From Dethiosulfovibrio peptidovorans DSM 11002 (GTDB taxonomy: Bacteria > Synergistota > Synergistia > Synergistales > Dethiosulfovibrionaceae), in NCBI RefSeq assembly GCF_000172975.1, contig NZ_ABTR02000001.1:186001-250000 (forward strand): a stretch of DNA of 64,000 nt. Direction: 5' to 3'. The position numbers and the translations under genes were made by a program. Within the stretch, counting starts at the first letter, position 1. Each line of letters opens with the position of its first letter. Shown here one piece after another: positions 1 through 64,000 of this stretch. The notes under the pieces were generated by a model that saw nothing but the letters and a program-made list of their open reading frames with translations, searched no databases and had not been told where the DNA came from.

Positions 1-302
1 GCGCCAACCAGGAGGACTATACCAGCATGGGAGCCAACGCGGCGGTCAAGCTCTACAGAGGGGCCTCTTTGGCGAAGTACATACTCTCGGTTGAGATCCT
101 GAACGCCTGTCAGGCCCAGGATTTTTACGACATAGCCCCCTCCCCTGCCACTAAGGCGGTCCACGACAGGGTCAGGCAGGAGGTCCCAAAGGTGGAACAG
201 GATACCTTTATGTCCCCCCTCATGGAGGCCATAGCGAGGATGGTGAAAAACGGCGAGATCCTCTCCGCCGCCGAGTCGGTGACAGGGCCGCTGGAGTTTT
301 AA
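1..302 (+). CDS. hutH: Histidine/aromatic amino acid ammonia-lyase, C-terminal fragment
   Basis: The reading frame is open from base 3 and runs off the left edge, so this is the 3' end of a longer gene. The first residues read ANQEDYTSMGANAA, which matches the conserved C-terminal region of histidine ammonia-lyases (HutH, the MIO-dependent aromatic ammonia-lyase family); the helical SVEILNACQAQDF stretch also fits. HutH converts L-histidine to urocanate and ammonia in the cytoplasm, the first step of histidine breakdown. The active-site MIO loop lies outside the window. The ATG at 27 is internal and not a start. The gene converges on cstA, with a strong palindromic hairpin between them. Related lyases for Phe or Tyr cannot be excluded from the tail alone. 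Confidence 0.85.
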   Translation, partial: ANQEDYTSMGANAAVKLYRGASLAKYILSVEILNACQAQDFYDIAPSPATKAVHDRVRQEVPKVEQDTFMSPLMEAIARMVKNGEILSAAESVTGPLEF

Positions 303-349
303 TTATCAGAACCAGGAAGAAGATAACGTAACGAAAAATTCAATTATCC

Positions 350-398
350 CTATAAAGAGCAACGCCGATCTCTCAGAGATCGGCGTTGCTCTTTATAG
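350..398. terminator. Bidirectional hairpin between hutH and cstA
   Basis: There is a perfect 24-bp inverted repeat around a single central base (arms 350-373 and 375-398). It lies 47 bases after the hutH stop and 17 bases after the cstA stop on the other strand. The arms end in A/T-rich runs rather than a long T tract, so it may act in both directions as a convergent-gene terminator. Confidence 0.75.
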
Positions 399-415
399 TC
401 AGTGATCAGTTATCT

Positions 416-2044
416 CTATTCTGATCTAAGCGCCTTAAAGGCCTCTACCACCAGCAACAAAGCCAGGAGGAAGAGTATCGACGCCACCCCGGCAAGGAGA
501 TAGTTGGGCTGTGCCAATCCAAGCCATCCCTTGATGAGGATGACTAGGGCCATCATGGTGGTGACAAGCATGAACCAGAAGGGCGCCATAAGGAAATTGG
601 CGTTCTTCTTCAGTCCTCTTACCACCCAGACGCCTACGGAGAGCAGAGCCAGAGCTGCGACCATCTGGTTAGCGGCTCCGAAGATGGGCCATATAGCCTT
701 CCAGGCCGGAATGGGGTTGCCTGCCGCATCATGGGTCTTGACCATCACAAGGGTCAGGGCCGCTACCACAGCTATTATAGTGGCGACGTACTTGTTGATC
801 TTCATCCCGGAAAGCTCCTGGATCTGATAACGGGCCAGTCGGGTTGCCGTGTCCAGAGAGGTAAGCAGGAAACTGTTAATGGCGATAGCACCGAGACGGG
901 TTCCAAGAACCGGATCGATCCCCACCAAAGAGGCGAACTTACCGAAACCCTCGGCGAAGGTGACCACCGGTCCACCCTTCACTATGGAACCGGCTACCAT
1001 GAGGGTGCCGATGGCGATACAGGCTACGAGGCCCTCCATAAGCATGGAGCCGTATCCCACGACGATGGCGTCGGTCTCCTTACGAAGCTGTTTGGAGGTG
1101 GTTCCGCTTCCGACCAGAGCGTGGAAACCGGATATGGCCCCGCAGGCCACTATGACGAACATCATGGGCCACATGGGCTGTCCCTTTATACCAAAGTAAT
1201 CGACGCCGGACTTCATCATCGGGATCGCACCGCTGTCGAACTTGCTGCCCAAAAGCATACCGATAGCGCCTATTATAACCGCGAAATAAAGGAAGTAGGA
1301 AGCAAGATAGTCTCTGGGCTGAAGCAGAAGCCAAACCGGCAGAACCGAGGCGGCCAGGATATAGACGGCGAGAATGTAGTTCCAGGTCGTATTGGGGAGC
1401 TTGAACATCTCCACTATGGTCTGACTGTCAGAGCCCTTCACACAGGCCACCGCGACGATAGCCAGCATGACCACAGTGACCATCCAAAGAGGAGCGTGGA
1501 ATTTATAGATAAGCATACCTGAGATAACAGCCATGCAGATATAGAGACATCCCACGAAGGCGACTATGGGGTCGGCTGCAAAGGTGTTGGCAGAGAGAAC
1601 CAAGAAGACCGCCACGATCAGGATGAGGGCCAGTATGGTGAAGCAAAGGAAGAGGATCTTCCCCCTATGGCCTATCCAGCGTTCGACGACCTCTCCGACA
1701 GACTTACCGTCGTGGCGCATGGAGGAGACCAACGATCCCATATCGTGAGGTCCACCGAGGAAGGTGGATCCTACGATACACCACAGAAGGGTCGGAAGCC
1801 ATCCGAACATGGAAGCCGCGACTATTGGGCCGGTTACGGGACCGGCACCTGCGATGGAGGCGAAGTGGTGTCCAAGAAGGACCGCCGGATGGGCCGGACA
1901 ATAGTCGATACCGTCGAACATGCACTCCGCAGGAGTCTTGTTATCGTCGTTAAGGTCGTAGACCTTGGCCATAAAAGACCCGTAAACTCTGTAACCGATT
2001 ACAAACACAACAGCTGACACTATGAACATAAACGCAAAATTCAT
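416..2044 (-). CDS. cstA: CstA-family carbon starvation / pyruvate or peptide transporter
   Basis: A multi-pass inner-membrane protein of about 542 residues. It carries the CstA hallmarks: the GHHFASIAGAGPVTGPI block near residue 60, the FLGGPHDMGSLVSS block near residue 95, and about 14-16 hydrophobic segments. CstA-family proteins import pyruvate or peptides when preferred carbon runs out. The ATG at 2044 is preferred over an upstream in-frame TTG at 2065, because GGGGGTG sits six bases before it. The gene lies 46 bases downstream of a small gene on the same strand and probably shares its transcript. Substrate (pyruvate or peptide) cannot be told from sequence. An amino-acid or peptide diet would fit the neighbouring histidine-lyase gene, but that is inference. 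Confidence 0.93.
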   Translation of the reverse strand: MNFAFMFIVSAVVFVIGYRVYGSFMAKVYDLNDDNKTPAECMFDGIDYCPAHPAVLLGHHFASIAGAGPVTGPIVAASMFGWLPTLLWCIVGSTFLGGPHDMGSLVSSMRHDGKSVGEVVERWIGHRGKILFLCFTILALILIVAVFLVLSANTFAADPIVAFVGCLYICMAVISGMLIYKFHAPLWMVTVVMLAIVAVACVKGSDSQTIVEMFKLPNTTWNYILAVYILAASVLPVWLLLQPRDYLASYFLYFAVIIGAIGMLLGSKFDSGAIPMMKSGVDYFGIKGQPMWPMMFVIVACGAISGFHALVGSGTTSKQLRKETDAIVVGYGSMLMEGLVACIAIGTLMVAGSIVKGGPVVTFAEGFGKFASLVGIDPVLGTRLGAIAINSFLLTSLDTATRLARYQIQELSGMKINKYVATIIAVVAALTLVMVKTHDAAGNPIPAWKAIWPIFGAANQMVAALALLSVGVWVVRGLKKNANFLMAPFWFMLVTTMMALVILIKGWLGLAQPNYLLAGVASILFLLALLLVVEAFKALRSE

Positions 2045-2090
2045 TGTCACACCCCCACTATCCAAATAAGTATAAACCTAAAAAATGACG

Positions 2091-2549
2091 TCACACGGCA
2101 AAAGAATCGTTTCCCTGCAGGTCACCTCCTTCTTCGACGTCCTGATTCACCAACTCCCACGCCTTATCTACCAAAGGAGTGAGATCCTTTATCTTCCTGT
2201 ATCCCTCTCCCATGGGAGAATAACGATAGGTTTCCAGATACCCCCTAAATCCCATGGTAAAAGCCTTGACCCTTTTCTCGAAGCGATCCTCGTCGGAGAC
2301 GAACAGCACCCTCTGGATCATGACGTCCTTTATTGGTCCCCAGCTTGATCTAACCAGATCCACAGACTTTGGGTCGTATTTCCAGAGGATATAATCGTCG
2401 GCGTAGTAACGAGCCACCTCTCCCATCAATCCCGCTTTTATGAAGGCGACCCTTCTATATACCCCCGACAGCCCATCGCAGGACCAAGGCTCGAAGCGCC
2501 AGCAATCCCACACGTCGGAAGCTTCGCCCAAAACGGAGAGATCAACCAT
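2091..2549 (-). CDS. Uncharacterised cytoplasmic protein upstream of cstA
   Basis: About 152 residues with no signal peptide or membrane segment, rich in Trp and Tyr near the N-terminus, with many charged residues. I do not recognise the family. The ATG at 2549 is chosen because GAGGGG lies seven bases upstream; an ATG at 2588 would lack a ribosome site. A sigma-70-like promoter (2606-2634) precedes it and cstA follows by 46 bases, so the two are probably co-transcribed. It is not the short YbdD-type partner often found with CstA. A regulatory or accessory role with CstA is possible but unproven. Confidence 0.6.
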   Translation of the reverse strand: MVDLSVLGEASDVWDCWRFEPWSCDGLSGVYRRVAFIKAGLMGEVARYYADDYILWKYDPKSVDLVRSSWGPIKDVMIQRVLFVSDEDRFEKRVKAFTMGFRGYLETYRYSPMGEGYRKIKDLTPLVDKAWELVNQDVEEGGDLQGNDSFAV

Positions 2550-2605
2550 CCCATTCACCCCTCTCAAGCTGCACATTTTATACATCATACATGCGTTACA
2601 GGTGA

Positions 2606-2634
2606 ACTATATCACCATTCCGCTGTTTCATCAA
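2606..2634 (-). promoter_or_regulatory. Sigma-70-like promoter for the 2091-2549 gene and cstA
   Basis: On the minus strand TTGATG (2634-2629) and TATAGT (2611-2606) are separated by exactly 17 bases. This places transcription start near 2599 and gives a leader of about 50 bases to the ATG at 2549. Confidence 0.55.
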
Positions 2635-2740
2635 AGCGAAAAAGATATACTTTTCTTACGATCCAAGTATACGACTCAAACGTCTTACAGTGAAGCGTAA
2701 AAGATGGATACAAACGTCGGAGAAGACTTTTTAAGAGGGG

Positions 2741-2769
2741 TTGATTTATCGGAGCTCGGGTTATATAAT
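2741..2769 (+). promoter_or_regulatory. Promoter of tRNA-Val
   Basis: TTGATT (2741-2746), a 17-base spacer, then a consensus TATAAT (2764-2769). The predicted start is about 12 bases before the mature tRNA 5' end. Confidence 0.8.
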
Positions 2770-2787
2770 GCAACTCATCACGTTATC

Positions 2788-2862
2788 GGGCGGCTAGCTC
2801 AGCGGAAGAGCACTTCCCTCACACGGAAGGGGTCACTGGTTCGAACCCAGTGTCGCCCACCA
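2788..2862 (+). tRNA. tRNA-Val (anticodon CAC)
   Basis: All cloverleaf arms can be drawn. The acceptor is GGGCGGC paired with GTCGCCC (one G-U pair), and the D arm is GCTC/GAGC. The anticodon stem is CTTCC/GGAAG with loop CTCACAC, giving CAC, which reads GUG (Val). The T arm is ACTGG-TTCGAAC-CCAGT, followed by discriminator A and an encoded CCA at 2860-2862. It is flanked by its own promoter and a rho-independent terminator, so it is a single-gene transcription unit. Confidence 0.96.
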
Positions 2863-2870
2863 ACAATAGC

Positions 2871-2907
2871 AAGGGCTCCGGCGGTTTCGCCGGAGCCCTT
2901 TTTATTT
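2871..2907 (+). terminator. Rho-independent terminator of tRNA-Val
   Basis: A 13-bp GC-rich stem (AAGGGCTCCGGCG with CGCCGGAGCCCTT) around a GTTT loop, followed by a T-rich tail. It starts nine bases after the tRNA CCA end. Confidence 0.92.
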
Positions 2908-2920
2908 GGTTCCCCTCCTC

Positions 2921-2941
2921 ATGCACCCAATATGCACCCAA
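2921..2941. repeat. Tandem 10-bp direct repeat downstream of tRNA-Val
   Basis: ATGCACCCAA occurs at 2921-2930 and again at 2932-2941 with one base between. It sits in a gene-free stretch (2908-3099) between the tRNA terminator and a broken GNAT gene. Short direct repeats beside a tRNA 3' end can be remnants of an integrase arm site. No integrase gene is present, so this is only suggestive. Nothing else could be identified in 2942-3099. Confidence 0.35.
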
Positions 2942-3099
2942 AGGCTATTAACCGCTGAGACAGGTCCCAAGAGAACGAAGTATCGAGCCCGTAGAGCATA
3001 ACTAGTCCGTCTACATCAGACGTCGGGATAATCTCGCTCCCTTTTTTGAGCCCGAGAACCCCATTCCACTCCTTCCACCCCAAAAACCCGTACCCCGTA

Positions 3100-3399
3100 C
3101 TATTCAGGAATAAAAGTAGACAGCCCCATAATATTCATCCCAATAGACTTACACACACGACAAGATTCTGCCATAACGGCGCGACCATATCCCAGTCCCT
3201 GCTTAGTCGGACGGGTAGCAACGGCGTCTATATACCCCGCCTTCATCGGACCATGCTCTCCAATCCAGAACGTCCTCTCGGTAACCACGCAATGTGATGA
3301 GAGATCTCCCGAGTTATCGTGCATTATAACGTGAACTCCGGAGGTCCCCACAAAATCGAATAATTCGTCGGTCATAAAAGTCGATATCTTCACAGACAA
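3100..3399 (-). pseudogene. Truncated GNAT-family N-acetyltransferase
   Basis: The 99-residue frame contains an acetyl-CoA binding motif A (AVATRPTKQGLGYGRAVMAE) typical of GNAT enzymes, but stops at STFIPE. Normally the beta5 strand and the aromatic-rich C-terminal segment would follow there. Family members are usually 140-170 residues. The N-terminal part is also short. The stop is a clean TAG, and the same frame beyond it stays open for about 26 codons, so a nonsense mutation in a longer ancestor is likely. It lies 28 bases downstream of the giant flagellin with no terminator between. It could still be a short functional protein, but an incomplete fold is more likely. Confidence 0.6.
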
Positions 3400-3427
3400 G
3401 ACGCCAAGTAGAATAAAAACGACGACG

Positions 3428-6400
3428 TTAGCTCAAAAGCCTCAACACGTTCTCGTGGGTCTGGTTCGAGTGGGCCAGAACCGACATGCCCGACTGGACC
3501 AGTATATTAAGCTTTGTGAACTCCATCATCTCCTTGGCCAGATCTGCGTCCACGATCCTTGATCTGGAGGCGGTCAGGTTCAAAGACGCCGTGTCCAGGT
3601 TGGTTATGGTGTGCTCCAGACGGTTTATCTGGGCTCCTATTATCGCTCTTTGAGACGAGACAGAGTCGAGAGCGCTGTCCAACACTGTTATACTCCTTGC
3701 GGCCTCTTCCCTGGTCCTCACGTCCAGACCGTCTATTCCAAGGGCTTCTGAGGACATATCTCCCAGATGAAGATCGACGTCCTCCCCCTCGTTGGCTCCT
3801 ATCTGAAGGAAGGCAGAATTGTCCGCCAGATGAACGTAATGTTCGAATACCGAGTTACGATCGCCCTCGAAGGTTCCTCTTCCATCGTTGTAGACCACCC
3901 GGTTCAGCCCTATATCGCCTGATATATCTAGGGAGATGCCATCGGCTATTACAGCGGAGATTCTGTCACCAGCCTGAACTTTCGTGCCGCTGGAGACGGT
4001 CTTCCCGTTGTGAGCATCCGATACGGTCAATCGGAACTGCGCTTCCTCGGCCTCCTGGATTGTGGCAAAACCCAGAGCCTTCATCAGTTCCTCGCTTCCG
4101 TAAAAATGAAGCTGTTTATCCTTTCCTGATATCACCGAATGGGCCAAAAGAGTCGAGACCACCGACTCGTTCGCACTCTCTCCGGAGACTTTGTTGACGA
4201 ACTGGAGTATCTCATTTTTATCCCTCTCGTTCATCAGGCCGGGACTATAGCCGTAGGGCACAGTGTCATCCTCGTCTCTCAACTGTCCGTCGTTTTGCAT
4301 CATCAACTTCAACCATATCTGCTCGGAAATATCCTCCGCTAGCTTGCCGACCTCCGCCGTAGAGCCAAGAGACACGGATATCTCTCGGTCATCCTGCCGC
4401 ACGGTAAGGGATTCCATATTACCATCTAGGATATACCTTCCGTTGGCATCGTAGAACTGGGCAATATCCTCGACACGACTGTAGTAATGGGCCTTACCAG
4501 CATCCATACCTTCCTCGTATATAACATCGAAGGACAATGCGTCATCGATGACATCGTCTCCATCGGGGTGATAATCATCGAACATCAGGGACAAGGTGCC
4601 GTCCATCACCTGATTCTTATGGAAATTACCCCCAGAAGGGTTAGCTATGTTGTTGGCCAGCTGATATATCCCCAAATCTACCTTGGAATTATCCAATACT
4701 CCCTCGTCGAATCGGAAGGCATGGGGCATATTAGTGCCCCTGTTGTCGGAGAACAGGTCTATCTCATCTATATCGGGCTGAAGCGCCGGGTCGGTCTGTT
4801 GGTCGTCCTCGCTTAGACCATCCTCAAAGCCACTAGCCGTCAAGGATAGGGTGAATCTGTCCCCATCGGTCCAGTTCTCGAAATCCCCCAGGGTGAACTC
4901 ATCGAAGAAGAGACCTCCGAACTCTGAATCTCTGAAAAGGACCAACGGATTCGTTACCTCCGCAGGAATGATTGGAGGCTGAACGGATGAATCCTGGGCC
5001 GTGTTAGGTCCGCAGTTCATTCCGTATTCGTCCTCCTGTACGTACCACTCGTTGCCCTCACGATCTATTACGTGTCCCTGTATCCTGAACTTCACGACCT
5101 GATTTTCCGTCTCTATGACGTCGAATATCAGGGAACCGTTGTATTTATTGTATTCCTCCGATCCGGCCTCGTTCAAAGGACCGTAGGTACCGTCAGACCT
5201 GGTACCGTAGACATAGTTTGAGTACCCTACTCCCCCGATAAAACTCTTTATGTCCTTGGTCTCGCCTTTTTCCATCTTTCCGAAATAACAACTGGTGACC
5301 AAGGCCCCGGCGGATGGCTTCGTATCGCCCTGATAGTTTATCTCCGCCGTTATCCTATGGGAACCACCGTCGTCGTTTCCAGGCTCGCCTACGGTACTCC
5401 CGGCGTTAAAGCCCCCTCCTTCGGCCTGAAGGATGAGGGTTCCGTTATAATATCCCAATCCGGGGATGTCGCTGCTACCGTTGAGAGGATCAATATAGTA
5501 GCCCAGGAGGTTCAGGTTCTTGCCGTCCTCCACTCCTTCAGCCAGACGATATTGCGCCAGAGCCCCCCAGTCTCCGGGACTATTCTGACGAAAGGGGTCC
5601 CCGTCTATGGCGATGTTGGCAGTAGACTGAAAGTTACCTGCAATGGCCGGTCCGGTGTTGACGGCATCCAATTTGGCCGCCGCCGCCACGTTTATGACGA
5701 ACTTGTCCCCCGCTTTCAGGTTGGCCGTGTCTATCTGAAGGTCGGTGAAATGAACGCCGTGCAGAGTTATGTCAGCTCCGGCCGAGAGACTAGCAAACTC
5801 CGCCGCGGTCAGCTCGTAGGGGGTCGTATCGGCAGTGGCAGGAAGCTCCGTGCCGTTTCGATCGAACCCCTTCGCCCTCACCGATAACACGCCGTTATCG
5901 AACTCGAACATCATAGACGCATTGATGTCGTTCTGCCTGTAGACCTCGGCGCTGGGTATCATGCTGGCCGGAGTTCCTCCGTTGCCGAAGTAATACGTAC
6001 TGTCCCCGGCATAATAGGAATGAGAATACCAGGAATCGACACCGGCGGTGTTGTCCCAGTACGTACCCGCTCCAGATCTCTCCCCGTAGGTAAAAGATGT
6101 ATTGCTGTCGACCGTTCCGAAATCGACGTTATGGGCAAGGCTGGCGGAACCTCCGATACCGGCAGCACTGCGGACCAACTGATTTATGGCTATTGAACTG
6201 TTGTCTAAAACCCCGTCGTTGAACGAATATGTTATCCCGTTGGTCACACCCAAATTATTCCCTGCATCGGTGTAAAGACCATCGTAGAGACTAAGCCCCA
6301 GATTATCGCTGACACCGACTACTTCCGCCTTGGTGTAGGTCATCCAAGAATCATTAGTAGCCAAATCCGAGCCATGGATATCTCCGTCGCCTATGGAGAA

Positions 6401-9259
6401 ACTATCGTAGGTAAACCCGGCGATACCCATGGCTGCTGTCACCGCTGCGGCGTTCTCAGCCGAGGTTCCGCTGCCGAAGCCACCCTCCCATATCGTCGTG
6501 GAGGCTGTACCGTTTACCCTCGCAGCGTCGGAGGCCCTGTTCCCGTCCCACGTGACCTGAACGGTCATTCTGTCGTGGGCCTGAAGGGTCTGGGAGTTTG
6601 CGACCGCTGCTCCGCTGCTCTCGGTCGAGGACCACAGGGGACCGGCCGACTCGAACAGCTTCCTGTTTGCGTCCACCACGTTTCCCTGATCCGTCCCGGA
6701 CTGGATCATCGATATCCTGCGTCGATCGGCACCGGTGGTGACGTTTGTTATGGACATACGACCGTCATGCTGCGGCGTGCCGTGCTCTGGCTGGGTCAGC
6801 CAGGCGGTGGAGAATCTGGCGTCGCCGTTTATGGCAGCGTAAGCCTCCTCCATGTTCATGCCCGTAACAGCTATGGTCGACGTCCTGTCGTAATCGAGGG
6901 CGTTTCCGTCGTCGTTGACGCCTCTGTCGGTGGTTATGGCTCCTCCCCATACCTCCGCCAGGGATCCATCGGAACCGGCTGTTATGTCTATCTTGTATCC
7001 CGAAATTAAGCCGTTGGAGAGACGAACCGTCCTGTTTTGAGTGCCAGCCACAGTGGAGAACGGGTTCAGACCGTTGTTGCCGCTCAGCACATCGGCTCCC
7101 AAGGCCGTATTGATCCCGGCGTTGAGGGTAGACACAATATCCAGTGCATCTTGGTCCCCGACGTTTATGACCACGTCGTGATTAACGTAGACCTTGTCGC
7201 CGGTATTAGCGAGAAGGTTGCCCCTGTTGATGGTCATCGTGCCGGGAGTGTAGGTCCCGGTGACTAGCTCGTTTATGGATGTCCCGTTCAGGGCTACCCG
7301 ATAGTTGGTGGCGTTCGCCATGGAAAGACCGTGTAAGGGCCCAGGTCCAGTCGTGGCGACGGTGAAGCCTCCACCGATGACGGCGTTTACACCGTTTTGT
7401 AGGTTAGTGGCCATGGTGCTAAGGCTATCTCCCGATGTCCCTATGGTCGTCGTCCTGCCATCCCATACGCCGGTGGACGTGTGGCTTCCCCCTCCGTTTA
7501 TGACAGAATCCAGGGACAGCTCTCCGGCAACGTCGCCCGCCGTGGTTACTGTGACGTCGTAGTTCTGGTGACCCGTCACGACGACATTGCCCTGGACCGC
7601 TCCTCCTCCTGCAACGGCAGCGGAAAAAGCGCTGGACGGCGCTCCCGTTATGGTCGTTGCGATGTTGGACAGGGTCATGTTGTTGAGGTTGCTCGTGAAG
7701 GTCCTGTTGTAGTCCCTGGCGGTTCCGTCGCGGATCGCACCGTTATTGATATTACCGTTAAGTCCCAGGCCATGGGCTCCGACCCCGTTTTCGGTCACGG
7801 TCAGAGCTCCTCCTGTGGAATTTTGTAGCCTTATGTACCTGGTATCTCCCGCTCCTTGGACCGACGCTGAAAATCCTGCTATCCCCGCTCCGTTGATCGC
7901 TCCCGCTATGCCGTCCATGTCCATGCCGCCGATGTTTACTGTGGTTCCCCCTATGTCGAGGTTGGCTCCAGCGAGGGTCCTATAGTGGGAGGTAACGTTT
8001 ATCGAATTTCCCGCCGTCGAGGTGTAGTAAGTTATTGTAGCGTCGGTATCGGTGCTGGACTGATAGTCCAGGTTGACCGTCATGGCGGCGTTTTGGTGTG
8101 TGACGTACCTCTCGGTCAGGTTTATGTCGCCCACCATGAGGTCTCTACGGTCGGTGCCGGTGACGGCGTAATGAGTGAAGAGGTTCACCCCGTTGTTGGC
8201 GTTGGTTCCGACGGACACATCGCCAGCAGCACCCGATGCGTTTACCGTTCCTCCCCCGCTCAAATCGCTTCGGTAAACCTGAGAGGAGGAAGGCGTACCA
8301 CCACCATTGGCCGTCACGGCGATCTCGGCGTCGAAGTTGGAGCCAGCCGCCCGACTGCTCATGTTGACCCCCTCCACCACTCCGGCGGCGAGGGCCGCGT
8401 CGAAGTCGGCCATCATGGGGACCCTGTCGGATAGTCTGACATCGTAAGTGCCGGGAGAGACAATGTTAGGGGTCGGTGAAACCTCGAGAGTTCCTCCGAC
8501 AGTGGGGGGATCGGAATTCGCACTTCCCACATAGTAGCGGATACCACCGAAAGGATGTTCTCTAGTTTCCAAATTCCATATACCCTCGACCATGTTTAGT
8601 GCCGTCATCCCGACGAGACCGGATCCCTCTGCGTTGTTGACCACGCTGGCCTCGTGGGTTCCGTGCTTAAGGTACATTATGTTGCTCTTTTGGATATTTT
8701 CCATGCCGTTCGAAACGGTGCTGAAGGTGAGTTTGTAGTTTCCGGCAGCGGACTTGACGTTGTTCATCACGTCCTTGGAAAGCAGATTGTCGGAGACTAC
8801 CACGCTTATGTCCGACGTGGAGGTACTCCACAGAGCTGCCATGCTGCCGTTGAGAAGTTTTTTTCTATTGAACTGGGTCTGGTTCGCTATGTCGTTTACC
8901 TGCTGCACCAGCTGTTCTATCTCGTCCTGAATGTGCCCCCTGTCTCCGGACGTTAGGACATCGTTGGCCGCCTGGACCGACAGTTCCCTCATCCTCTGGA
9001 TCATGGAATGGATCTCGTTCAGTCCGCCCTCGGCGGTCTGAAGCAACGATATTCCGTCCTGAGAGTTCATTGCGGCCCGATCCAGCCCCTTTATCTGAGC
9101 CCGCATCTTCTCCGAGATGGCCAGTCCCGCTGCGTCGTCGGAGGACGAGTTGATCCTCAGCCCCGTGGATAACCGTCTGGTGGTTTTTTCAAGACGGCCG
9201 TTGACCTTAGATAGCGCATTGTGTGAAATTAAAGAAGCTATGTTCGAATAGATACGCAA
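3428..9259 (-). CDS. Giant flagellin (about 1,943 residues) with very large central insertion
   Basis: The N-terminus (RIYSNIASLISHNAL, then LSTGLRINSSSDDAAGLAIS) and the C-terminus (ARSITVLDSALDSVSSQRA through NVLRLLS) are canonical flagellin D0/D1 helices that polymerise the filament. Between them lie roughly 1,650 Gly/Asn/Ser/Thr-rich residues in place of the usual 100-300. A flagellin hook-IN-like unit sits near residues 430-490 (GTTVNIGGMDMDGIAGAING), with related beta-rich units after it. Later segments are acidic and contain two cysteines (SCYFG and MNCGPN), which are rare in flagellins. A TTG start at 9259 is preferred: GGAGG lies eight bases before it, and the protein then begins directly at the conserved motif; an ATG at 9274 has no ribosome site. 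No HEXXH protease motif was found, so it is not a flagellinolysin. No other flagellar gene is nearby. Export is expected by the flagellar type III system. Confidence 0.9.
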   Translation of the reverse strand: MRIYSNIASLISHNALSKVNGRLEKTTRRLSTGLRINSSSDDAAGLAISEKMRAQIKGLDRAAMNSQDGISLLQTAEGGLNEIHSMIQRMRELSVQAANDVLTSGDRGHIQDEIEQLVQQVNDIANQTQFNRKKLLNGSMAALWSTSTSDISVVVSDNLLSKDVMNNVKSAAGNYKLTFSTVSNGMENIQKSNIMYLKHGTHEASVVNNAEGSGLVGMTALNMVEGIWNLETREHPFGGIRYYVGSANSDPPTVGGTLEVSPTPNIVSPGTYDVRLSDRVPMMADFDAALAAGVVEGVNMSSRAAGSNFDAEIAVTANGGGTPSSSQVYRSDLSGGGTVNASGAAGDVSVGTNANNGVNLFTHYAVTGTDRRDLMVGDINLTERYVTHQNAAMTVNLDYQSSTDTDATITYYTSTAGNSINVTSHYRTLAGANLDIGGTTVNIGGMDMDGIAGAINGAGIAGFSASVQGAGDTRYIRLQNSTGGALTVTENGVGAHGLGLNGNINNGAIRDGTARDYNRTFTSNLNNMTLSNIATTITGAPSSAFSAAVAGGGAVQGNVVVTGHQNYDVTVTTAGDVAGELSLDSVINGGGSHTSTGVWDGRTTTIGTSGDSLSTMATNLQNGVNAVIGGGFTVATTGPGPLHGLSMANATNYRVALNGTSINELVTGTYTPGTMTINRGNLLANTGDKVYVNHDVVINVGDQDALDIVSTLNAGINTALGADVLSGNNGLNPFSTVAGTQNRTVRLSNGLISGYKIDITAGSDGSLAEVWGGAITTDRGVNDDGNALDYDRTSTIAVTGMNMEEAYAAINGDARFSTAWLTQPEHGTPQHDGRMSITNVTTGADRRRISMIQSGTDQGNVVDANRKLFESAGPLWSSTESSGAAVANSQTLQAHDRMTVQVTWDGNRASDAARVNGTASTTIWEGGFGSGTSAENAAAVTAAMGIAGFTYDSFSIGDGDIHGSDLATNDSWMTYTKAEVVGVSDNLGLSLYDGLYTDAGNNLGVTNGITYSFNDGVLDNSSIAINQLVRSAAGIGGSASLAHNVDFGTVDSNTSFTYGERSGAGTYWDNTAGVDSWYSHSYYAGDSTYYFGNGGTPASMIPSAEVYRQNDINASMMFEFDNGVLSVRAKGFDRNGTELPATADTTPYELTAAEFASLSAGADITLHGVHFTDLQIDTANLKAGDKFVINVAAAAKLDAVNTGPAIAGNFQSTANIAIDGDPFRQNSPGDWGALAQYRLAEGVEDGKNLNLLGYYIDPLNGSSDIPGLGYYNGTLILQAEGGGFNAGSTVGEPGNDDGGSHRITAEINYQGDTKPSAGALVTSCYFGKMEKGETKDIKSFIGGVGYSNYVYGTRSDGTYGPLNEAGSEEYNKYNGSLIFDVIETENQVVKFRIQGHVIDREGNEWYVQEDEYGMNCGPNTAQDSSVQPPIIPAEVTNPLVLFRDSEFGGLFFDEFTLGDFENWTDGDRFTLSLTASGFEDGLSEDDQQTDPALQPDIDEIDLFSDNRGTNMPHAFRFDEGVLDNSKVDLGIYQLANNIANPSGGNFHKNQVMDGTLSLMFDDYHPDGDDVIDDALSFDVIYEEGMDAGKAHYYSRVEDIAQFYDANGRYILDGNMESLTVRQDDREISVSLGSTAEVGKLAEDISEQIWLKLMMQNDGQLRDEDDTVPYGYSPGLMNERDKNEILQFVNKVSGESANESVVSTLLAHSVISGKDKQLHFYGSEELMKALGFATIQEAEEAQFRLTVSDAHNGKTVSSGTKVQAGDRISAVIADGISLDISGDIGLNRVVYNDGRGTFEGDRNSVFEHYVHLADNSAFLQIGANEGEDVDLHLGDMSSEALGIDGLDVRTREEAARSITVLDSALDSVSSQRAIIGAQINRLEHTITNLDTASLNLTASRSRIVDADLAKEMMEFTKLNILVQSGMSVLAHSNQTHENVLRLLS

Positions 9260-9480
9260 CCTCCACACCTCCATGCAAAAGGGCACAAGACTTCCCTGTC
9301 TCGTAGAAAACTTATAAGACTAGATAAAACGGATACGGTATATTTGTATCACTCCATCAGTTTTTCGACTACTTGAATAAGTCCTGAACTAATGGGCCGA
9401 AAGACCCTGACAAAGAAGGAATTAAGAATAGAGAGCTGCCTTCTAGTGCAAGTCAACCCTTTTCGTTTTCGGCAAAAAAA

Positions 9481-9742
9481 GCTTAAGGGTGTCTCTAAGA
9501 ACTCACGTCCAAGTTTCCTCGGAGAGGTCGTTTCGGCTCTGCCCTGTCTCGCCCAAACGTATTCCCAACCTGCCTGTTTCGTACAGACCGCCTCGGAGGG
9601 CACGTCCTGTGCCCCCTCGGCTTGGGGCGACGTCCTGTCGCCCCATTCGTACTACACGACGGCAGGTCGGAAATACGGGCTCGAATGGGCTCCTCCGAAA
9701 CGACCTCTCCGAGGACTGGAGTTTTCAGAGGTGCCCTTAAGC
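9481..9742. repeat. 262-bp imperfect palindrome (MITE-like or structured-RNA element)
   Basis: The ends are inverted copies of GCTTAAGGG followed by related CTCT-AA-ACTC sequence. The match resumes as TCGGAGAGGTCGTTTCGG in both arms (about 9519-9536 and the complement of 9695-9712) and continues inward through CGTATT-CC-ACCTGCC in both arms. The centre has two perfect hairpins, GGGCAC-loop-GTGCCC (9598-9614) and GGGGCGAC-loop-GTCGCCCC (9624-9644), both with the loop GTCCT. No transposase or convincing coding frame is inside; the frames that cross it are by-products of the palindrome. The rest of the 9287-9776 gene-free stretch is the flagellin upstream region (no clear sigma-28 site seen) and the short tail of the GNAT gene. 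Confidence 0.75.
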
Positions 9743-9776
9743 CATGAGAGAAAAGACAAATAAAGCTTTGAGCTTG

Positions 9777-10232
9777 TCATGTAATTAACGAATTCCTCTG
9801 CATCCTGATTCCATCCTCGCCGTCCCCGTAATATCCCGGCAAGGTAGCCACTTGGACGAAACCGTTTTTTTCGTAAAGAGCTCTAGCCCCTGAATTGGAG
9901 ACTCTCACGGTAAGGCCGACCCCGCGGCATCCCCACTCTTCCCCTATGGCGTAGGCGGAACAGAGAAGCTGCCCTCCGATACCGAACCTCCGCCAGTCGG
10001 ACAAGACCGCCAGTTGCATGATCCACACCAGTTTTTTTCTTCGCTCAAGGACGACAAACCCCAGGAGGGCGTCTTTTTTGAAAGCACCCATGTAGACGAT
10101 CTCTCCCGAACGGTTTCTGAGATCGTCCATCACCGACGATAAAGGCCAGGGATTCCGGTTGGAACGAAGGTCTATGTCGACTATAGCCGGACCGTCCTCC
10201 GGCCCACAAAAATCTATGTCGAAAAGGATCAT
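9777..10232 (-). CDS. GNAT-family N-acetyltransferase (RimI-like)
   Basis: A complete 151-residue GNAT enzyme expected to transfer acetyl from acetyl-CoA to an amine. Motif A is visible as QLAVLSDWRRFGIGGQLL near residues 78-95. Motif B follows, with the characteristic VRVSNSGARALYEKNGF segment (Asn, aromatic Tyr and GF) near 113-129. The size and the YEKNGF motif resemble RimI-type protein N-acetyltransferases, but the substrate cannot be assigned. AGGAGGGG lies five bases before the ATG. A purA terminator sits just upstream, so expression needs read-through or a promoter overlapping that hairpin. Confidence 0.8.
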   Translation of the reverse strand: MILFDIDFCGPEDGPAIVDIDLRSNRNPWPLSSVMDDLRNRSGEIVYMGAFKKDALLGFVVLERRKKLVWIMQLAVLSDWRRFGIGGQLLCSAYAIGEEWGCRGVGLTVRVSNSGARALYEKNGFVQVATLPGYYGDGEDGIRMQRNSLIT

Positions 10233-10246
10233 ACAGCCCCTCCTAA

Positions 10247-10283
10247 CGAAAAAACGGGCGAGGTCCCAAAGACCCCGCCCGTT
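10247..10283 (-). terminator. Rho-independent terminator of the purA operon
   Basis: On the minus strand AACGGGCG and CGCCCGTT (10283-10276 with 10260-10253) pair around an inner GGTC/GACC extension. The hairpin is followed by a TTTTTT tail, directly after the purA stop. Confidence 0.85.
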
Positions 10284-10300
10284 GCGTCTAACAAAATAGA

Positions 10301-11587
10301 CTATATATCCCTGACTATCATCTGATCCCTCTCGGGTCCGACTCCTATGATAGACACTGGGACACCGGTTTCCTCCTCTATGTAGCGGACGTAAGTTCTA
10401 GCCGCCTCGGGCAAATCGTCGAAAACTCTGACCGAGGAGATGTCCTCGTCCCAGCCCGGAAAAGAGCGGTATATCGGCTCGACACCGTTGAGATAACGGA
10501 CGTTCCCGTTGAATTCGGTCCTGTCCTCCCCGTTCGATCGATAGGCCACGCAGACCTTTACCTCTCTGAGCCCGGTCAGTACATCCAGTTTGGTCAGGGT
10601 AATGTGGGTCATACCGTTGATCCTTACGGCGTAGCGAAGGGCGACCATATCGAGCCAACCACACTTTCTGGGACGTCCGGTAGTGGCGCCGTACTCTCCG
10701 CCCTTATCCCTCAGATACTGGCCGGTATCGCCCTTATCCTCCGAGGGGAACGGTCCTTCTCCTACCCTTGTGAGATAGGCCTTCACCACGCCGTAGACCT
10801 TCTCCACGTAGAGGGGAGCGACCCCCAGGCCTACGCAGCCTCCGGCAGAGGTAGGACTGGAACTGGTAACCATAGGGTAGGTTCCGTGGTCCACGTCCAG
10901 AAGGGTACCCTGGGCACCCTCGAGCAGAACGGTCTGTCCTTTGTTCAGGGCATCGTTTATGACTAGAGAAGCGTCGTCCACGTAAGGCTTAAGAGATTTA
11001 CCCCAGCTCAGGGCCTGACGATATATTTCGTCGAAAGAGAGGGGAGCCTCGTCGTATATCTTGGTGAAAAGAAGGTTCTTCTCGTCCAGGTTGGACTCCA
11101 GCTTCTCCCTCAGAGCCTCAGGGTCCAGCAGATCCTCGACCCTTATACCGCAACGGTTGTATTTGTCCACATAGCAGGGACCTATCCCCCTGCCGGTCGT
11201 GCCTATCTTGCTACCCTGGTCCCTACTTGCCTCCTGAGCCTGATCGAGCTTCTTGTGGTAGGGCATCACCACATGGGCGGAACCGCTTATCACCAGACGG
11301 GAACGGTCCTCTCCCTTCCCCTGAAGCTCGGAGAGCTCGTTTAAAAGCTGCTCGGGGTCCAACACCACACCGTTTCCTATGACACAGGTCTTTCCCGAAT
11401 ACAGCATTCCCGAGGGAAGCAGGTGAAAGACGTGTTTCTTGCCCTCCACGATCACCGTGTGTCCGGCGTTGGCGCCTCCCTGATACCGGGCGAACACGTC
11501 CACCCGGTCCCCCAAAGAGTCGACGACTCGTCCCTTTCCCTCGTCGCCCCACTGGGCACCTATGATGGCTTCTACTTTTCCCTTCAA
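10301..11587 (-). CDS. purA: Adenylosuccinate synthetase
   Basis: PurA joins IMP and aspartate using GTP to make adenylosuccinate, the first committed step to AMP. The N-terminal IGAQWGDEGKGR loop, with catalytic Asp, and GGANAGHTV, with catalytic His, are intact. The 428-residue length is normal and the C-terminal GTP-binding TKLDVL segment is present. The start is a TTG at 11587 with AGGAGG eight bases upstream. It is the last gene of the long rnj-to-purA gene run; a gap of about 118 bases to ctpA contains two hairpins that may regulate it. A strong terminator follows. Confidence 0.97.
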   Translation of the reverse strand: MKGKVEAIIGAQWGDEGKGRVVDSLGDRVDVFARYQGGANAGHTVIVEGKKHVFHLLPSGMLYSGKTCVIGNGVVLDPEQLLNELSELQGKGEDRSRLVISGSAHVVMPYHKKLDQAQEASRDQGSKIGTTGRGIGPCYVDKYNRCGIRVEDLLDPEALREKLESNLDEKNLLFTKIYDEAPLSFDEIYRQALSWGKSLKPYVDDASLVINDALNKGQTVLLEGAQGTLLDVDHGTYPMVTSSSPTSAGGCVGLGVAPLYVEKVYGVVKAYLTRVGEGPFPSEDKGDTGQYLRDKGGEYGATTGRPRKCGWLDMVALRYAVRINGMTHITLTKLDVLTGLREVKVCVAYRSNGEDRTEFNGNVRYLNGVEPIYRSFPGWDEDISSVRVFDDLPEAARTYVRYIEEETGVPVSIIGVGPERDQMIVRDI

Positions 11588-11605
11588 GGCAATTGCCTCC
11601 TAACT

Positions 11606-11640
11606 GGAGTGATAACTCCTGGTCCGACTCTTCGTCGGAC
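11606..11640 (-). promoter_or_regulatory. Two hairpins in the purA leader
   Basis: Two adjacent perfect hairpins lie just upstream of the purA ribosome site: GGAGT/ACTCC (11606-11619) and GTCCGAC/GTCGGAC (11622-11640). Neither has a T tail, so they are not classical terminators. They match no riboswitch class I recognise and could mark processing or protein binding between ctpA and purA. Confidence 0.4.
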
Positions 11641-11705
11641 AACCGAGCCATAATAACCTCTCCTATCGATCGGCGCAACCTTAATCTCCTGCTACCGCGA
11701 CTTAA

Positions 11706-12926
11706 CTAACCGACGACATCCTCCGAAATAGACAGGATGGGAGCTCCTCCGATAAGCTCCTCCAAGGTCTCTACTCCCTTTTTGAGCTGATCGTCCTTAT
11801 CGTGCTCTCTGGACCACTCCCCGTCGACCTCTATGTCGGGAGATATGCCGATATGATCTATGACCGTGCCGTTAGGGGTATGATATCGGGCGATGGTCAC
11901 GTATATGGCTGAACCGTCTATCAGGTTGAACAGGGTCTGAACCGAGCCCTTGCCGAAGGTCTTCTTGCCGACCAAGACGGCCCTGCCTCTGTCCCTGACG
12001 GCTCCGGCCACTATCTCCGACGCGCTGGCGCTTCCCTCGTTGACCAAGACCACCAGAGGAAGATCTGTCAAAACCCCGTCTGTAGCGTAAAGCTCTTCGT
12101 TGGCTCGCTCGACTCTTCCCTTGGTTCCAACCACCAGTCCACCGTTCAGGAACATATCGGAGATCTCAACCGCGGCGTTCAACAGGCCGCCACCGTTGTT
12201 TCGAAGATCTAGGATCAGACCTCTGGCTCCTTCGTTCTTCAGATCTATCACGGCCTTACCCAGATCGGAGGGGCTCGTATCCTTGAACTGAGACAGGCGG
12301 ACATAGCCTATGTCGTCGCTGAGCATCTCGAAGCGGACGGACTCAAGCTTTATCTCCTCTCGGACCATTTCCTTCTTCAGAAGATCCGACTCTCCCTCTC
12401 TACGTATCCATACCGTGACAGGTGTACCTGGATCGCCTCTAAGGGAATCCACCACCTCGTGGAGATCCCAGCCTATGACCATCTCATCCCCTATCTTCAC
12501 TATCTGGTCCTGAGGCTTCAGGCCGGCTCTGTCCGCCGGAGTGTCCTCTATAGGACTTATCACCAGGATAGCTCCGTCCCTCTGGCCTATGTATATGCCA
12601 AGGCCCCCGTATTTGCCACGAAGGTCCGTCTGCTCCTGTTCCAGCTGTTCGGGATCGACGAACCTCGTGTAAGGATCGCCCCAGGCGGAAACCATTCCGT
12701 CCATGGCTCCGTAAAGCAGATCCTTCTCCGTGACATCGTCGCTGGCCGCATCCACCTGATAGGCCTCTATGATGGCTCTGGCCTGCTTCATAAGCCAAAG
12801 GGAATCAAGGTCGAAAGGCGCCACCCTGTCGAGGTCTCCGTCCCGAGCCTGAGCGGCGACTATGCCCGAGACCAAGGCGGCTCCTATCAGAATCCCCAAC
12901 AATATCTTTCTAGAGTTTTTCCACAT
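11706..12926 (-). CDS. ctpA: S41-family carboxy-terminal processing protease
   Basis: A 406-residue periplasmic serine protease that trims C-termini of secreted or envelope proteins. An N-terminal signal-anchor (LLGILIGAALVSGIVAA) is followed by a PDZ domain (GGLGIYIGQRDGAILVISPI) and the S41 catalytic domain. NEGSASASEIVAGA carries the nucleophilic Ser, and GKKTFGKGSVQ, about 25 residues later, carries the Lys base. The ATG at 12926 is chosen: GGAGG lies eight bases ahead, while an ATG six bases earlier is too close. It follows the envC-like gene by 20 bases. In other bacteria such proteases act with LytM-type activators or hydrolases, which suits this position, but the pairing is inference. 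Confidence 0.92.
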   Translation of the reverse strand: MWKNSRKILLGILIGAALVSGIVAAQARDGDLDRVAPFDLDSLWLMKQARAIIEAYQVDAASDDVTEKDLLYGAMDGMVSAWGDPYTRFVDPEQLEQEQTDLRGKYGGLGIYIGQRDGAILVISPIEDTPADRAGLKPQDQIVKIGDEMVIGWDLHEVVDSLRGDPGTPVTVWIRREGESDLLKKEMVREEIKLESVRFEMLSDDIGYVRLSQFKDTSPSDLGKAVIDLKNEGARGLILDLRNNGGGLLNAAVEISDMFLNGGLVVGTKGRVERANEELYATDGVLTDLPLVVLVNEGSASASEIVAGAVRDRGRAVLVGKKTFGKGSVQTLFNLIDGSAIYVTIARYHTPNGTVIDHIGISPDIEVDGEWSREHDKDDQLKKGVETLEELIGGAPILSISEDVVG

Positions 12927-12946
12927 AATCATGTCCTCCGTTCAAG

Positions 12947-14137
12947 CTACAGATACTTCAAGGGATCCCTGGCATCTCCGTTGACCCTGACCTCGAAGTG
13001 AAGGTGAGGACCGGTAGCCACCCCGGTATCGCCGACATTTCCTATGGGTTGACCGTCCGAGACCCTCTGCCCTTCGGAGATGAGAATCCGGCTGAGATGG
13101 GCGTAGACGGTGGAAAAATTCCCTCCGTTGTCCAATATTACGATCTGTCCGTATCCCCTCAGCCATCCGGCGTACAGGACATCTCCTTTTCCCGCGGCTC
13201 TGACCGTCGTTCCCTTGGGAGCGGCTATATCTATTCCGGTATGGACCGTCTTGGTCTTGAATACCGGATGGACCCTGGTTCCGAAACGGCTGGTAAGCTT
13301 GCCCTTAACGGGCCAGCGAAACTTGCCCCTATGGGGCGGCAACGGGGCCTGCCCACCGCCTCCGTCCTTATTGGATCGGGCAAGCTCCTGTTTCGCTTTT
13401 ATGTAGGACTTGATTTTTGCCCTGATCTCCCTCTGGTCCTCCTCCGCCTCTTTGACGCTCTGTTGATAGGCGGAACGGTTCTCCCTAAGCTTCTTCAAGA
13501 GCCTGTTTCTCTCGGCGATCGCCGATTCTAAACGTCTTTTCTGGACCGCCAGGTCCTTCTTCTTGGCCTGAAGGTCCCTCTCCCTGGAGGACAATCCCTC
13601 CACTAGCTCCTGGATCCTCAGGGTCTCCCTCTCCACCTCGCCGATCAGATCCTCGTCCTGAGCCGCCAGCTTTCTAAGCAGATGACCGGTGTTCATAGCG
13701 TCGGCCACGTTCTGGGAGGACAGCAGAAGATTCAACTCCGCTGTTCCTCCGAATTTATATATGGTGACCAACCTCTCGGCGAGAAACCCCTTGATCCTCT
13801 CTATCTCCTTTTCCAGTCGGGAGATCTCCTTCTCCATCTCGGAGATCTCCCTCAGGATTTTTTTCCTCTTCAGTTCCAGGAGGGATATGCTCTGTTCCGC
13901 CACCTGCCTCTTCTGATCGAAACGAGCAAGCTCCTGAAGGTAGGCGGCCTCCCTCTTCTTGGATGCGTTTATGAGTTCCTGCTGGTGTTTTACCTGACGC
14001 TCCAATATCGCCATCTGGTGCTCCTCTTCCCTTATCCGACGATCGAGCTCCTCTGCCGTCATGGCAGCCCAAGACGAAGTGGACATGGCGGACAGGACCA
14101 GAAGAACCAGAGAAAAGATTCCCAATATCTTTTTCAT
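12947..14137 (-). CDS. envC: EnvC-like murein hydrolase activator with LytM/M23 domain
   Basis: A signal peptide (MKKILGIFSLVLLVLSAM and on) precedes a long coiled coil of about residues 25-260 and a C-terminal LytM/M23 domain. The architecture and the place directly after ftsEX match EnvC, which FtsEX controls to switch on septal amidases. Unlike E. coli EnvC, which lacks zinc ligands, this domain retains HTGID (His and Asp), YAHLSR and GPHLHFE, so it could itself be an active endopeptidase. The ATG at 14137 is the start: the signal peptide begins there and AGAGGGT precedes it. The gene lies 14 bases after ftsX and 20 bases before ctpA. Confidence 0.88.
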   Translation of the reverse strand: MKKILGIFSLVLLVLSAMSTSSWAAMTAEELDRRIREEEHQMAILERQVKHQQELINASKKREAAYLQELARFDQKRQVAEQSISLLELKRKKILREISEMEKEISRLEKEIERIKGFLAERLVTIYKFGGTAELNLLLSSQNVADAMNTGHLLRKLAAQDEDLIGEVERETLRIQELVEGLSSRERDLQAKKKDLAVQKRRLESAIAERNRLLKKLRENRSAYQQSVKEAEEDQREIRAKIKSYIKAKQELARSNKDGGGGQAPLPPHRGKFRWPVKGKLTSRFGTRVHPVFKTKTVHTGIDIAAPKGTTVRAAGKGDVLYAGWLRGYGQIVILDNGGNFSTVYAHLSRILISEGQRVSDGQPIGNVGDTGVATGPHLHFEVRVNGDARDPLKYL

Positions 14138-14151
14138 GATCGACCCTCTGC

Positions 14152-15036
14152 CTACATAGGCCTCATGGCCTGACGGATGAAACGGCTCACAGCCATCCAG
14201 CTGCAAAGCCATCCCACCACAACACCGGTTCCCAGTAAAATCCCGTAGAGCCTGTACAGTACGTCCCAATCGGTGACGAATCGAAGCAAGGGAAGAGCGG
14301 AGGAGACCGAAGCTATTATATCTCCGTAGAAAAGATGTATGATCCCTATGGCCACAAGCGATCCTCCCAATCCGAGAAAAACCCCCTGGAGCACGAAGGG
14401 CATGGCAACGTATAGCCTGGTAGCCCCGACCAACAGCATAACCGATATCTCCTGTTTTCTGGAATAGACCGCTATACGAATGGTGTTGAACAGCACCAAA
14501 GCGCTCACGACGACGGCTATGATAAGCACCACCGCCGCGACCCTTCCCGACAACTCGGAGACCCTGGCAAGCCTTTCCGCCAGAGCACCGGCATACACCA
14601 CGTCGTCCACCGAGGGCTGAGATAGGAGTTCCCTAACAATGGAAGGAACGTCCTGGGCCTTTTTGGCTCCTATATCGACAGTCCAAGGCAGGGGATTTTT
14701 GCCTAGCAGGGTGACGGCTTTAGCCTGATTCCCGAGCTTGGCCTTGAGCTTCAAAAGGGCGTCGTCCGGCGAAATAATCTTGACGGAAGACACCCAGGGG
14801 AGCCTCCTCATGGCATCCGCCACCGCTCGGCACTCCTCCACCGAATCGACGAAGGCCTGGATAGTGAGATCTCCCTCTATCGACGAGGTCACCTGTTTTA
14901 TGTTCAAGGAAAATAGGGCGGTCGCCCCGACCAGGAAGAAAACGGCGGAGGCGGTCAGGAGGGTTAGAAAACTGACCCCCCAATGGGAGCCCATTGTCCT
15001 AAAAGTATCCCTGAGAGCGTATCTAAAGGTCGCCAT
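14152..15036 (-). CDS. ftsX: Cell division permease FtsX
   Basis: A 294-residue inner-membrane protein with the FtsX pattern: a cytoplasmic start, TM1 near residues 20-45, a periplasmic loop of about 120 residues, then three C-terminal membrane segments near 170-195, 215-240 and 265-285. The large loop is where FtsX contacts its hydrolase or activator, here probably the next gene. It overlaps ftsE by 14 bases, so translation is coupled. FtsEX is an ABC-type complex that transmits ATP hydrolysis to peptidoglycan hydrolysis at the division site rather than moving a substrate. Confidence 0.95.
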   Translation of the reverse strand: MATFRYALRDTFRTMGSHWGVSFLTLLTASAVFFLVGATALFSLNIKQVTSSIEGDLTIQAFVDSVEECRAVADAMRRLPWVSSVKIISPDDALLKLKAKLGNQAKAVTLLGKNPLPWTVDIGAKKAQDVPSIVRELLSQPSVDDVVYAGALAERLARVSELSGRVAAVVLIIAVVVSALVLFNTIRIAVYSRKQEISVMLLVGATRLYVAMPFVLQGVFLGLGGSLVAIGIIHLFYGDIIASVSSALPLLRFVTDWDVLYRLYGILLGTGVVVGWLCSWMAVSRFIRQAMRPM

Positions 15037-15718
15037 CGTTTCGATATTTACCCCCTCTCTCGTCTCTGACGAGACGGCCTTCGTGAAGCTCCACGACCCT
15101 CTGTCGATAGGAGTCCACCAACGAACCGTCGTGGGTAGCGACTATCACGGTGGTCCCTGCGGCATGGATGGAAAGCAGCAGCTTCATGACGTATTCGGCC
15201 GTGTGGGCGTCCAGGTTACCGGTGGGCTCGTCGGCCAGAAAAAGAGCGGGAGAGCCGACTATCGCCCTGGCTATGGCAACTCTCTGCTGCTCCCCACCGG
15301 AAAGCTGGGGGGGCTTGAGATTACGTCTATGCCACATACCTACCCGGTCCACCGCCTCGTCCGACCGGGTTTTCACCACCCTGGGGGATAATCCCATGGC
15401 CTCTAAAGTAAAGGCGACATTCTCCCTGGCGGTGAGATGGGGAAGAAGCTTGAAATCCTGAAAAACGACTCCAATATCCCTCCTGTAATGGGGCAATCGG
15501 CCTCGCCTCAGCCTCCTTACGTTCACGCCGCCGACGGAGATCTGCCCTCTGCTGGGACGGACCTCCCTGGTTATCATCCTCAACAGGGTGCTCTTACCCG
15601 AGCCGGTCTCCCCTATGAGATACACGAAATCCCCCTTGGGGATCGAGAGATAGAGGTCGCTTATGGCCATTATGTCCGGTTTGAAAACCTTTGTAACCCC
15701 GGCCATCCTTACGTCCAT
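15023..15718 (-). CDS. ftsE: Cell division ATP-binding protein FtsE
   Basis: A 231-residue ABC ATPase. Walker A is GETGSGKS near residue 36, the signature is [14 protein letters not shown] near 138, Walker B is [13 protein letters not shown] near 158, and the switch His lies in VATHD. The small size, the GNLD D-loop and the coupled ftsX gene identify FtsE. It starts one base after the second transketolase gene stops, inside a long operon of envelope and central-metabolism genes. Confidence 0.95.
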
Positions 15719-15719
15719 A

Positions 15720-16661
15720 CTATCGCCTCCTCATAGTCCACGCCTCCACGGCAGCCCCCACTATCTGCTGATACGTAAGGCCGTAATACTCCAGAAGCTC
15801 CTTGGGAGATCCGCTCTGCCCCGGTCTGTCGTCTACGGAAACGAAACGGATGGAGACGGGATAAAGGCGACACAGCATCGAGGCGACGGCTTCGCCCAAT
15901 CCCCCTCTGGAGGAATGTTCCTCCGCCACTACGCAACATCCCGTACGATGGACCGACCCCAGTATGGACCTCTCCGGCAGAGGAGCCACCGAATGACAAT
16001 CTATAACCTCCGCCGATATATCCTGCTGTTTCAGGATGGCGGCGGCCTTGAGAGATTCGTGAACCATGATACCACAGGCACATATGGTCACACCTGTTCC
16101 CTCGACCAAGGGGATCGATACGTTTATGGCGTCCTTTACCGTCGAATCGTCGTACAGATCCTCCGTCGGCTCTCCGGTCAACCTCACGTAGGCCGGCCCG
16201 GAGGCACCTGCTATCCTTCGCAGTATGGCCTCCGCCGAGACGCAGTCCGACGGAACCTCCACCGAGACCCCCGGCAAAGACCTGGTGAGGGCCAGGTCCT
16301 CCAGCATCTGAGCGACGGCGCCATCCTCTCCGGCAGACACCCCTCCGTGGGAGACTATCATCTTGACGTTGAGTCCCGGAATGGCGATGGCGGTACGCAA
16401 AGCGTCGTACCCTCGTCCGAGCAACCTTGCGGCTGTGGAAAACAACCACACGTGTTTTCCCTCCGAGGCCATCCCGGCAGCGGTGGCCACAGCGTCCAAC
16501 TCGGCCATCCCCAGGTTGATGTACCTACCGGGGAAGGACTCGGAAAAACGGGTAAGCCAGTTGGAGGCCACGTCGGCGTCCAGTATGACTAGATCTGGAT
16601 CGTCGGAACCCAGGGACAAAAAGACGTCGTCCAGAAGATCCACCATAATCCTATCGGTCAT
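15720..16661 (-). CDS. Transketolase, C-terminal subunit
   Basis: About 313 residues forming the pyrimidine-binding and C-terminal domains of a transketolase-type enzyme (TPP-dependent two-carbon transfer). Recognisable parts are NLGMAELDAVATAAGMA near residue 50, which carries the catalytic Glu, and the EVIDCHSVAPLP/VVAEEHSSRGGLG region near 245-275. The ATG at 16661 is used: GGAG lies six bases ahead, and this fits the overlap with the preceding gene. The enzyme is split in two, as in many archaea and some bacteria, and the halves are in the expected order. An alternative is a DXS-like or dedicated sugar-forming enzyme for envelope synthesis; the substrate is unassigned. Confidence 0.9.
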   Translation of the reverse strand: MTDRIMVDLLDDVFLSLGSDDPDLVILDADVASNWLTRFSESFPGRYINLGMAELDAVATAAGMASEGKHVWLFSTAARLLGRGYDALRTAIAIPGLNVKMIVSHGGVSAGEDGAVAQMLEDLALTRSLPGVSVEVPSDCVSAEAILRRIAGASGPAYVRLTGEPTEDLYDDSTVKDAINVSIPLVEGTGVTICACGIMVHESLKAAAILKQQDISAEVIDCHSVAPLPERSILGSVHRTGCCVVAEEHSSRGGLGEAVASMLCRLYPVSIRFVSVDDRPGQSGSPKELLEYYGLTYQQIVGAAVEAWTMRRR

Positions 16662-17475
16662 CTCTATCTCCGTTTCCAAGCTCCTCCAGAGCCCTTTCCG
16701 TCTCCATCCTCGAGAGGCCAGAATCCTTCTTACGTCCCTCTTCGAAAAAGGATACTCCCTTACCACGCATGGTCTTCGCTATGATCACCGAGGGGCGACC
16801 ACTTTCACCCCTGATCGATGAAAAAGCGACGTCCAAACTGGAGAAATCGTGACCGTTCGCCAACGTAACGTTCCACCCAAAAGAGCGAAACTTATCCTCC
16901 AGAGGATCCAATCTCTTTATCGAGTCGACCGCCCCCCCCATCTGATCGCCGTTTTTATCGACCACCAATGTGACCGAGTCCAGGGCCATGTGAGAGGACG
17001 TCATAGCCGACTCCCACAGAGAGCCCTCCTGAAGTTCGCCGTCTCCGACCACACAGAAGACCCTTCCTTTTAAACCGTCCATCCTCATGGACAGGGCTAC
17101 TCCGTTTGCTATACCCAGAGCCAGGCCGGGAGCTCCGGAGGACACGTCCACTCCGGGAGTCCTGGCCCCGTCGGGACGCCCCTGAAGCAACGCTCCGAGC
17201 CTTCTGAAGTTCCAAAGGGCCTCTCTCTCGAAGAAGCCCCTATGGGCCAGCACGGCGTACAACCCGGGACAACCGTGTCCCTTGCCCATAATCAGACGGT
17301 CTCTGTCCAAGGCCTTGGGGTTCTTAGGATCCACGTCGAGCTCCTTTTCGTAAAGGTACACCAGTATATCCAAAACAGACAGAGCGGAGGCAACGTATCC
17401 CGATCTGGCATTACCCACCATTCTGACTACGTCCTTTCTTATGGACATAGCCAGAGCTTCGAGACTCGAACTCAT
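16651..17475 (-). CDS. Transketolase, N-terminal subunit
   Basis: A 274-residue TPP-binding half. The TPP motif runs from VVGDGELQEGSLWE near residue 140 to VVDKNG near 168. The substrate-pocket GKGHGCPGLYAVLA near 64 is typical of split transketolases. It overlaps csaB by four bases and the C-terminal subunit by about 11, so the two halves are translated together. This is a natural gene split and not a frameshift: each half has its own ribosome site and starts or ends at the normal domain boundary. Confidence 0.92.
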   Translation of the reverse strand: MSSSLEALAMSIRKDVVRMVGNARSGYVASALSVLDILVYLYEKELDVDPKNPKALDRDRLIMGKGHGCPGLYAVLAHRGFFEREALWNFRRLGALLQGRPDGARTPGVDVSSGAPGLALGIANGVALSMRMDGLKGRVFCVVGDGELQEGSLWESAMTSSHMALDSVTLVVDKNGDQMGGAVDSIKRLDPLEDKFRSFGWNVTLANGHDFSSLDVAFSSIRGESGRPSVIIAKTMRGKGVSFFEEGRKKDSGLSRMETERALEELGNGDRDDR

Positions 17476-18464
17476 CCTCTAAACACCTCCCGCCAGGAAT
17501 CCCTGAAAGTCTCCGACACGCCTTTTCGGCAACGGTCTATCCAGCCTCGATTAGGGGCCTCGGGATCGGGGAAAGAACCGACACCGTCCCAAAGAGGGTA
17601 GCCTACGGAGCGGCCGAAGTCCACCACCTTTGGATCGTAGGGAATCGCCGTTCCGGAAAGCCCGGCCAGAGACGATAACAGACAGAAATGCAGCCTCATA
17701 CCGATTGAAGCGAAACCGGCGGCCCACACGGAGTCGTCCGCCCCCTTTGGCTCCACCACGTTGTAGACTGGCAAGATCCCGTCTTTATCGAGACGATCCA
17801 AGAGATCTCGGTCCTGTCCGCACATGGCAACCCCGACGACGGGAAACCCCTTGCGTTCGGCATAATCGGCTATAGCTCCGGCGGCACGAAACTCCAGATC
17901 GCCATCCCAGGGCCTCAGGTTCACCAACAGAGAGTCGCCTCGTCCTTGGGGTACGTTCAACGACATCACCGGATCGGGGCATCTCCTCGCCGGTATGCCC
18001 ATTCGACCAGCTTCAGCCATGGAGTGATCGTCCCTCAAGGCAACCACGGAACAGGCCCTCAAGGCCAACGAGCTTATCCTTCGGCCAAAGCAAGACCGAA
18101 ATGGCCCCAGGGAATTACCGAACAGCCAGGGGCTGCAACCTGCCGCCCTGGAGATAGCGACCACCCCTCCGTAATAGAGGACGGAACGGAAGCTGGTGAC
18201 ATCCTGAAACAATCCTCCACCGCCGAACAGGCAGTTACGAGACGAGCGACAAGCCCTCCATACCTCTGGCAAAGACCACCTGTCGAAAGCAGCGACCCCG
18301 TGGAGCGAGGAGGTGCCCTTCGTGTCGCCGGACAGCACCGCTACACGGTCTCTATCGACTCCTACCGACTCGAGCTCCTTCAGAACGGCGGCCAGTAAAA
18401 GCTCGTCTCCCAGGTTTCCCATCCCGTAGTAACCGCATATCAGGGAGACGAACCGCCTTTTCAC
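17472..18464 (-). CDS. csaB: Polysaccharide pyruvyl transferase CsaB
   Basis: A 330-residue GT-B-like enzyme of the polysaccharide pyruvyl transferase family. The N-terminal CGYYGMGNLGDELLLAA is the CsaB signature. A central FGGGGLFQDVTS and the C-terminal GMRLHFCLLSSLAG segment also fit. CsaB adds ketal pyruvate to cell-wall polysaccharide so that SLH domains can bind. That agrees with the SLH-domain porin at 37692-39197, although this organism is diderm. It overlaps its neighbours on both sides by four bases. Confidence 0.92.
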   Translation of the reverse strand: MKRRFVSLICGYYGMGNLGDELLLAAVLKELESVGVDRDRVAVLSGDTKGTSSLHGVAAFDRWSLPEVWRACRSSRNCLFGGGGLFQDVTSFRSVLYYGGVVAISRAAGCSPWLFGNSLGPFRSCFGRRISSLALRACSVVALRDDHSMAEAGRMGIPARRCPDPVMSLNVPQGRGDSLLVNLRPWDGDLEFRAAGAIADYAERKGFPVVGVAMCGQDRDLLDRLDKDGILPVYNVVEPKGADDSVWAAGFASIGMRLHFCLLSSLAGLSGTAIPYDPKVVDFGRSVGYPLWDGVGSFPDPEAPNRGWIDRCRKGVSETFRDSWREVFRG

Positions 18465-20374
18465 GCCTCGGCACCTCTTCCATACTTCATGATAAACGGC
18501 AGGAAACAGAACCTAAGGACCACTATAGCCAAGAGTCCCAGCAAAATGCCGGTCCACCAACCGTTAAACACCCGGAAAAAAGTGATATAAAGAGCGGTAT
18601 GGAAATGACAGAAGGTGTTCACCAAAGATGAAAAGGCTACGGTGGCTCCCAACCTCAGAACCTCCCTGTATCTGGGGATCCAATCGTTCCTTCGAACGTA
18701 GAACCACAGCATCAGACAGGGATAGCCCAGAAATGCCTCCTTGGTCCTGGGTCGCGTAACCAACAGATCCTCCAAAGCGTCCCTCATGGCTATCTCCCAT
18801 CCCGGAACAGAGCTTACGTTACCGCTTCTGAATACCATCAACCCCGCCGCAGCGACGAGAAAACCGGCTATAAAAATCTCCCCCCATATGGGAGGACGTC
18901 CCATAAGCTCTCCGATATTCTCAGGGTGGACCTTCCTGTGAAGATCGTGAAACAGGACCACCAGAATCGGAAGAAAAAGGGTCAGTTTGACCCCGGAAAA
19001 AGGAATCAGCCTCATCATATAGAGAGGAGCGCTGTGGAACGATCCCACCGCCATCCCACCCAATATGGCCACCAAAGGACCGGCGATCAAGGCACGCCCC
19101 GGTTTTTTCCACCCCTCTAAAGCTATGAGAACCGCCTCGGAAGCGACGAAGGCTGTGGTAAAACCGCCGATAAGCTTGGCCGCCGAAGACACCCTCAGAG
19201 ATATCAAAGCGAGGAGAACAGACAGCAAAGTAAAAAACAGGATCGCTTTTATGGAGACATCGTCCTCGACTCCCTTGAACCTTCGAGCCAAACCCCATAA
19301 CGTCAGAAGACATATGAGCACCATGGCCAAAGCTCCGGTAGGAGAGGACCCCCAATCTGGCATGGGAGACGGCCATCTGTCGTCTATCCCTCTATCGGCA
19401 AGCCGATTTCTCAGCTCCGAGATATCGGAGGAATAGCGTTTAAGAGGGTCCCTGCCTCCTCCGAGAGGATCCACCCTAAAGAGCAAAAGCGAAACCGACC
19501 TCTCCGCAGCGGCCCGGACCATTCGGTCGACCATGGTCTTTCTATCGATCCGCCGGGACATAACCTCCTCGTCGGTCACGCTGTGCAGCGACAGAATCTT
19601 CGGCCACACGGCCCACTGTAACGGCTTGTCCCCTATCTGGCGTGAAAATTCCACCTGGGTCACGAAGAGATTTCTCTCCCGAACGATAGCGGCCAACCCC
19701 TTTATATCCGGATAGCCTGCCACGATCTCCCCCGAAGGCGAAAGCCCCACCACGTTGGGGAACCTCTCGCATATCAGCTTTAAAGGATTCACCACGGTTT
19801 CGGAAGACTGAGTTCCCACCGGAGCGGGACGATATATCACCGGCAAAGAAAGTTTAGCCGCAATCTCCAGGCCTCTCAGATCCGGTAATATCCCCCTAGC
19901 GACAAGGGTCTGTCTGGAAAAGGGAACCACGAAGACCGACTTGCCATCCACCGTGGAATGGCTTCCGTGGGGAAAGCGAAGGGACAAAAAATCCCTCCAG
20001 GTTTCGGCATAAGCCCCTTTAGAGTCGAACATCAGGGCCGTTCCCGCAAGGCCTTCGGGCAAAGAGGACAGGACCCTGACGGGCAGATCCTCTAACGGAC
20101 CGTACCACAGGGGGAGCTCGCCGTTTTCCAGCTCACCTCCGGTAAACTCCCCTATCATGATCCCTCTGGAGCCGGAATCCACCAGCATCTGAAGGGTCTT
20201 CTCTATTGAGTTGCCCGACTCCACCGAGAGAGGGGGAATCTGTGACCAATCCACCAAAATCACCGAAGAACGCCTGTTCTTCTCCACGTTCCAACGGGAC
20301 AAAAGGCCGGGAAGACTGAGTACGAAAACGAGCACACAGACCAACGCGAAGAAACGGCGCCATGAAAAACGCAT
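18461..20374 (-). CDS. DUF5693-family integral membrane protein
   Basis: About 637 residues: an N-terminal membrane anchor, a soluble extracytoplasmic domain to about residue 345, then roughly eight membrane helices to the C-terminus. The domain order and its position next to csaB match the DUF5693 family often found in S-layer and pyruvyl-transferase operons. A role in making or moving the pyruvylated anchor polysaccharide is inferred from context. The ATG at 20374 shares its A with the maf stop (TAATG) and has GGAAGG seven bases ahead, which favours it over an ATG 15 bases earlier. Confidence 0.8.
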   Translation of the reverse strand: MRFSWRRFFALVCVLVFVLSLPGLLSRWNVEKNRRSSVILVDWSQIPPLSVESGNSIEKTLQMLVDSGSRGIMIGEFTGGELENGELPLWYGPLEDLPVRVLSSLPEGLAGTALMFDSKGAYAETWRDFLSLRFPHGSHSTVDGKSVFVVPFSRQTLVARGILPDLRGLEIAAKLSLPVIYRPAPVGTQSSETVVNPLKLICERFPNVVGLSPSGEIVAGYPDIKGLAAIVRERNLFVTQVEFSRQIGDKPLQWAVWPKILSLHSVTDEEVMSRRIDRKTMVDRMVRAAAERSVSLLLFRVDPLGGGRDPLKRYSSDISELRNRLADRGIDDRWPSPMPDWGSSPTGALAMVLICLLTLWGLARRFKGVEDDVSIKAILFFTLLSVLLALISLRVSSAAKLIGGFTTAFVASEAVLIALEGWKKPGRALIAGPLVAILGGMAVGSFHSAPLYMMRLIPFSGVKLTLFLPILVVLFHDLHRKVHPENIGELMGRPPIWGEIFIAGFLVAAAGLMVFRSGNVSSVPGWEIAMRDALEDLLVTRPRTKEAFLGYPCLMLWFYVRRNDWIPRYREVLRLGATVAFSSLVNTFCHFHTALYITFFRVFNGWWTGILLGLLAIVVLRFCFLPFIMKYGRGAEA

Positions 20375-20961
20375 TACATCACCTTCCATTGCTCAACCAG
20401 GGAAAATCCAAGATCGTCCAACATCTTCGAAACCAGATAGAGGGGCAGCCCCACCACGTTGAAGAAATCGCCTCTTATCTCCTCCACCATAAGGGCACCC
20501 ACCCCCTGTATCGCATAGGCCCCGGCCTTGTCCGCTCCCTCTCCGGTCGCATGGTAGGCCACTATCTCATCTCTGGAGAGAGATCTGAAACGAACGCAGG
20601 ACCTTTCGAACCGAGAGATCCGTCCCTCAGGGGAAACCAAGGCTACGCCGGTAAGGACCTCGTGTTCCCTTCCGGACAAAGATTCGACCATATCTATGCC
20701 GTCGGAAACGGACTCGGGCTTCCCCATCACCCTTCCGTCCAATACCACCACGGTATCGGCGGCCAGAACGATCTCTCCTTCGTTGCGAGAGGATACGGCA
20801 TCGGCCTTCTCCAGGGCCAGCCTACGGACCATATCCTCCGGAGCCTCACCTTGGATGGATTCCTCGTCTACAGAGGGGACCTCCACGATAAAGGGCCAGC
20901 CCAACATGGAGAGCAACTCCCTTCTCCTAGGGCTTCCGGAAGCCAGGATAATCCTATCCAA
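20374..20961 (-). CDS. maf: Maf-family nucleotide pyrophosphatase
   Basis: A 195-residue Maf/YhdE-type enzyme that hydrolyses non-canonical or pyrimidine NTPs. The N-terminal ILASGSPRRRELL and central VLAADTVVVLDGRVMGKP motifs are diagnostic, and the catalytic Asp is in ADTVV. The start is a TTG with GGAGG seven bases upstream. The gene sits four bases after uppP and is coupled to the next gene by the TAATG junction. Its exact subfamily (dTTP/UTP or m7GTP) cannot be decided by eye. Confidence 0.93.
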   Translation of the reverse strand: MDRIILASGSPRRRELLSMLGWPFIVEVPSVDEESIQGEAPEDMVRRLALEKADAVSSRNEGEIVLAADTVVVLDGRVMGKPESVSDGIDMVESLSGREHEVLTGVALVSPEGRISRFERSCVRFRSLSRDEIVAYHATGEGADKAGAYAIQGVGALMVEEIRGDFFNVVGLPLYLVSKMLDDLGFSLVEQWKVM

Positions 20962-20965
20962 GGCA

Positions 20966-21745
20966 TCACCTCCCCAAAAAGACGGCGACGAGCCCCAGGA
21001 TAACGCAATAGACGGAGAGACCTCTCCAACGTCCCAGGGTCACCACCTTACGAAGCAGAGAAAGAGCCCAATACCCGGACAGTCCTGCGACCAAAACCCC
21101 CAAGAACCAGCCGCTGGGCATGCCGGACGTAGTGAAATCAGCCAGCTCAAGTATCGACGCACCCAAAATAGCAGGAAGAGACAGCAAAAATGAAAAGCGA
21201 AAAGCCTCCTCGGAGGACAGCTTCAGCCCCAGCCCCGCCACTATGGTCGAACCGGATCTGGAGATCCCTGGGATAACGGCCAGCCCCTGAGCAAGGCCTA
21301 TCGTAGCGCCGCCCAACACCGTCACAGAACCGGTTCCTCTGGGAAGGCGAGAGGCCACCCAGAGTAAACCGCCGGTAAACACGAGAGCCACTCCTACAGC
21401 AAAAACGGAGGTGGAAAGTCTCTCCACCAGAGGCTTGAGAGGCAAACCGATGGCAACGGTCAGGACGGTGCCAGCTATCATAGCCCATCCCACGGTCCAT
21501 CCCGGTTTTCTTCGGTTTTCCCTTTTGGTCAGACCGGAAAACCACTGTCCCCCAAGCTCCATAACGTCTTTCCTGAAATACACCAGAGTCGCCAACATCG
21601 TGGCGCAGTGAAGAGCTATATCAAACGCCAGAGCTGGCTCCTTCCAACCGAGAAAGTTCTGGGCCAAAGCGAGATGACCCGAGCTGCTGACCGGAAGGAA
21701 CTCGGTGAGTCCCTGGATCAGCCCGAGCAACAGCGAATGGATCAT
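20966..21745 (-). CDS. uppP: Undecaprenyl-diphosphatase UppP/BacA
   Basis: A 259-residue inner-membrane enzyme that converts undecaprenyl pyrophosphate to the monophosphate carrier used for peptidoglycan, O-antigen and wall polysaccharides. GLTEFLPVSSSGHL near residue 13 and PGISRSGSTI near 155 are the two conserved active-site motifs, and about eight hydrophobic segments are present. The ATG overlaps the rnj stop by four bases (ATGA). High levels of this enzyme are known to give bacitracin resistance in other bacteria. Confidence 0.96.
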   Translation of the reverse strand: MIHSLLLGLIQGLTEFLPVSSSGHLALAQNFLGWKEPALAFDIALHCATMLATLVYFRKDVMELGGQWFSGLTKRENRRKPGWTVGWAMIAGTVLTVAIGLPLKPLVERLSTSVFAVGVALVFTGGLLWVASRLPRGTGSVTVLGGATIGLAQGLAVIPGISRSGSTIVAGLGLKLSSEEAFRFSFLLSLPAILGASILELADFTTSGMPSGWFLGVLVAGLSGYWALSLLRKVVTLGRWRGLSVYCVILGLVAVFLGR

Positions 21746-23547
21746 CTATCGAGCACCGTGATCAAAGGAATGACCCTAGGTTTGGTTCCTGCATACTTTC
21801 TAAGCAGATCACGGCAACGACCTCTAATCTTGTTCTCCAACACCTCCACGGTAACCCCTCTCTGAGAGGAGGCTTTTTTAACCGTGTGCCTTATGGCGTC
21901 GGAAAACTCCTTTCTCATGTGCTCAGCGTCGTGAAGGTGCATAAAACCACAGCTCTCGAACATAGGATCGGACAAAAGCTTGAACCTGCGATCGACGGTC
22001 ATGGAGACAACCAAAACGCCGTCCTCGGCCAGATCCTTTCTCTCCCTCATGACGCTGCTCTCCAACTCGCCGAAGGCAAGGCCGTCAACCAGCACCGCAC
22101 CGGCCTGAACCTTGCTCTTGGCCTGAGCCGACTTATCCGTTATAGACAGCACGTCGCCGTTATCCATCACAAAGGTGTTCTTGACCGGAACACCCATCTG
22201 ATTGGCCAGCTGGGCGTGGCGAACCAACATCCGGTATTCCCCGTGAATCGGCACGAAATACTTGGGCCTCACCATGCTTAGCATCATCTTCAGCTCTTCC
22301 CTGGAGGCATGCCCCGATACGTGGGTACCCCAGCTCTTCTCGTAGATTACCTCACAGCGACACCGGAAAAGTCGGTTTATCATGTTGCTCACCATCTTCT
22401 CGTTACCGGGAACGGGGGTGGCGAAAACGGCCACCACATCCTTGGGGCCGAGCTTGACCCTGTGATGCTCTCCCTTGCTCATCAGCATCAGCCCGGAAAA
22501 AGGCTCGCCCTGACTGCCGGTGGTAACCAAGACCAACCTGTTATGAGGAACCTTGTCGATATCCTGCAAAGGAACCATCATATCGTCGGATATCTGAAGG
22601 TATCCCAGCCTACGGGCCAGGTCGACGTTGTTTATCATGCTTCTTCCGGCAAAAGCGATCTTACGGTTGAACCGGGCCGCCACATCAGCGACCTGCTGTA
22701 CTCTGTGCAGGTTACTGGAAAAAGACGAAATTATCACCCTTCGGTTCCTCTGCTCTCTGAAAAGCCTCTCCAAAGTACCGGATATAACGCTCTCCGACTG
22801 AGTAAACCCCTCTTTCTCCACGTTTGTGGAGTCGGACATCAAGGCCAGTACGCCTTTCTTTCCCAACTCGGCGAAGGCGCTGTAGTCGGTTATCCTTCCG
22901 TCCACGGGGGTCGGATCCAGCTTGAAGTCTCCCGTGTGGATAACGGTCCCGATAGGGGTCTCTACAGCCAAAGCAACCCCATCGGGGATGGAATGACACA
23001 CCGGGATGAATGAAACGGAGAAACATCCAAGTTTTACCTTATCTCCCGCCTTTATCTCCTTGAACTTGGGCTTGTAATCCGGCCTAGCCTCTCCCAGTCG
23101 GTGAGACGCCATACCCAATGTCAACTTGGTGCCGTAAACCGGAACATCCAGACCGGGAAGCACGAAAGGTAGGGCTCCGACGTGGTCCTCGTGTCCATGG
23201 GTAAGGAGAATGCCCTTAACCCTATCTTTATTAGCCTCCAGATATGTTGTATCGGGGATCACGAAATCTATCCCAAGCATCTCCTCCTCCGGAAACATGA
23301 GACCGCAGTCTATAACTATCATGTCCTCCCCAAACTCCAGGAGGTACATATTCTTCCCGATCTCACCTATTCCGCCTAGAGGTATAAACCTCAGTGTTCC
23401 GTCCTTCGGTCTCGTTCCCTTTCCCGGCCTTTTTCTCCTTCTAGGACGTCCCTTCCCTCGGCTCACGCCGTTCTTGCCGCCGTCTTCGCGGCCCGCCTGC
23501 CCCTTTTCGGGCTGATTATCGTTCTGTGCTTTATCCTGTGTAGTCAC
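21742..23547 (-). CDS. rnj: Ribonuclease J
   Basis: A 601-residue metallo-beta-lactamase/beta-CASP nuclease with endo- and 5'-exonuclease activity in mRNA decay and rRNA processing. The metal motif LLTHGHEDHVGALP near residue 113, the beta-CASP region and the C-terminal domain are present. The first 45-50 residues are a low-complexity basic Lys/Arg/Gly extension, perhaps for RNA binding. The start is a GTG at 23547 with GGAGG about 12 bases upstream. As first gene of the run it probably drives the operon down to ctpA or purA. It is divergent from greA. Confidence 0.95.
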   Translation of the reverse strand: MTTQDKAQNDNQPEKGQAGREDGGKNGVSRGKGRPRRRKRPGKGTRPKDGTLRFIPLGGIGEIGKNMYLLEFGEDMIVIDCGLMFPEEEMLGIDFVIPDTTYLEANKDRVKGILLTHGHEDHVGALPFVLPGLDVPVYGTKLTLGMASHRLGEARPDYKPKFKEIKAGDKVKLGCFSVSFIPVCHSIPDGVALAVETPIGTVIHTGDFKLDPTPVDGRITDYSAFAELGKKGVLALMSDSTNVEKEGFTQSESVISGTLERLFREQRNRRVIISSFSSNLHRVQQVADVAARFNRKIAFAGRSMINNVDLARRLGYLQISDDMMVPLQDIDKVPHNRLVLVTTGSQGEPFSGLMLMSKGEHHRVKLGPKDVVAVFATPVPGNEKMVSNMINRLFRCRCEVIYEKSWGTHVSGHASREELKMMLSMVRPKYFVPIHGEYRMLVRHAQLANQMGVPVKNTFVMDNGDVLSITDKSAQAKSKVQAGAVLVDGLAFGELESSVMRERKDLAEDGVLVVSMTVDRRFKLLSDPMFESCGFMHLHDAEHMRKEFSDAIRHTVKKASSQRGVTVEVLENKIRGRCRDLLRKYAGTKPRVIPLITVLDR

Positions 23548-23647
23548 GTCGAATCACGACCTCCATATTCAATAAAATAAACCATGGTCGGACAATCCGA
23601 CCCCTTGTTCTTCTCTTCCTTTTTCCGTTATTACTGCTCTGTCGAGA

Positions 23648-23676
23648 TTGTCTCATTCCCCAGTATCTGATAAAAT
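23648..23676 (+). promoter_or_regulatory. Promoter of greA
   Basis: TTGTCT (23648-23653), a 17-base spacer, and TAAAAT (23671-23676). This puts the transcript start near 23683, downstream of an in-frame TTG at 23648, so the start codon at 23717 must be used. Confidence 0.7.
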
Positions 23677-23716
23677 TGCCTTTCAACGACAAAAGCCTAT
23701 CGAGGAGGTTTCAGCC

Positions 23717-24211
23717 TTGAGCGACAAAACTGCCGTCAGCGACGGAATCGAAATGACGAAAGAGGGATACGACCGACTCTACGAGGAACTCAAACGCCTC
23801 AGGAGCGAAGAACGATACGTCGTCGCCCAGAGGATAGAGGAGGCCCGTTCTTTCGGGGATCTCAGCGAAAACGCCGAATACGCCGCGGCCAAGGACGAAC
23901 AGGCAAAACTGGAAAGCCGTATACAGAGACTGGAATATCAGCTCAGCAAGGCTAAGGTTATAGACTCGTCTAGCCTGGACGGAAGCCATGTGGCCCTCGG
24001 AACCACCGTTAAAATCGAGGACATCGGCAACAAGAAAACCTTCGACTACTCCATAGTGGGTTCAGAGGAAGCGGACCCCAAAAAGAGCAAGATATCCTCG
24101 ATGAGTCCGGTAGGACAGGCTCTTATGGGCAAACATCCCGGAGACGAAATCAGCGTGAAGGTTCCCAATGGGATGAGAAAACTCCGCATATTGGAGATCC
24201 GGGTGAACTGA
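23717..24211 (+). CDS. greA: Transcription elongation factor GreA
   Basis: About 164 residues: an N-terminal antiparallel coiled coil containing MTKEGYDRLYEELKRLR and FGDLSENAEYAAAKDEQ, with the acidic tip (D-L-S-E-N-A-E) that enters RNA polymerase. A C-terminal FKBP-like domain with SPVGQALMGKHPGDE follows. GreA stimulates transcript cleavage by stalled RNA polymerase. The start is a TTG with GAGGAGG eight bases before it; earlier in-frame codons lie in the promoter. It is transcribed alone and ends at a shared hairpin. Confidence 0.96.
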   Translation: MSDKTAVSDGIEMTKEGYDRLYEELKRLRSEERYVVAQRIEEARSFGDLSENAEYAAAKDEQAKLESRIQRLEYQLSKAKVIDSSSLDGSHVALGTTVKIEDIGNKKTFDYSIVGSEEADPKKSKISSMSPVGQALMGKHPGDEISVKVPNGMRKLRILEIRVN

Positions 24212-24241
24212 TCCACCGGGAACAACTCTACTACAGAGACA

Positions 24242-24269
24242 AAAGACCTGCCGAGAGGCAGGTCTTTTT
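24242..24269. terminator. Hairpin terminator shared by greA and lptD
   Basis: An 11-bp stem (AAAGACCTGCC with GGCAGGTCTTT) around a GAGA loop, followed on the plus strand by further T residues. It lies between the convergent stops at 24211 and 24273. Confidence 0.9.
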
Positions 24270-24272
24270 CTC

Positions 24273-25982
24273 TCAGTCTTTCGGTAGATCCCGAGGCTCC
24301 TCGAAAGGATCGTCCAGCTCGTTATCGCTAAACCTGACCGTGTTGTCCGGAAAGGCCGTAAGCTGGAAACTAAGCGAAGCCCAATCGTCGTCGTCATGCC
24401 GGTCATCCCTGTATGTCAATATCCATTTATAACAGCAGTTATTCTGGTAGGTCAGCTGATAGGCTATCTCGTCCATCCGGCTCCGATCCAGATCGTAGGC
24501 CCCGGTCAATCTAAGCCTGAACGTATCCGACAGAGAGAAACCGAAACGCTGATATATAAGTTCCTCCTCGTCGTAGTCGTCCCAGCTGTCCGAGTCGTCG
24601 TCGGTCTCCACCAAGGCGAAAGGAGAACGACCGTCAGCCCATCTCCTGACGTAAGCGGTACCGGCCTCGAAGCCCGATTCCGACCTGTAGACCGCCCCCA
24701 CCGAAGCGTCGGTCACTTTCTGTCTATCGTTCACGTCTACATCGTAGCTGAAATCCCTGTAGGCAAGCCTCCAGAAAGGCTCCCATCTGCCGGTATCGCG
24801 ACCTATTTTCCCATAAAGCTCGCCGCCCCAGCCGAACCTTTCCATCTCGGGAAGCCCCTTGCCGGTCTCCTCGTATCTTCCCCACAGAACTCCCATCCGA
24901 AAATACTGTCTCTCGTCGGAAGAAATCTTCCACCAGGGCGAACGAAGCGACAACTCGGGCATCCTCCAGAGGGTGGTCTTGTATGTACGACCGGCACGCA
25001 GCTCCTCTTTCAACGCCTCTCTCTGGGTCCATCGACCGTCCAGAGTCCAACCGTCGTTCTCCGCCACGAATCCCCAGGAAGGACGATATTCCTTTCGATC
25101 CGAGGACGACTCGTACTCCCAGGCGGTCTCTCCGTATATCTTCAACCAGGGAGCAAGCTCCTGATCTATCCTGCCGGACCACTCCAACCCCTCGTCGGAC
25201 CATCCCATAACCGAAAGCGACAGCCGACCTCGGTCCCAGTAGAAAGGACCGGAAACCCCTAGGCCGATCCCCTTATCGGAATCGTACCCTAGTTTCGGCA
25301 TGAACGAGTTGCCATCGCCGTGTTCCTGAAGATCCACCCTGTAATCGAAGGGATAGGTGAACAACAGAGAATCCCCTATATAAACCTGAGGAGAATTTAC
25401 GACCACCTTCTCGTCCGGAATAAGCACCAACCTCTTGGCCTTGAGACGATAATGAGGATGTGGGGCCGAACAGGTGGTCACGGAGACCCCCTCCCATCGA
25501 CCGATGGCCTCGTCGTCCGACAGAGCCCTGGTTTTCTTGGGAAGCCAACCCTTTCGGCGCGCAGCCGCCACGGTGGAGACCTCCATCTTCTCTCCCTTTA
25601 TATAGACGAACTGGTCCGACTCGGACAGAGGCACGGCCGAAGAGGTCTCGTAAAGCGCCCCTTCCCTGGTGGTCAGATCGAACTCGGCCCTTTGACCTCT
25701 CATAACCTTGCCTCCGGAGATCAAGGTAACCCCCTTGCCCTCCACGGAATAGGCCTTGACCACGTTTCCTACCGTATCCATCTCCATCTTATCGGCGAAC
25801 ATCCTGATACCCTTGTACTTCAGGGCAGCGTTACCCTCGGCCACTGCTATGCCGCTGGCCTCGTCGAAAGACAGCTCGTCGGCGTTCAGAGAGGCAGCTC
25901 CTTCGTCCTCGTCCAAAGCCCACAGAGGGCACGCCATAAACATCAGAGCCACTATCGCCCAGATCCAGCTTCGTGCCACCAT
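24273..25982 (-). CDS. lptD: LptD-like LPS-assembly outer-membrane protein (OstA)
   Basis: 569 residues: a signal peptide (about 1-22), an OstA/LptA-like beta-jellyroll near 30-150, then a beta-barrel rich in alternating aromatic strands to the end. C171 (TTCSAPHPHY) and a C-terminal CC pair (NNCCYKW, near 516) echo the Cys173 and Cys724-Cys725 of E. coli LptD, whose disulfides link the domains. It is shorter than E. coli LptD (784). It would translocate LPS to the cell surface with an LptE-like partner, which I do not see. Ribosome site GGAGGGG lies before the ATG, which overlaps the lptC-like gene by about 31 bases. Confidence 0.85.
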   Translation of the reverse strand: MVARSWIWAIVALMFMACPLWALDEDEGAASLNADELSFDEASGIAVAEGNAALKYKGIRMFADKMEMDTVGNVVKAYSVEGKGVTLISGGKVMRGQRAEFDLTTREGALYETSSAVPLSESDQFVYIKGEKMEVSTVAAARRKGWLPKKTRALSDDEAIGRWEGVSVTTCSAPHPHYRLKAKRLVLIPDEKVVVNSPQVYIGDSLLFTYPFDYRVDLQEHGDGNSFMPKLGYDSDKGIGLGVSGPFYWDRGRLSLSVMGWSDEGLEWSGRIDQELAPWLKIYGETAWEYESSSDRKEYRPSWGFVAENDGWTLDGRWTQREALKEELRAGRTYKTTLWRMPELSLRSPWWKISSDERQYFRMGVLWGRYEETGKGLPEMERFGWGGELYGKIGRDTGRWEPFWRLAYRDFSYDVDVNDRQKVTDASVGAVYRSESGFEAGTAYVRRWADGRSPFALVETDDDSDSWDDYDEEELIYQRFGFSLSDTFRLRLTGAYDLDRSRMDEIAYQLTYQNNCCYKWILTYRDDRHDDDDWASLSFQLTAFPDNTVRFSDNELDDPFEEPRDLPKD

Positions 25983-26506
25983 ACCATAACCCCCTCCTGG
26001 ACGACGACCCCTTCGGAGGGAGACGCCTCTGCGCTTTTTCCCGTCAGACTATAATGGTCTCCCGATATGGTCAATCCATCCGGAAAGGACCACCTATCGG
26101 AAGACGCCCCACCCCAAAGGATAACGGGAGCGATCCAATCGAAATTCTCTTTTTTCTCCTCGAAAATCCCGGTGCTGTCGCACAAGACCAGCCGATCTCC
26201 GGAACTATCGTACTCTCCCTCGGGAGAGGCCAAGCTCCATACGGAGCCGTCCGGCCCGACTCGACGACCGGTCACGTCCTTCAACTTCCCGATACTGCCT
26301 TCCTTGCTTACAGAACGGACCAGAAAAGTCCAGAGATCTCCGGACATACTCCTCCTGAGGGTAACGTCCTTAAGCTCAACGCCTCCGACCTCTCCGGCGA
26401 AGTTCGCGACCTCTAGATAATCGAGTTTAAGATCGCTGTAGAGCATGAAAGAAAATCCGACGACCACCGCGATTACCACAGAAAACCATAAAAATCTACC
26501 AGACAA
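25952..26506 (-). CDS. lptC: LptC-like periplasmic LPS export protein
   Basis: 184 residues with one N-terminal membrane anchor (FLWFSVVIAVVVGFSFML) and a beta-rich periplasmic domain. This is the layout of LptC, which passes LPS from LptBFG to LptA. Sequence similarity is weak by eye, so the call rests on topology, size and direct overlap with lptD. It overlaps the preceding gene by 11 bases. Confidence 0.65.
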   Translation of the reverse strand: MSGRFLWFSVVIAVVVGFSFMLYSDLKLDYLEVANFAGEVGGVELKDVTLRRSMSGDLWTFLVRSVSKEGSIGKLKDVTGRRVGPDGSVWSLASPEGEYDSSGDRLVLCDSTGIFEEKKENFDWIAPVILWGGASSDRWSFPDGLTISGDHYSLTGKSAEASPSEGVVVQEGVMVWWHEAGSGR

Positions 26507-27656
26507 TCCAGAGACGACCTTCCTCGGATACCACCGACAGCACCTCGCTCTGGAGAACCCTTATCAAGACCAGTTTCTGGGCCACCGAGACCTTGACCCT
26601 GTCTCCTTCGAGCCATCTCAGCTTGTAACCGTCTCCCAGACACCAACGCAGAGGAGAACCGTTCGCCTTTTTTGAAAACGCCTCTTTATCCCCTCGAGAG
26701 GACGGAGCCAGCATCTCGTACATAGCGGAAGTATCGCCATCGGCCCAACAGGCCAGGAAAGCCTCCACCAGAGAATCACGAGACATCTCTAGGTCCGCAG
26801 CAGTAAAGCTGCCCTCGGAAATCACCGACTCCGAAAGATCCACCGACACCGCCATCGAGTCGCCGGAGGAGACTTCGGGTCTCTCCACAGACTCGGGCTT
26901 CTTCGTCAAAACCGGCCCTGGACCTAACCAGGCAGGAGGCTCGGTCTCAACAGGCGGTACCTTGACGGTCTCCGGTTCCTTTTCCACCTTGTCCGGCTTC
27001 GGCTTTTCCACCGGAACCTCCACCTTTCCTCCCGAGGAGGTCAAAACCGTCTCCGTCTCCACCGGAGGAAGCTCCACGATCCTCTGTTTGGCCTCCCCTG
27101 CGTCGTCCGAAGAAATCCCTCCGACGGAGGAAAAACCCTTAAAAGCAAATCTCTGCTCTCTATAGACCCCCAATCCCTTGAGGGAGAGGACGAAACCATC
27201 CTCCTGTTTTGGAAAAAACACCAACCCCTGGACCACACCCGAGATGGGCTGATCCAGCTTATCCTCGTAGGAAAGGGGAGCCAGAACTTCGCCTCTCTCC
27301 GGTATCATGAGAAGATTTTCCGACAGAGGACTCAAACTCAAAGGTTTGGGGCCGAAATGATACACGGTAACCAGAAAAGGCTCGGCCTGTCCTATTCTCA
27401 GCTGCTCTTTAAAGGACCGGAGATACTCCTCTTTCTGGGAGGGAGTATATCCTCTGGAGATGGCGTCCGCCTCGACCCAGGGCCCTACGAGGGCCTCGGG
27501 ATAGTGGACGACCCACACGAGACAGTCCTTACCCCAATGGAAGGACGTACTGTTCTCGAGAATCCTGGTGGCATCCTCCAGAGGAGACGCCCCCCAGGAA
27601 GCGGAGGTCAAAAGTACGGACAAAAGGCAAGCCATACCCAGTTTTCTCAAGGACAA
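26496..27656 (-). CDS. Secreted protein of unknown function with Pro-rich linker
   Basis: 386 residues. A signal peptide (about 1-22, ending ASWG-A) precedes an N-terminal domain with WGKDCLVWVVHYPEA. A Pro/Glu/Lys-rich linker follows near 195-250, then a C-terminal domain near 285-386 that resembles small SnoaL/NTF2-like folds (SLVEAFLACWADGDTSAMYEML). I do not recognise a named family. It lies in the pyrG-to-lptD gene run, 18 bases after the preceding gene, which suggests an envelope role. Confidence 0.7.
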   Translation of the reverse strand: MSLRKLGMACLLSVLLTSASWGASPLEDATRILENSTSFHWGKDCLVWVVHYPEALVGPWVEADAISRGYTPSQKEEYLRSFKEQLRIGQAEPFLVTVYHFGPKPLSLSPLSENLLMIPERGEVLAPLSYEDKLDQPISGVVQGLVFFPKQEDGFVLSLKGLGVYREQRFAFKGFSSVGGISSDDAGEAKQRIVELPPVETETVLTSSGGKVEVPVEKPKPDKVEKEPETVKVPPVETEPPAWLGPGPVLTKKPESVERPEVSSGDSMAVSVDLSESVISEGSFTAADLEMSRDSLVEAFLACWADGDTSAMYEMLAPSSRGDKEAFSKKANGSPLRWCLGDGYKLRWLEGDRVKVSVAQKLVLIRVLQSEVLSVVSEEGRLWIVW

Positions 27657-27674
27657 AACGTCTACCTCCTCCCG

Positions 27675-28130
27675 TCAGAGTTTGTAATCGATAACGGCCG
27701 ATACCCCTACCCCCTGGACCCTGACGAATCTCTGAAGGGGATTTACCGAATCCACCGGCACCAGAATCTTAATCCTGAACCTGTCCCGGAAAGACGTCTC
27801 CAAGCTGGCCACTGCCTTGACCTTTACGACTCCGTCTTTTTTAGGACCTGCAACCTGAGCGGCACCTATCCTGGTTCCACTGCCGAGGGATACTATGGGA
27901 ACGACCTTGGTGTGCCCCTCGACCTTGGCACCTTTGTTGAAGGTAACGGTGTTGATAAAGTCGTTTATAGGTCCCGCTACCTTGTCTATAACGAAACCTC
28001 CGACTGCAACTCCCGCCACGTCTTTAAGTACGTCTCCCAGGTCTATAGCCAAAGCCGGAGCCGTCCACAACCCTAAGGCAATCCATCCGGCGGCCAGAAC
28101 GGCGCAAACTTTTCTCGATTTAGCGATCAT
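27675..28130 (-). CDS. Small secreted protein of unknown function
   Basis: 151 residues. A signal peptide ends near residue 28 (APALA), followed by a Gly/Val-rich beta domain with no Cys. No family was recognised. It overlaps the preceding secreted-protein gene by four bases, so the two are likely made together. Confidence 0.7.
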   Translation of the reverse strand: MIAKSRKVCAVLAAGWIALGLWTAPALAIDLGDVLKDVAGVAVGGFVIDKVAGPINDFINTVTFNKGAKVEGHTKVVPIVSLGSGTRIGAAQVAGPKKDGVVKVKAVASLETSFRDRFRIKILVPVDSVNPLQRFVRVQGVGVSAVIDYKL

Positions 28131-29137
28131 AGATTGTCAACCTCCCTATCGGACAGTTCTATATCCTTCGACAATCGATCGTCCGGAACCTCTATAAGAC
28201 TGATAAGACCTTCCGGAACGGGATATGACAGCACCGAGGTGCTCTCGGAAACCTCCATGTGGAAGATGGAACCGGCGGGAATCTCCTTGACGTCACCTCT
28301 TACCAGGAAACCACCGGCCAATCCCAAAGGCCCTAACAGAATAGCCCCAGCCAAAGAGCCTCCGACCGCGGCGATCTGGGCCTTTTCAGCCTTGGCCGCC
28401 TCGTTGGCTGCCTCTCCTACAGACAGAGGAACGGCCTGACGAGACGGGGGGATAAGCTCCTCAAAGGCGAAACGCACCTCGGAGGGACGGCCGAAACTTC
28501 TCGGCTTAGACACGCTCGAGACCGTTCCCTCGACAACAGATCCCTTAGGGGCAACCAGAACGTTACCGACGACCACATCCCTTGTGAGCTCGCCCTTAAC
28601 CGTATCACCGACTGTCACAGAGGAAGGAGATATAGTCTCCAAAAGAGAAACCCTGACGACGGTACCGGACGGAACCACCACCGAGGACCAGACGACCGGC
28701 TCGGACACCAGCAATCCCAACATCCTCTCGAGCCTCATGGCCAGAGGACCGTCCTCCATGGCCTGCCCCTCCAGCTTTCTCTCGAGAGATCCTATTCTAT
28801 TCACTATCGGTTTTACCGGCATGGAGACCTGTTCGGTTATCCACTCCGCTATGGACATCTTGAACAACAGCGAAGGCTGAGTATCGGTCCCCTCCTCCAC
28901 GAAGCGGGCCAATGCGGCTTGACGCTCTGCCACCGTTCCCGGCAACTCCCTTCCGAAGAGGGCCTTCTCCACGCGGTTCAGCCGATCTATCAGACCTCCG
29001 GTTCCGACCTCTCCGTATACGATCTTCTCCATATCGTCCAGCCGCTTAAACGCTGGCGCCTCGTCGGAAGCCCAGGCTGCGGAACAGATAAGAAAAACCG
29101 CCGCGACGGCGAAAAACGCCTTAATTCGATCGTTCAT
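28127..29137 (-). CDS. Secreted protein with SH3/SAF-like beta domain
   Basis: About 336 residues. A signal peptide (to about 24, AAWA) is followed by a helical segment with KRLDDMEKIVYGEVGTG and LEKAL-type repeats. From about 155 a beta domain resembles those in conjugation and secretion accessory proteins (VPSGTVVRVSLLETISP, then VTVGDTVKGEL). A Gly-rich hydrophobic stretch lies near 270-290. The YGEVGTGGLIDRLNRVEK segment recalls cyanobacterial envelope proteins of unknown role. An ATG at 29137 with GGAGG ten bases upstream is used; a TTG six bases earlier is also possible. It lies directly after pyrG. Function unknown. Confidence 0.7.
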   Translation of the reverse strand: MNDRIKAFFAVAAVFLICSAAWASDEAPAFKRLDDMEKIVYGEVGTGGLIDRLNRVEKALFGRELPGTVAERQAALARFVEEGTDTQPSLLFKMSIAEWITEQVSMPVKPIVNRIGSLERKLEGQAMEDGPLAMRLERMLGLLVSEPVVWSSVVVPSGTVVRVSLLETISPSSVTVGDTVKGELTRDVVVGNVLVAPKGSVVEGTVSSVSKPRSFGRPSEVRFAFEELIPPSRQAVPLSVGEAANEAAKAEKAQIAAVGGSLAGAILLGPLGLAGGFLVRGDVKEIPAGSIFHMEVSESTSVLSYPVPEGLISLIEVPDDRLSKDIELSDREVDNL

Positions 29138-29161
29138 GTTCAAGACAACCTCCTCAAAAAA

Positions 29162-30769
<1,608 letters not shown>

Positions 30770-30786
30770 TCACCATCCCTTGAAAT

Positions 30787-30830
30787 TTAAAAAACAAAAA
30801 GGGCAGGACCAGGGAACCTGGCCCACGCCC
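30787..30830 (-). terminator. Rho-independent terminator after the LysM/M23 gene
   Basis: On the minus strand GGGC...GGGCCAGG pairs with CCTGGTCC...GCCC (30830-30801) and is followed by TTTTTGTTTTTT. It separates the rho operon from pyrG. Confidence 0.9.
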
Positions 30831-30860
30831 AGATTATACCCGAATCGGGATTACATTACC

Positions 30861-32327
30861 TCACCGAAGATACTTGAGAGGGTTGACCGGCTTGTTGTTG
30901 ATCCGGATCTCGAAATGAAGATGGGGTCCTGTAGACCTTCCGCTGGTGCCGACCGTAGCCACGACCTTTCCGGCCGAGACCTTCTGCCCCTTTCTCACGT
31001 AAAGCTTCTGACAGTGGGCGTATAGGGTGCTGTAGGTGCTGTCGTGTTTTACGACGACCACCCTGCCGTATCCACCCATCCAGCCAGCATATACGACCCT
31101 ACCGGACCTGGCGGCACGGATCCTGGTATGCCTGGAAGCCTTTATGTCCACGCCTGTATGGAAGGACCTTCTCTTCGATATGGGATGTCTCCTCCATCCG
31201 AAGGGACTGTTTATCCTCCCGACAACGGGCCAACGGAATGAACGGCTGCTCCGAGACACCGATCCGCTCCTGGATGCCTGTCGACCGTAGCTCCCGGCCA
31301 CCTGGCTGGCACCGGGGAGAAAAAGTTCCTGCCCCACGGATATGAGCTTCTTCTGCTCTATTCCGTTGGTGTCCACTATTCTGTTTATATCTACCGAATA
31401 GGCAGAGGCTATCTTGCCTAAGGTATCTCCTTTTCTAACCTTATAGAAAACCCCGTCCTGGTTCGGAACCTTCAATGTCATGCCGGGCTTAAGTTTGTCT
31501 GGATCGCTGAGAGAATTGGCGCTGAACAAAGTGTCGATGGTCACGTTGAACTTGTTGGATATGCTCCAAAGACTGTCTCCGTTTTGGACCTTGTAGGTTT
31601 TCGTGGAGAACGGAACTACCTTATCCTCCTTGGCCTTTTTATTTTCCCTTCTCCGCCTGACCTCGTTCAGGGTGGCGTTTACATCGGAATGAGACCGAGG
31701 GATAAGCAACACCTGTCCCAGAGAAAGACGATCGGGATTTTTAAGCTCGTTGGCCTTGATTATATCCCTCTGGGATATATTCGATTTTTGAGCCAACACG
31801 AAAAGGGTCTCTCCGGGTTTTACCGAATGCTCTCTCCATACGATAGAGACCTCGTCAAGGGTTACCCCCTCCATAGCGTCCACCTTGCCGGGCGACTGCT
31901 CCAGCCGACTGGCAAGTTTGTCAGATTTCGAACCGCTCTTGAGTTCGTCCAGTCCGAGGCTATCGTCAAGATCACCCTCGTCCATGCCCTGTTTCGACAG
32001 AGGCACCGGATCGTCCTCGAAGGATACCTCCTCCAGAATGATTTCACCCTCCTGGTACATCGGGTCGGAGGGGATGGGCCCTATACCGGTAGGCTCCACC
32101 TCGATTCCGTGAACTCCCTTTATGGCCGCCAAAGCTCTTGACATATCGACGACCACGAACCTGGACGGTATCTCACCGGCAGAATCGGCGGAAGCGGAAT
32201 ACCTCCAGCTATCCCCGGATCTTTCACCGGCGAAAAAGGCCAGAAAAGAGGCCCCGCAAAGCATGATAGCCACGACCGCCATAAAACCGAAATGCCATGA
32301 ATTTCCGTTAGATGGTCCTCTATTCAC
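30861..32327 (-). CDS. LysM-repeat M23 metallopeptidase
   Basis: 488 residues. A signal-anchor (near 13-33) is followed by an acidic spacer, three LysM peptidoglycan-binding repeats (near 168-212, 246-290 and 294-336), a Ser-rich linker, and an M23 domain with SFHTGVDI (His, Asp), TLYAHCQKL and GPHLHFEIRIN, so the zinc ligands are intact. It should cut peptidoglycan cross-bridges in the periplasm. The start is a GTG at 32327; a weak promoter (TTGCCT, 17 bases, TATTGT) lies in the 93-base gap after rho. It is a paralogue of the envC-like gene at 12947. Confidence 0.92.
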   Translation of the reverse strand: MNRGPSNGNSWHFGFMAVVAIMLCGASFLAFFAGERSGDSWRYSASADSAGEIPSRFVVVDMSRALAAIKGVHGIEVEPTGIGPIPSDPMYQEGEIILEEVSFEDDPVPLSKQGMDEGDLDDSLGLDELKSGSKSDKLASRLEQSPGKVDAMEGVTLDEVSIVWREHSVKPGETLFVLAQKSNISQRDIIKANELKNPDRLSLGQVLLIPRSHSDVNATLNEVRRRRENKKAKEDKVVPFSTKTYKVQNGDSLWSISNKFNVTIDTLFSANSLSDPDKLKPGMTLKVPNQDGVFYKVRKGDTLGKIASAYSVDINRIVDTNGIEQKKLISVGQELFLPGASQVAGSYGRQASRSGSVSRSSRSFRWPVVGRINSPFGWRRHPISKRRSFHTGVDIKASRHTRIRAARSGRVVYAGWMGGYGRVVVVKHDSTYSTLYAHCQKLYVRKGQKVSAGKVVATVGTSGRSTGPHLHFEIRINNKPVNPLKYLR

Positions 32328-32420
32328 ATTCCATCACGCTCCCTCGACGGCAGGTCGCCGCCATCTTTTACAATATACGGGAAGAGAGAAAAAGGCAACC
32401 CTCCCGAGACCCAGTAAAAA

Positions 32421-33809
32421 TCAGGACTTTCTGATCCCCTGAAGAAACTCCTCGTTGTTGGAAGTCTTTCTCAGACGGTCGATTATCAGGTTCAAAGCCC
32501 CGGCCTCGTCCACGTTGGCCAGTTTCCGTCTGAGACCCCACAACCTCTGGAGATCGTCCTCGGAAAGCAGGAGATCCTCTCTCCTCGTTCCGGAACGTCC
32601 TATATCCACGGCGGGGAATATGCGCTGCTCCGCCAGCTTTCTCGAAAGATGTATCTCCATGTTGCCCGTGCCCTTGAACTCCTCGTAGATGACGTCGTCC
32701 ATGCGGCTGCCCGTATCCACCAAAGCGGTTCCTATGATTGTCAGGCTTCCGCCCTCCTCTATGTTCCTGGCGGCTCCGAAAAACCTCTTGGGGAAATAAA
32801 GGGCGGCGGGGTCCATTCCTCCCGAAAGGGTACGTCCCGAAGGAGGCACCGTCAGGTTGGAGGCCCTGGCCAGCCTGGTTATGGAGTCCAGAAGCAACAC
32901 CACATCCTTGCCGGCCTCCACCAGCCTCTTAGCCTTCTCCAACGCCAGATTCGCCACCCTCATGTGCTCCTCGGCAGGACGATCGAAAGTAGAGGCGATT
33001 ATCTCGCCGTCCACGGAACGGGCGATATCGGTTACCTCTTCGGGACGCTCGTCTATGAGCAAGACCATGAGGATTATCTCGGGATGATTGGTCGTAACGG
33101 CGTTAGCCAGATCCTTCAGTATGGTGGTTTTTCCCGCCTTGGGAGGGGAAACCACCAGAGAACGCTGACCCTTTCCTATGGGAGAAAAGAGATCCACCAG
33201 CCTAGTGGCCAGTTTCCTGGAATGGGTCTCCAAATTTAGTCTTTCATCGGGGAAAATGGGGGTTAACTGTCCAAAATGAGGGCGATGCTTGGCCGCCTCA
33301 GGATCGGTAAAGTTCACGACCTCGACCCTGAGCAGGGCCTCGTAGTGTTCCTGGTCTCTGGGTTTCCTTACCATACCCCAGATTACATCTCCGTTTCTGA
33401 GCCCGAACCTTCGTATTTGTGACGCCGAAACGTATATATCGTTGTCGCTGGGCAGAAGCCCCTTCGGACGAAGAAATCCGTAACCGTCGGACATAACCTC
33501 CAGGGTGCCACCGCCGAAACGGGTGTTCATCTGTCTGGCCTGAGATTCGAGAATGGCCAGTATAAGATCGTCCTTGCGAAGTGAGGAAAAACCGGACAGA
33601 TCCGCCTCCTTGGCTATTTTCCGAAGATCCGGCAGGGTCATGGAGACCAGGTTACCGTAGGTAAAACGAGGTCTCGGAGGGGTCTTCTTGTTGTTCCTGC
33701 CGTTATCGGGTCTTTCGGAACTCACATCTCCGTCCTCCACATTTACAGTTTTGTTTTCTTGGGTCATTGCACGCTGATTCCTCTCATAGTGATTTTTCGG
33801 CGGTCCCAT
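32421..33809 (-). CDS. rho: Transcription termination factor Rho
   Basis: 462 residues. A low-complexity N-terminal extension (about 50 residues) is followed by the Rho helical domain ([16 protein letters not shown]), an RNA-binding cold-shock-like domain ([12 protein letters not shown]), and the ATPase with Walker A PPKAGKTT near 222 and Walker [15 protein letters not shown]. Rho is a hexameric RNA helicase that ends transcription. The start at 33809 overlaps the previous gene by 26 bases. An ATG at 33767 with GAGAGG is a weaker alternative and would remove 14 residues. Confidence 0.97.
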
Positions 33810-34245
33810 TTCCCTCCACCACTGCGAAGGGAATCCTCCTGATCGGACGATCGTTCAGATCCACCTGAATCTCGTAGGCTCCCAGGGGCAGAGGAGCTCC
33901 GTCCTCCCTTAAAAGGTAGAACATCCTGCTCTCGTCCCTTCCGTCTCCCAGAAGCTGAATCTCCTCGTGTATCAACTGCCCACGATAATACCATCTAAGC
34001 CGAACGGAATCGTCCTCTTCTCCTCCGGTAGAGTCCATCACCATACACAGCTGGCGAATTCCGAAGCTGAAACGACCTCCCACCCCGTAGGGCACGCCGG
34101 AATCGTCCACGTCGACACATACGACGGCACGCTCTATTCGGACCTTTCCAAGAGGTCCTCTATGAAAGGTGATCCACAGAAAAAAAAGGGCAAAGAATAA
34201 TATGGAGGAAAACACGAAGAGGGCAAAGGATTTTTCGCTTTTCAA
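33784..34245 (-). CDS. DUF2914-like membrane-anchored protein
   Basis: About 153 residues: one N-terminal membrane segment (FALFVFSSILFFALFFLW) and an extracytoplasmic beta-sandwich of DUF2914 type. Its strand pattern includes RLRWYYRGQLIHEE and GAYEIQVDL. The start is uncertain: a TTG at 34245 or GTG at 34254 is likely, since codons farther upstream run into a structured non-coding region. It overlaps rho by 26 bases. The function of this family is unknown. Confidence 0.6.
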   Translation of the reverse strand: MKSEKSFALFVFSSILFFALFFLWITFHRGPLGKVRIERAVVCVDVDDSGVPYGVGGRFSFGIRQLCMVMDSTGGEEDDSVRLRWYYRGQLIHEEIQLLGDGRDESRMFYLLREDGAPLPLGAYEIQVDLNDRPIRRIPFAVVEGNGTAEKSL

Positions 34246-34272
34246 CGATGACACACCATTCCGGGCCGGAGT

Positions 34273-34333
34273 GGTCCAATCTCGGCTTCGAAAGCCGTAA
34301 AACTGGACCGAGCCACAGGGGGAACGACCCCCT
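34273..34333. other. Structured element in the divergent rho / ECF transporter intergenic region
   Basis: GGTCCA (34273-34278) pairs with TGGACC (34304-34309) and encloses a second perfect hairpin CGGCT/AGCCG (34283-34297). Next comes AGGGGG-loop-CCCCCT (34317-34333). It is not followed by a T tract in either direction and matches no riboswitch consensus I could place. It could belong to the leader of either divergent gene. Confidence 0.4.
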
Positions 34334-34433
34334 ATACTAAAGCTGAAAAATACCACAAAGTGATAGTACCAGATATAGAACGGTCAAGGCAAGCTAAAAG
34401 AGATATTTCCGGGAAAAGAAAGGAAGATCGAAT

Positions 34434-34925
34434 ATGACTGACACCACGACCACCAGAAAAATCGTTCTAGGAGCCTTAACGGCCGCCATGGTGACGGGAG
34501 CCACCATGCTCAGCGCCCCGGTTCCCGGATTCAGGCTGTATTTCAATCTGGGCGAGGGAATAATCTACACCGTGGCGATACTTCTGGGCCCGAGATACGG
34601 AGCCGTCTGCGGAGGCCTGGGAGCCGCCCTAGCGGACCTCATACTGGGATACCCTCTATGGGCCCCTTTGACCCTGACGATAAAGGGACTGGAGGGATAC
34701 GTAGTAGGCCGTCTAGCCCCTTCGGGAAAGATAAGAGCCATACTCGCCGGAGCGACGGTGATGGCGGCGGGATACTCTATATCCGCCGGATTTCTTTACG
34801 GCTGGGCCGCCGCTCCGATAGAGCTCATGACTGACATAGTCCAGACCGGCATAGGGGCCGCTATAGCCCTGCCACTATCGGCGACTCTGAAACGTAGACT
34901 TCAGGGAACCGGGCTGAGCAACTGA
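34434..34925 (+). CDS. ECF transporter substrate-binding (S) component
   Basis: 163 residues with about five to six membrane helices and short connecting loops, typical of ECF-type vitamin or metal S components (PF12822-like). GPRYGAVCGGLGAALADLILGYP is the family hallmark. Such proteins bind a vitamin and work with a shared EcfT-EcfA module, which is not nearby, so this is probably a group II solitary S component. The ligand (for example folate, pantothenate, queuosine precursor or pyridoxal) cannot be assigned. AAGGAAG lies about six bases before the ATG. The gene converges on the DUF4392 gene, overlapping it by 25 bases at their 3' ends. Confidence 0.8.
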   Translation: MTDTTTTRKIVLGALTAAMVTGATMLSAPVPGFRLYFNLGEGIIYTVAILLGPRYGAVCGGLGAALADLILGYPLWAPLTLTIKGLEGYVVGRLAPSGKIRAILAGATVMAAGYSISAGFLYGWAAAPIELMTDIVQTGIGAAIALPLSATLKRRLQGTGLSN

Positions 34926-35755
34926 GACTCCACGATATCCCTGACGCCTGCCGCTACGGAACGTTGAATCTCAAGGGGGAAGCCGTCCACCGAGGGCTCC
35001 CCTTTGAGGGTAACACCGTCCACCGCACCAGCCGCAACCTCTGCCTCTACCATGGAAGCCACCTCGTCGGGGTCCACTCCACACCATTCACCACAACTCA
35101 AAGAAAGAGCCCCGGCGAGGGCATACCCCCCCCAATCGGAGACATCCACCGGCAACGGGGCGTCCGACTCCACCACAGAGAGAAATCTGCTGAACGAAGG
35201 CATAAGTTTCCCCAGCTCTCGTCTGAGATTCCCCATACCGGCCTCGTTGCCGCCATCTCCAATACCGATAACGTCCACTTCCTCCCGCTTCGTTAAAACG
35301 GCGTCGTCCAAGGAAACCACCATGGATGAGACATCCTGTCCCCTCATATTGTAATACCCTCCGTCCGCCGCCCTTCCAAGTCGCTCCAGATAGACGATAA
35401 GATCCGGTTTCCAGCTCAATATGTCAGATCCCTCCGAAGCCGCTCGAGGAACTACGCCATCGATGGCTCTCGACGCCGATGCCACCACGGAAAAACACCT
35501 CTCATCGGTCCATAAAGACGCCTCTCGCCCGGAAAGATCGACGGCCCTGGCCAAAGCGGCGGAACCTCCGGGACCGTCCGTCTCTGGAAAACCAGCAGAG
35601 GGAACGAAAAATCCGGTCACCACCGCGACCCTGCGGGCCCTGGTCAAAACCTCCAACGCCGAGGACATTACAGAGGGAGAACAGAGCCTGGCAGGTCCCC
35701 TTCCCGAACGATTCGACGCTACCAATGCAATCAAGGACTCGAATATATCCATCAT
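34901..35755 (-). CDS. D-glutamate cyclase-like protein (DUF4392)
   Basis: About 284 residues. The central VVSLDDAV and VDVIGIGDGGNEAGMGNL segments match the DUF4392 family, which includes the C-terminal domain of mitochondrial D-glutamate cyclase (D-glutamate to 5-oxo-D-proline). It is probably cytosolic, with no signal peptide. The start at 35755 overlaps the pfkA stop (ATGA); AGG lies eight bases upstream. Possible use of D-glutamate from peptidoglycan turnover or diet is inference. Its 3' end overlaps the ECF gene on the other strand. Confidence 0.82.
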   Translation of the reverse strand: MMDIFESLIALVASNRSGRGPARLCSPSVMSSALEVLTRARRVAVVTGFFVPSAGFPETDGPGGSAALARAVDLSGREASLWTDERCFSVVASASRAIDGVVPRAASEGSDILSWKPDLIVYLERLGRAADGGYYNMRGQDVSSMVVSLDDAVLTKREEVDVIGIGDGGNEAGMGNLRRELGKLMPSFSRFLSVVESDAPLPVDVSDWGGYALAGALSLSCGEWCGVDPDEVASMVEAEVAAGAVDGVTLKGEPSVDGFPLEIQRSVAAGVRDIVESQLLSPVP

Positions 35756-36711
35756 ATGCTGAGCCTGTCCACCAACTCGATAAGCTCCGGGTTGAGAGGC
35801 TTTCTGCCCTCCCAGGAACGACTGAGAGGGGCGGCCACCATCTCGTGACACACGGTGCCTACCATAATTCCGCTTTCCCCCTCCATCAGCCTATCGACGG
35901 CGAAGGCCCCCATCCGAGACGCCAGGATGGTGTCGAAAGAGGTGGGCGAACCGCCCCGCTGGATATAGCCTAAAACTGTAACCCTGGCGTCGTAGCCTCC
36001 TGTGTCCTTCAGCCTGTCCTTCAGCTCCACGGCGGACATGGCTCCCTCGGCAACCACTATCAGCGAATGCTGCTTGCCCGCCTTTCTGGACTGATGAAGC
36101 CTGTCGCAGAGGAACCCCACGTCGAACTTTCTCTCCGGAACCACCACGAACTCGGCCCCGCTCGCTACAGCCACGTTGAGGGCCAGAAAACCGGCCTCTC
36201 TACCCATGACCTCAACTATAAACAGTCTATCGTGGCTGGAAGCCGTGTCTCTCAGCTTTTTAACCGCCTCCAGGGCGGTATTCAGGGCGGTATCGTAGCC
36301 TATAGTCTCGTCGGTACCGGCAACATCGTTGTCTATGGTTCCGGGAACGCCCACCACCGGCACCCCCAGGTTATGGAGCTCATAGGCTCCCTTGAAAGAC
36401 CCGTCACCGCCTATCACCACCAAACCGTCTATGGAATGCCTCTCGAGAGACGCCACCGCATCGGCCAGCCCTTCGTCGGTCCGAAACCTCTCACTCCTGG
36501 CGGTACGCAGAATGGTTCCCCCTCTGTGGATGATGCCCCCCACGTCTCTAGGCTCTAGACGTTGAAAGGCCCCGTCCATAAGCCCCTCGTAGCCCTGAAA
36601 CACGCCGTAGACCTCGGCTTTATCGTATATGGCGGACCTGGTCACGGCCCTTATTGCCGCGTTCATGCCAGGAGCATCGCCCCCGCTGGTGAGCACTGCG
36701 ATACGTTTCAT
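35752..36711 (-). CDS. pfkA: 6-phosphofructokinase (ATP type)
   Basis: 319 residues. The N-terminal LTSGGDAPGMNAAIRA and the phosphate-binding VIGGDGSFKGAYEL motif (GGDG, as in ATP enzymes, not the GGDD of pyrophosphate ones) identify PfkA. The catalytic PGTIDNDVAGTDETIGYDTA region is intact. It commits fructose 6-phosphate to glycolysis. GGGAGGGTG is the ribosome site. A terminator of the downstream transcription unit does not interfere; the D-glutamate cyclase gene is coupled by ATGA. Confidence 0.97.
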   Translation of the reverse strand: MKRIAVLTSGGDAPGMNAAIRAVTRSAIYDKAEVYGVFQGYEGLMDGAFQRLEPRDVGGIIHRGGTILRTARSERFRTDEGLADAVASLERHSIDGLVVIGGDGSFKGAYELHNLGVPVVGVPGTIDNDVAGTDETIGYDTALNTALEAVKKLRDTASSHDRLFIVEVMGREAGFLALNVAVASGAEFVVVPERKFDVGFLCDRLHQSRKAGKQHSLIVVAEGAMSAVELKDRLKDTGGYDARVTVLGYIQRGGSPTSFDTILASRMGAFAVDRLMEGESGIMVGTVCHEMVAAPLSRSWEGRKPLNPELIELVDRLSI

Positions 36712-36761
36712 CGGTCACCCTCCCGGAATAAAAACTTCGCCTCCATTTTATCATGAGAGGA

Positions 36762-36792
36762 TAAAAAAACCCCCGATCCAAAAGGACCGGGA
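36762..36792 (-). terminator. Rho-independent terminator between the 36826 gene and pfkA
   Basis: The minus strand reads CTCCCGGTCC-TTTT-GGATCGGGGG followed by seven T residues. It ends the secreted coiled-coil gene and insulates pfkA. Confidence 0.9.
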
Positions 36793-36825
36793 GTATAGAA
36801 CTCGAACTGAAAAAACTTGAATCGT

Positions 36826-37587
36826 TTATTTGCTCTGGAGCTCGTCTATACGGGATTGAATTCTAGCCAGTTCGGCGTCGAGCTCGTCCAACTGCTTCTG
36901 GATGTCGCCCCTCTGTTCCTTGAGGTTGCCCAGGCGTATTATTAAACGATCCAGCTCCAGCCTCTCGGCGGCCTTGCCGGTGAAGAACTGGTCCGGGTTG
37001 TCCCTGTACACGTCCCAGAGGAAATCGATGGAGGGACGGCGTCCCATCGTAATTGGACTTACTCCGCCATCAATGGAGAACTTGATGGTCTTAGCCTTGG
37101 CGAGAAGAGGCTGACCTGTCTCCTCGTTATAACGTGGAAAATAGACGAACCCCTCCCTCTTGCCTGTGAGCTTGAAGTTGAAGCGTTTGTCGTAGTCCAC
37201 CGGAGAATAACTCTTACCGTTTATCCACAGCTCAACCTGATCTCCAAAGGGAGCCATACGAAGCGCGGAACCATAGTTGTTAATCTCTATGAAGATCGGA
37301 ATGTTACGCTCTAACTGAAGAGTCTTGAGAAGCTGATACTTGTAGTTCTCCTCCTCGTCCTTGGTCCAGAGGTTGGCCTTGGCCTCCTTCTGAACCAGCG
37401 CCTGGATATACTCGGCCGAGTAATAGGTGACTGTAAACTCAACAAAACCCATATTATCCTCGTCCATTATCTTAACCGTCTTTCTCCACCGAGATAAAAC
37501 CGAATCGGTGGAGGCAGAGGCGGATAGAGCAACGGACATCAGACACAACAACGACACCGTAAAAACAAGTTTTCTCTTTATGGACAT
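36826..37587 (-). CDS. Secreted protein with C-terminal coiled coil, unknown function
   Basis: About 253 residues. A signal peptide (ending near 26, SASAS) precedes a beta-rich domain with many Tyr residues and a C-terminal coiled coil from about 213 (ERLELDRLIIRLGNLKEQ and on). The family is not recognised. The ATG at 37587 has GGAGG ten bases upstream. It has an extended -10 promoter (TGGTATAAT) that overlaps the porin terminator, and its own terminator. It is therefore a single-gene unit next to the abundant surface porin, and is probably also an envelope protein. Confidence 0.78.
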   Translation of the reverse strand: MSIKRKLVFTVSLLCLMSVALSASASTDSVLSRWRKTVKIMDEDNMGFVEFTVTYYSAEYIQALVQKEAKANLWTKDEEENYKYQLLKTLQLERNIPIFIEINNYGSALRMAPFGDQVELWINGKSYSPVDYDKRFNFKLTGKREGFVYFPRYNEETGQPLLAKAKTIKFSIDGGVSPITMGRRPSIDFLWDVYRDNPDQFFTGKAAERLELDRLIIRLGNLKEQRGDIQKQLDELDAELARIQSRIDELQSK

Positions 37588-37622
37588 CAATTCAAAACCT
37601 CCCTTTCTGCATCTCGGAGGCC

Positions 37623-37650
37623 ATTATACCAAATGGCAAAAGAAAAAGGG
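37623..37650 (-). promoter_or_regulatory. Extended -10 promoter of the 36826 gene
   Basis: On the minus strand TGGTATAAT (37631-37623) matches the extended -10 consensus; the -35 (CCCTTT) is weak. It lies in the tail of the porin terminator. Confidence 0.55.
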
Positions 37651-37670
37651 ACGAGGCTTAGCCTCATCCC
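37638..37670 (-). terminator. Rho-independent terminator of the SLH porin
   Basis: On the minus strand GGGATGAGGC-TAA-GCCTCGTCCC (37670-37648) is followed by TTTTTCTTTT, 21 bases after the stop at 37692. Confidence 0.92.
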
Positions 37671-37691
37671 TTTAAATTACAGATGGTTCGA

Positions 37692-39197
37692 TTAGAACTT
37701 GACGTGAGTACGGAAACGAACGATGTTATCATCTCCGGTACGAGTTGCTGTTCCATCGTGAGTCGTAGCAGAGGTACTATCGCCCCAGTCGACCTTGTCG
37801 TAAGCCAGATCAAAGGTGATAGCGGGAGTGTAGTAATACAGGACACCGAAGGTCCAGTTAGTGGCATCGTCAACACCGGTCGCATCGAAATCAGCGGTCA
37901 GATAACGCTCGTAGGTAGCCCACTTATCGTTCCACTGCTGTTTCAGGCTTCCGAAGAGAATCGTGGTATCGTCATATCCACGGTTGTAGAGCACAGATGC
38001 ACCGTATGCATCGTATGCAAAAGCATCTCCACCGTTATTGTTGTTCCAAACGCTGAATCCTTCGTCGAACTTGGCGTACTCAATCCAGATGCTGGTGAAC
38101 TTAAGAGCATCCTGTTTGACATCAAGTATAGCCTTATAGGCACTGGGACTATCATCTCCACCGGTAACCTTCGGAGCATCAAGATCCTCCATGAAATAAG
38201 CACCCTTGAAAGCGATGTTGGGGTTGAAGTTGAAGGTGAAATCAGCCCAATACACGGATTCGTCTTGATTATTGAGATCATCGTAAGCCCTCATCAAACC
38301 GTTCAGAGCGAAACGGAACTGCTCGTTGAAGTTGAAGTTGGCACGAAGACCGTAGAACATATAATCGCTATTGACATCATCAACAGTATTGAAGATACCA
38401 TCAGCACCATTGCTATAACTATCGTCATGACCGATCATAGCCTGAACATCGCCGAGGCCGAAGCTCTTCTGGAACCAGAAGCCCTTCATGCCAGCATCGG
38501 TGAACCAAGCATCCTCGTCGATGTAGAGCCCCGAATCCCATTCCCAGTCGTAGAGCCAAAGACCGGCGGTCATCTTGATGTCGTAGGGAAGCTTAGTCTC
38601 CAAATAATAACGTTCCCAACGAGTAGGAGCATACTTGGTTGTGCTATCGCTGGTACCAAGACGAGCAACAAACTTAGTGTTCTCGTCGATCTGCTTGCTC
38701 ATCCAGAGACGGAAACGATTGAGGTTAAACTCCTTGTCGCCTTCAAGGGTATACTCGTCATTGTAGAGATTCCGTTCGCCCTCGAACTTGGCATCGAAGC
38801 GCAACTCGCCCCAGAACTTCCATCCGCCGATGTTCTCCTCGAGAACGGCCACGCGGCTGTCGATCTTGTCGACCTTTACGCCGAGGGCATCAAGCTCGTC
38901 CTTGAACTCGACGACGAGTCTCTTCAGCATCTCGACATCCTGCTTGCTGGCCTTCTCCATGTCGATAACAGCCAGAGCACGAGCGGTCACGGAAGCCATC
39001 TCGTAACGGGTGATGGGCTGGTTGCCCTTAAAGGTACCGTCGGGATAACCGGAGATGATTCCCCTGGCGGCAAGCTGTCCCACTGCGTCGTAGGCCCAGT
39101 GGTTCATAGGAACGTCCATGAAAGGATTGGCGGCGAAGGCGGGAGCGGCGAAAGCCACAAGAGCCACGACTGCCAGAAGTGCACAAAGTTTCTTCAT
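37692..39197 (-). CDS. SLH-domain outer-membrane porin
   Basis: 501 residues. A signal peptide (1-22, APAFA) is followed by one SLH domain near 25-75 (HWAYDAVGQLAARGIISGYP, PITRYEMA), a coiled coil near 80-120 (IDMEKASKQDVEMLKRL), and a beta-barrel rich in Tyr and Trp ending in aromatic-terminal HVKF. The terminal Phe is the usual signal for barrel assembly. This layout matches Omp-alpha-type porins that bridge outer membrane and wall, and it pairs logically with csaB. Codon use looks optimised, and it has a strong promoter, a leader of about 265 bases and a terminator, so it is probably a major surface protein. Confidence 0.93.
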   Translation of the reverse strand: MKKLCALLAVVALVAFAAPAFAANPFMDVPMNHWAYDAVGQLAARGIISGYPDGTFKGNQPITRYEMASVTARALAVIDMEKASKQDVEMLKRLVVEFKDELDALGVKVDKIDSRVAVLEENIGGWKFWGELRFDAKFEGERNLYNDEYTLEGDKEFNLNRFRLWMSKQIDENTKFVARLGTSDSTTKYAPTRWERYYLETKLPYDIKMTAGLWLYDWEWDSGLYIDEDAWFTDAGMKGFWFQKSFGLGDVQAMIGHDDSYSNGADGIFNTVDDVNSDYMFYGLRANFNFNEQFRFALNGLMRAYDDLNNQDESVYWADFTFNFNPNIAFKGAYFMEDLDAPKVTGGDDSPSAYKAILDVKQDALKFTSIWIEYAKFDEGFSVWNNNNGGDAFAYDAYGASVLYNRGYDDTTILFGSLKQQWNDKWATYERYLTADFDATGVDDATNWTFGVLYYYTPAITFDLAYDKVDWGDSTSATTHDGTATRTGDDNIVRFRTHVKF

Positions 39198-39471
39198 GTT
39201 TAGTAACCCCCTTGGTTAGGTGTTTTATATTCGCTCGGAACCTAGGGGATCTAAAGGGCTTTCGTCCGGGAAGTTTCCTCGTTTCCTTCTCCGACTACGG
39301 CACTTCGTCCCTGTTCGGAACCGATGCGTTTTCTCAAGTCGCTCCTTCCTTGTTGGCTGGGGGTCGTGCACCTCCTTTCCTGCCATCGGGATATCGTCGC
39401 GACTATCGAAACTGTTTGATCCAAAGGTCAAGTTGTCAAAGTCCTTCGGCGGGCAAGCGCCCTCAAAAAGC

Positions 39472-39499
39472 ATTATAGCATCACTTTCCGAAGACGCAA
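39472..39499 (-). promoter_or_regulatory. Promoter of the SLH porin (long leader)
   Basis: On the minus strand TTGCGT (39499-39494), a 16-base spacer and a consensus TATAAT (39477-39472). The start codon is about 270 bases farther on, so the leader is unusually long. The stretch 39198-39471 holds no gene; GGAGGTGC near 39375 in the leader leads no frame of note. Confidence 0.75.
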
Positions 39500-39571
39500 G
39501 GGTATTAAATCGCCTTTTGATGTACAATGACAGCGAAAACTTCACAGACCTAGGAAAGAGAGGCAACTACC

Positions 39572-40672
39572 ATGGGCTACAAGATACTCTTCTGCTCCGA
39601 CTCACTGATAATAGACGGGGTTACATCGTACGTCCTTCACGTCGGAACGGCTCTCAGCAGAGAAGGACATCAGGTGGCGGTGCTGGGACGATGGGCCGGC
39701 AAGGGATTTCAGAGCCGATACAGAGAAGAAGGAATCAAGGTTATACAGTGTCCATCCCTTACGGTGGGCAACCGTTGGTTCGATAAAAAGGCCAGGGAAT
39801 TCGATCCGGACGTAATAATGACCGATTCCAGACGATCCTTCCCTCTGGCCACCAGACTTAAGAGGATATTGGACAGACCGGTGGTAACCTACTTTCTCGA
39901 TCACCTGGAAAAAACGGATAAACCCGGAAGGGACGTTCCCTCGCTGGTAAAATGGAGCGACGCATGGGCCGGTGCAGAGAACCCCATACTTCAAACCCTC
40001 CCTAGGCACTCGTCGGGAACCCCCATAATGAAACTTCCGAGACCTCTCGACACAGCGGTTAGGGCAACTCCCCTACCCCCCAAGAACCCATTCGTCATAA
40101 CCTGTTTCGGTCGCCTCAGCGGCTACAAGACCCCCGGCATGATATACCTTATGGAACACATGGAGGAACTAAAAGAGGCGATCCCCTCCGCCTCCATAAC
40201 CGTCGTAGGAGGCGGAGGCTGGCGGCTGCTGAAGTTTCGCCAGATGGCGGCATCCATAAACCGTAAAATGGGAGAGCAGTGCGTAAACGTGGTCGGAACA
40301 AAGCCGGATCCCAGACCCTGGATAGATCGCTCGAACGCGATATGCGCCGCATCGACGTCGGCGATCGAGTCGATTTTATCTCAAAAACCAACAGTCTGTT
40401 TCGCCAGCTACTGGATGGGACATGCCACGCCTGAAAACCTGGACCAAGTGGTGAGATCCTACTTCGGAGAGAGGGGCGGCATAGGTCACTTCAAAAAGGA
40501 TCCGTCTCTTTTAAAACATATAATCCCCACGTTGGCGGAGATATACAGATCCTACGGCACGGATAGATCGGTCGAGGATCTGGTCACCATCAGAGAAAGA
40601 CTAACCCCCAAGTTCTCCTCGAGGGAAACGGTGGACTGTTTCGAGGAGATAATGAAGCTTTTCAAGGCGTGA
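39572..40672 (+). CDS. GT-B glycosyltransferase
   Basis: 366 residues with a two-domain GT-B pattern: an N-terminal SDSLIIDGVTSYVLHVGTAL loop, and a C-terminal domain with CFGRLSGYKTPGMIYLMEHM and an acidic AASTSAIESILSQKP motif at the nucleotide-sugar site. It is probably cytoplasmic, with no membrane segment. Family 4-like by eye; donor and acceptor are unknown. The gene is divergent from the SLH porin and convergent with ugd. GAGAGG lies before the ATG and a bidirectional hairpin follows. Confidence 0.8.
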   Translation: MGYKILFCSDSLIIDGVTSYVLHVGTALSREGHQVAVLGRWAGKGFQSRYREEGIKVIQCPSLTVGNRWFDKKAREFDPDVIMTDSRRSFPLATRLKRILDRPVVTYFLDHLEKTDKPGRDVPSLVKWSDAWAGAENPILQTLPRHSSGTPIMKLPRPLDTAVRATPLPPKNPFVITCFGRLSGYKTPGMIYLMEHMEELKEAIPSASITVVGGGGWRLLKFRQMAASINRKMGEQCVNVVGTKPDPRPWIDRSNAICAASTSAIESILSQKPTVCFASYWMGHATPENLDQVVRSYFGERGGIGHFKKDPSLLKHIIPTLAEIYRSYGTDRSVEDLVTIRERLTPKFSSRETVDCFEEIMKLFKA

Positions 40673-40676
40673 AATC

Positions 40677-40716
40677 ATAGAGGCCGACCCCGAATGGAGT
40701 TGGCCTCTATCCTATT
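40677..40716. terminator. Bidirectional terminator between the 39572 glycosyltransferase and ugd
   Basis: ATAGAGGCC (40677-40685) pairs with GGCCTCTAT (40702-40710), with further pairing inside, then a T-rich tail. It closes the 23-kb polysaccharide operon on the minus strand. Confidence 0.85.
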
Positions 40717-42043
40717 TTACATACCTGCCTACCCCATAATAAACGAAACCCAGATCCGCCATCCGCTCCGGCCGATACTGGTTTCTTCCGTCGAAAATAA
40801 CGTATTCCCCCATCAGATCCTTCATCCTGTCGAACTCGGGACGACGAAATGGAAGCCATTCGGTAAGCAGAATCAGGGCATCGGCGTTCTCCAGAGCTTG
40901 ATAGTTATCGTCGCAGTAGACTATGCTCTCCGTGTTCGGCAACGCCGCCTTGGCGTTTTCCTGTCCCACCGGGTCGTAGGCCCTGACAGCTGCCCCTTTT
41001 TCAAGCAACCAGGGAATTATGTCCAGCGCAGGGGCTTCCCTTATGTCGTCCGTGTTGGGCTTGAAACTGAGGCCCCAGACGGCGAAGGTCTTGCCCGATA
41101 TATCCGCTCCGTAGTGACTCAGTATCTTATCGAAGAACCACTTTCTCTGGCTCTTGTTTATCTCCTCTACCGATTCCAGAAGGGTCATCGGAACTCCATG
41201 GCTTCTTCCGGAGTGGATGAGGGCTTTCACGTCTTTGGGAAAGCAGGATCCACCGTATCCCACCCCGGGATACAGAAAGGCCGATCCTATCCGACCGTCG
41301 CTGCCCATGCCATGGCGAACCTGGTCTATGTCCGCTCCGATTTTCTCGCAAAAACGGGCGAGCTGGTTCATGAAACTGATCCTGGTGGCCAGCATGGAGT
41401 TGGACGCGTATTTGGTGAGCTCCGCCGATGGTATGGACATGAATATTATCCGGTCTTCCCTGAAGCTGAAGGCGGAGAAGAGTTCTCCCAGAAGATCGGC
41501 GGTTTTCTGATTGTCCGTCCCTATGACCACCCTGTCGGGGCTCATGAAGTCGTCTATTGCCGAGCCTTCCTTGAGGAACTCGGGGCAAAACGCCACGTCG
41601 AAGTCGAGGTCGTCTCGTCCCCTTATGCCGAGCTCTTCCGAAACACACAGCCTCGCCTTTTCCGTCGTCCCCACCGGAACGGTGGATTTCACCACCACGA
41701 CCTTGTAGTCTTCCATGGCCGATCCTATCTGTCTGGCCGCGTCTAAAACGTAACGGAGGTCGGCGGAACCGTCCTCTCCCGGAGGTGTACCCACGGCGAT
41801 GAAAACGAAAGGACTGTCGTCCAGGGCTTCCTTCAGGTCGGTGGTGAATCTCAGTCTTCCCTGTTTCACGTTGCGGGAGACCATGTCCTCCAGACCCGGT
41901 TCGTATATGGGGATCTCTCCGTTTTTAAGTCGTTCTATTTTGGATCCGTCCACGTCGACGCACCAGACGCTGTGTCCTACCTCGGCAAGGCAGGTTCCCG
42001 TCACGAGTCCGACGTAGCCAGTTCCTATCATGCAGATATGCAT
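40712..42043 (-). CDS. ugd: UDP-glucose 6-dehydrogenase
   Basis: About 443 residues. The N-terminal NAD-binding MIGTGYVGLVTGTCLAEVG, the VKSTVPVGTTEKAR and GVGYGGSCFPKDVKAL motif with the catalytic Cys, and the C-terminal domain GLSFKPNTDDIREAPAL are all present. It oxidises UDP-glucose twice to UDP-glucuronate, the substrate of the epimerase two genes upstream. The ATG at 42043 has AAGGGA seven bases ahead and starts four bases after the preceding stop. Last gene of the locus. Confidence 0.95.
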   Translation of the reverse strand: MHICMIGTGYVGLVTGTCLAEVGHSVWCVDVDGSKIERLKNGEIPIYEPGLEDMVSRNVKQGRLRFTTDLKEALDDSPFVFIAVGTPPGEDGSADLRYVLDAARQIGSAMEDYKVVVVKSTVPVGTTEKARLCVSEELGIRGRDDLDFDVAFCPEFLKEGSAIDDFMSPDRVVIGTDNQKTADLLGELFSAFSFREDRIIFMSIPSAELTKYASNSMLATRISFMNQLARFCEKIGADIDQVRHGMGSDGRIGSAFLYPGVGYGGSCFPKDVKALIHSGRSHGVPMTLLESVEEINKSQRKWFFDKILSHYGADISGKTFAVWGLSFKPNTDDIREAPALDIIPWLLEKGAAVRAYDPVGQENAKAALPNTESIVYCDDNYQALENADALILLTEWLPFRRPEFDRMKDLMGEYVIFDGRNQYRPERMADLGFVYYGVGRYVK

Positions 42044-42047
42044 TGAA

Positions 42048-42869
42048 CTATCCCTTCCCGACCTCAGATTCATATAGCTCGTTCTTTTTTTCACATCCCA
42101 TATAGCCATGTTCTCTTATTTGATGATACTCATAAAACTTCGAGAATTTTAAAAATCTCATATATCCTACATTGACAGAATGAATAAAACCCCAGAAACC
42201 ATAGAGAAAATACCGTTCCAGTATAAAATATCGGAAAAAGTTTCCCACCATACAGCCTACCATTCGCCATGGGCTGTAGTTTTTATGTTCTAGAAGAGCT
42301 CTTTTTACCTGATCGTCGGTAGCGACGTTGCGTTTTTCCACAGTTCGCCTTATGGACAAGAAGGAATAATGATTAATAAAATTGTAGAGCAACCTGGTTT
42401 GGGGGGTTTTCTTTATAAAGACGACATCGTCAAAACCGAACTTACCACTCATCCTCATGGCTTTTCGGCTGTAGAGTCTGACAAGCTGATAATGCTTGAC
42501 CCACCTGTTAGGCTTCGAATAACCAGGGAACATCTCGCCGCTCCTCAGCTTGTATCCGTCGCAGTCAGGCCCGTTTTTCTTTATCTTCATGATTTCCTCC
42601 AAGAGTTCCTTGGACATCACTTCGTCAGCATCCAAGCGAAGAACCCACTCGTTGGAACAGCAACTCTCCGCAAAAGCAACCTGGTGTCCTATTGAAGTCC
42701 AATCATGATGTATGAATTTTGCGCCGTATCGTTCCGCAACATCTCTGGTTCTGTCGGTACTGCCTGAATCAACCACTATGATCTCGTCCGCCAAAGGTGC
42801 TGCCGCCTCCAACATGAGGGGCAACCTGGCCTCCTCATTTTTGGTAACAGTGTAAAGTGATATCTTCAT
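42048..42869 (-). CDS. Family 2 glycosyltransferase (WaaE/KdtX-like)
   Basis: About 273 residues. ISLYTVTKNEEARLPLML and IIVVDSGSTDRTRDVA are the GT-A nucleotide-binding motifs, and LRLDADEVMS is the DXD-type metal site. The size and the C-terminal Arg/Tyr/Phe-rich tail with RYFLYGF resemble WaaE/KdtX-type LPS core beta-glucosyltransferases. The ATG at 42869 has GGAGG five bases upstream. The exact donor is not known. Confidence 0.85.
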   Translation of the reverse strand: MKISLYTVTKNEEARLPLMLEAAAPLADEIIVVDSGSTDRTRDVAERYGAKFIHHDWTSIGHQVAFAESCCSNEWVLRLDADEVMSKELLEEIMKIKKNGPDCDGYKLRSGEMFPGYSKPNRWVKHYQLVRLYSRKAMRMSGKFGFDDVVFIKKTPQTRLLYNFINHYSFLSIRRTVEKRNVATDDQVKRALLEHKNYSPWRMVGCMVGNFFRYFILERYFLYGFWGFIHSVNVGYMRFLKFSKFYEYHQIREHGYMGCEKKNELYESEVGKG

Positions 42870-42922
42870 TTTATCCTCCATGATCTAATCTCGGAATAGG
42901 ACTACGATATTTACAATCCAGT

Positions 42923-43858
42923 TCAGTCGATAAATCTCGCCATCTCCCGAGAGAAATCTCCCCTTGGTTCGTAGTCCAGCAACCTATGAGCTTTGTCAGC
43001 ATCCGCCCAGGTCTGTGGCACATCTCCCGGTTGGGTTGGCTGTCTGTCTATGATCGCCTTTATCCCTAGGGTTTGCTCTATAGCCTCTATCATCTCCGCC
43101 AGGCTTACCGTTTTGTTGTTGCCCAGGTTTATGACTTCGTAGAGGGTTTTGTCGTAGTCCATGGCGGATCTTATTCCCTTTACTATGTCCTCTACGTAGG
43201 TATAGTCCCTTCTGGTGCTTCCGTCTCCATAAACCGGTATCGGCTTGCCCTCTTTTATGAGCTTTGTGAATTTATGTATAGCCAGGTCGGGCCTCTGTCT
43301 CGGTCCGTAGACGGTGAAAAACCGGAGTGCCAAAAATCTTATGTCGTAGAGGTGGCTGTAGACGTGCCCCATGAGCTCTCCGCTTACTTTGGTCGAGGCG
43401 TAGGGGCTTATGGGCATCAGAACATGATCGTCCTCGCTCCACGGTACGTTAGGGTTTATGCCGTAGACGCTGGAGGACGATGCGAACACAAATTGCTTTA
43501 TATTTCTCTCTTTGGCGAACTCGAGCATGTTCTGTGTGCCTGTTACGTTTACCTCCTGATAGCCTACAGGATCCTGTATAGAGGGCCTCACCCCCGCCTT
43601 GGCGGCCAGGTGGACTATTACGTCGTAGCTGTCGTTCAGCTTCTCCCTCATGCCCGGCAGGTTACGGATATCCTCCTCCACCAGACGATATTTTGGGTTA
43701 TCTCTGTGAGGGGCTATGTTGGACAGCTTGATCGATTTATCGTAAAAGGGATCGAAGTTGTCCACTACCGTAACGTTCCAGCCCTGATCCATGAGCAGGT
43801 CCACCAGATGGCTTCCGATGAATCCTGCTCCTCCTGTGACTAGACAGTGTTTCGTCAC
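42923..43858 (-). CDS. UDP-glucuronate 4-epimerase-like sugar epimerase
   Basis: About 311 residues, an extended SDR. The VTGGAGFIGSHLVD Rossmann loop is present and the catalytic Tyr/Lys pair is in SPYASTKVSGE. RFFTVYGPRQRPDLAIHKF is typical of UDP-glucuronate 4-epimerases (GAE) and some UDP-glucose 4-epimerases. With ugd two genes downstream it probably makes UDP-galacturonate. A GTG at 43858 is chosen (GGAGG eight bases before). Confidence 0.85.
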   Translation of the reverse strand: MTKHCLVTGGAGFIGSHLVDLLMDQGWNVTVVDNFDPFYDKSIKLSNIAPHRDNPKYRLVEEDIRNLPGMREKLNDSYDVIVHLAAKAGVRPSIQDPVGYQEVNVTGTQNMLEFAKERNIKQFVFASSSSVYGINPNVPWSEDDHVLMPISPYASTKVSGELMGHVYSHLYDIRFLALRFFTVYGPRQRPDLAIHKFTKLIKEGKPIPVYGDGSTRRDYTYVEDIVKGIRSAMDYDKTLYEVINLGNNKTVSLAEMIEAIEQTLGIKAIIDRQPTQPGDVPQTWADADKAHRLLDYEPRGDFSREMARFID

Positions 43859-43907
43859 AGAACACACCTCCCTGTTCATCTGCTCCGGGTTATACTGATC
43901 CCTTCCG

Positions 43908-44849
43908 TCAAAGATTACGTCTCCTGTTATTAGCTCTTTCCTTTCTTATGGCACTTATAGCCAACAGAAGTCCCTTAAAGGTTTTTTCTAAACCAAATTC
44001 CCTAGACATCTTTATCGCACGTCTCCCAACAGCCCATAGGTAAAACAGGTGCCCTAGTATGGGATGGTTTTCCGAAGCAACTTTCATTGTCAAATATCTA
44101 TTGTAGAAAGTCGCTGCTGCTCTATCCACACCCCACAGTCTGTCACCGACAGCGGAGCGATGAACTATGTAGCCACCCTCTGCTATATATAATGGTTTTC
44201 CATATCGACGAAAAACTCTATGGGAAAATTCAATATCCTCGAATATGGCATACGACCCAAAGGTCTCAAGCTTCTCGTTGAATTTCATGGAATCAAAGAC
44301 TTTTTTACGAAAAGCCATAGAACAGCCACTCAACCACTCTGCTGGTCCCGCAGGAGCGGACATACTCCTGCCGGATCCGGACAGGGAGACCTTCCGTCTT
44401 TTTCTATAGCCCAGAGCTCTCAGAGCCCTTCCCTTGAGGCTATCGTCCCTCTTCTGAAAGGAGCCGTCTCTGGATACCTGATAGACGGTCAATCCGAACC
44501 CCATGCTCTCCGGATGTCTATCCATACATTCCTTTAGTCCTCCTATTCCGTCGGGAGAGACATCGCTATCGTCATCAATAAAAAATATAATGCTACCTTT
44601 AACAACCCTCACAGAATCATTTCTCTGAGAAGCACTCCCCACCCTTGGAGCCTTAAAGTAACGGAGATCTATGCCCCTTGATTTAAATCTTTCAGCAAAA
44701 GACTTAGCAACTAGGCACGAGAGATCATCTGTACTGGCATCCCACAGAATAACCTCAAAATCGCTATAATCTTGCAGGAGCAGGGAAGGTAAAGAGATAT
44801 CTCTTAAAGCCTCTGGCCTGTTTTTAGTAGCTATAACAACCGAGATCAT
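43908..44849 (-). CDS. Family 2 glycosyltransferase
   Basis: 313 residues. ISVVIATKNRPEALRDISLP and the DXD-like FFIDDDSDVSPDG identify a GT-A, GT2 enzyme. WLSGCSMAFRKKVFDSM is the usual acceptor-side motif. The upstream part is AT-richer and uses rarer codons than the operon's core genes, which suggests exchange of this O-antigen part between strains. Sugar specificity unknown. Confidence 0.85.
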   Translation of the reverse strand: MISVVIATKNRPEALRDISLPSLLLQDYSDFEVILWDASTDDLSCLVAKSFAERFKSRGIDLRYFKAPRVGSASQRNDSVRVVKGSIIFFIDDDSDVSPDGIGGLKECMDRHPESMGFGLTVYQVSRDGSFQKRDDSLKGRALRALGYRKRRKVSLSGSGRSMSAPAGPAEWLSGCSMAFRKKVFDSMKFNEKLETFGSYAIFEDIEFSHRVFRRYGKPLYIAEGGYIVHRSAVGDRLWGVDRAAATFYNRYLTMKVASENHPILGHLFYLWAVGRRAIKMSREFGLEKTFKGLLLAISAIRKERANNRRRNL

Positions 44850-44854
44850 TTACA

Positions 44855-45742
44855 TCACGTCCAAATCTTTATCCAGTTATCAGGAATTACAAAACTGGAG
44901 TCCATTTTTCTAAACCACCGACCTGGAGCTATCGTCACAGTAGAGGTGTCCTGCCCGAGCCAAGCTCCCCACCAGCTAAAAGAGCTGTTTGCGACTACAT
45001 GATGATCGCAACAGGACATAAGGGCAAGCTCCTCGTAGTCCTTCAGGTCTTCGCCTGAAACATAAATCGTCTTATCTCCCAAACATAGATTATTTCTAGC
45101 CCACACAGGATCGTCGGTGAAAACGTAAAAGACAAGACCATCGGATATAGTATTAAGTATCTCTTTTGCCCTAAGATAGTATTCAATAGGGAGAACGCCA
45201 TGGACCCTGTTCGCAGAGCTATCGGTGACATAGTCCCCCCTTCTGACGTGGACGCTGATCGATCCACCAGGTTCGCTCAACATGCGTTTTTTCCAAGCCA
45301 GGAAGGCAGAAGACTCCTCTATGACTCTAAAGTCAGACCTTATAACGTCTGAGTACCTAGAAAAATATTTTTCAGACTGCCAATATCCATCCACAAAAAG
45401 ATGACTAAGCTTTTCAGATAGTACTTCATCCAGGGAAACAAGGACTGGAGGAAAGGGTTCGACAAGAACTCCAGGCATATTCTTATCCATTCCCCACACT
45501 CCCCACCGTCTGAGTTTTTTAGTCATCTTGACCTTAAGCCTCGTGCTGGTGCTAAGATAGCAACCAAAAGGGATGTTTTTAGTCAAACTATAAATACCAA
45601 GAGAAAAAGGCCTACTATCACTTCCAAAATTGGATATATCAAGCTTCAGGTCAAGCCCAAGATCCAACGCCAAGGCTCGACCAAAAGCGTACTGGAACAT
45701 CTGGTTGCCAAGACCGCCACAACACTTAGCTATTACGCACAT
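44855..45742 (-). CDS. GT11 alpha-1,2-fucosyltransferase-family enzyme
   Basis: About 295 residues. CCGGLGNQMFQYAFGRALAL at the N-terminus and the diagnostic HVRRGDYV motif (near 163) place it in GT11. VFTDDPVWAR and SSFSWWGAWL complete the family pattern. Such enzymes move fucose, and in some colitose-containing O-antigens probably colitose, from GDP. The ATG at 45742 (CVIAKCC) is chosen; codons upstream overlap the preceding gene. It directly follows the GT10 gene. Confidence 0.9.
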   Translation of the reverse strand: MCVIAKCCGGLGNQMFQYAFGRALALDLGLDLKLDISNFGSDSRPFSLGIYSLTKNIPFGCYLSTSTRLKVKMTKKLRRWGVWGMDKNMPGVLVEPFPPVLVSLDEVLSEKLSHLFVDGYWQSEKYFSRYSDVIRSDFRVIEESSAFLAWKKRMLSEPGGSISVHVRRGDYVTDSSANRVHGVLPIEYYLRAKEILNTISDGLVFYVFTDDPVWARNNLCLGDKTIYVSGEDLKDYEELALMSCCDHHVVANSSFSWWGAWLGQDTSTVTIAPGRWFRKMDSSFVIPDNWIKIWT

Positions 45743-45752
45743 AAAATCACCA

Positions 45753-46799
45753 TCAATGAATCCCCATACCATCAACTAGGGTTCTTATAAAAGCATCTCC
45801 ACTGAACAGCGACGCTTTCTGGCTAGTCAAAAAATCGACCGCTGCATCAAGATAGCTTCTATGACTGGATTCGTCCATGGAGGAAATAAAGCCGTAGATA
45901 TCATTGATGGAGTCGAATCGACGGGCATCTATGAAAGCCTCCTCTGGAATCAGGGAGGATACTCCTTTCCAGCCCCAATATATAGGGACCACACCACAGG
46001 AGAAGGAGTCAAAGATCTTCTCGGTGATATATCCTGGGACATCCTTCATGTTCTCGTAGCAAAAATTGAACTTATAATCAGGAAGAGTATCCTCCTTGCT
46101 GCTCAATCGCCCTCTATAGATCGAATAGTCCTTTATCCTTACCGGATACTCTCCCCTCGACCACCGAGCCATATTCTTGAAAAACTCCTTGGTCTTTTTT
46201 CTTAAGCTCAGATTCCATTCGTTGCCGTAGAGGTCTAAGTCATCGGGGTGATTTAACTCAAACCAGTCTAACACCTTTCTCCTCTCCGAATAAAGCTCAT
46301 TAGGAGACTTGTTTTTTTTGTTCCCTGCCACCATGACACACATTTTTTTATCCTGAAAGGAAAATCTAGAGCGATCTGGGAGTTCCAGTCGATTGGGCCA
46401 ATAATACCTCACGAACTTCTCACCCTTAAGGTCCGGGCTCCAGGTAAAAACTCTATCGAATAAGCTGTAGTTGGACTCTCTCCAGTTTTCGGGGACAATT
46501 TGGGAGCACTCCGACTGAACCAGATATTTACGCTGAGGCCCGTTTAGGATTTTACTCTGGTAAAGGGCTATCTTGTTGGGCATATCAAAGAAAAGTATCT
46601 TCTCAAAACCATCAAGGGAGTCCCTTACGGGATCCGGAGCGGACAATGACCAACCAAGTTTCTCCATTCTGTCTTTGAGGTCGCCAAAATAAAAGCCCCA
46701 GCTGTTACCCAGAGGAAGATCCTTCATCCAGTCAGGATCGAATATCCTGTCGTTCCCGTAATATATCTCTCCATAAGCAAAAAGTGCTATTTTTCTCAT
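45753..46799 (-). CDS. GT10 alpha-1,3/1,4-fucosyltransferase-family enzyme
   Basis: 348 residues. The C-terminal FNFCYENMKDVPGYITEKI and GVVPIYWG segments are the conserved GT10 GDP-fucose site. The N-terminal half is variable, as usual. It overlaps manC by four bases. With GT11 next to it, fucose or a related 6-deoxyhexose is likely attached in two linkages, as in a Lewis-type motif. Whether the donor is GDP-fucose or GDP-colitose is open. Confidence 0.88.
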   Translation of the reverse strand: MRKIALFAYGEIYYGNDRIFDPDWMKDLPLGNSWGFYFGDLKDRMEKLGWSLSAPDPVRDSLDGFEKILFFDMPNKIALYQSKILNGPQRKYLVQSECSQIVPENWRESNYSLFDRVFTWSPDLKGEKFVRYYWPNRLELPDRSRFSFQDKKMCVMVAGNKKNKSPNELYSERRKVLDWFELNHPDDLDLYGNEWNLSLRKKTKEFFKNMARWSRGEYPVRIKDYSIYRGRLSSKEDTLPDYKFNFCYENMKDVPGYITEKIFDSFSCGVVPIYWGWKGVSSLIPEEAFIDARRFDSINDIYGFISSMDESSHRSYLDAAVDFLTSQKASLFSGDAFIRTLVDGMGIH

Positions 46800-48187
46800 T
46801 TTGCATCCTCGCAGTTCATATCTATCCTCACAATATCGTCCTCCCCAAGATACGGCCCGTTTTGGACCTCTATTATCTCGAGTGGGATCTTTCCGGGGTT
46901 TATGAGCCTGTGGAGCTGATTTTTCTGTATGAAGGTGCTTTCCCCTTCGTGGAGGTAGAAGGTCTCTTCGTCCCTCTCGACCTGGGCTGTGCCTTTTACC
47001 ACTATCCAGTGTTCCGTCCTGTGGTGGTGATACTGGAGGCTCAGGGCTTTTCCCGGGTGGACGGTTATCCTCTTTACCTTTATGCCGTCCCCTTCGTGGA
47101 GAATTCTATAGTCTCCCCATCTCCTGGCGCTTTCGGGGGCTTGGGTTACTTCCGGTCTGGACCGCTCTTTCAGTGTGGAGACTACGTCTTTGACCGATTG
47201 GGATGTCCCCCTAGGGGCTATGTACAGGGCGTCGGCGGTGTCCACCACCAGCAGGTCGCTGACCCCCGACAGGGCTATGAGCCGTCTGTCCCCTTGGACC
47301 AGGCATCCTTCCGACCGATCGGCCAGGACGTCCCCTTTTAGGACGTTGCGGTTGCCGTCTTTTTCCCCCTGCTGATAGATGGCGTCCCAGCTTCCCAGGT
47401 CGGACCAGCAGGCGTCCAGTGGGACCACCGCCACTGAGGGGGCTTTTTCCATTATGCCGTAGTCTATTGATACCGAGGGAAGGTCTTTGAATCCCTCGAC
47501 CATGGCCATCTCTCCACCTTCCATGAGTTTCGCTATCTCCGGAAGGTGTTCTTTGAAGGAGTCTATCATGTCCCCGGCCCGAAAGAGAAATATCCCGCCG
47601 TTCCACAGGTATTGTCCGCTTTGGACGTATTCCTTTGCTTTTTTTAGGTCCGGCTTTTCGACGAACTGAGATACGTCGTTCCAGCCCCCCCTGTCTTCGC
47701 CTTTTTTTATGTAGCCGAATCCGGTCTCTGGAGCGTCCGGGACTATGCCGAAGGTGACCAGTTTTCCCTCTTCCAGCGCCAGTAGCCCCAGCTTCAGTGC
47801 GTCGTGGAAGGCTTTTTCGTTTTGGATTATGTGGTCGCTGGGACATACGAGGACTGGAGTTTCCCTGGTTGCCCCTTTTTCCATAAGATGGGCCAGCCCA
47901 AGGGCTATGGCCGGAGCGGTGTTTCTGCCTTCCGGCTCGAGGACATGTATGTTTCCTTTCAAGCCTACGTCGGAGGCCTGGTAGGCTATCTGGCTGTCCC
48001 ATCTCTCTCCTGCCACTATTTTTATGCCCTCTTGGCCGCAGAGGGGCAGAAGCCTTTTTATGGTTGTCTGAAGGAGGCTGTAGTCTCCTGCGAGTTTCAG
48101 AAACTGTTTTGGGACCTCTTCCCTTGAGAGGGGCCACAGTCTGGTCCCTCCGCCTCCTGCCAGTATGAGGGCTTTTATCTCGGTCAT
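46796..48187 (-). CDS. manC: Mannose-1-phosphate guanylyltransferase / mannose-6-phosphate isomerase
   Basis: 463 residues: an N-terminal pyrophosphorylase (LILAGGGGTRLWPLSREEVPKQ signature, VEKPDLKKA) and a C-terminal cupin phosphomannose isomerase domain from about 335 (LSLQYHHHRTEHWIVVKGTA). The bifunctional enzyme provides GDP-mannose for gmd. It overlaps the ColD-type gene by four bases. A phosphomannomutase (manB) is not in the window. Confidence 0.95.
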   Translation of the reverse strand: MTEIKALILAGGGGTRLWPLSREEVPKQFLKLAGDYSLLQTTIKRLLPLCGQEGIKIVAGERWDSQIAYQASDVGLKGNIHVLEPEGRNTAPAIALGLAHLMEKGATRETPVLVCPSDHIIQNEKAFHDALKLGLLALEEGKLVTFGIVPDAPETGFGYIKKGEDRGGWNDVSQFVEKPDLKKAKEYVQSGQYLWNGGIFLFRAGDMIDSFKEHLPEIAKLMEGGEMAMVEGFKDLPSVSIDYGIMEKAPSVAVVPLDACWSDLGSWDAIYQQGEKDGNRNVLKGDVLADRSEGCLVQGDRRLIALSGVSDLLVVDTADALYIAPRGTSQSVKDVVSTLKERSRPEVTQAPESARRWGDYRILHEGDGIKVKRITVHPGKALSLQYHHHRTEHWIVVKGTAQVERDEETFYLHEGESTFIQKNQLHRLINPGKIPLEIIEVQNGPYLGEDDIVRIDMNCEDAK

Positions 48188-49368
48188 TTCCCCCCCCCCA
48201 GTATGTCCTCCAGGATGGAGAGTTCCTCCTGACGATAGTCCGGGTGGTTGCCGCAGTAGAGGCCGCAGCGGTGGATAAAGTCGGCGCCTTTAAGTTCCCT
48301 GCTTTTGGGGACGTATTTGCCGTAGAAGGGCTGTCTTTGGATGTTGCCAGCTATCAAGGGCCTTATCTCCACTCCTCCTCGCTCCAGCTTTTCGCCGTAT
48401 TTTCCCCTTAGCTCCGGGGTTTTGCAAAGTATTGGTATGGCGAAGTTGGAGAGGACCGTCAGGTGGTCTCTCTTTAAGGTGAGGAGGTCTGGGTTGGATT
48501 TTATGGCCCTCTCCACCCTGAGGTAGTTATCCTGTCTTTTGAGGATCGAGCCAGGGAGGTGGGCCAGCTGCTGTTGGCCCAAAAATCCGGTTATCTCCGT
48601 GGGCCTTAGGTTGTAACCCAGGTCGTAGAAGGTGTATTTAGCGTCCAGTTCGGATTGAACCCGATATTTCGCCCGGATGGTGTTTTTTTCCTCTTCCTCC
48701 AGGTTTCTGTCCCAGCCGTTGGCACGGACGAGTTTAAGCATGGCGGTGAGCTCCAGATCGTCGGTGCAGATCATGCCGCCTTCGATGGTGGACATGTGGT
48801 GGGAGACGAAGAAGGAGAAGGTGGAGGCGAGGCCGAAGTTGCCCAGTTTCGTACCCTTCAGCTCGGATCCAAGGGATTCGCAGTTGTCCTCCAGGAGGAT
48901 TATTCCCCTTTCCCGGCAGATGTCCCGGATTGCGTCCAGATCTCCGGCAAAGCCCAGGGCGTTGGTTATGAAGAGGGCTTTCAGGGGGTGGTCTTTGAGG
49001 CATCTCTCAAGTTCCTCGGGCTCGACGTTCAATGTTTCCCTGGAGCAGTCCAAGGCCACAGGGACCATGCCCAGCTGTATTATGGGCATGGTGTTGGTGG
49101 ACCAGGTGACGGCGGAGAAACCTATAAGGTCTTCGTCTTTCAGTTTTCCCATGTTTTTAAGGGCCTGGAGTAGGGCTAAGTTGGCGCTTCCTCCGCTGTT
49201 GAAGAGCACCGCCCTGTTTCGCCCCTGATATGCGGCGAAACTTTCCTCAAACTTGCAACATTCAGCCCCCATGCTGAGGATCCGGGCGTCCAGGACGAAT
49301 TTAGACAGGGCTTTTTTTGTCTCCTCCTCCTGGAGGAAGGTGTTTTTCACCAGAGGGACTTTATACAC
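48184..49368 (-). CDS. colD: ColD-like GDP-4-keto-6-deoxymannose 3-dehydratase (His-for-Lys PLP enzyme)
   Basis: 394 residues of the DegT/DnrJ/EryC1 fold (VLFNSGGSANLALLQAL near 54, ITNALGFAGDLD, LEDNCESLGSE near 159). At the position where transaminases carry the PLP lysine (SFxxxK), this protein reads SFFVSHHMSTIEGGM near 185-199, with His190 in place of Lys. The His replacement and HHMSTIEGG wording are the hallmark of ColD-type 3-dehydratases, which make the 3-deoxy step of GDP-colitose. It overlaps its neighbours. A GDP-perosamine-type transaminase is disfavoured because the Lys is missing. Confidence 0.82.
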   Translation of the reverse strand: MYKVPLVKNTFLQEEETKKALSKFVLDARILSMGAECCKFEESFAAYQGRNRAVLFNSGGSANLALLQALKNMGKLKDEDLIGFSAVTWSTNTMPIIQLGMVPVALDCSRETLNVEPEELERCLKDHPLKALFITNALGFAGDLDAIRDICRERGIILLEDNCESLGSELKGTKLGNFGLASTFSFFVSHHMSTIEGGMICTDDLELTAMLKLVRANGWDRNLEEEEKNTIRAKYRVQSELDAKYTFYDLGYNLRPTEITGFLGQQQLAHLPGSILKRQDNYLRVERAIKSNPDLLTLKRDHLTVLSNFAIPILCKTPELRGKYGEKLERGGVEIRPLIAGNIQRQPFYGKYVPKSRELKGADFIHRCGLYCGNHPDYRQEELSILEDILGGGK

Positions 49369-50320
49369 CGCTTTGTCTCTCCTCTCTCAGCTTTTCGTAT
49401 TGGTCTATCATCCGGGCGATCCCCTCGCTCAGCGGTATTCGGGGCTCGAAGCCCAGTCCTCTGAGTTTCGAGACGTCCAGCCGTTTTATCGGCATTCCGT
49501 CGGGTTTGGAGGGGTCCCATAGTATCTCTCCGTCGTAGGCGACCGCTTTTTTGATCTCCTCCGCCAGGCCCTTTATGGATATGTCCTCTCCGCTGCCCAG
49601 GTTTATTATGTCCGGGCTGTCCCATTTTTCCATGAGGAGGGTGACGGCTCTGGCCATGTCGTCGACGTGGAGAAACTCCCGTCTGGCGCTGCCGGTTCCC
49701 CACAGGGTTATGGTGGGGGCCTTTTCCCTCTTCGCCTCCACAAATCGCCTGACCAGGGCGGCGATGACGTGGGAGTGGTCTGGGTGGAAGCTGTCTCCCG
49801 GGCCGTAGAGGTTGCAGGGCATGACGGAGAGGCCCTTTATGCCGCGCTGTCTGCTCAGGTACTGGACGAGCCGGAGGCCCGCTATTTTGGCCAGGGCGTA
49901 GCCTTCGTTGGTGGGCTCCAATGGGCCTGTGAGGAGGTATTCCTCTTTCATGGGCTGAGGGCATTCCCGAGGGTATATGCAGGAGCTTCCCAGGAATACC
50001 AGCTTTTTTACGCCGTTGGCGGCGGCTCCGTTTATGACGTTGTTCTGGATCTGGAGGTTTTCGTAGAGGAATCCGTAGGGGTCCGCCATGTTGGCTCCTA
50101 TTCCTCCGACTCTGGCGGCGGCCAGGATCACCACTTCGGGGCGGTTGGCCCGAAAGAAGTTTTCAGTTGCTCTTTGGTCCAGCAGGTCCAGTTCTTCGCG
50201 GGTTTTAGTTATTATGTCTTTAGCCCCTCGGTCTTTAAGGGCACGGACGATGGCGCTGCCTGCCATACCACGGTGCCCTGCTACGTATGTTCTTTGTTCC
50301 GCTATATCTTGTTTTTTCAT
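49361..50320 (-). CDS. fcl: GDP-L-fucose synthase or ColC-type epimerase/reductase
   Basis: 319 residues, an SDR enzyme. YVAGHRGMAGSAIVRAL replaces the usual GGXGXXG with AGHRGMAG as in Fcl. ARVGGIGANMADPYGFLYEN, FLGSSCIYPRE and PTNEGYALAKIAG (catalytic Tyr/Lys) are characteristic. Fcl epimerises and reduces GDP-4-keto-6-deoxymannose to GDP-L-fucose; ColC does the matching last step of colitose. Fcl and ColC are homologous and cannot be separated here. It overlaps the nuclease-like gene by four bases (ATGA). Confidence 0.85.
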   Translation of the reverse strand: MKKQDIAEQRTYVAGHRGMAGSAIVRALKDRGAKDIITKTREELDLLDQRATENFFRANRPEVVILAAARVGGIGANMADPYGFLYENLQIQNNVINGAAANGVKKLVFLGSSCIYPRECPQPMKEEYLLTGPLEPTNEGYALAKIAGLRLVQYLSRQRGIKGLSVMPCNLYGPGDSFHPDHSHVIAALVRRFVEAKREKAPTITLWGTGSARREFLHVDDMARAVTLLMEKWDSPDIINLGSGEDISIKGLAEEIKKAVAYDGEILWDPSKPDGMPIKRLDVSKLRGLGFEPRIPLSEGIARMIDQYEKLREERQSGV

Positions 50321-50835
50321 GCGTTTCGCACGCTCCAGAATCGATCATGCGCGCAATCATCGCCCATGCTCTGTATTTTAGGATGAGGATCGATAGGCTT
50401 TAGCTTTTTTCTAAGGATACCTAGCAAGTTAGCACTATCGATGACAACCGGAAAAAGCCTGCTCTTTTTAAGAGGTTGTTCAAGATGGAATACAATCCGT
50501 ATCTTCTGCGCTTTAAGACATCGCTGAGCCATTTCTCTTTCTTCTAAAACATTCCCATTCAAAGCAGCAGGGAGAAGAGCAGCAAGGGTACTCAGCGATT
50601 TATTCAGGATAACTTCATGGATCGGCTCAGTGGATATTCTAGAATGAGCCCGATAATCCTTGGCCTCGATCAAATATAGGACCTTTCCCGGGCTCAAAGC
50701 TATCAGATCAGACGCTTTGATATGATCTTTCATCCTTGAAAAATGTTCTCTATAAAAGGTCCAGTCGTCGAATTTTGCTACCTCCCAGTCATCTGGAAAA
50801 TCAAAAACCAGAGAATCAACCACACAGGATTTCAC
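50317..50835 (-). CDS. PD-(D/E)XK-like nuclease partner of the ATPase
   Basis: 172 residues with no known name. The pattern D43-LIALSPGKVLYLIEAKDYR carries Asp43 followed by a beta strand and E57-A-K59, the arrangement of a PD-(D/E)XK nuclease core. The C-terminal part (KIRIVFHLEQ) is another beta strand. The GTG start lies two bases after the ATPase stop (AGGA seven bases ahead), and its stop overlaps fcl by four bases, so it is translationally coupled on both sides. Base composition is visibly AT-richer than gmd and fcl. A DNA or RNA nuclease role is inferred from the motif only. Confidence 0.6.
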   Translation of the reverse strand: MKSCVVDSLVFDFPDDWEVAKFDDWTFYREHFSRMKDHIKASDLIALSPGKVLYLIEAKDYRAHSRISTEPIHEVILNKSLSTLAALLPAALNGNVLEEREMAQRCLKAQKIRIVFHLEQPLKKSRLFPVVIDSANLLGILRKKLKPIDPHPKIQSMGDDCAHDRFWSVRNA

Positions 50836-50837
50836 GG

Positions 50838-51884
50838 CTATTCCTGCCTCTCCATAGAGAGATATCTCTGGGACTGATCCACGTTTTCATCGAGAGAGAC
50901 TAAATCTCCTATGTCTTCGATAGCGTCACCCTGTTCTATCGACACGCCATCTTCACCTTCGTGAAGCCCTATAAATCTAATGAGTTTTCCCCCATGATCG
51001 TATCTTTTTAGCTCCAGTTCTCTGAGCAAAAAAAGGTCGTGAGTTGCCAAGAATACCTGTATACCCTGTTTGCAGAGCCTCAGGACCGTCTCTGCCACCA
51101 GCTTCACCAGTTTAGGATTCAGGTTGGCCTCAGGCTCATCCCAGAAAAGGTATCCTCTGTCCAGAAGCACGCCAGAAGCTATCAAATGAGCTATCATAGC
51201 CAACTTTCGATGTCCTTCTGCCACTAGGTGCATCTCCATCCGACCATCGCTTTTTTGGAGATACATGCGACCATCGGAGAGAACTACCTTTCCTCCCATT
51301 CCTTCCTCCAGGGGCTCAAGGAGCATTTTTATTGTTTTCTCTCTCGGTCCTTTTCTGAGAGGGGCCCCTAAAAGCAAGCAGGTATCTCGCCAAGTTTCCT
51401 CAAATTCCAGATAATGTCTATCGTAGGTAGCCACAAAATTTGGATAGAGCGACATAAGTTCTCTAGTAGGAAAGAAAATAGGTTCTATCTCGTTCCAGGA
51501 GGACGGAACCTTATCCACCGAGACCTCCGCCTTGCTGTTGGATGAAAAACTACAGGAGATATTGTAGCGAGGATCGCCAAACTCAAGGGAGATGTCGCAC
51601 CTGGCCCTGCCTTGGCGACGACGGATGAGCCGCCCCAGGCTCTCGGGGCAGAAGACCCCCACCAGTTTTTCGGCAATAGCGGTCTGGAGATAGTTTTTTG
51701 TAGGAGCCGTCCCCTTGGACTTTCTTCCTCCCTCCGCTGAGACTGCCAGCAGGCTGTAGACAGCCTTTAGGAGGTGGCTTTTTCCAGTTCCATTTTCGCC
51801 GACTATCACGTTAAGGCCGGAAGAGAAACTTACATTAGCCTTGGTAAAAACGGTCAGATTTTCTATGTCCATCGATTTAAGCAC
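50838..51884 (-). CDS. OLD/ABC-like AAA ATPase in a two-gene cassette
   Basis: 348 residues, soluble. Walker A GENGTGKS (29-36), a signature-like EGHRKLAM (223-230), Walker B YLFWDEPE (245-252) and switch His in LATHD (H282) place it among SMC/RecF-like AAA_15/AAA_21 ATPases. An FFPTRELMSLYPNF segment near 137 is typical of these defence-associated ATPases. There is no TOPRIM or HNH domain in the protein itself; a nuclease-like gene follows directly. The GTG start has GGTGG seven bases ahead and lies 22 bases after gmd. Like its partner it is AT-richer than its neighbours. Confidence 0.85.
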   Translation of the reverse strand: MLKSMDIENLTVFTKANVSFSSGLNVIVGENGTGKSHLLKAVYSLLAVSAEGGRKSKGTAPTKNYLQTAIAEKLVGVFCPESLGRLIRRRQGRARCDISLEFGDPRYNISCSFSSNSKAEVSVDKVPSSWNEIEPIFFPTRELMSLYPNFVATYDRHYLEFEETWRDTCLLLGAPLRKGPREKTIKMLLEPLEEGMGGKVVLSDGRMYLQKSDGRMEMHLVAEGHRKLAMIAHLIASGVLLDRGYLFWDEPEANLNPKLVKLVAETVLRLCKQGIQVFLATHDLFLLRELELKRYDHGGKLIRFIGLHEGEDGVSIEQGDAIEDIGDLVSLDENVDQSQRYLSMERQE

Positions 51885-51906
51885 AGGCTCACCACCTTTT
51901 TTTAGA

Positions 51907-53001
51907 TCAAGACAGGTCCTCTATGGAGGGACATACCTGGTATCCTGCGTCCCGGCAAAGGATGTCTTTTTTGAACAGGTCCAGGTCGTGGGAGACCATT
52001 TCCTTGACCAGCTCGGGGAAGGTGACTCGCCTCTCCCAACCCAGCAACTCCTTTGCCTTGGTGGGGTCGCCTAGGAGAAGTTCCACCTCCGTGGGCCTGA
52101 AGTATCTGGGGTCGATCTCGACCAGGACCTTTCCGGTGGAGGGGTCGAATCCGAATTCGTCCACTCCGGTCCCACGCCACTCTATGGGTATCCCGACTTC
52201 CTTGAAGGCCAGTTCCACGAATTCACGGACAGAGTGGGTTTCACCTGTGGCTATTACGAAGTCGTCCGGTTTTTCCTGCTGGAGCATGAGCCACATGGCC
52301 TCGACGTAGTCTCTGGCGTGGCCCCAGTCTCTTTTGGCGTCCATATTGCCCAGGTAGAGTTTGTCCTGGAGTCCCAGGGAGATCCGAGCCACAGCCCTGG
52401 TTATCTTTCTGGTGACGAAGGTCTCTCCCCTAAGGGAGGATTCGTGGTTGAAGAGTATTCCGTTGCAGCCGTAGATGCCGTAGGCTTCTCGATAGTTGAC
52501 TGTTATCCAGTAGCCGTAGAGCTTGGCGGCGGCGTAGGGGCTTCTTGGATAGAAGGGGGTGGTCTCCCTCTGAGGGATTTCCTGAACCTTGCCGAACAGC
52601 TCGCTGGTGGATGCCTGGTAGAAGCGGGTGGTCTTCTCCAGTCCGAGTATGCGGATGGCCTCAAGGATACGAAGGACTCCCAGTCCGTCGCCGTTGGCGG
52701 TGTACTCCGGCGTCTCGAAGGATACCTTGACGTGGCTTTGTGCCGCCAGGTTGTATATTTCGTCCGGCTTTATCTCCTGAAGCAGACGGACTATGTTGGA
52801 AGAGTCGGTCAGGTCTCCGTAGTGGAGGATAAGGCCTCTTTTTTCGTCGTGGGGATCTCTGAACAGGTGGTCTATCCTGCCAGTGTTGAACAGCGAGGAC
52901 CTCCTCTTCATTCCGTGGACCTCGTAGCCTTTGTCCAGTAGAAATTTGGACAGATACGCTCCGTCCTGGCCGGTTATTCCGGTTATAAGGGCTTTTTTCA
53001 T
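51907..53001 (-). CDS. gmd: GDP-mannose 4,6-dehydratase
   Basis: 364 residues. [35 protein letters not shown], and the catalytic Tyr/Lys in [12 protein letters not shown] are all as in Gmd, with [17 protein letters not shown] as a further hallmark. It makes GDP-4-keto-6-deoxymannose, the branch point to fucose, colitose, rhamnose or perosamine. It overlaps the GT4 gene by four bases and is followed by the ATPase/nuclease cassette. Confidence 0.97.
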
Positions 53002-54023
53002 GACGGTTCAACCTCTTTTCGTTTTCTAACTTCGAGATACAGGCCCTCTATTTCCTCCGCCATATCGGAAAGAGAAAAGTTTCTTCTAACTTCCGAAAAA
53101 ACGGCTTTACCGTCCAGATAAGCCTCTAGAGCGTCGCTCCAGCGTTCTTTATTCAATGGGACCATTGCATTAGGAGGCAAGCTCTCTTTGAAGGCTGGAA
53201 GGTCCGACGCTATAAGGGGAACTCCCATGGACAGAGCGGTCAAAAGGACCAGGCCCGCTCCCTCGCTTCTGGATGGGAAAAGACAGCAATCGCACCGGGC
53301 CATCAGGTCGACCACGTCGTCCCTGTATCCCAGAAAGTTTATCCTATCGCCCAATCGAGCCGAGGCGATCCTCTCTTTAAGCTGGACCTCCAGAGACCCT
53401 TCTCCGGCTACGTCCAAAACCCAGTCGTCTCGATTCGTCATGGAAAGAAGGACGTCTATCAGAAAGTCTATTCCTTTTACACTGGTCAGGCGACCGACGA
53501 ATAGAAAACGAAAAGGCCCCTTATCGTCGTGAGGAACCCATCGAACACCCGGATCGGCTATGCCGTTTTTTATGACCGTCGACCGCTGGGGAAGCCAATC
53601 TCTCTGGTGATCCTTTACCGCCTGAGATACGCATATGGCACCGTCGGCGTGACGATATGGGATCAGGCCGGCGTTCAGCGAGTATATGGCGTGACAGGTC
53701 ACGACGAAGGGAACTCCGGACAGAGCGGAGGTCCACCAGGCCACCCAGGCGGGGACCCGGGAATGAGCGTGAAGGATATCCCATTTTCTGGATCGGGCCA
53801 TAATAGCCAGTCTCAACGCACAGAGGCCCCCGGTGAAGGGCTCTTTTACGTGTATGGGAAGCTTTATATGGGTGACCCCGGGATGGAGTTCCGACGTCAT
53901 CCGTCCACCGCCGGACACCACCGTCACATGGTGCCCCGACCTTGCCTGTTCCGAGGCCAGGTCCACCACGTGACGCTCCACCCCTCCGACGTCCAGCCCC
54001 GGCAGGAGGTGGACTATCCTCAT
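52998..54023 (-). CDS. Family 4 glycosyltransferase
   Basis: 341 residues of GT-B fold. The N-terminal [18 protein letters not shown] and the C-terminal [18 protein letters not shown] and [19 protein letters not shown] with the EX7E-like motif are typical of GT4 retaining transferases. It is probably an LPS core or O-chain enzyme. It overlaps neighbours by four bases on both sides. Confidence 0.9.
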
Positions 54024-55189
54024 TTCCAGTTCTCCAATATCCAGTCGGCGGCCCGACGAGCCTCGTTGAACTCCGGGGCTCTGCCGACAGGTCGGTTCAG
54101 CATAGGACGCCAGGCCATGACGTCCGAGGGCATCTCGGTTAAAAGCCCTCTTTTCACGAAACTATCTATCATTTCATCGAACCTGGGGGTTCCCCATAAA
54201 AACCTCTCCGGCAGGATTTTCCATTTTATGAGACGTACCGTAAGCTTCTGGGCAAACCGTCTCCATCCTGGCTGTCTTCCCACCCTCAGGAGGTACACAT
54301 TGGCCCCCGAGGTAGCTGCCTCGGATATCATCGACACGGAGTCCTCGGTACAAAAAACCCTGTCGCAGGCTCCGAGTATTCCCGGGACGGGATTTTCGTC
54401 GCTTTCCGAGGCGAGAAGTAGCATGGACACCCTGTCGTTGTCCTTACAGATTTCCCTTATGCGTTTTTCCGTCTCCAAAGGGGTGCGTCTGGATGTGGTT
54501 ATATAGAGAGACAGTCCTCTTTCCTCGGCTATGCGAAGCAATACCCCTACGGTCATGTCCGCCCAGGTGGCGTCGAGCCGGTAGTTCTGGTCGTCTCCAC
54601 CGACAAGTACGCCCCATTTTTCCTCGGATCCGGGATGATCCCTCAGAAGCTTCTTCGCCGATCTCTCCAGATCCTCCGGGCTAACGAAGTTCGGAGCTCC
54701 CAAGGTTTCAATGGCGGAGCCTGCGCCTGTTCCGTCGTGGCTCGGAACCACGCCGTAGTCGAAGGGCTCGACCCCTATGACCGAGGGAGTCATAACCACG
54801 CAGGATTTCCCCCCCATAACCCTTGAAAGGGCAAGGCAGAATGGAGCGGCGGAGCTGCCTGTGGAGATCACCAGGCTGTCCGAACCGGACAGCCCCCTCT
54901 CGTCCAGGGCCTTGCGATAGCCCTCCAAAAGATCCAGCCCTTTTTCTCCGGTCCAGTGAAGCCATCGTCTCGTTCCGAGTCTGTCCAGTTTGGGAAGCCT
55001 TCGGCCCAGAAGTTTGAGCAGAAAAGCCCTCCTGCCCCCTCCGTATTTCGGCACGTCCATCTTTACGATATCGGCACCGGTATCCTTCGATATCCATCTG
55101 GCTATGCCCTCGCTCTGGTGCAGGTGACCTCTTATTCCGTCCGAGAGGATCAACACAAGCGAAGGACCGTCGGATCTGTCAGTTTTCAT
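54020..55189 (-). CDS. ELM1/GtrOC1-like family protein
   Basis: 389 residues related to the mitochondrial fission ELM1 family (PF06258), a GT-B-like group common in LPS operons. LILSDGIRGHLHQSEGIARW at the N-terminus and CTEDSVSMISEAATSGANVY are the hallmark motifs. The likely function is glycosyl transfer in LPS, but the biochemistry of bacterial members is poorly known. It overlaps larC by 11 bases. Confidence 0.85.
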   Translation of the reverse strand: MKTDRSDGPSLVLILSDGIRGHLHQSEGIARWISKDTGADIVKMDVPKYGGGRRAFLLKLLGRRLPKLDRLGTRRWLHWTGEKGLDLLEGYRKALDERGLSGSDSLVISTGSSAAPFCLALSRVMGGKSCVVMTPSVIGVEPFDYGVVPSHDGTGAGSAIETLGAPNFVSPEDLERSAKKLLRDHPGSEEKWGVLVGGDDQNYRLDATWADMTVGVLLRIAEERGLSLYITTSRRTPLETEKRIREICKDNDRVSMLLLASESDENPVPGILGACDRVFCTEDSVSMISEAATSGANVYLLRVGRQPGWRRFAQKLTVRLIKWKILPERFLWGTPRFDEMIDSFVKRGLLTEMPSDVMAWRPMLNRPVGRAPEFNEARRAADWILENWK

Positions 55190-56399
55190 CCGTCCATACC
55201 CCCAGTTCTGACGTAAGTCTGTCTCTCAACTCCATCAAGGGTATGTTATGTCTTTCCGATATGTCTTTCAAGTCGTCGTATTCGATGGTTCTCTTCACCA
55301 TCCTATCTCCCCAGTAGGCTTTTTTCAGCCTGACCGGCCCAAGGGACGTGAGCTCCATCGTTTCATCCCTTCTCAGGGTGTATCTGTTCTCCCTGCGGCA
55401 TCGAAGCCCTATAGTGGAGGTGTTTTTCAATATGATCTCGGCGCACCGTCTTTCCCGTTCAAGAGAGCACACGCAGGTTATTCTGGTTCCCGGACGCTGT
55501 TTTTTCATCATGATAGATGTCAGAAAAACGTCCCAGGCTCCAGCGTCGAAGAGCTTCTCCATGGCGGAGGCGAAGTCCTGGGGATTCATGTCGTCCACGT
55601 TGGCCTCCAGAACGACAGCTTCCCCGGGAATCCAGGGAAGTTTTTCTTTTTCGTCCTCTCCCTCTTCCAGCAGGGTTATCCTCAGGGCGTTGGGAAGCTC
55701 GGTGTCCTTGTCCCCCAGACCGTAGCCTGTGGCGACTATGCGGCCGCTTGGAAGAGAGCCGTAGGATTCCACCGAGGTCTTCAGTATGAGGGCACCGGTA
55801 GGGGTGGTCCTCTCCAGAGGGTCCCCCTGAGAGATAACCGGTATCCCCTCGATAAGTCTGGCGGTGGCGGGAGCAGGAACGGGCAGAACCCCGTGGGCAC
55901 ACTTCACCGTTCCGGAACCGACGTTGACCGGCGACGAGACTACCCGATCCGCCCCGGCCATGTGCAGTGCCATAAAGGATCCTACTACATCCACTATGGA
56001 GTCCACCGCTCCGACCTCGTGAAAATGTATGGATTCGAGGTCGACCCCGTGGACCGAGGCCTCCGCCTTAGCCAGCATCCGGAAGGCCCGTTCGGACCTG
56101 TTCTTGACGTTTTCAGGCAGGGAGGATCTTTCCAGTATGGACAGTATGTCCGACAGATGTCTGTGACAGTGGCCGTGGTCATGGCCATGATGATCGCCGG
56201 AATGGACCTCCACCTTGAAGTCGGTGCCGGAGATTCCCCGTCTAAGACCTTTTTCGATGGAAAGGCCGTAACCGTCCAGGTCCAGCCCTTTCATGGCAGA
56301 GATGAATTCATCTTGAGAGAAGAGCCCCAGGTCGATCATGGCTCCTATGAACATATCCCCCGCTATGCCTGCGAAGGGCTCCAGATAAAGGGTTCTCAT
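55179..56399 (-). CDS. larC: Nickel-pincer cofactor biosynthesis protein LarC
   Basis: 406 residues as one uninterrupted frame. YLEPFAGIAGDMFIGAMIDLG and HFHEVGAVDSIVDVVGS are family motifs; a His-rich stretch (HHGHDHGHCHRH) near residues 70-80 suggests metal binding. The C-terminal half carries the VLEANVDDMNPQDFASAMEKL motif. LarC inserts nickel into the pincer nucleotide used by lactate racemase-like enzymes. In Lactiplantibacillus plantarum larC is read as two parts through a frameshift; here the parts are fused. LarA, LarB and LarE are not in the window, so its place inside an LPS operon is odd. Confidence 0.9.
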   Translation of the reverse strand: MRTLYLEPFAGIAGDMFIGAMIDLGLFSQDEFISAMKGLDLDGYGLSIEKGLRRGISGTDFKVEVHSGDHHGHDHGHCHRHLSDILSILERSSLPENVKNRSERAFRMLAKAEASVHGVDLESIHFHEVGAVDSIVDVVGSFMALHMAGADRVVSSPVNVGSGTVKCAHGVLPVPAPATARLIEGIPVISQGDPLERTTPTGALILKTSVESYGSLPSGRIVATGYGLGDKDTELPNALRITLLEEGEDEKEKLPWIPGEAVVLEANVDDMNPQDFASAMEKLFDAGAWDVFLTSIMMKKQRPGTRITCVCSLERERRCAEIILKNTSTIGLRCRRENRYTLRRDETMELTSLGPVRLKKAYWGDRMVKRTIEYDDLKDISERHNIPLMELRDRLTSELGVWTDEN

Positions 56400-57124
56400 G
56401 AAATCTCCTTTTCCAATTCTTTTCTAGCCCACAGAAGGTCCGAATCGGTGTCTATGCCGGGGGCGTGTCTTCCCCGTGCCACAGGGACCATTATGTCGTA
56501 ACCGTGTTCGATCGCCCTGAGCTGTTCCAGCGATTCGCTCTCCGACAGAGGGGTGGGTTCCAGGGAAATGTATCTATCCAGAAAATCCCTCCTGTAGCCG
56601 TATATTCCCAGGTGTCCGTAGACTGTGGCACCGTGAACTCTTCTGTATGGGATGGGAGACCGGCTGAAGTAGAGGGCTCTGTCCGTCTGATCCACCACCA
56701 CCTTGACCCTGTTGGGGTTGTCTATTTCCTCCTTCTCCAGGGGGTATCTGAGGGATACCATAGGGATCTCCGGGTTTTCGCAGAGACAGAGGGCCACCTG
56801 GTCCACTAGGGCGGGATCCATAAAGGGCTCGTCTCCCTGGACGTTGACGACTCCGTCGCAGGAGACGCCCTTTATCGCTTCGGCCACACGACATGTGCCG
56901 TTGGGATGGTTATGAGAGGTCATGACCGCCTCTCCGCCGAAGGAGCGGACCGCCTGGGCGATCCGCTCGTCGTCGGTGGCGACCATGACCCGGCTTATCC
57001 GACCGGCGGACATGGTTCTCTCGTAGACGTGCTGTATCACCGGCTTGCCTCCCAGGTCGCAAAGAGGCTTGCCGGGCAGACGGGAGGAGCCGTAACGGGC
57101 CGGTATTACCGCCACTATCTCCAT
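56396..57124 (-). CDS. kdsB: 3-deoxy-manno-octulosonate (CMP-Kdo) cytidylyltransferase
   Basis: 242 residues. VIPARYGSSRLPGKPL, QHVYERTMSA and VVNVQGDEPFMDPALVD are the KdsB signature. It activates Kdo as CMP-Kdo for WaaA. It overlaps larC by four bases and follows the uncharacterised 404-residue gene by one base. Confidence 0.96.
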   Translation of the reverse strand: MEIVAVIPARYGSSRLPGKPLCDLGGKPVIQHVYERTMSAGRISRVMVATDDERIAQAVRSFGGEAVMTSHNHPNGTCRVAEAIKGVSCDGVVNVQGDEPFMDPALVDQVALCLCENPEIPMVSLRYPLEKEEIDNPNRVKVVVDQTDRALYFSRSPIPYRRVHGATVYGHLGIYGYRRDFLDRYISLEPTPLSESESLEQLRAIEHGYDIMVPVARGRHAPGIDTDSDLLWARKELEKEIS

Positions 57125-57125
57125 G

Positions 57126-58340
57126 TTACGACCGAGAGAGGCGGTACTCCCCCGCCTTGGCTCTCATCCTGGCGGGATCTATGGGACGGACGTTCTCGAC
57201 GATCCACTCTCTCATGGCCTTTCCTTCCTCTGTCTCCTGCTTATAGCTCATGAAGTCCAGTTTAATATCCAGCTCGTCGGCGACCCTTAGGGCCATGACC
57301 GGCCAGATCTCGCCTATGTCGCCTATTACGGGAATGCTTCCCTCATGACGGGCGAAGGCGGACATCTCCATCCTGAAGGGTATGCCGGAGATCTTTGTCT
57401 TGGGAAGCCCCTTGTCTATGGCCTCCTGGATTCTGGCGTTATCCCTCTGCTGGTCCTGGGCCTTTCTGAGGTTTTCGTCCAGGTCTATACGGATGAGGGT
57501 CTTTTCCCTTAGGTGATAGGTGTGGAGTCCTTTCCACCAGGCCCATATGCCGTGACCGGTGTAGTTCTCGAAGGGGCCGTCGTGGAGCTCCTGGGAGAGG
57601 GCTATGGCCGACTCTATTATTATGTCGGCGTCCTCCAGCATTCCGGCCAGTCTCATGCTACGGTTGGATATGGGGATGCTGTCTCCTATGGCGAGGCCGA
57701 TGTTGCCTCCTCCCACCATCTGGGGGATGCTGACTATCACTGGAAGTCCCTTTTCCGCTCCTATTCCTATCATGGTCTTGCGGTCCGCCCCCCATCCGGC
57801 GACGGTCTCGAAGGGAAGACCGTAGGTCCTGGCTATCTCCAGTATCTCCGAGGCCAGGGTCTCGTTCCAGAGCCCCATGGGGTAGGCCATGTTGCCCGCC
57901 GCCTTGACCACGTCGTGACCTTCCACCTCGTCTTCCTTGGCCAGAAGATCCTCGTCCAAAACCATTTCCCTGCGAAGGGCTTCTCTCTCCTCGTCGGTCA
58001 TCCTGGTGAACTCGAAGACGTTGCCTCTGGGCATCTTCTCCTCCGGCAGGCCGAGCTGGGAGGCGTCGCACATCTTTACCCTGTCCAGGGAACCGGCCAT
58101 CTCGTGCCCTATCACGGCGGAACTTGTGGTGACACCGTCTATTATGCCCTTGTCCATGAGCTCGGCTATAAGGGTGGTGACTCCTTCGTGGATGTTGGGG
58201 CCGCTTCCGGAGGCCACGACTATCTTGCCGCCCTTTTTCTTGACCGCCACCATCTTGGCCACAGCGTCGTCGACCGCCTTTTTGGATCGGTCATCCAGGT
58301 TAGCGTAAAATCCGTCTATAAGCTCTCTGTTTATCGTCAT
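57126..58340 (-). CDS. Conserved protein of unknown function between waaA and kdsB
   Basis: 404 residues, soluble, no signal peptide. Visible features are a Rossmann-like Gly-rich strand-turn (IVVASGSGPNIHEGVTTLI near 40), a Met/Gly-rich VAGWGADRKTMIGIGAEKG, QMVGGGNIGLAIGDSIPIS near 205-225, and GHGIWAWWKGLHTYHLRE near 265. I could not place it in a family; it is not LarA and shows no glycosyltransferase DXD. The tight position between Kdo-transfer and Kdo-activation genes points to sugar-nucleotide or Kdo chemistry, but this is inference. Confidence 0.75.
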   Translation of the reverse strand: MTINRELIDGFYANLDDRSKKAVDDAVAKMVAVKKKGGKIVVASGSGPNIHEGVTTLIAELMDKGIIDGVTTSSAVIGHEMAGSLDRVKMCDASQLGLPEEKMPRGNVFEFTRMTDEEREALRREMVLDEDLLAKEDEVEGHDVVKAAGNMAYPMGLWNETLASEILEIARTYGLPFETVAGWGADRKTMIGIGAEKGLPVIVSIPQMVGGGNIGLAIGDSIPISNRSMRLAGMLEDADIIIESAIALSQELHDGPFENYTGHGIWAWWKGLHTYHLREKTLIRIDLDENLRKAQDQQRDNARIQEAIDKGLPKTKISGIPFRMEMSAFARHEGSIPVIGDIGEIWPVMALRVADELDIKLDFMSYKQETEEGKAMREWIVENVRPIDPARMRAKAGEYRLSRS

Positions 58341-58368
58341 GATTGATTCCCTCCCGATATAGGTTATT

Positions 58369-59631
58369 TTAGTTTAGATAAGGAGCCACTATCTCCCAGG
58401 AACGGTCGGCCGCCGATTCGAGACCTTGAAAATAGTCTCGACAGTCGGCCTCGACCTTTTCTCTACGTCTGCCGTCCAGATCTCTCAGAAACGCCGTTGC
58501 CATGGTATCCTCGTCGGATATCATGGTGCATATTCCCATCTTTACCATGCTATCCGTTGCCTCCACGAAGTCCTCGTAGTGGGGTCCCTGGCAGAAGGGC
58601 ACCCCGAAAAGGGCGGCCTCCATTATGTTCTGTCCGCCTCTGGGAGCTATGCTGCCTCCGACGAAGGCACAGTCCGCAACGGAGTAGAGGCCGAATAGCA
58701 CCCCTATGGCGTCCACCACCAGGGTGCGCCATCCCGGTTCGATGCGGCTGTATAAGCTGACCGGCCCCAGATCCGACGCCGATCGGGCTATACGGCGAGA
58801 TCTCTCGGGATGTCTCGGCACGATTACGAGTCTGGCGTCGGGGTAGCGGTTCAGCACCTTCCGGAAGGCCTTCATAACTATTTCGTCCTCGCCGGTGTGG
58901 GTGCTTCCGGCCAGAACGATCGGGCCTCCGCCTCCTAAGGTCGCGAGAATTTCGTCTTTGTCCAGCCCGGCCTTTCTCTCCATCAGGGCGTCGGCCTTGC
59001 AGTCTCCGGTTATCTCTATTTTTTCCTCTTCCACTCCCAGATCGATCAGTTTTTCCATGTCCGACCGGGATCTCACCATCATTCCGGTATAGCAGGAGAG
59101 GACCTCCCTCCAGAAGGACCTGAAACGCCTCATGGACAGATAGGTTTTGTCGGAGAATCTGCCGTTGACCATAAAGGCAGGGACGCTTCTACGGCTCATC
59201 TCCCAAAGCATCCCCGGCCAGATCTCAGTCTCCACCGTTACGTAGACTTTTGGACGAAGTGCATTCAGGGCCCTGTTCAGCACGACTGGGCTGTCCCAGG
59301 GATAGGATATTACCCTGTCGGGAACATCTTGGAGCAACCGTACCGCCATCTCTCTTCCGGTCGGGGTTATGGTGGACAGTATCACCGGACGCTTCTCCAG
59401 GGCTACCTTGGCCCTTCTAAGAAACGGGGCCGCCGACTGAACCTCCCCCACCGACACCGAATGGACCCATAGGGGCCTGCCTCTTTTCCTGAGTTGGGAC
59501 AGAAGTGAGGGGTCGTATATTCCCCTTCTCTCCTCCAGCCCTAATCCGGCGTATTTACGTTCCAGCCAGGGAGATGCCAGGGCGAAGCCGAGAGCGGCGG
59601 CTCCCCTATACAGTTGCAGCGACAGAGACAT
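58369..59631 (-). CDS. waaA: 3-deoxy-D-manno-octulosonic acid transferase WaaA (KdtA)
   Basis: 420 residues. A short N-terminal membrane-associated segment (about 1-22) is followed by the GT30 KDO-transferase N-domain (PLWVHSVSVGEVQSAAPFL with catalytic Glu; TVETEIWPGML) and the C-terminal GT-B domain with STHTGEDEIVMKAF, VPRHPERSR and FVGGSIAPRGGQNIMEAA. WaaA adds one or more Kdo residues to lipid A precursor at the inner membrane. Starts one base after kdsD. Confidence 0.96.
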   Translation of the reverse strand: MSLSLQLYRGAAALGFALASPWLERKYAGLGLEERRGIYDPSLLSQLRKRGRPLWVHSVSVGEVQSAAPFLRRAKVALEKRPVILSTITPTGREMAVRLLQDVPDRVISYPWDSPVVLNRALNALRPKVYVTVETEIWPGMLWEMSRRSVPAFMVNGRFSDKTYLSMRRFRSFWREVLSCYTGMMVRSRSDMEKLIDLGVEEEKIEITGDCKADALMERKAGLDKDEILATLGGGGPIVLAGSTHTGEDEIVMKAFRKVLNRYPDARLVIVPRHPERSRRIARSASDLGPVSLYSRIEPGWRTLVVDAIGVLFGLYSVADCAFVGGSIAPRGGQNIMEAALFGVPFCQGPHYEDFVEATDSMVKMGICTMISDEDTMATAFLRDLDGRRREKVEADCRDYFQGLESAADRSWEIVAPYLN

Positions 59632-59632
59632 G

Positions 59633-60640
59633 TCAGGAGAGCCCGGCCTGAAGAAGCTCGTGAAGGTGAACCATGCCTACAGGACGGTCTTCCTCGGTTA
59701 TTATGAGAACCGAGACCTCTACGTCCTGCATTATACGGACCGCCTCCACCGCCAGATGGTCCGGCCCTATGGTTCTGGGCCCCACTGTCATGACGTCCGA
59801 GATGTTCTCCTCCAGGGCTGAGACGCCCTGTCTCTCTATGAGCCTTCTAAGATCTCCGTCGGTGAAGACTCCCACCAGAATCCCCTGATCATCCACGACG
59901 GTGGTGGCTCCGTAGTTCTTGCTGGTTATCTCGAAGAGGGCCTCCTTGACCGCCACGTCGGCCTTGACCACCGGCAGTTTGGGGCCGGCCCCCATGACGT
60001 CTGACACCTTGAGCAGAAGCTGGCGGCCCAAGGCTCCGGCCGGATGGAAAAGAGCGAAGTCCTCCTTGCGGAGGCATCTCATCTCCGTCACGACACCGGC
60101 CAGGGCGTCTCCTATGGCCAGCTGGACCGTGGTGCTGCTGGTTGGGGCCAGGTTAAGAGGATCGGCCTCCCTTTCCACAGAGGCATTCAATATCACGTCG
60201 GCACCCTTGGCCAGAGGCGATTCGAGGCTACCGGTTAGGGCTATGACCGGAGCTCCCAGTCGTCTGAAAAAGGGGATGAGCTTGACCACCTCGGAGGTGG
60301 TTCCGCTGTGGCTTATGAGAAAGGCCACGTCCTCCCGACGAACCATTCCCAGGTCTCCGTGGGCCGCCTCGGCGGCGTGAAGGAAAAAGGAGGGTGTGCC
60401 GAGGGACGCCAGGGTCGCGGCGATCTTTCTGCCTATGTGCCCCGATTTTCCAAGACCGGAGATGACCAGCCTTCCCCGACATCCCTGCACGATTCGGGCA
60501 GCCTTGGCAAGCTCGGGGCCCATCCTGGAGGCAGCTTTTTTTATCTCCTCCGCCTCCTCCAGAAGGACCTGTCGCCCTATCTCGACCAGTTTTTCGTCGT
60601 CGAAGACGGGACAATCCCTCTCGCTGGGAAGGCTCATCAT
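59633..60640 (-). CDS. kdsD: D-arabinose-5-phosphate isomerase (SIS plus CBS domains)
   Basis: 335 residues. A SIS sugar-isomerase domain ([35 protein letters not shown]) is followed by two CBS domains from about 215 ([10 protein letters not shown] and [10 protein letters not shown]). It makes arabinose 5-phosphate, the substrate of KdsA. CBS domains may sense nucleotides. Overlaps kdsA by four bases. Confidence 0.96.
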
Positions 60641-61497
60641 TTCCCAGCGTCCTCCCAGTCCAGGGAGAATACACCCAGGTCGGACTTGACCAGGTCGTCC
60701 AGGACCTTTATGCCGGTAAGGATGTCCTTCAGCCTGTCCAGGGGAACCATGTTGGGACCGTCGCTGAGGGCCTCGTCGGGGTTAGGATGGACCTCCAGGA
60801 AGAGGGCGTCGATTCCCAGCCCCACAGCGGCTCTGGAAAGAGCGGGAACGAAACGGCGATCTCCGCCGGAGGTGTCACCTCTGCCACCGGGCATCTGGAC
60901 GCTGTGGGTGGCGTCGAAGACGACGGGGCACCCCATGGATCTCATTATGGGAAGCGACCTCATGTCGACCACGAGCTGGCCGTATCCCATTGTGGTTCCC
61001 CTCTCGCAGAGCATTACCTTATCGTTTCCCGCCTCGTTGCACTTGCTGACAACCGCCTTCATATCGTAGGGGGACATGAACTGTCCCTTCTTGACGTTGA
61101 GGGGCTTTCCCGTTTTCGATGCCGCTACCAGTAGATCGGTCTGACGACAGAGAAAGGCCGGAATCTGAAGAACGTCGGCCACCTCCGCCACAGGGGCGGC
61201 CTGCCAGGGCTCGTGTATATCCGTTATGACCGGTACTCCCAGGGTTTCCTTTATCTCCGAGAGCCAACGAAGGCCCTTTTCGAGTCCCGGACCTCTGTAG
61301 CTGTGTATGGAGGTCCTGTTGGCCTTGTCGTAGGAGGCCTTGAATATATAGTTCAAGCCCAACTCTTCGCTGATCTCCTTTATCCTCTTTCCGGTCTCCA
61401 TGGACAGTTCAAGACTCTCCAGTGAGCACGGACCGGCTATGACGGCCAAAGGACCGCCTCCTATTCTAACTTTGCCGATCTCTATCTCGGTAACCAT
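60637..61497 (-). CDS. kdsA: 3-deoxy-8-phosphooctulonate synthase
   Basis: 286 residues. [38 protein letters not shown] and [20 protein letters not shown] are the KdsA signatures. It condenses phosphoenolpyruvate and arabinose 5-phosphate to Kdo-8-phosphate. The ATG lies inside the lpxK-fusion reading frame, with an overlap of about 32 bases. [19 protein letters not shown] is typical of the metal-independent/dependent family; the exact metal class was not assessed. Confidence 0.97.
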
Positions 61498-63748
61498 GGG
61501 ATCTCTCCTCTCCTCGATTCTCCAGGGATTCCTTTAGTCTGGAGTAAACCTCGCAACGGACGGACCAGCCCAACACACGGGAACAGTAGCGAACGACGCT
61601 GTCCAGGGCACCGGGGGCTCCAAGCCTCTTCCTACCCGCCTCCGCCATGGTGCGGGCCAAAGTTTCATCCGATAGGACCAGGAGTGCGGCCTCCGCCAGT
61701 CTTTCCGGGTCCGCCGACACGAGCCATTCGGCCTCTCCAAGCAGTTTCTGCTGGACCAACTTTCCCTTTTCCAATATGGAGACGACCGGAACTCCCAATC
61801 CAGCACAGACCTGATTCGCCGTTCCTCCCAGTCCAAGCAGGACATGAGCTCCTGCAGCGACCTCTGCCACAGCCCCTCGGTGAACGTGGACCTCCACCGA
61901 GTTCGGCCCCTTCAAAATCCGTCCGTCCAGGGTCCAGCCCGGACATCCCCGAGCCATTTTACGAAGATCCAGGGTCGGAGCCAGTACCGCTACGAAACGA
62001 CAGCTCCTCCGGGCCGCCATTATGGGCACCGAGTCCAGAAGCAATCGAACGTCCTCGTAGGCCCTGTTGCGGCTTCCCGGAAGTATGAGAACCCTGTCTC
62101 CCTCGGAAGGCCAGGAGAAGTCGTCCTCTTCATTATCCCCTATAAGGTCCATTATTGGATTGCCCTGGAAGCGAGCGGACACGCCGGCTTTAGAAAGATC
62201 CTCGGCAGTCTCCTCGTCTCTGGTCCAGACGGTCCTGGCCCGTCCTCTAAGGAGGGCTCTCTCCGCCATCCAGTGGCCGTGAAGGTAGTTGGTCTTGGCC
62301 GTGGCAATCAAAAGGGGAGACAGCCCCTGCCCCCACAGAGTATGAAGCAACAGATAAACGTCACCGACGCACAGGGGGGTGCGAATGCAGCCGCTCCTTT
62401 TCCTCCATGCCTTCAGTTGTCTTCGGATATGGCCGAACAGCCCGGAGCGGACGTCGATAAGCAGATCCGCGATACGGTATTTTATGACTCCTCCCGTCGG
62501 GGTCACCGAAGGTGACGAACCGACCTTTATTCCCCTCTGCAGGTATTGCTCTCCCTTTCCTACCAGGGGAAAGCCTGTGACCTCCGCCACAGGAAAAGCT
62601 TCCTCTATCTTTCGAGCCAGAAGGGAGGCCATGGCGTCCTCGCCGTATCCGTTGGAGGCCACCACTACCTTCGGCCTGAGTCCGTCGGTCACGGCCCTCC
62701 AGAAACGGTCTTCGTCCTCCACCTCGGTCTCCAAAAAGGGGACCATGAGTGGAAAGGGCGGCTTCCAGCCCCTGGGTAGGTTGTAGACGTCCTTTTCCGT
62801 ACAGGCCACCCCGAAGGCTCCAGACAACCTATAGATCCTTTCGATCCTTTTCAAGTCCTCCGAGGTATATCTGTGATGGTCTTTGAAACGGACTTCCTCT
62901 ATAACCTCCACTCCCTGCCCTGACAGGGTGGAGAGAAAGCTTCGGGGATTGCCTATGGCGGAAAAGGCGACCACGGTCCTCCCAGACGGTTTTTGCACCC
63001 CTTCGAACTCAGAGCCGTTCCAGAGGCACCAGCGTTCTATCCTCAGAGAGGATCTGAAAATCTTTCGTCTAGGGACCACTCGACACAGCCGGTCGTAGAG
63101 CCTTTGAACCGCCTCGGGAGAGACTTGGTCCACCTTTGTCATCACCACTATGTGGGCCCGTCTCAGGCTTTCCACCGGCTCCCTGAGAATACCCCCCGGG
63201 ACCAGCCTGCCGTTGCCGAACGGACAGGCTGCGTCGACCAGGACGACGTCCAGATCCCGCCCCAGTTTTCTGTGCTGGAAGCCATCGTCGGCCACCACGA
63301 TCTGAACCCCTCTTTTGCTCAGGGCCCTGATGTCTCCGAATCGATCCCTGGACACTGCCACGAAGATCCCCGGAAGTCTGTTGGACAACAGAAGAGGCTC
63401 ATCTCCTACCCGATTTCTATCGGCTTTGCCGCCTCTGAAAACGTGGGGGCCCTCGGTGCTTCCTCCGTATCCTCGACTGACTATCCCCGGTCTGAGACCT
63501 CTTTTCGATAGTCCCCTGGTGATCATCTCGACGAAGGGAGTTTTATTCGTTCCTCCGAGGGTTACGTTTCCCACGCTTATAACAGGAAGAGGCGGTTCCT
63601 TGGAGTGAGATATTCCCCTATCGAAGGCCCAGTTTCTAGACCTGACGAAGAGAGAGGCCAGCCAGCCCAACGGAGCCAGGCACATCCAGGGAGAAAGTTT
63701 TTTCTCTCCCTTGGCGTGGGCCAGATAGCTTTTGAAAAGCACCATCAC
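61466..63748 (-). CDS. lpxK: LpxK tetraacyldisaccharide 4'-kinase fused to LpxB-like glycosyltransferase domain
   Basis: 760 residues; stand-alone LpxK is usually about 330. Residues about 1-355 are Lpx[33 protein letters not shown] (P-loop GGTNKTP at 65-71; Asn replaces the usual Gly), [13 protein letters not shown] near 153 and TEKDVYNLP near 317. LpxK phosphorylates the 4' position of lipid A precursor. From about 359 a second domain starts with [19 protein letters not shown] and contains [12 protein letters not shown] and [15 protein letters not shown], resembling lipid-A-disaccharide-synthase-related GT-B proteins. The frame has no interruption and one ribosome site. It overlaps msbA by four bases. 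Confidence 0.88.
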
Positions 63749-64000
63749 CGCCGATCTCCGTGCTGTATGGCGTAGAGCCTGCTGTAGGGTCCGTCGGAGA
63801 TGGAGAGTTCCGAATGGGTTCCCTCCTCTACGATAACCCCGTCCTTCAGAAACAATATCCTGTCGGCCCCTCTTATGGTGGAGAGTCTGTGGGCTATTAC
63901 GAAGGAGGTCCGCCCCTCCATGGCCCTGTCCATAGCCTTCTGAATGGCCTGTTCCACCTGGGCGTCGAGGGAGGATGTGGCCTCGTCCATTATGAGTATC
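63745..64000 (-). CDS. msbA: MsbA-type ABC transporter, C-terminal fragment
   Basis: The 85 visible residues run off the right edge, which holds the 5' part of the gene. [16 protein letters not shown] is the Walker B and D-loop, and [16 protein letters not shown] is the H-loop and following segment of an ABC half-transporter ATPase. Its place directly upstream of lpxK and the other lipid A genes points to MsbA, the lipid A flippase, but other exporters have the same tail. Confidence 0.8.

Follow-up and report, generated by a model that had tools for sequence, protein, structure and literature searches.

A transposable palindrome of Dethiosulfovibrio peptidovorans with a TwoAYGGAY-like pair of GGA-loop hairpins, a candidate CsrA site

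The window, a stretch of 64,000 nucleotides from the Dethiosulfovibrio peptidovorans DSM 11002 genome, contains an imperfect palindrome between two minus-strand open reading frames (ORFs), one acetyltransferase-like and one flagellin-like (Table 1). The flagellin-like ORF is far longer than ordinary flagellins and has a very long middle part. The palindrome that the first-pass annotation placed at 9481-9742 is real, and both of its arm pairs are recovered, the pair 9481-9510/9713-9742 being 77% complementary within the window. Compared with 200 dinucleotide shuffles, its fold reaches a z-score of -11.8 on the plus strand and -13.3 on the minus strand, with 0 of the 200 folding as well. The two central hairpins with the loop GTCCT are present as described; on the minus strand this loop reads AGGAC, a GGA loop of the CsrA type that had been missed. 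The inverted GCTTAAGGG at the termini is there too, but the limits drawn from it were a few bases too wide: it consists of the element end GGG plus the duplicated target TTAA, within a palindromic site, and the mobile unit is corrected from 9481-9742 to 9487-9736, or 250 bp. At a minimum of 80 aa, three ORFs overlap the palindrome, two on the plus strand (123 aa and 83 aa) and one on the minus strand (84 aa); all three are regarded as spurious.

Table 1 Features at the palindromic locus, in positions of the window.
Feature	Positions	Strand	Basis
Flagellin-like ORF (by eye) of 1952 aa, the gene downstream on the GGA strand	3428..9286	-	ORF list
Target-site duplication TTAA, left copy	9483..9486	.	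empty-site comparison and end analysis
MITE, 250 bp	9487..9736	- (GGA-loop strand)	genome copies, ends and length, empty site in G106
Terminal inverted repeat, left, GGGTGTCTCTAAGAACT	9487..9503	+	3 mismatches to GGGCATCTCTAAAAACT
Outer palindrome arm, left	9516..9554	.	79% complementary to right arm; covariation across copies
Rfam RF01731 TwoAYGGAY match	9544..9697	-	46.0 bits, gathering 43
GGA hairpin 2, loop C-AGGAC-G, 5 further perfect pairs, then interrupted stem	9591..9620	-	motif/hairpin scan and fold
GGA hairpin 1, loop C-AGGAC-G, 8 further perfect pairs	9623..9645	-	motif/hairpin scan and fold
Outer palindrome arm, right	9677..9715	.	79% complementary to left arm; covariation across copies
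Terminal inverted repeat, right, GGGCACCTCTGAAAACT on the minus strand	9720..9736	-	2 mismatches to GGGCATCTCTAAAAACT
Target-site duplication TTAA, right copy	9737..9740	.	empty-site comparison and end analysis
GNAT-like acetyltransferase ORF (by eye) of 151 aa, the gene upstream on the GGA strand	9777..10232	-	stop codon 40 bp before MITE

The palindrome is almost certainly a MITE, a non-autonomous transposable element, and it shares its ends with an IS5-family insertion sequence resident in the genome. Searched at the DNA level, the genome (2,576,359 bases in 3 contigs) gave 53 match rows, several of them opposite-strand duplicates or fragments, and about 24 copies are distinguished (L001-L024), some truncated, with a typical length of 250 bp. 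Both ends are recognisable in 15 of the 24; among those 15, the target duplication is perfect in 4, retains 3 of 4 bases in 7 and fewer in 4. A 17-bp end, GGGCATCTCTAAAAACT, is common to the MITE and to an insertion sequence (IS) of the same genome, and a search with it located eight near-identical elements (98-100%) of 1298 bp, one of which reads 1300. The single transposase frame, as examined in one copy, matches NF033581 (IS5) at 280.8 bits, against a cut-off of 140, and the Pfam domains DUF772 and DDE_Tnp_1. The 4-bp target duplications of the IS are perfect in 7 of the 8 copies; because fewer are intact in the MITE, the MITE family looks older than the IS copies. The MITE is thus like an IS5-family element and its derivatives in its 17-bp end and 4-bp duplication, and unlike the IS in holding a conserved RNA-type core where the IS has the transposase gene. 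In being short, palindromic, multicopy and intergenic it also resembles the ERIC, REP/REPIN and Correia elements, which are not known to contain paired GGA-loop hairpins.

The empty site is preserved in a sister genome, G106, in which flanks of 91% (287 bp) and 92% identity (164 bp) enclose a single TTAA and no element. In a second, G108, the aligned flank pieces are 86 bp apart, so the element is absent there too, with a spacer that does not align. The flanks have no match in three other genomes of the genus, and G107 gives a weak match only. Most simply, the MITE inserted here after the split from the sister species, duplicating TTAA. The insertion left intact the roughly 195 bp before the flagellin-like ORF, a stretch common to G106, and a role as an attenuator of that gene was rejected on this ground. 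The MITE reading proposed from the sequence is therefore borne out by the genome copies, the IS with the same ends, the target duplications and the empty site. With about 24 copies in the genome and others in sister genomes, the palindrome is neither unique to this locus nor unconserved, and its multicopy occurrence rules out a free-standing sRNA gene at this locus only.

The copies vary in build. Three short forms carry both MITE ends: L057 (G000:C1:1440813-1440929, 117 bp), L066 (G000:C1:660086-660165, 80 bp) and G000:C1:1705683-1705740 (58 bp); the core is absent from L057 and L066 on reading of their sequences. The hairpins are lost or fused in copies L018, L020 and L021, while the loops are mutated in L022, as is the second loop in L023. 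When the alignment is inspected by eye relative to L001, at least 7 of the 24 copies (L006, L008, L010, L012, L013, L018 and L020) appear to have the core reversed with respect to their short and long subterminal parts, as if it had flipped inside the palindromic arms or the arms recombine.

Sequence and fold strongly support reading the minus-strand core as a TwoAYGGAY RNA variant, in which a long stem carries two adjacent CsrB-type GGA-loop hairpins. The fold places both hairpins, with GGA terminal loops, atop an outer stem, as in RF01731, and the match scores above the gathering threshold. The whole genome has 10 listed matches to this model, 9 of them above the cut-off. Hairpins of the form CA(N)GGANG with at least 4 further Watson-Crick pairs occur twice in the 64-kb window, both times in the MITE; when GGA is replaced by each of nine other trinucleotides, the same window gives 2 such hairpins with AGG, 1 with GGT and none with the remaining seven. 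The AYGGAY loop itself is not matched, the loops being AGGAC, five bases and thus one shorter, and for this reason the core is treated as a variant that would work like the TwoAYGGAY family and not as a typical member. It also differs from that family in that the RNA lies inside an element with terminal repeats and a target duplication, a setting unmentioned in the extracts of PMC2864571 and PMC4333381.

RF01731 belongs to the same Rfam clan, CL00106, as the CsrB sponge RNA RF00018, whose model was checked on E. coli MG1655; the Rfam search lists only the best family per clan, so that a weaker CsrB match would be hidden. The CAGGACG motif of the MITE loops is a further likeness: E. coli csrB contains CAGGANG nine times, one of them as CAGGACG. 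The MITE core is probably a CsrA-type RNA. CsrB is nevertheless one gene with many sites, whereas the MITE unit has two sites in about two dozen dispersed copies and no promoter-like site was seen. In the portions of the literature consulted, TwoAYGGAY was listed as probably an RNA, and probably not a cis-regulatory one, with occurrences in human gut, gammaproteobacteria and Clostridiales (Weinberg et al. 2010, PMC2864571), was proposed to bind CsrA (Gardner and Eldai 2014, PMC4333381), and was still called 'relatively unexplored' in a 2025 preprint (PMC11661157).

Conservation among the copies is highest in the hairpins. Over 20 copies of the own genome, mean pairwise identity falls from 0.94 in the hairpins through 0.88 (apical stem) and 0.81 (arms) to 0.67 at the ends; this set leaves out 4 of the 24, three with lost or fused hairpins (L018, L020, L021) and one truncated (L024). 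In 12 copies hand-chosen for recognisable ends and unswapped arms, a set also taken as 11 without L022, the values are 0.94-0.95, 0.885, 0.85 and 0.80. Were recognition by the transposase all that mattered, one would expect the opposite order, with the ends more conserved than the hairpins. Loops (0.96) are hardly more conserved than stems (0.94) inside the hairpins, so the copy set alone does not single out GGA. When the pairs predicted for the window copy are followed through 29 copies, pairing holds in 88% of cells and both sides have changed in 35 pairs, against 36-46% and 16-27 in a slid-partner control, for a structure that comes from one of the compared rows and is thereby favoured. The nine sister copies in this set were added through the Rfam model, which favours intact cores, and the own-genome copies through the whole-element DNA search. 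Changes on both sides could also arise through palindrome correction. With base-pair covariation among copies and a curated Rfam match, the structured-RNA alternative of the first-pass annotation is supported as well, and its two alternatives, MITE and structured RNA element, hold together.

The same kind of hairpin pair is found on other elements. At an E-value of 0.01, RF01731 is matched in 11 of 185 Synergistota genomes, 10 of them above the cut-off. Five are of the genus Dethiosulfovibrio and carry the same MITE by eye; the others are three genomes of genus g10, two of g6 and one of g44. RF01731 has no match in two sister genomes with CsrA, G107 and G110. The MITE of genus g10, from another Synergistota family, is a different one: it measures about 164 bp and has the ends CCTAAATCCGC and 5-bp duplications. 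Ends could be located at 8 of its 12 loci and not at the other 4, and the duplication is perfect in 6, retains 4 of 5 bases in one and is absent in one; two of the 12, L078 and L079, are apparently one locus in two genomes.

Beyond this phylum, a pattern scan of genome contigs gave at least 117 stretches, 80 loci being among these. From the 80, 20 loci were hand-picked for holding the pattern and do not form a random sample; 16 of the 19 genomes behind them match RF01731 at E 0.01 or better, 14 above the cut-off, and no match was obtained in the three behind the Rhodanobacter, Spirochaetaceae and Leptospiraceae loci. Copy numbers, which are lower bounds since limited candidates were scored per genome, rise to at least 40 in an uncultured Eubacterium sp., at least 32 in a Lachnospiraceae genome, at least 31 in Psychromonas and at least 20 in both P. 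protegens and Thalassolituus. By hand count among the matches listed, pairs within about 1 kb are outward-facing in 17 cases, same-strand in 3 and inward-facing in 0. Outward pairs lie in repeats with inverted-copy ends in P. protegens (G188) and in the Eubacterium-titled genome G196, the ends alone having been compared in P. protegens. Among 8 copies of the G196 repeat, a clear target duplication is visible by eye only in L279, with TACAGATC on both sides, and the repeat is therefore not called a proven MITE.

Repeats of about 0.6-1.2 kb with TwoAYGGAY units, often two of them outward-facing, were noted at L250-L253 and L269-L279 (G196), and further ones at L254-L257 and L280-L288 (G197, G195) and at L246-L249 and L299-L305 (P. 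protegens G188). At L309 (G017:C2:74500-79000), an ORF that by eye is O-acetylhomoserine aminocarboxypropyltransferase-like lies between two GGA-hairpin units that face outwards, about 2 kb from each other.

Of 60 model-found loci taken for folding, 9 were dropped (4 too short, 5 with the match cut by a contig end); two GGA loops form in 50 of the remaining 51, some of which are the same element in sister genomes. The free base N in the six-base ANGGAN loops of these 51 loci is A, C, G or T, and this freedom is the informative part because the RF01731 model itself favours GGA. As far as searched, it is new that the TwoAYGGAY RNA motif rides on transposable repeats: literature searches on MITEs in Synergistetes, on MITEs with CsrA and on CsrA sponges with repetitive elements, mostly at the level of listings and with supplements outside their scope, returned nothing on transposon-borne CsrA sites.

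The presumed ligand is present. The D. peptidovorans genome has one csrA match, adjoining a fliW-like ORF and downstream of a flagellar hook-junction-like ORF (both neighbours by eye). The encoded protein can be aligned with solved CsrA and RsmE-type proteins, and Leu4 and Arg44, key RNA-binding residues of CsrA, are both retained. In Synergistota, all 11 RF01731 carriers have a CsrA match (E 0.001), compared with 105 of the 174 non-carriers (p 0.0075). The three carriers of genus g10 have CsrA, and the two genomes of that genus with no CsrA match (G027, G028) also have no RF01731 match. In the family of the Lachnospiraceae bacterium G195 (298 genomes), CsrA occurs in 44 of 46 carriers and 107 of 252 non-carriers (p 1e-12), each of the two CsrA-less carriers (G343, G469) having one RF01731 match. 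In a post hoc comparison within the Lachnospiraceae sample, RF01731 is present in 11 of 21 genomes with at least 2 CsrA matches and in 33 of 130 with one (p 0.018). These statistics ignore kinship, and motility explains the association equally well, because a flagellin control is positive in 153 of the 298 genomes, nearly the same ones as CsrA, including 45 of the 46 carriers.

The reading we lean towards, taking locus, copies and relatives together, is a MITE whose TwoAYGGAY-variant core would act as a CsrA decoy or site when transcribed. The minus-strand gene that ends at 9777 would supply the transcript, read-through from it copying the GGA strand so that the core becomes part of its 3' untranslated region. 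The promoter scan, at 0 sites, counts against this reading, as do the lost, fused or mutated hairpins of some copies. One CsrA dimer could then clamp both GGA loops of the core. Each transcribed copy may serve as a small CsrA decoy or as a CsrA site for the mRNA carrying it, and the copies taken together might parallel CsrB, as a dispersed counterpart delivered by transposons. There is perhaps an even chance of a real effect in the cell that involves CsrA, and either the host or the element may benefit from the carrying of such sites by transposons.

The alternative that survives best, doubtful but still to be reckoned with, is a purely selfish MITE in which the hairpins are structural baggage of the palindrome and CsrA plays no part. 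DDE transposases of the IS5 kind are expected to need only the element ends, and copies with the core missing or the hairpins deleted persist. By simple ORF calling, the GGA strand is co-oriented with the upstream ORF in 15 of 24 copies and with the downstream ORF in 11 of 24; this lack of orientation bias to host genes gives no sign of copies being kept in a productive orientation and leaves room for a selfish element. Against it, conservation in the hairpins exceeds that in the ends, which a transposase has to recognise; the curated Rfam match of the hairpins falls in the CsrB clan; and a like pair recurs on the unrelated g10 MITE, whose ends and duplication length differ, as well as in multicopy repeats from other phyla.

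That the element is an mRNA 3'-end device, whether terminator, stabiliser or RNase III site, with incidental GGA loops, is improbable. Its fold is very stable, and the aligned stretch starts at most about 25 bp from the end of a co-oriented upstream ORF in 10 of 24 copies; in 9 of 24, however, the upstream ORF is oppositely oriented, a scan of 9250-9800 found 0 terminator-like sites, and GGA loops common to unrelated elements are left unexplained. Least probable is a part in the transposition machinery, as a DNA hairpin read by the transposase: the core is indeed the most conserved part of the MITE, but the IS with the same ends shows no RF01731 match up to E 0.05 in the one copy searched (nor does the degenerate MITE copy L022), and a like core sits on the g10 MITE, which differs in its ends and in the length of its duplication and is presumably moved by another transposase.

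Extended to the other carriers, the decoy-or-site reading becomes a tentative proposal that falls somewhat short of probable: hairpin pairs of a CsrA-binding type may be transposable regulatory cargo, carried by at least two unrelated Synergistota MITE families and by Lachnospiraceae and gammaproteobacterial repeats, forming a dispersed CsrA sponge that would grow by transposition and rewire CsrA control of neighbouring mRNAs. The surprise lies in the combination of RNA hairpins of a regulator-binding type with unrelated transposable repeats. The function of TwoAYGGAY has been a puzzle since 2010, with one CsrA-binding prediction in the literature examined. If the proposal holds, this orphan RNA family would be mainly a mobile-element family, and the outward-facing pairs often found outside Synergistota would let read-through from either side yield one CsrA-binding RNA. 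Status as transposon cargo accounts for the multicopy, patchy distribution of TwoAYGGAY. It also carries a caution, as a search for CsrB-like RNAs among flagellated bacteria with CsrA can pick up mobile repeats. In conclusion, transposition of such hairpin pairs offers a route by which the sites of a global regulator could be spread or soaked up.
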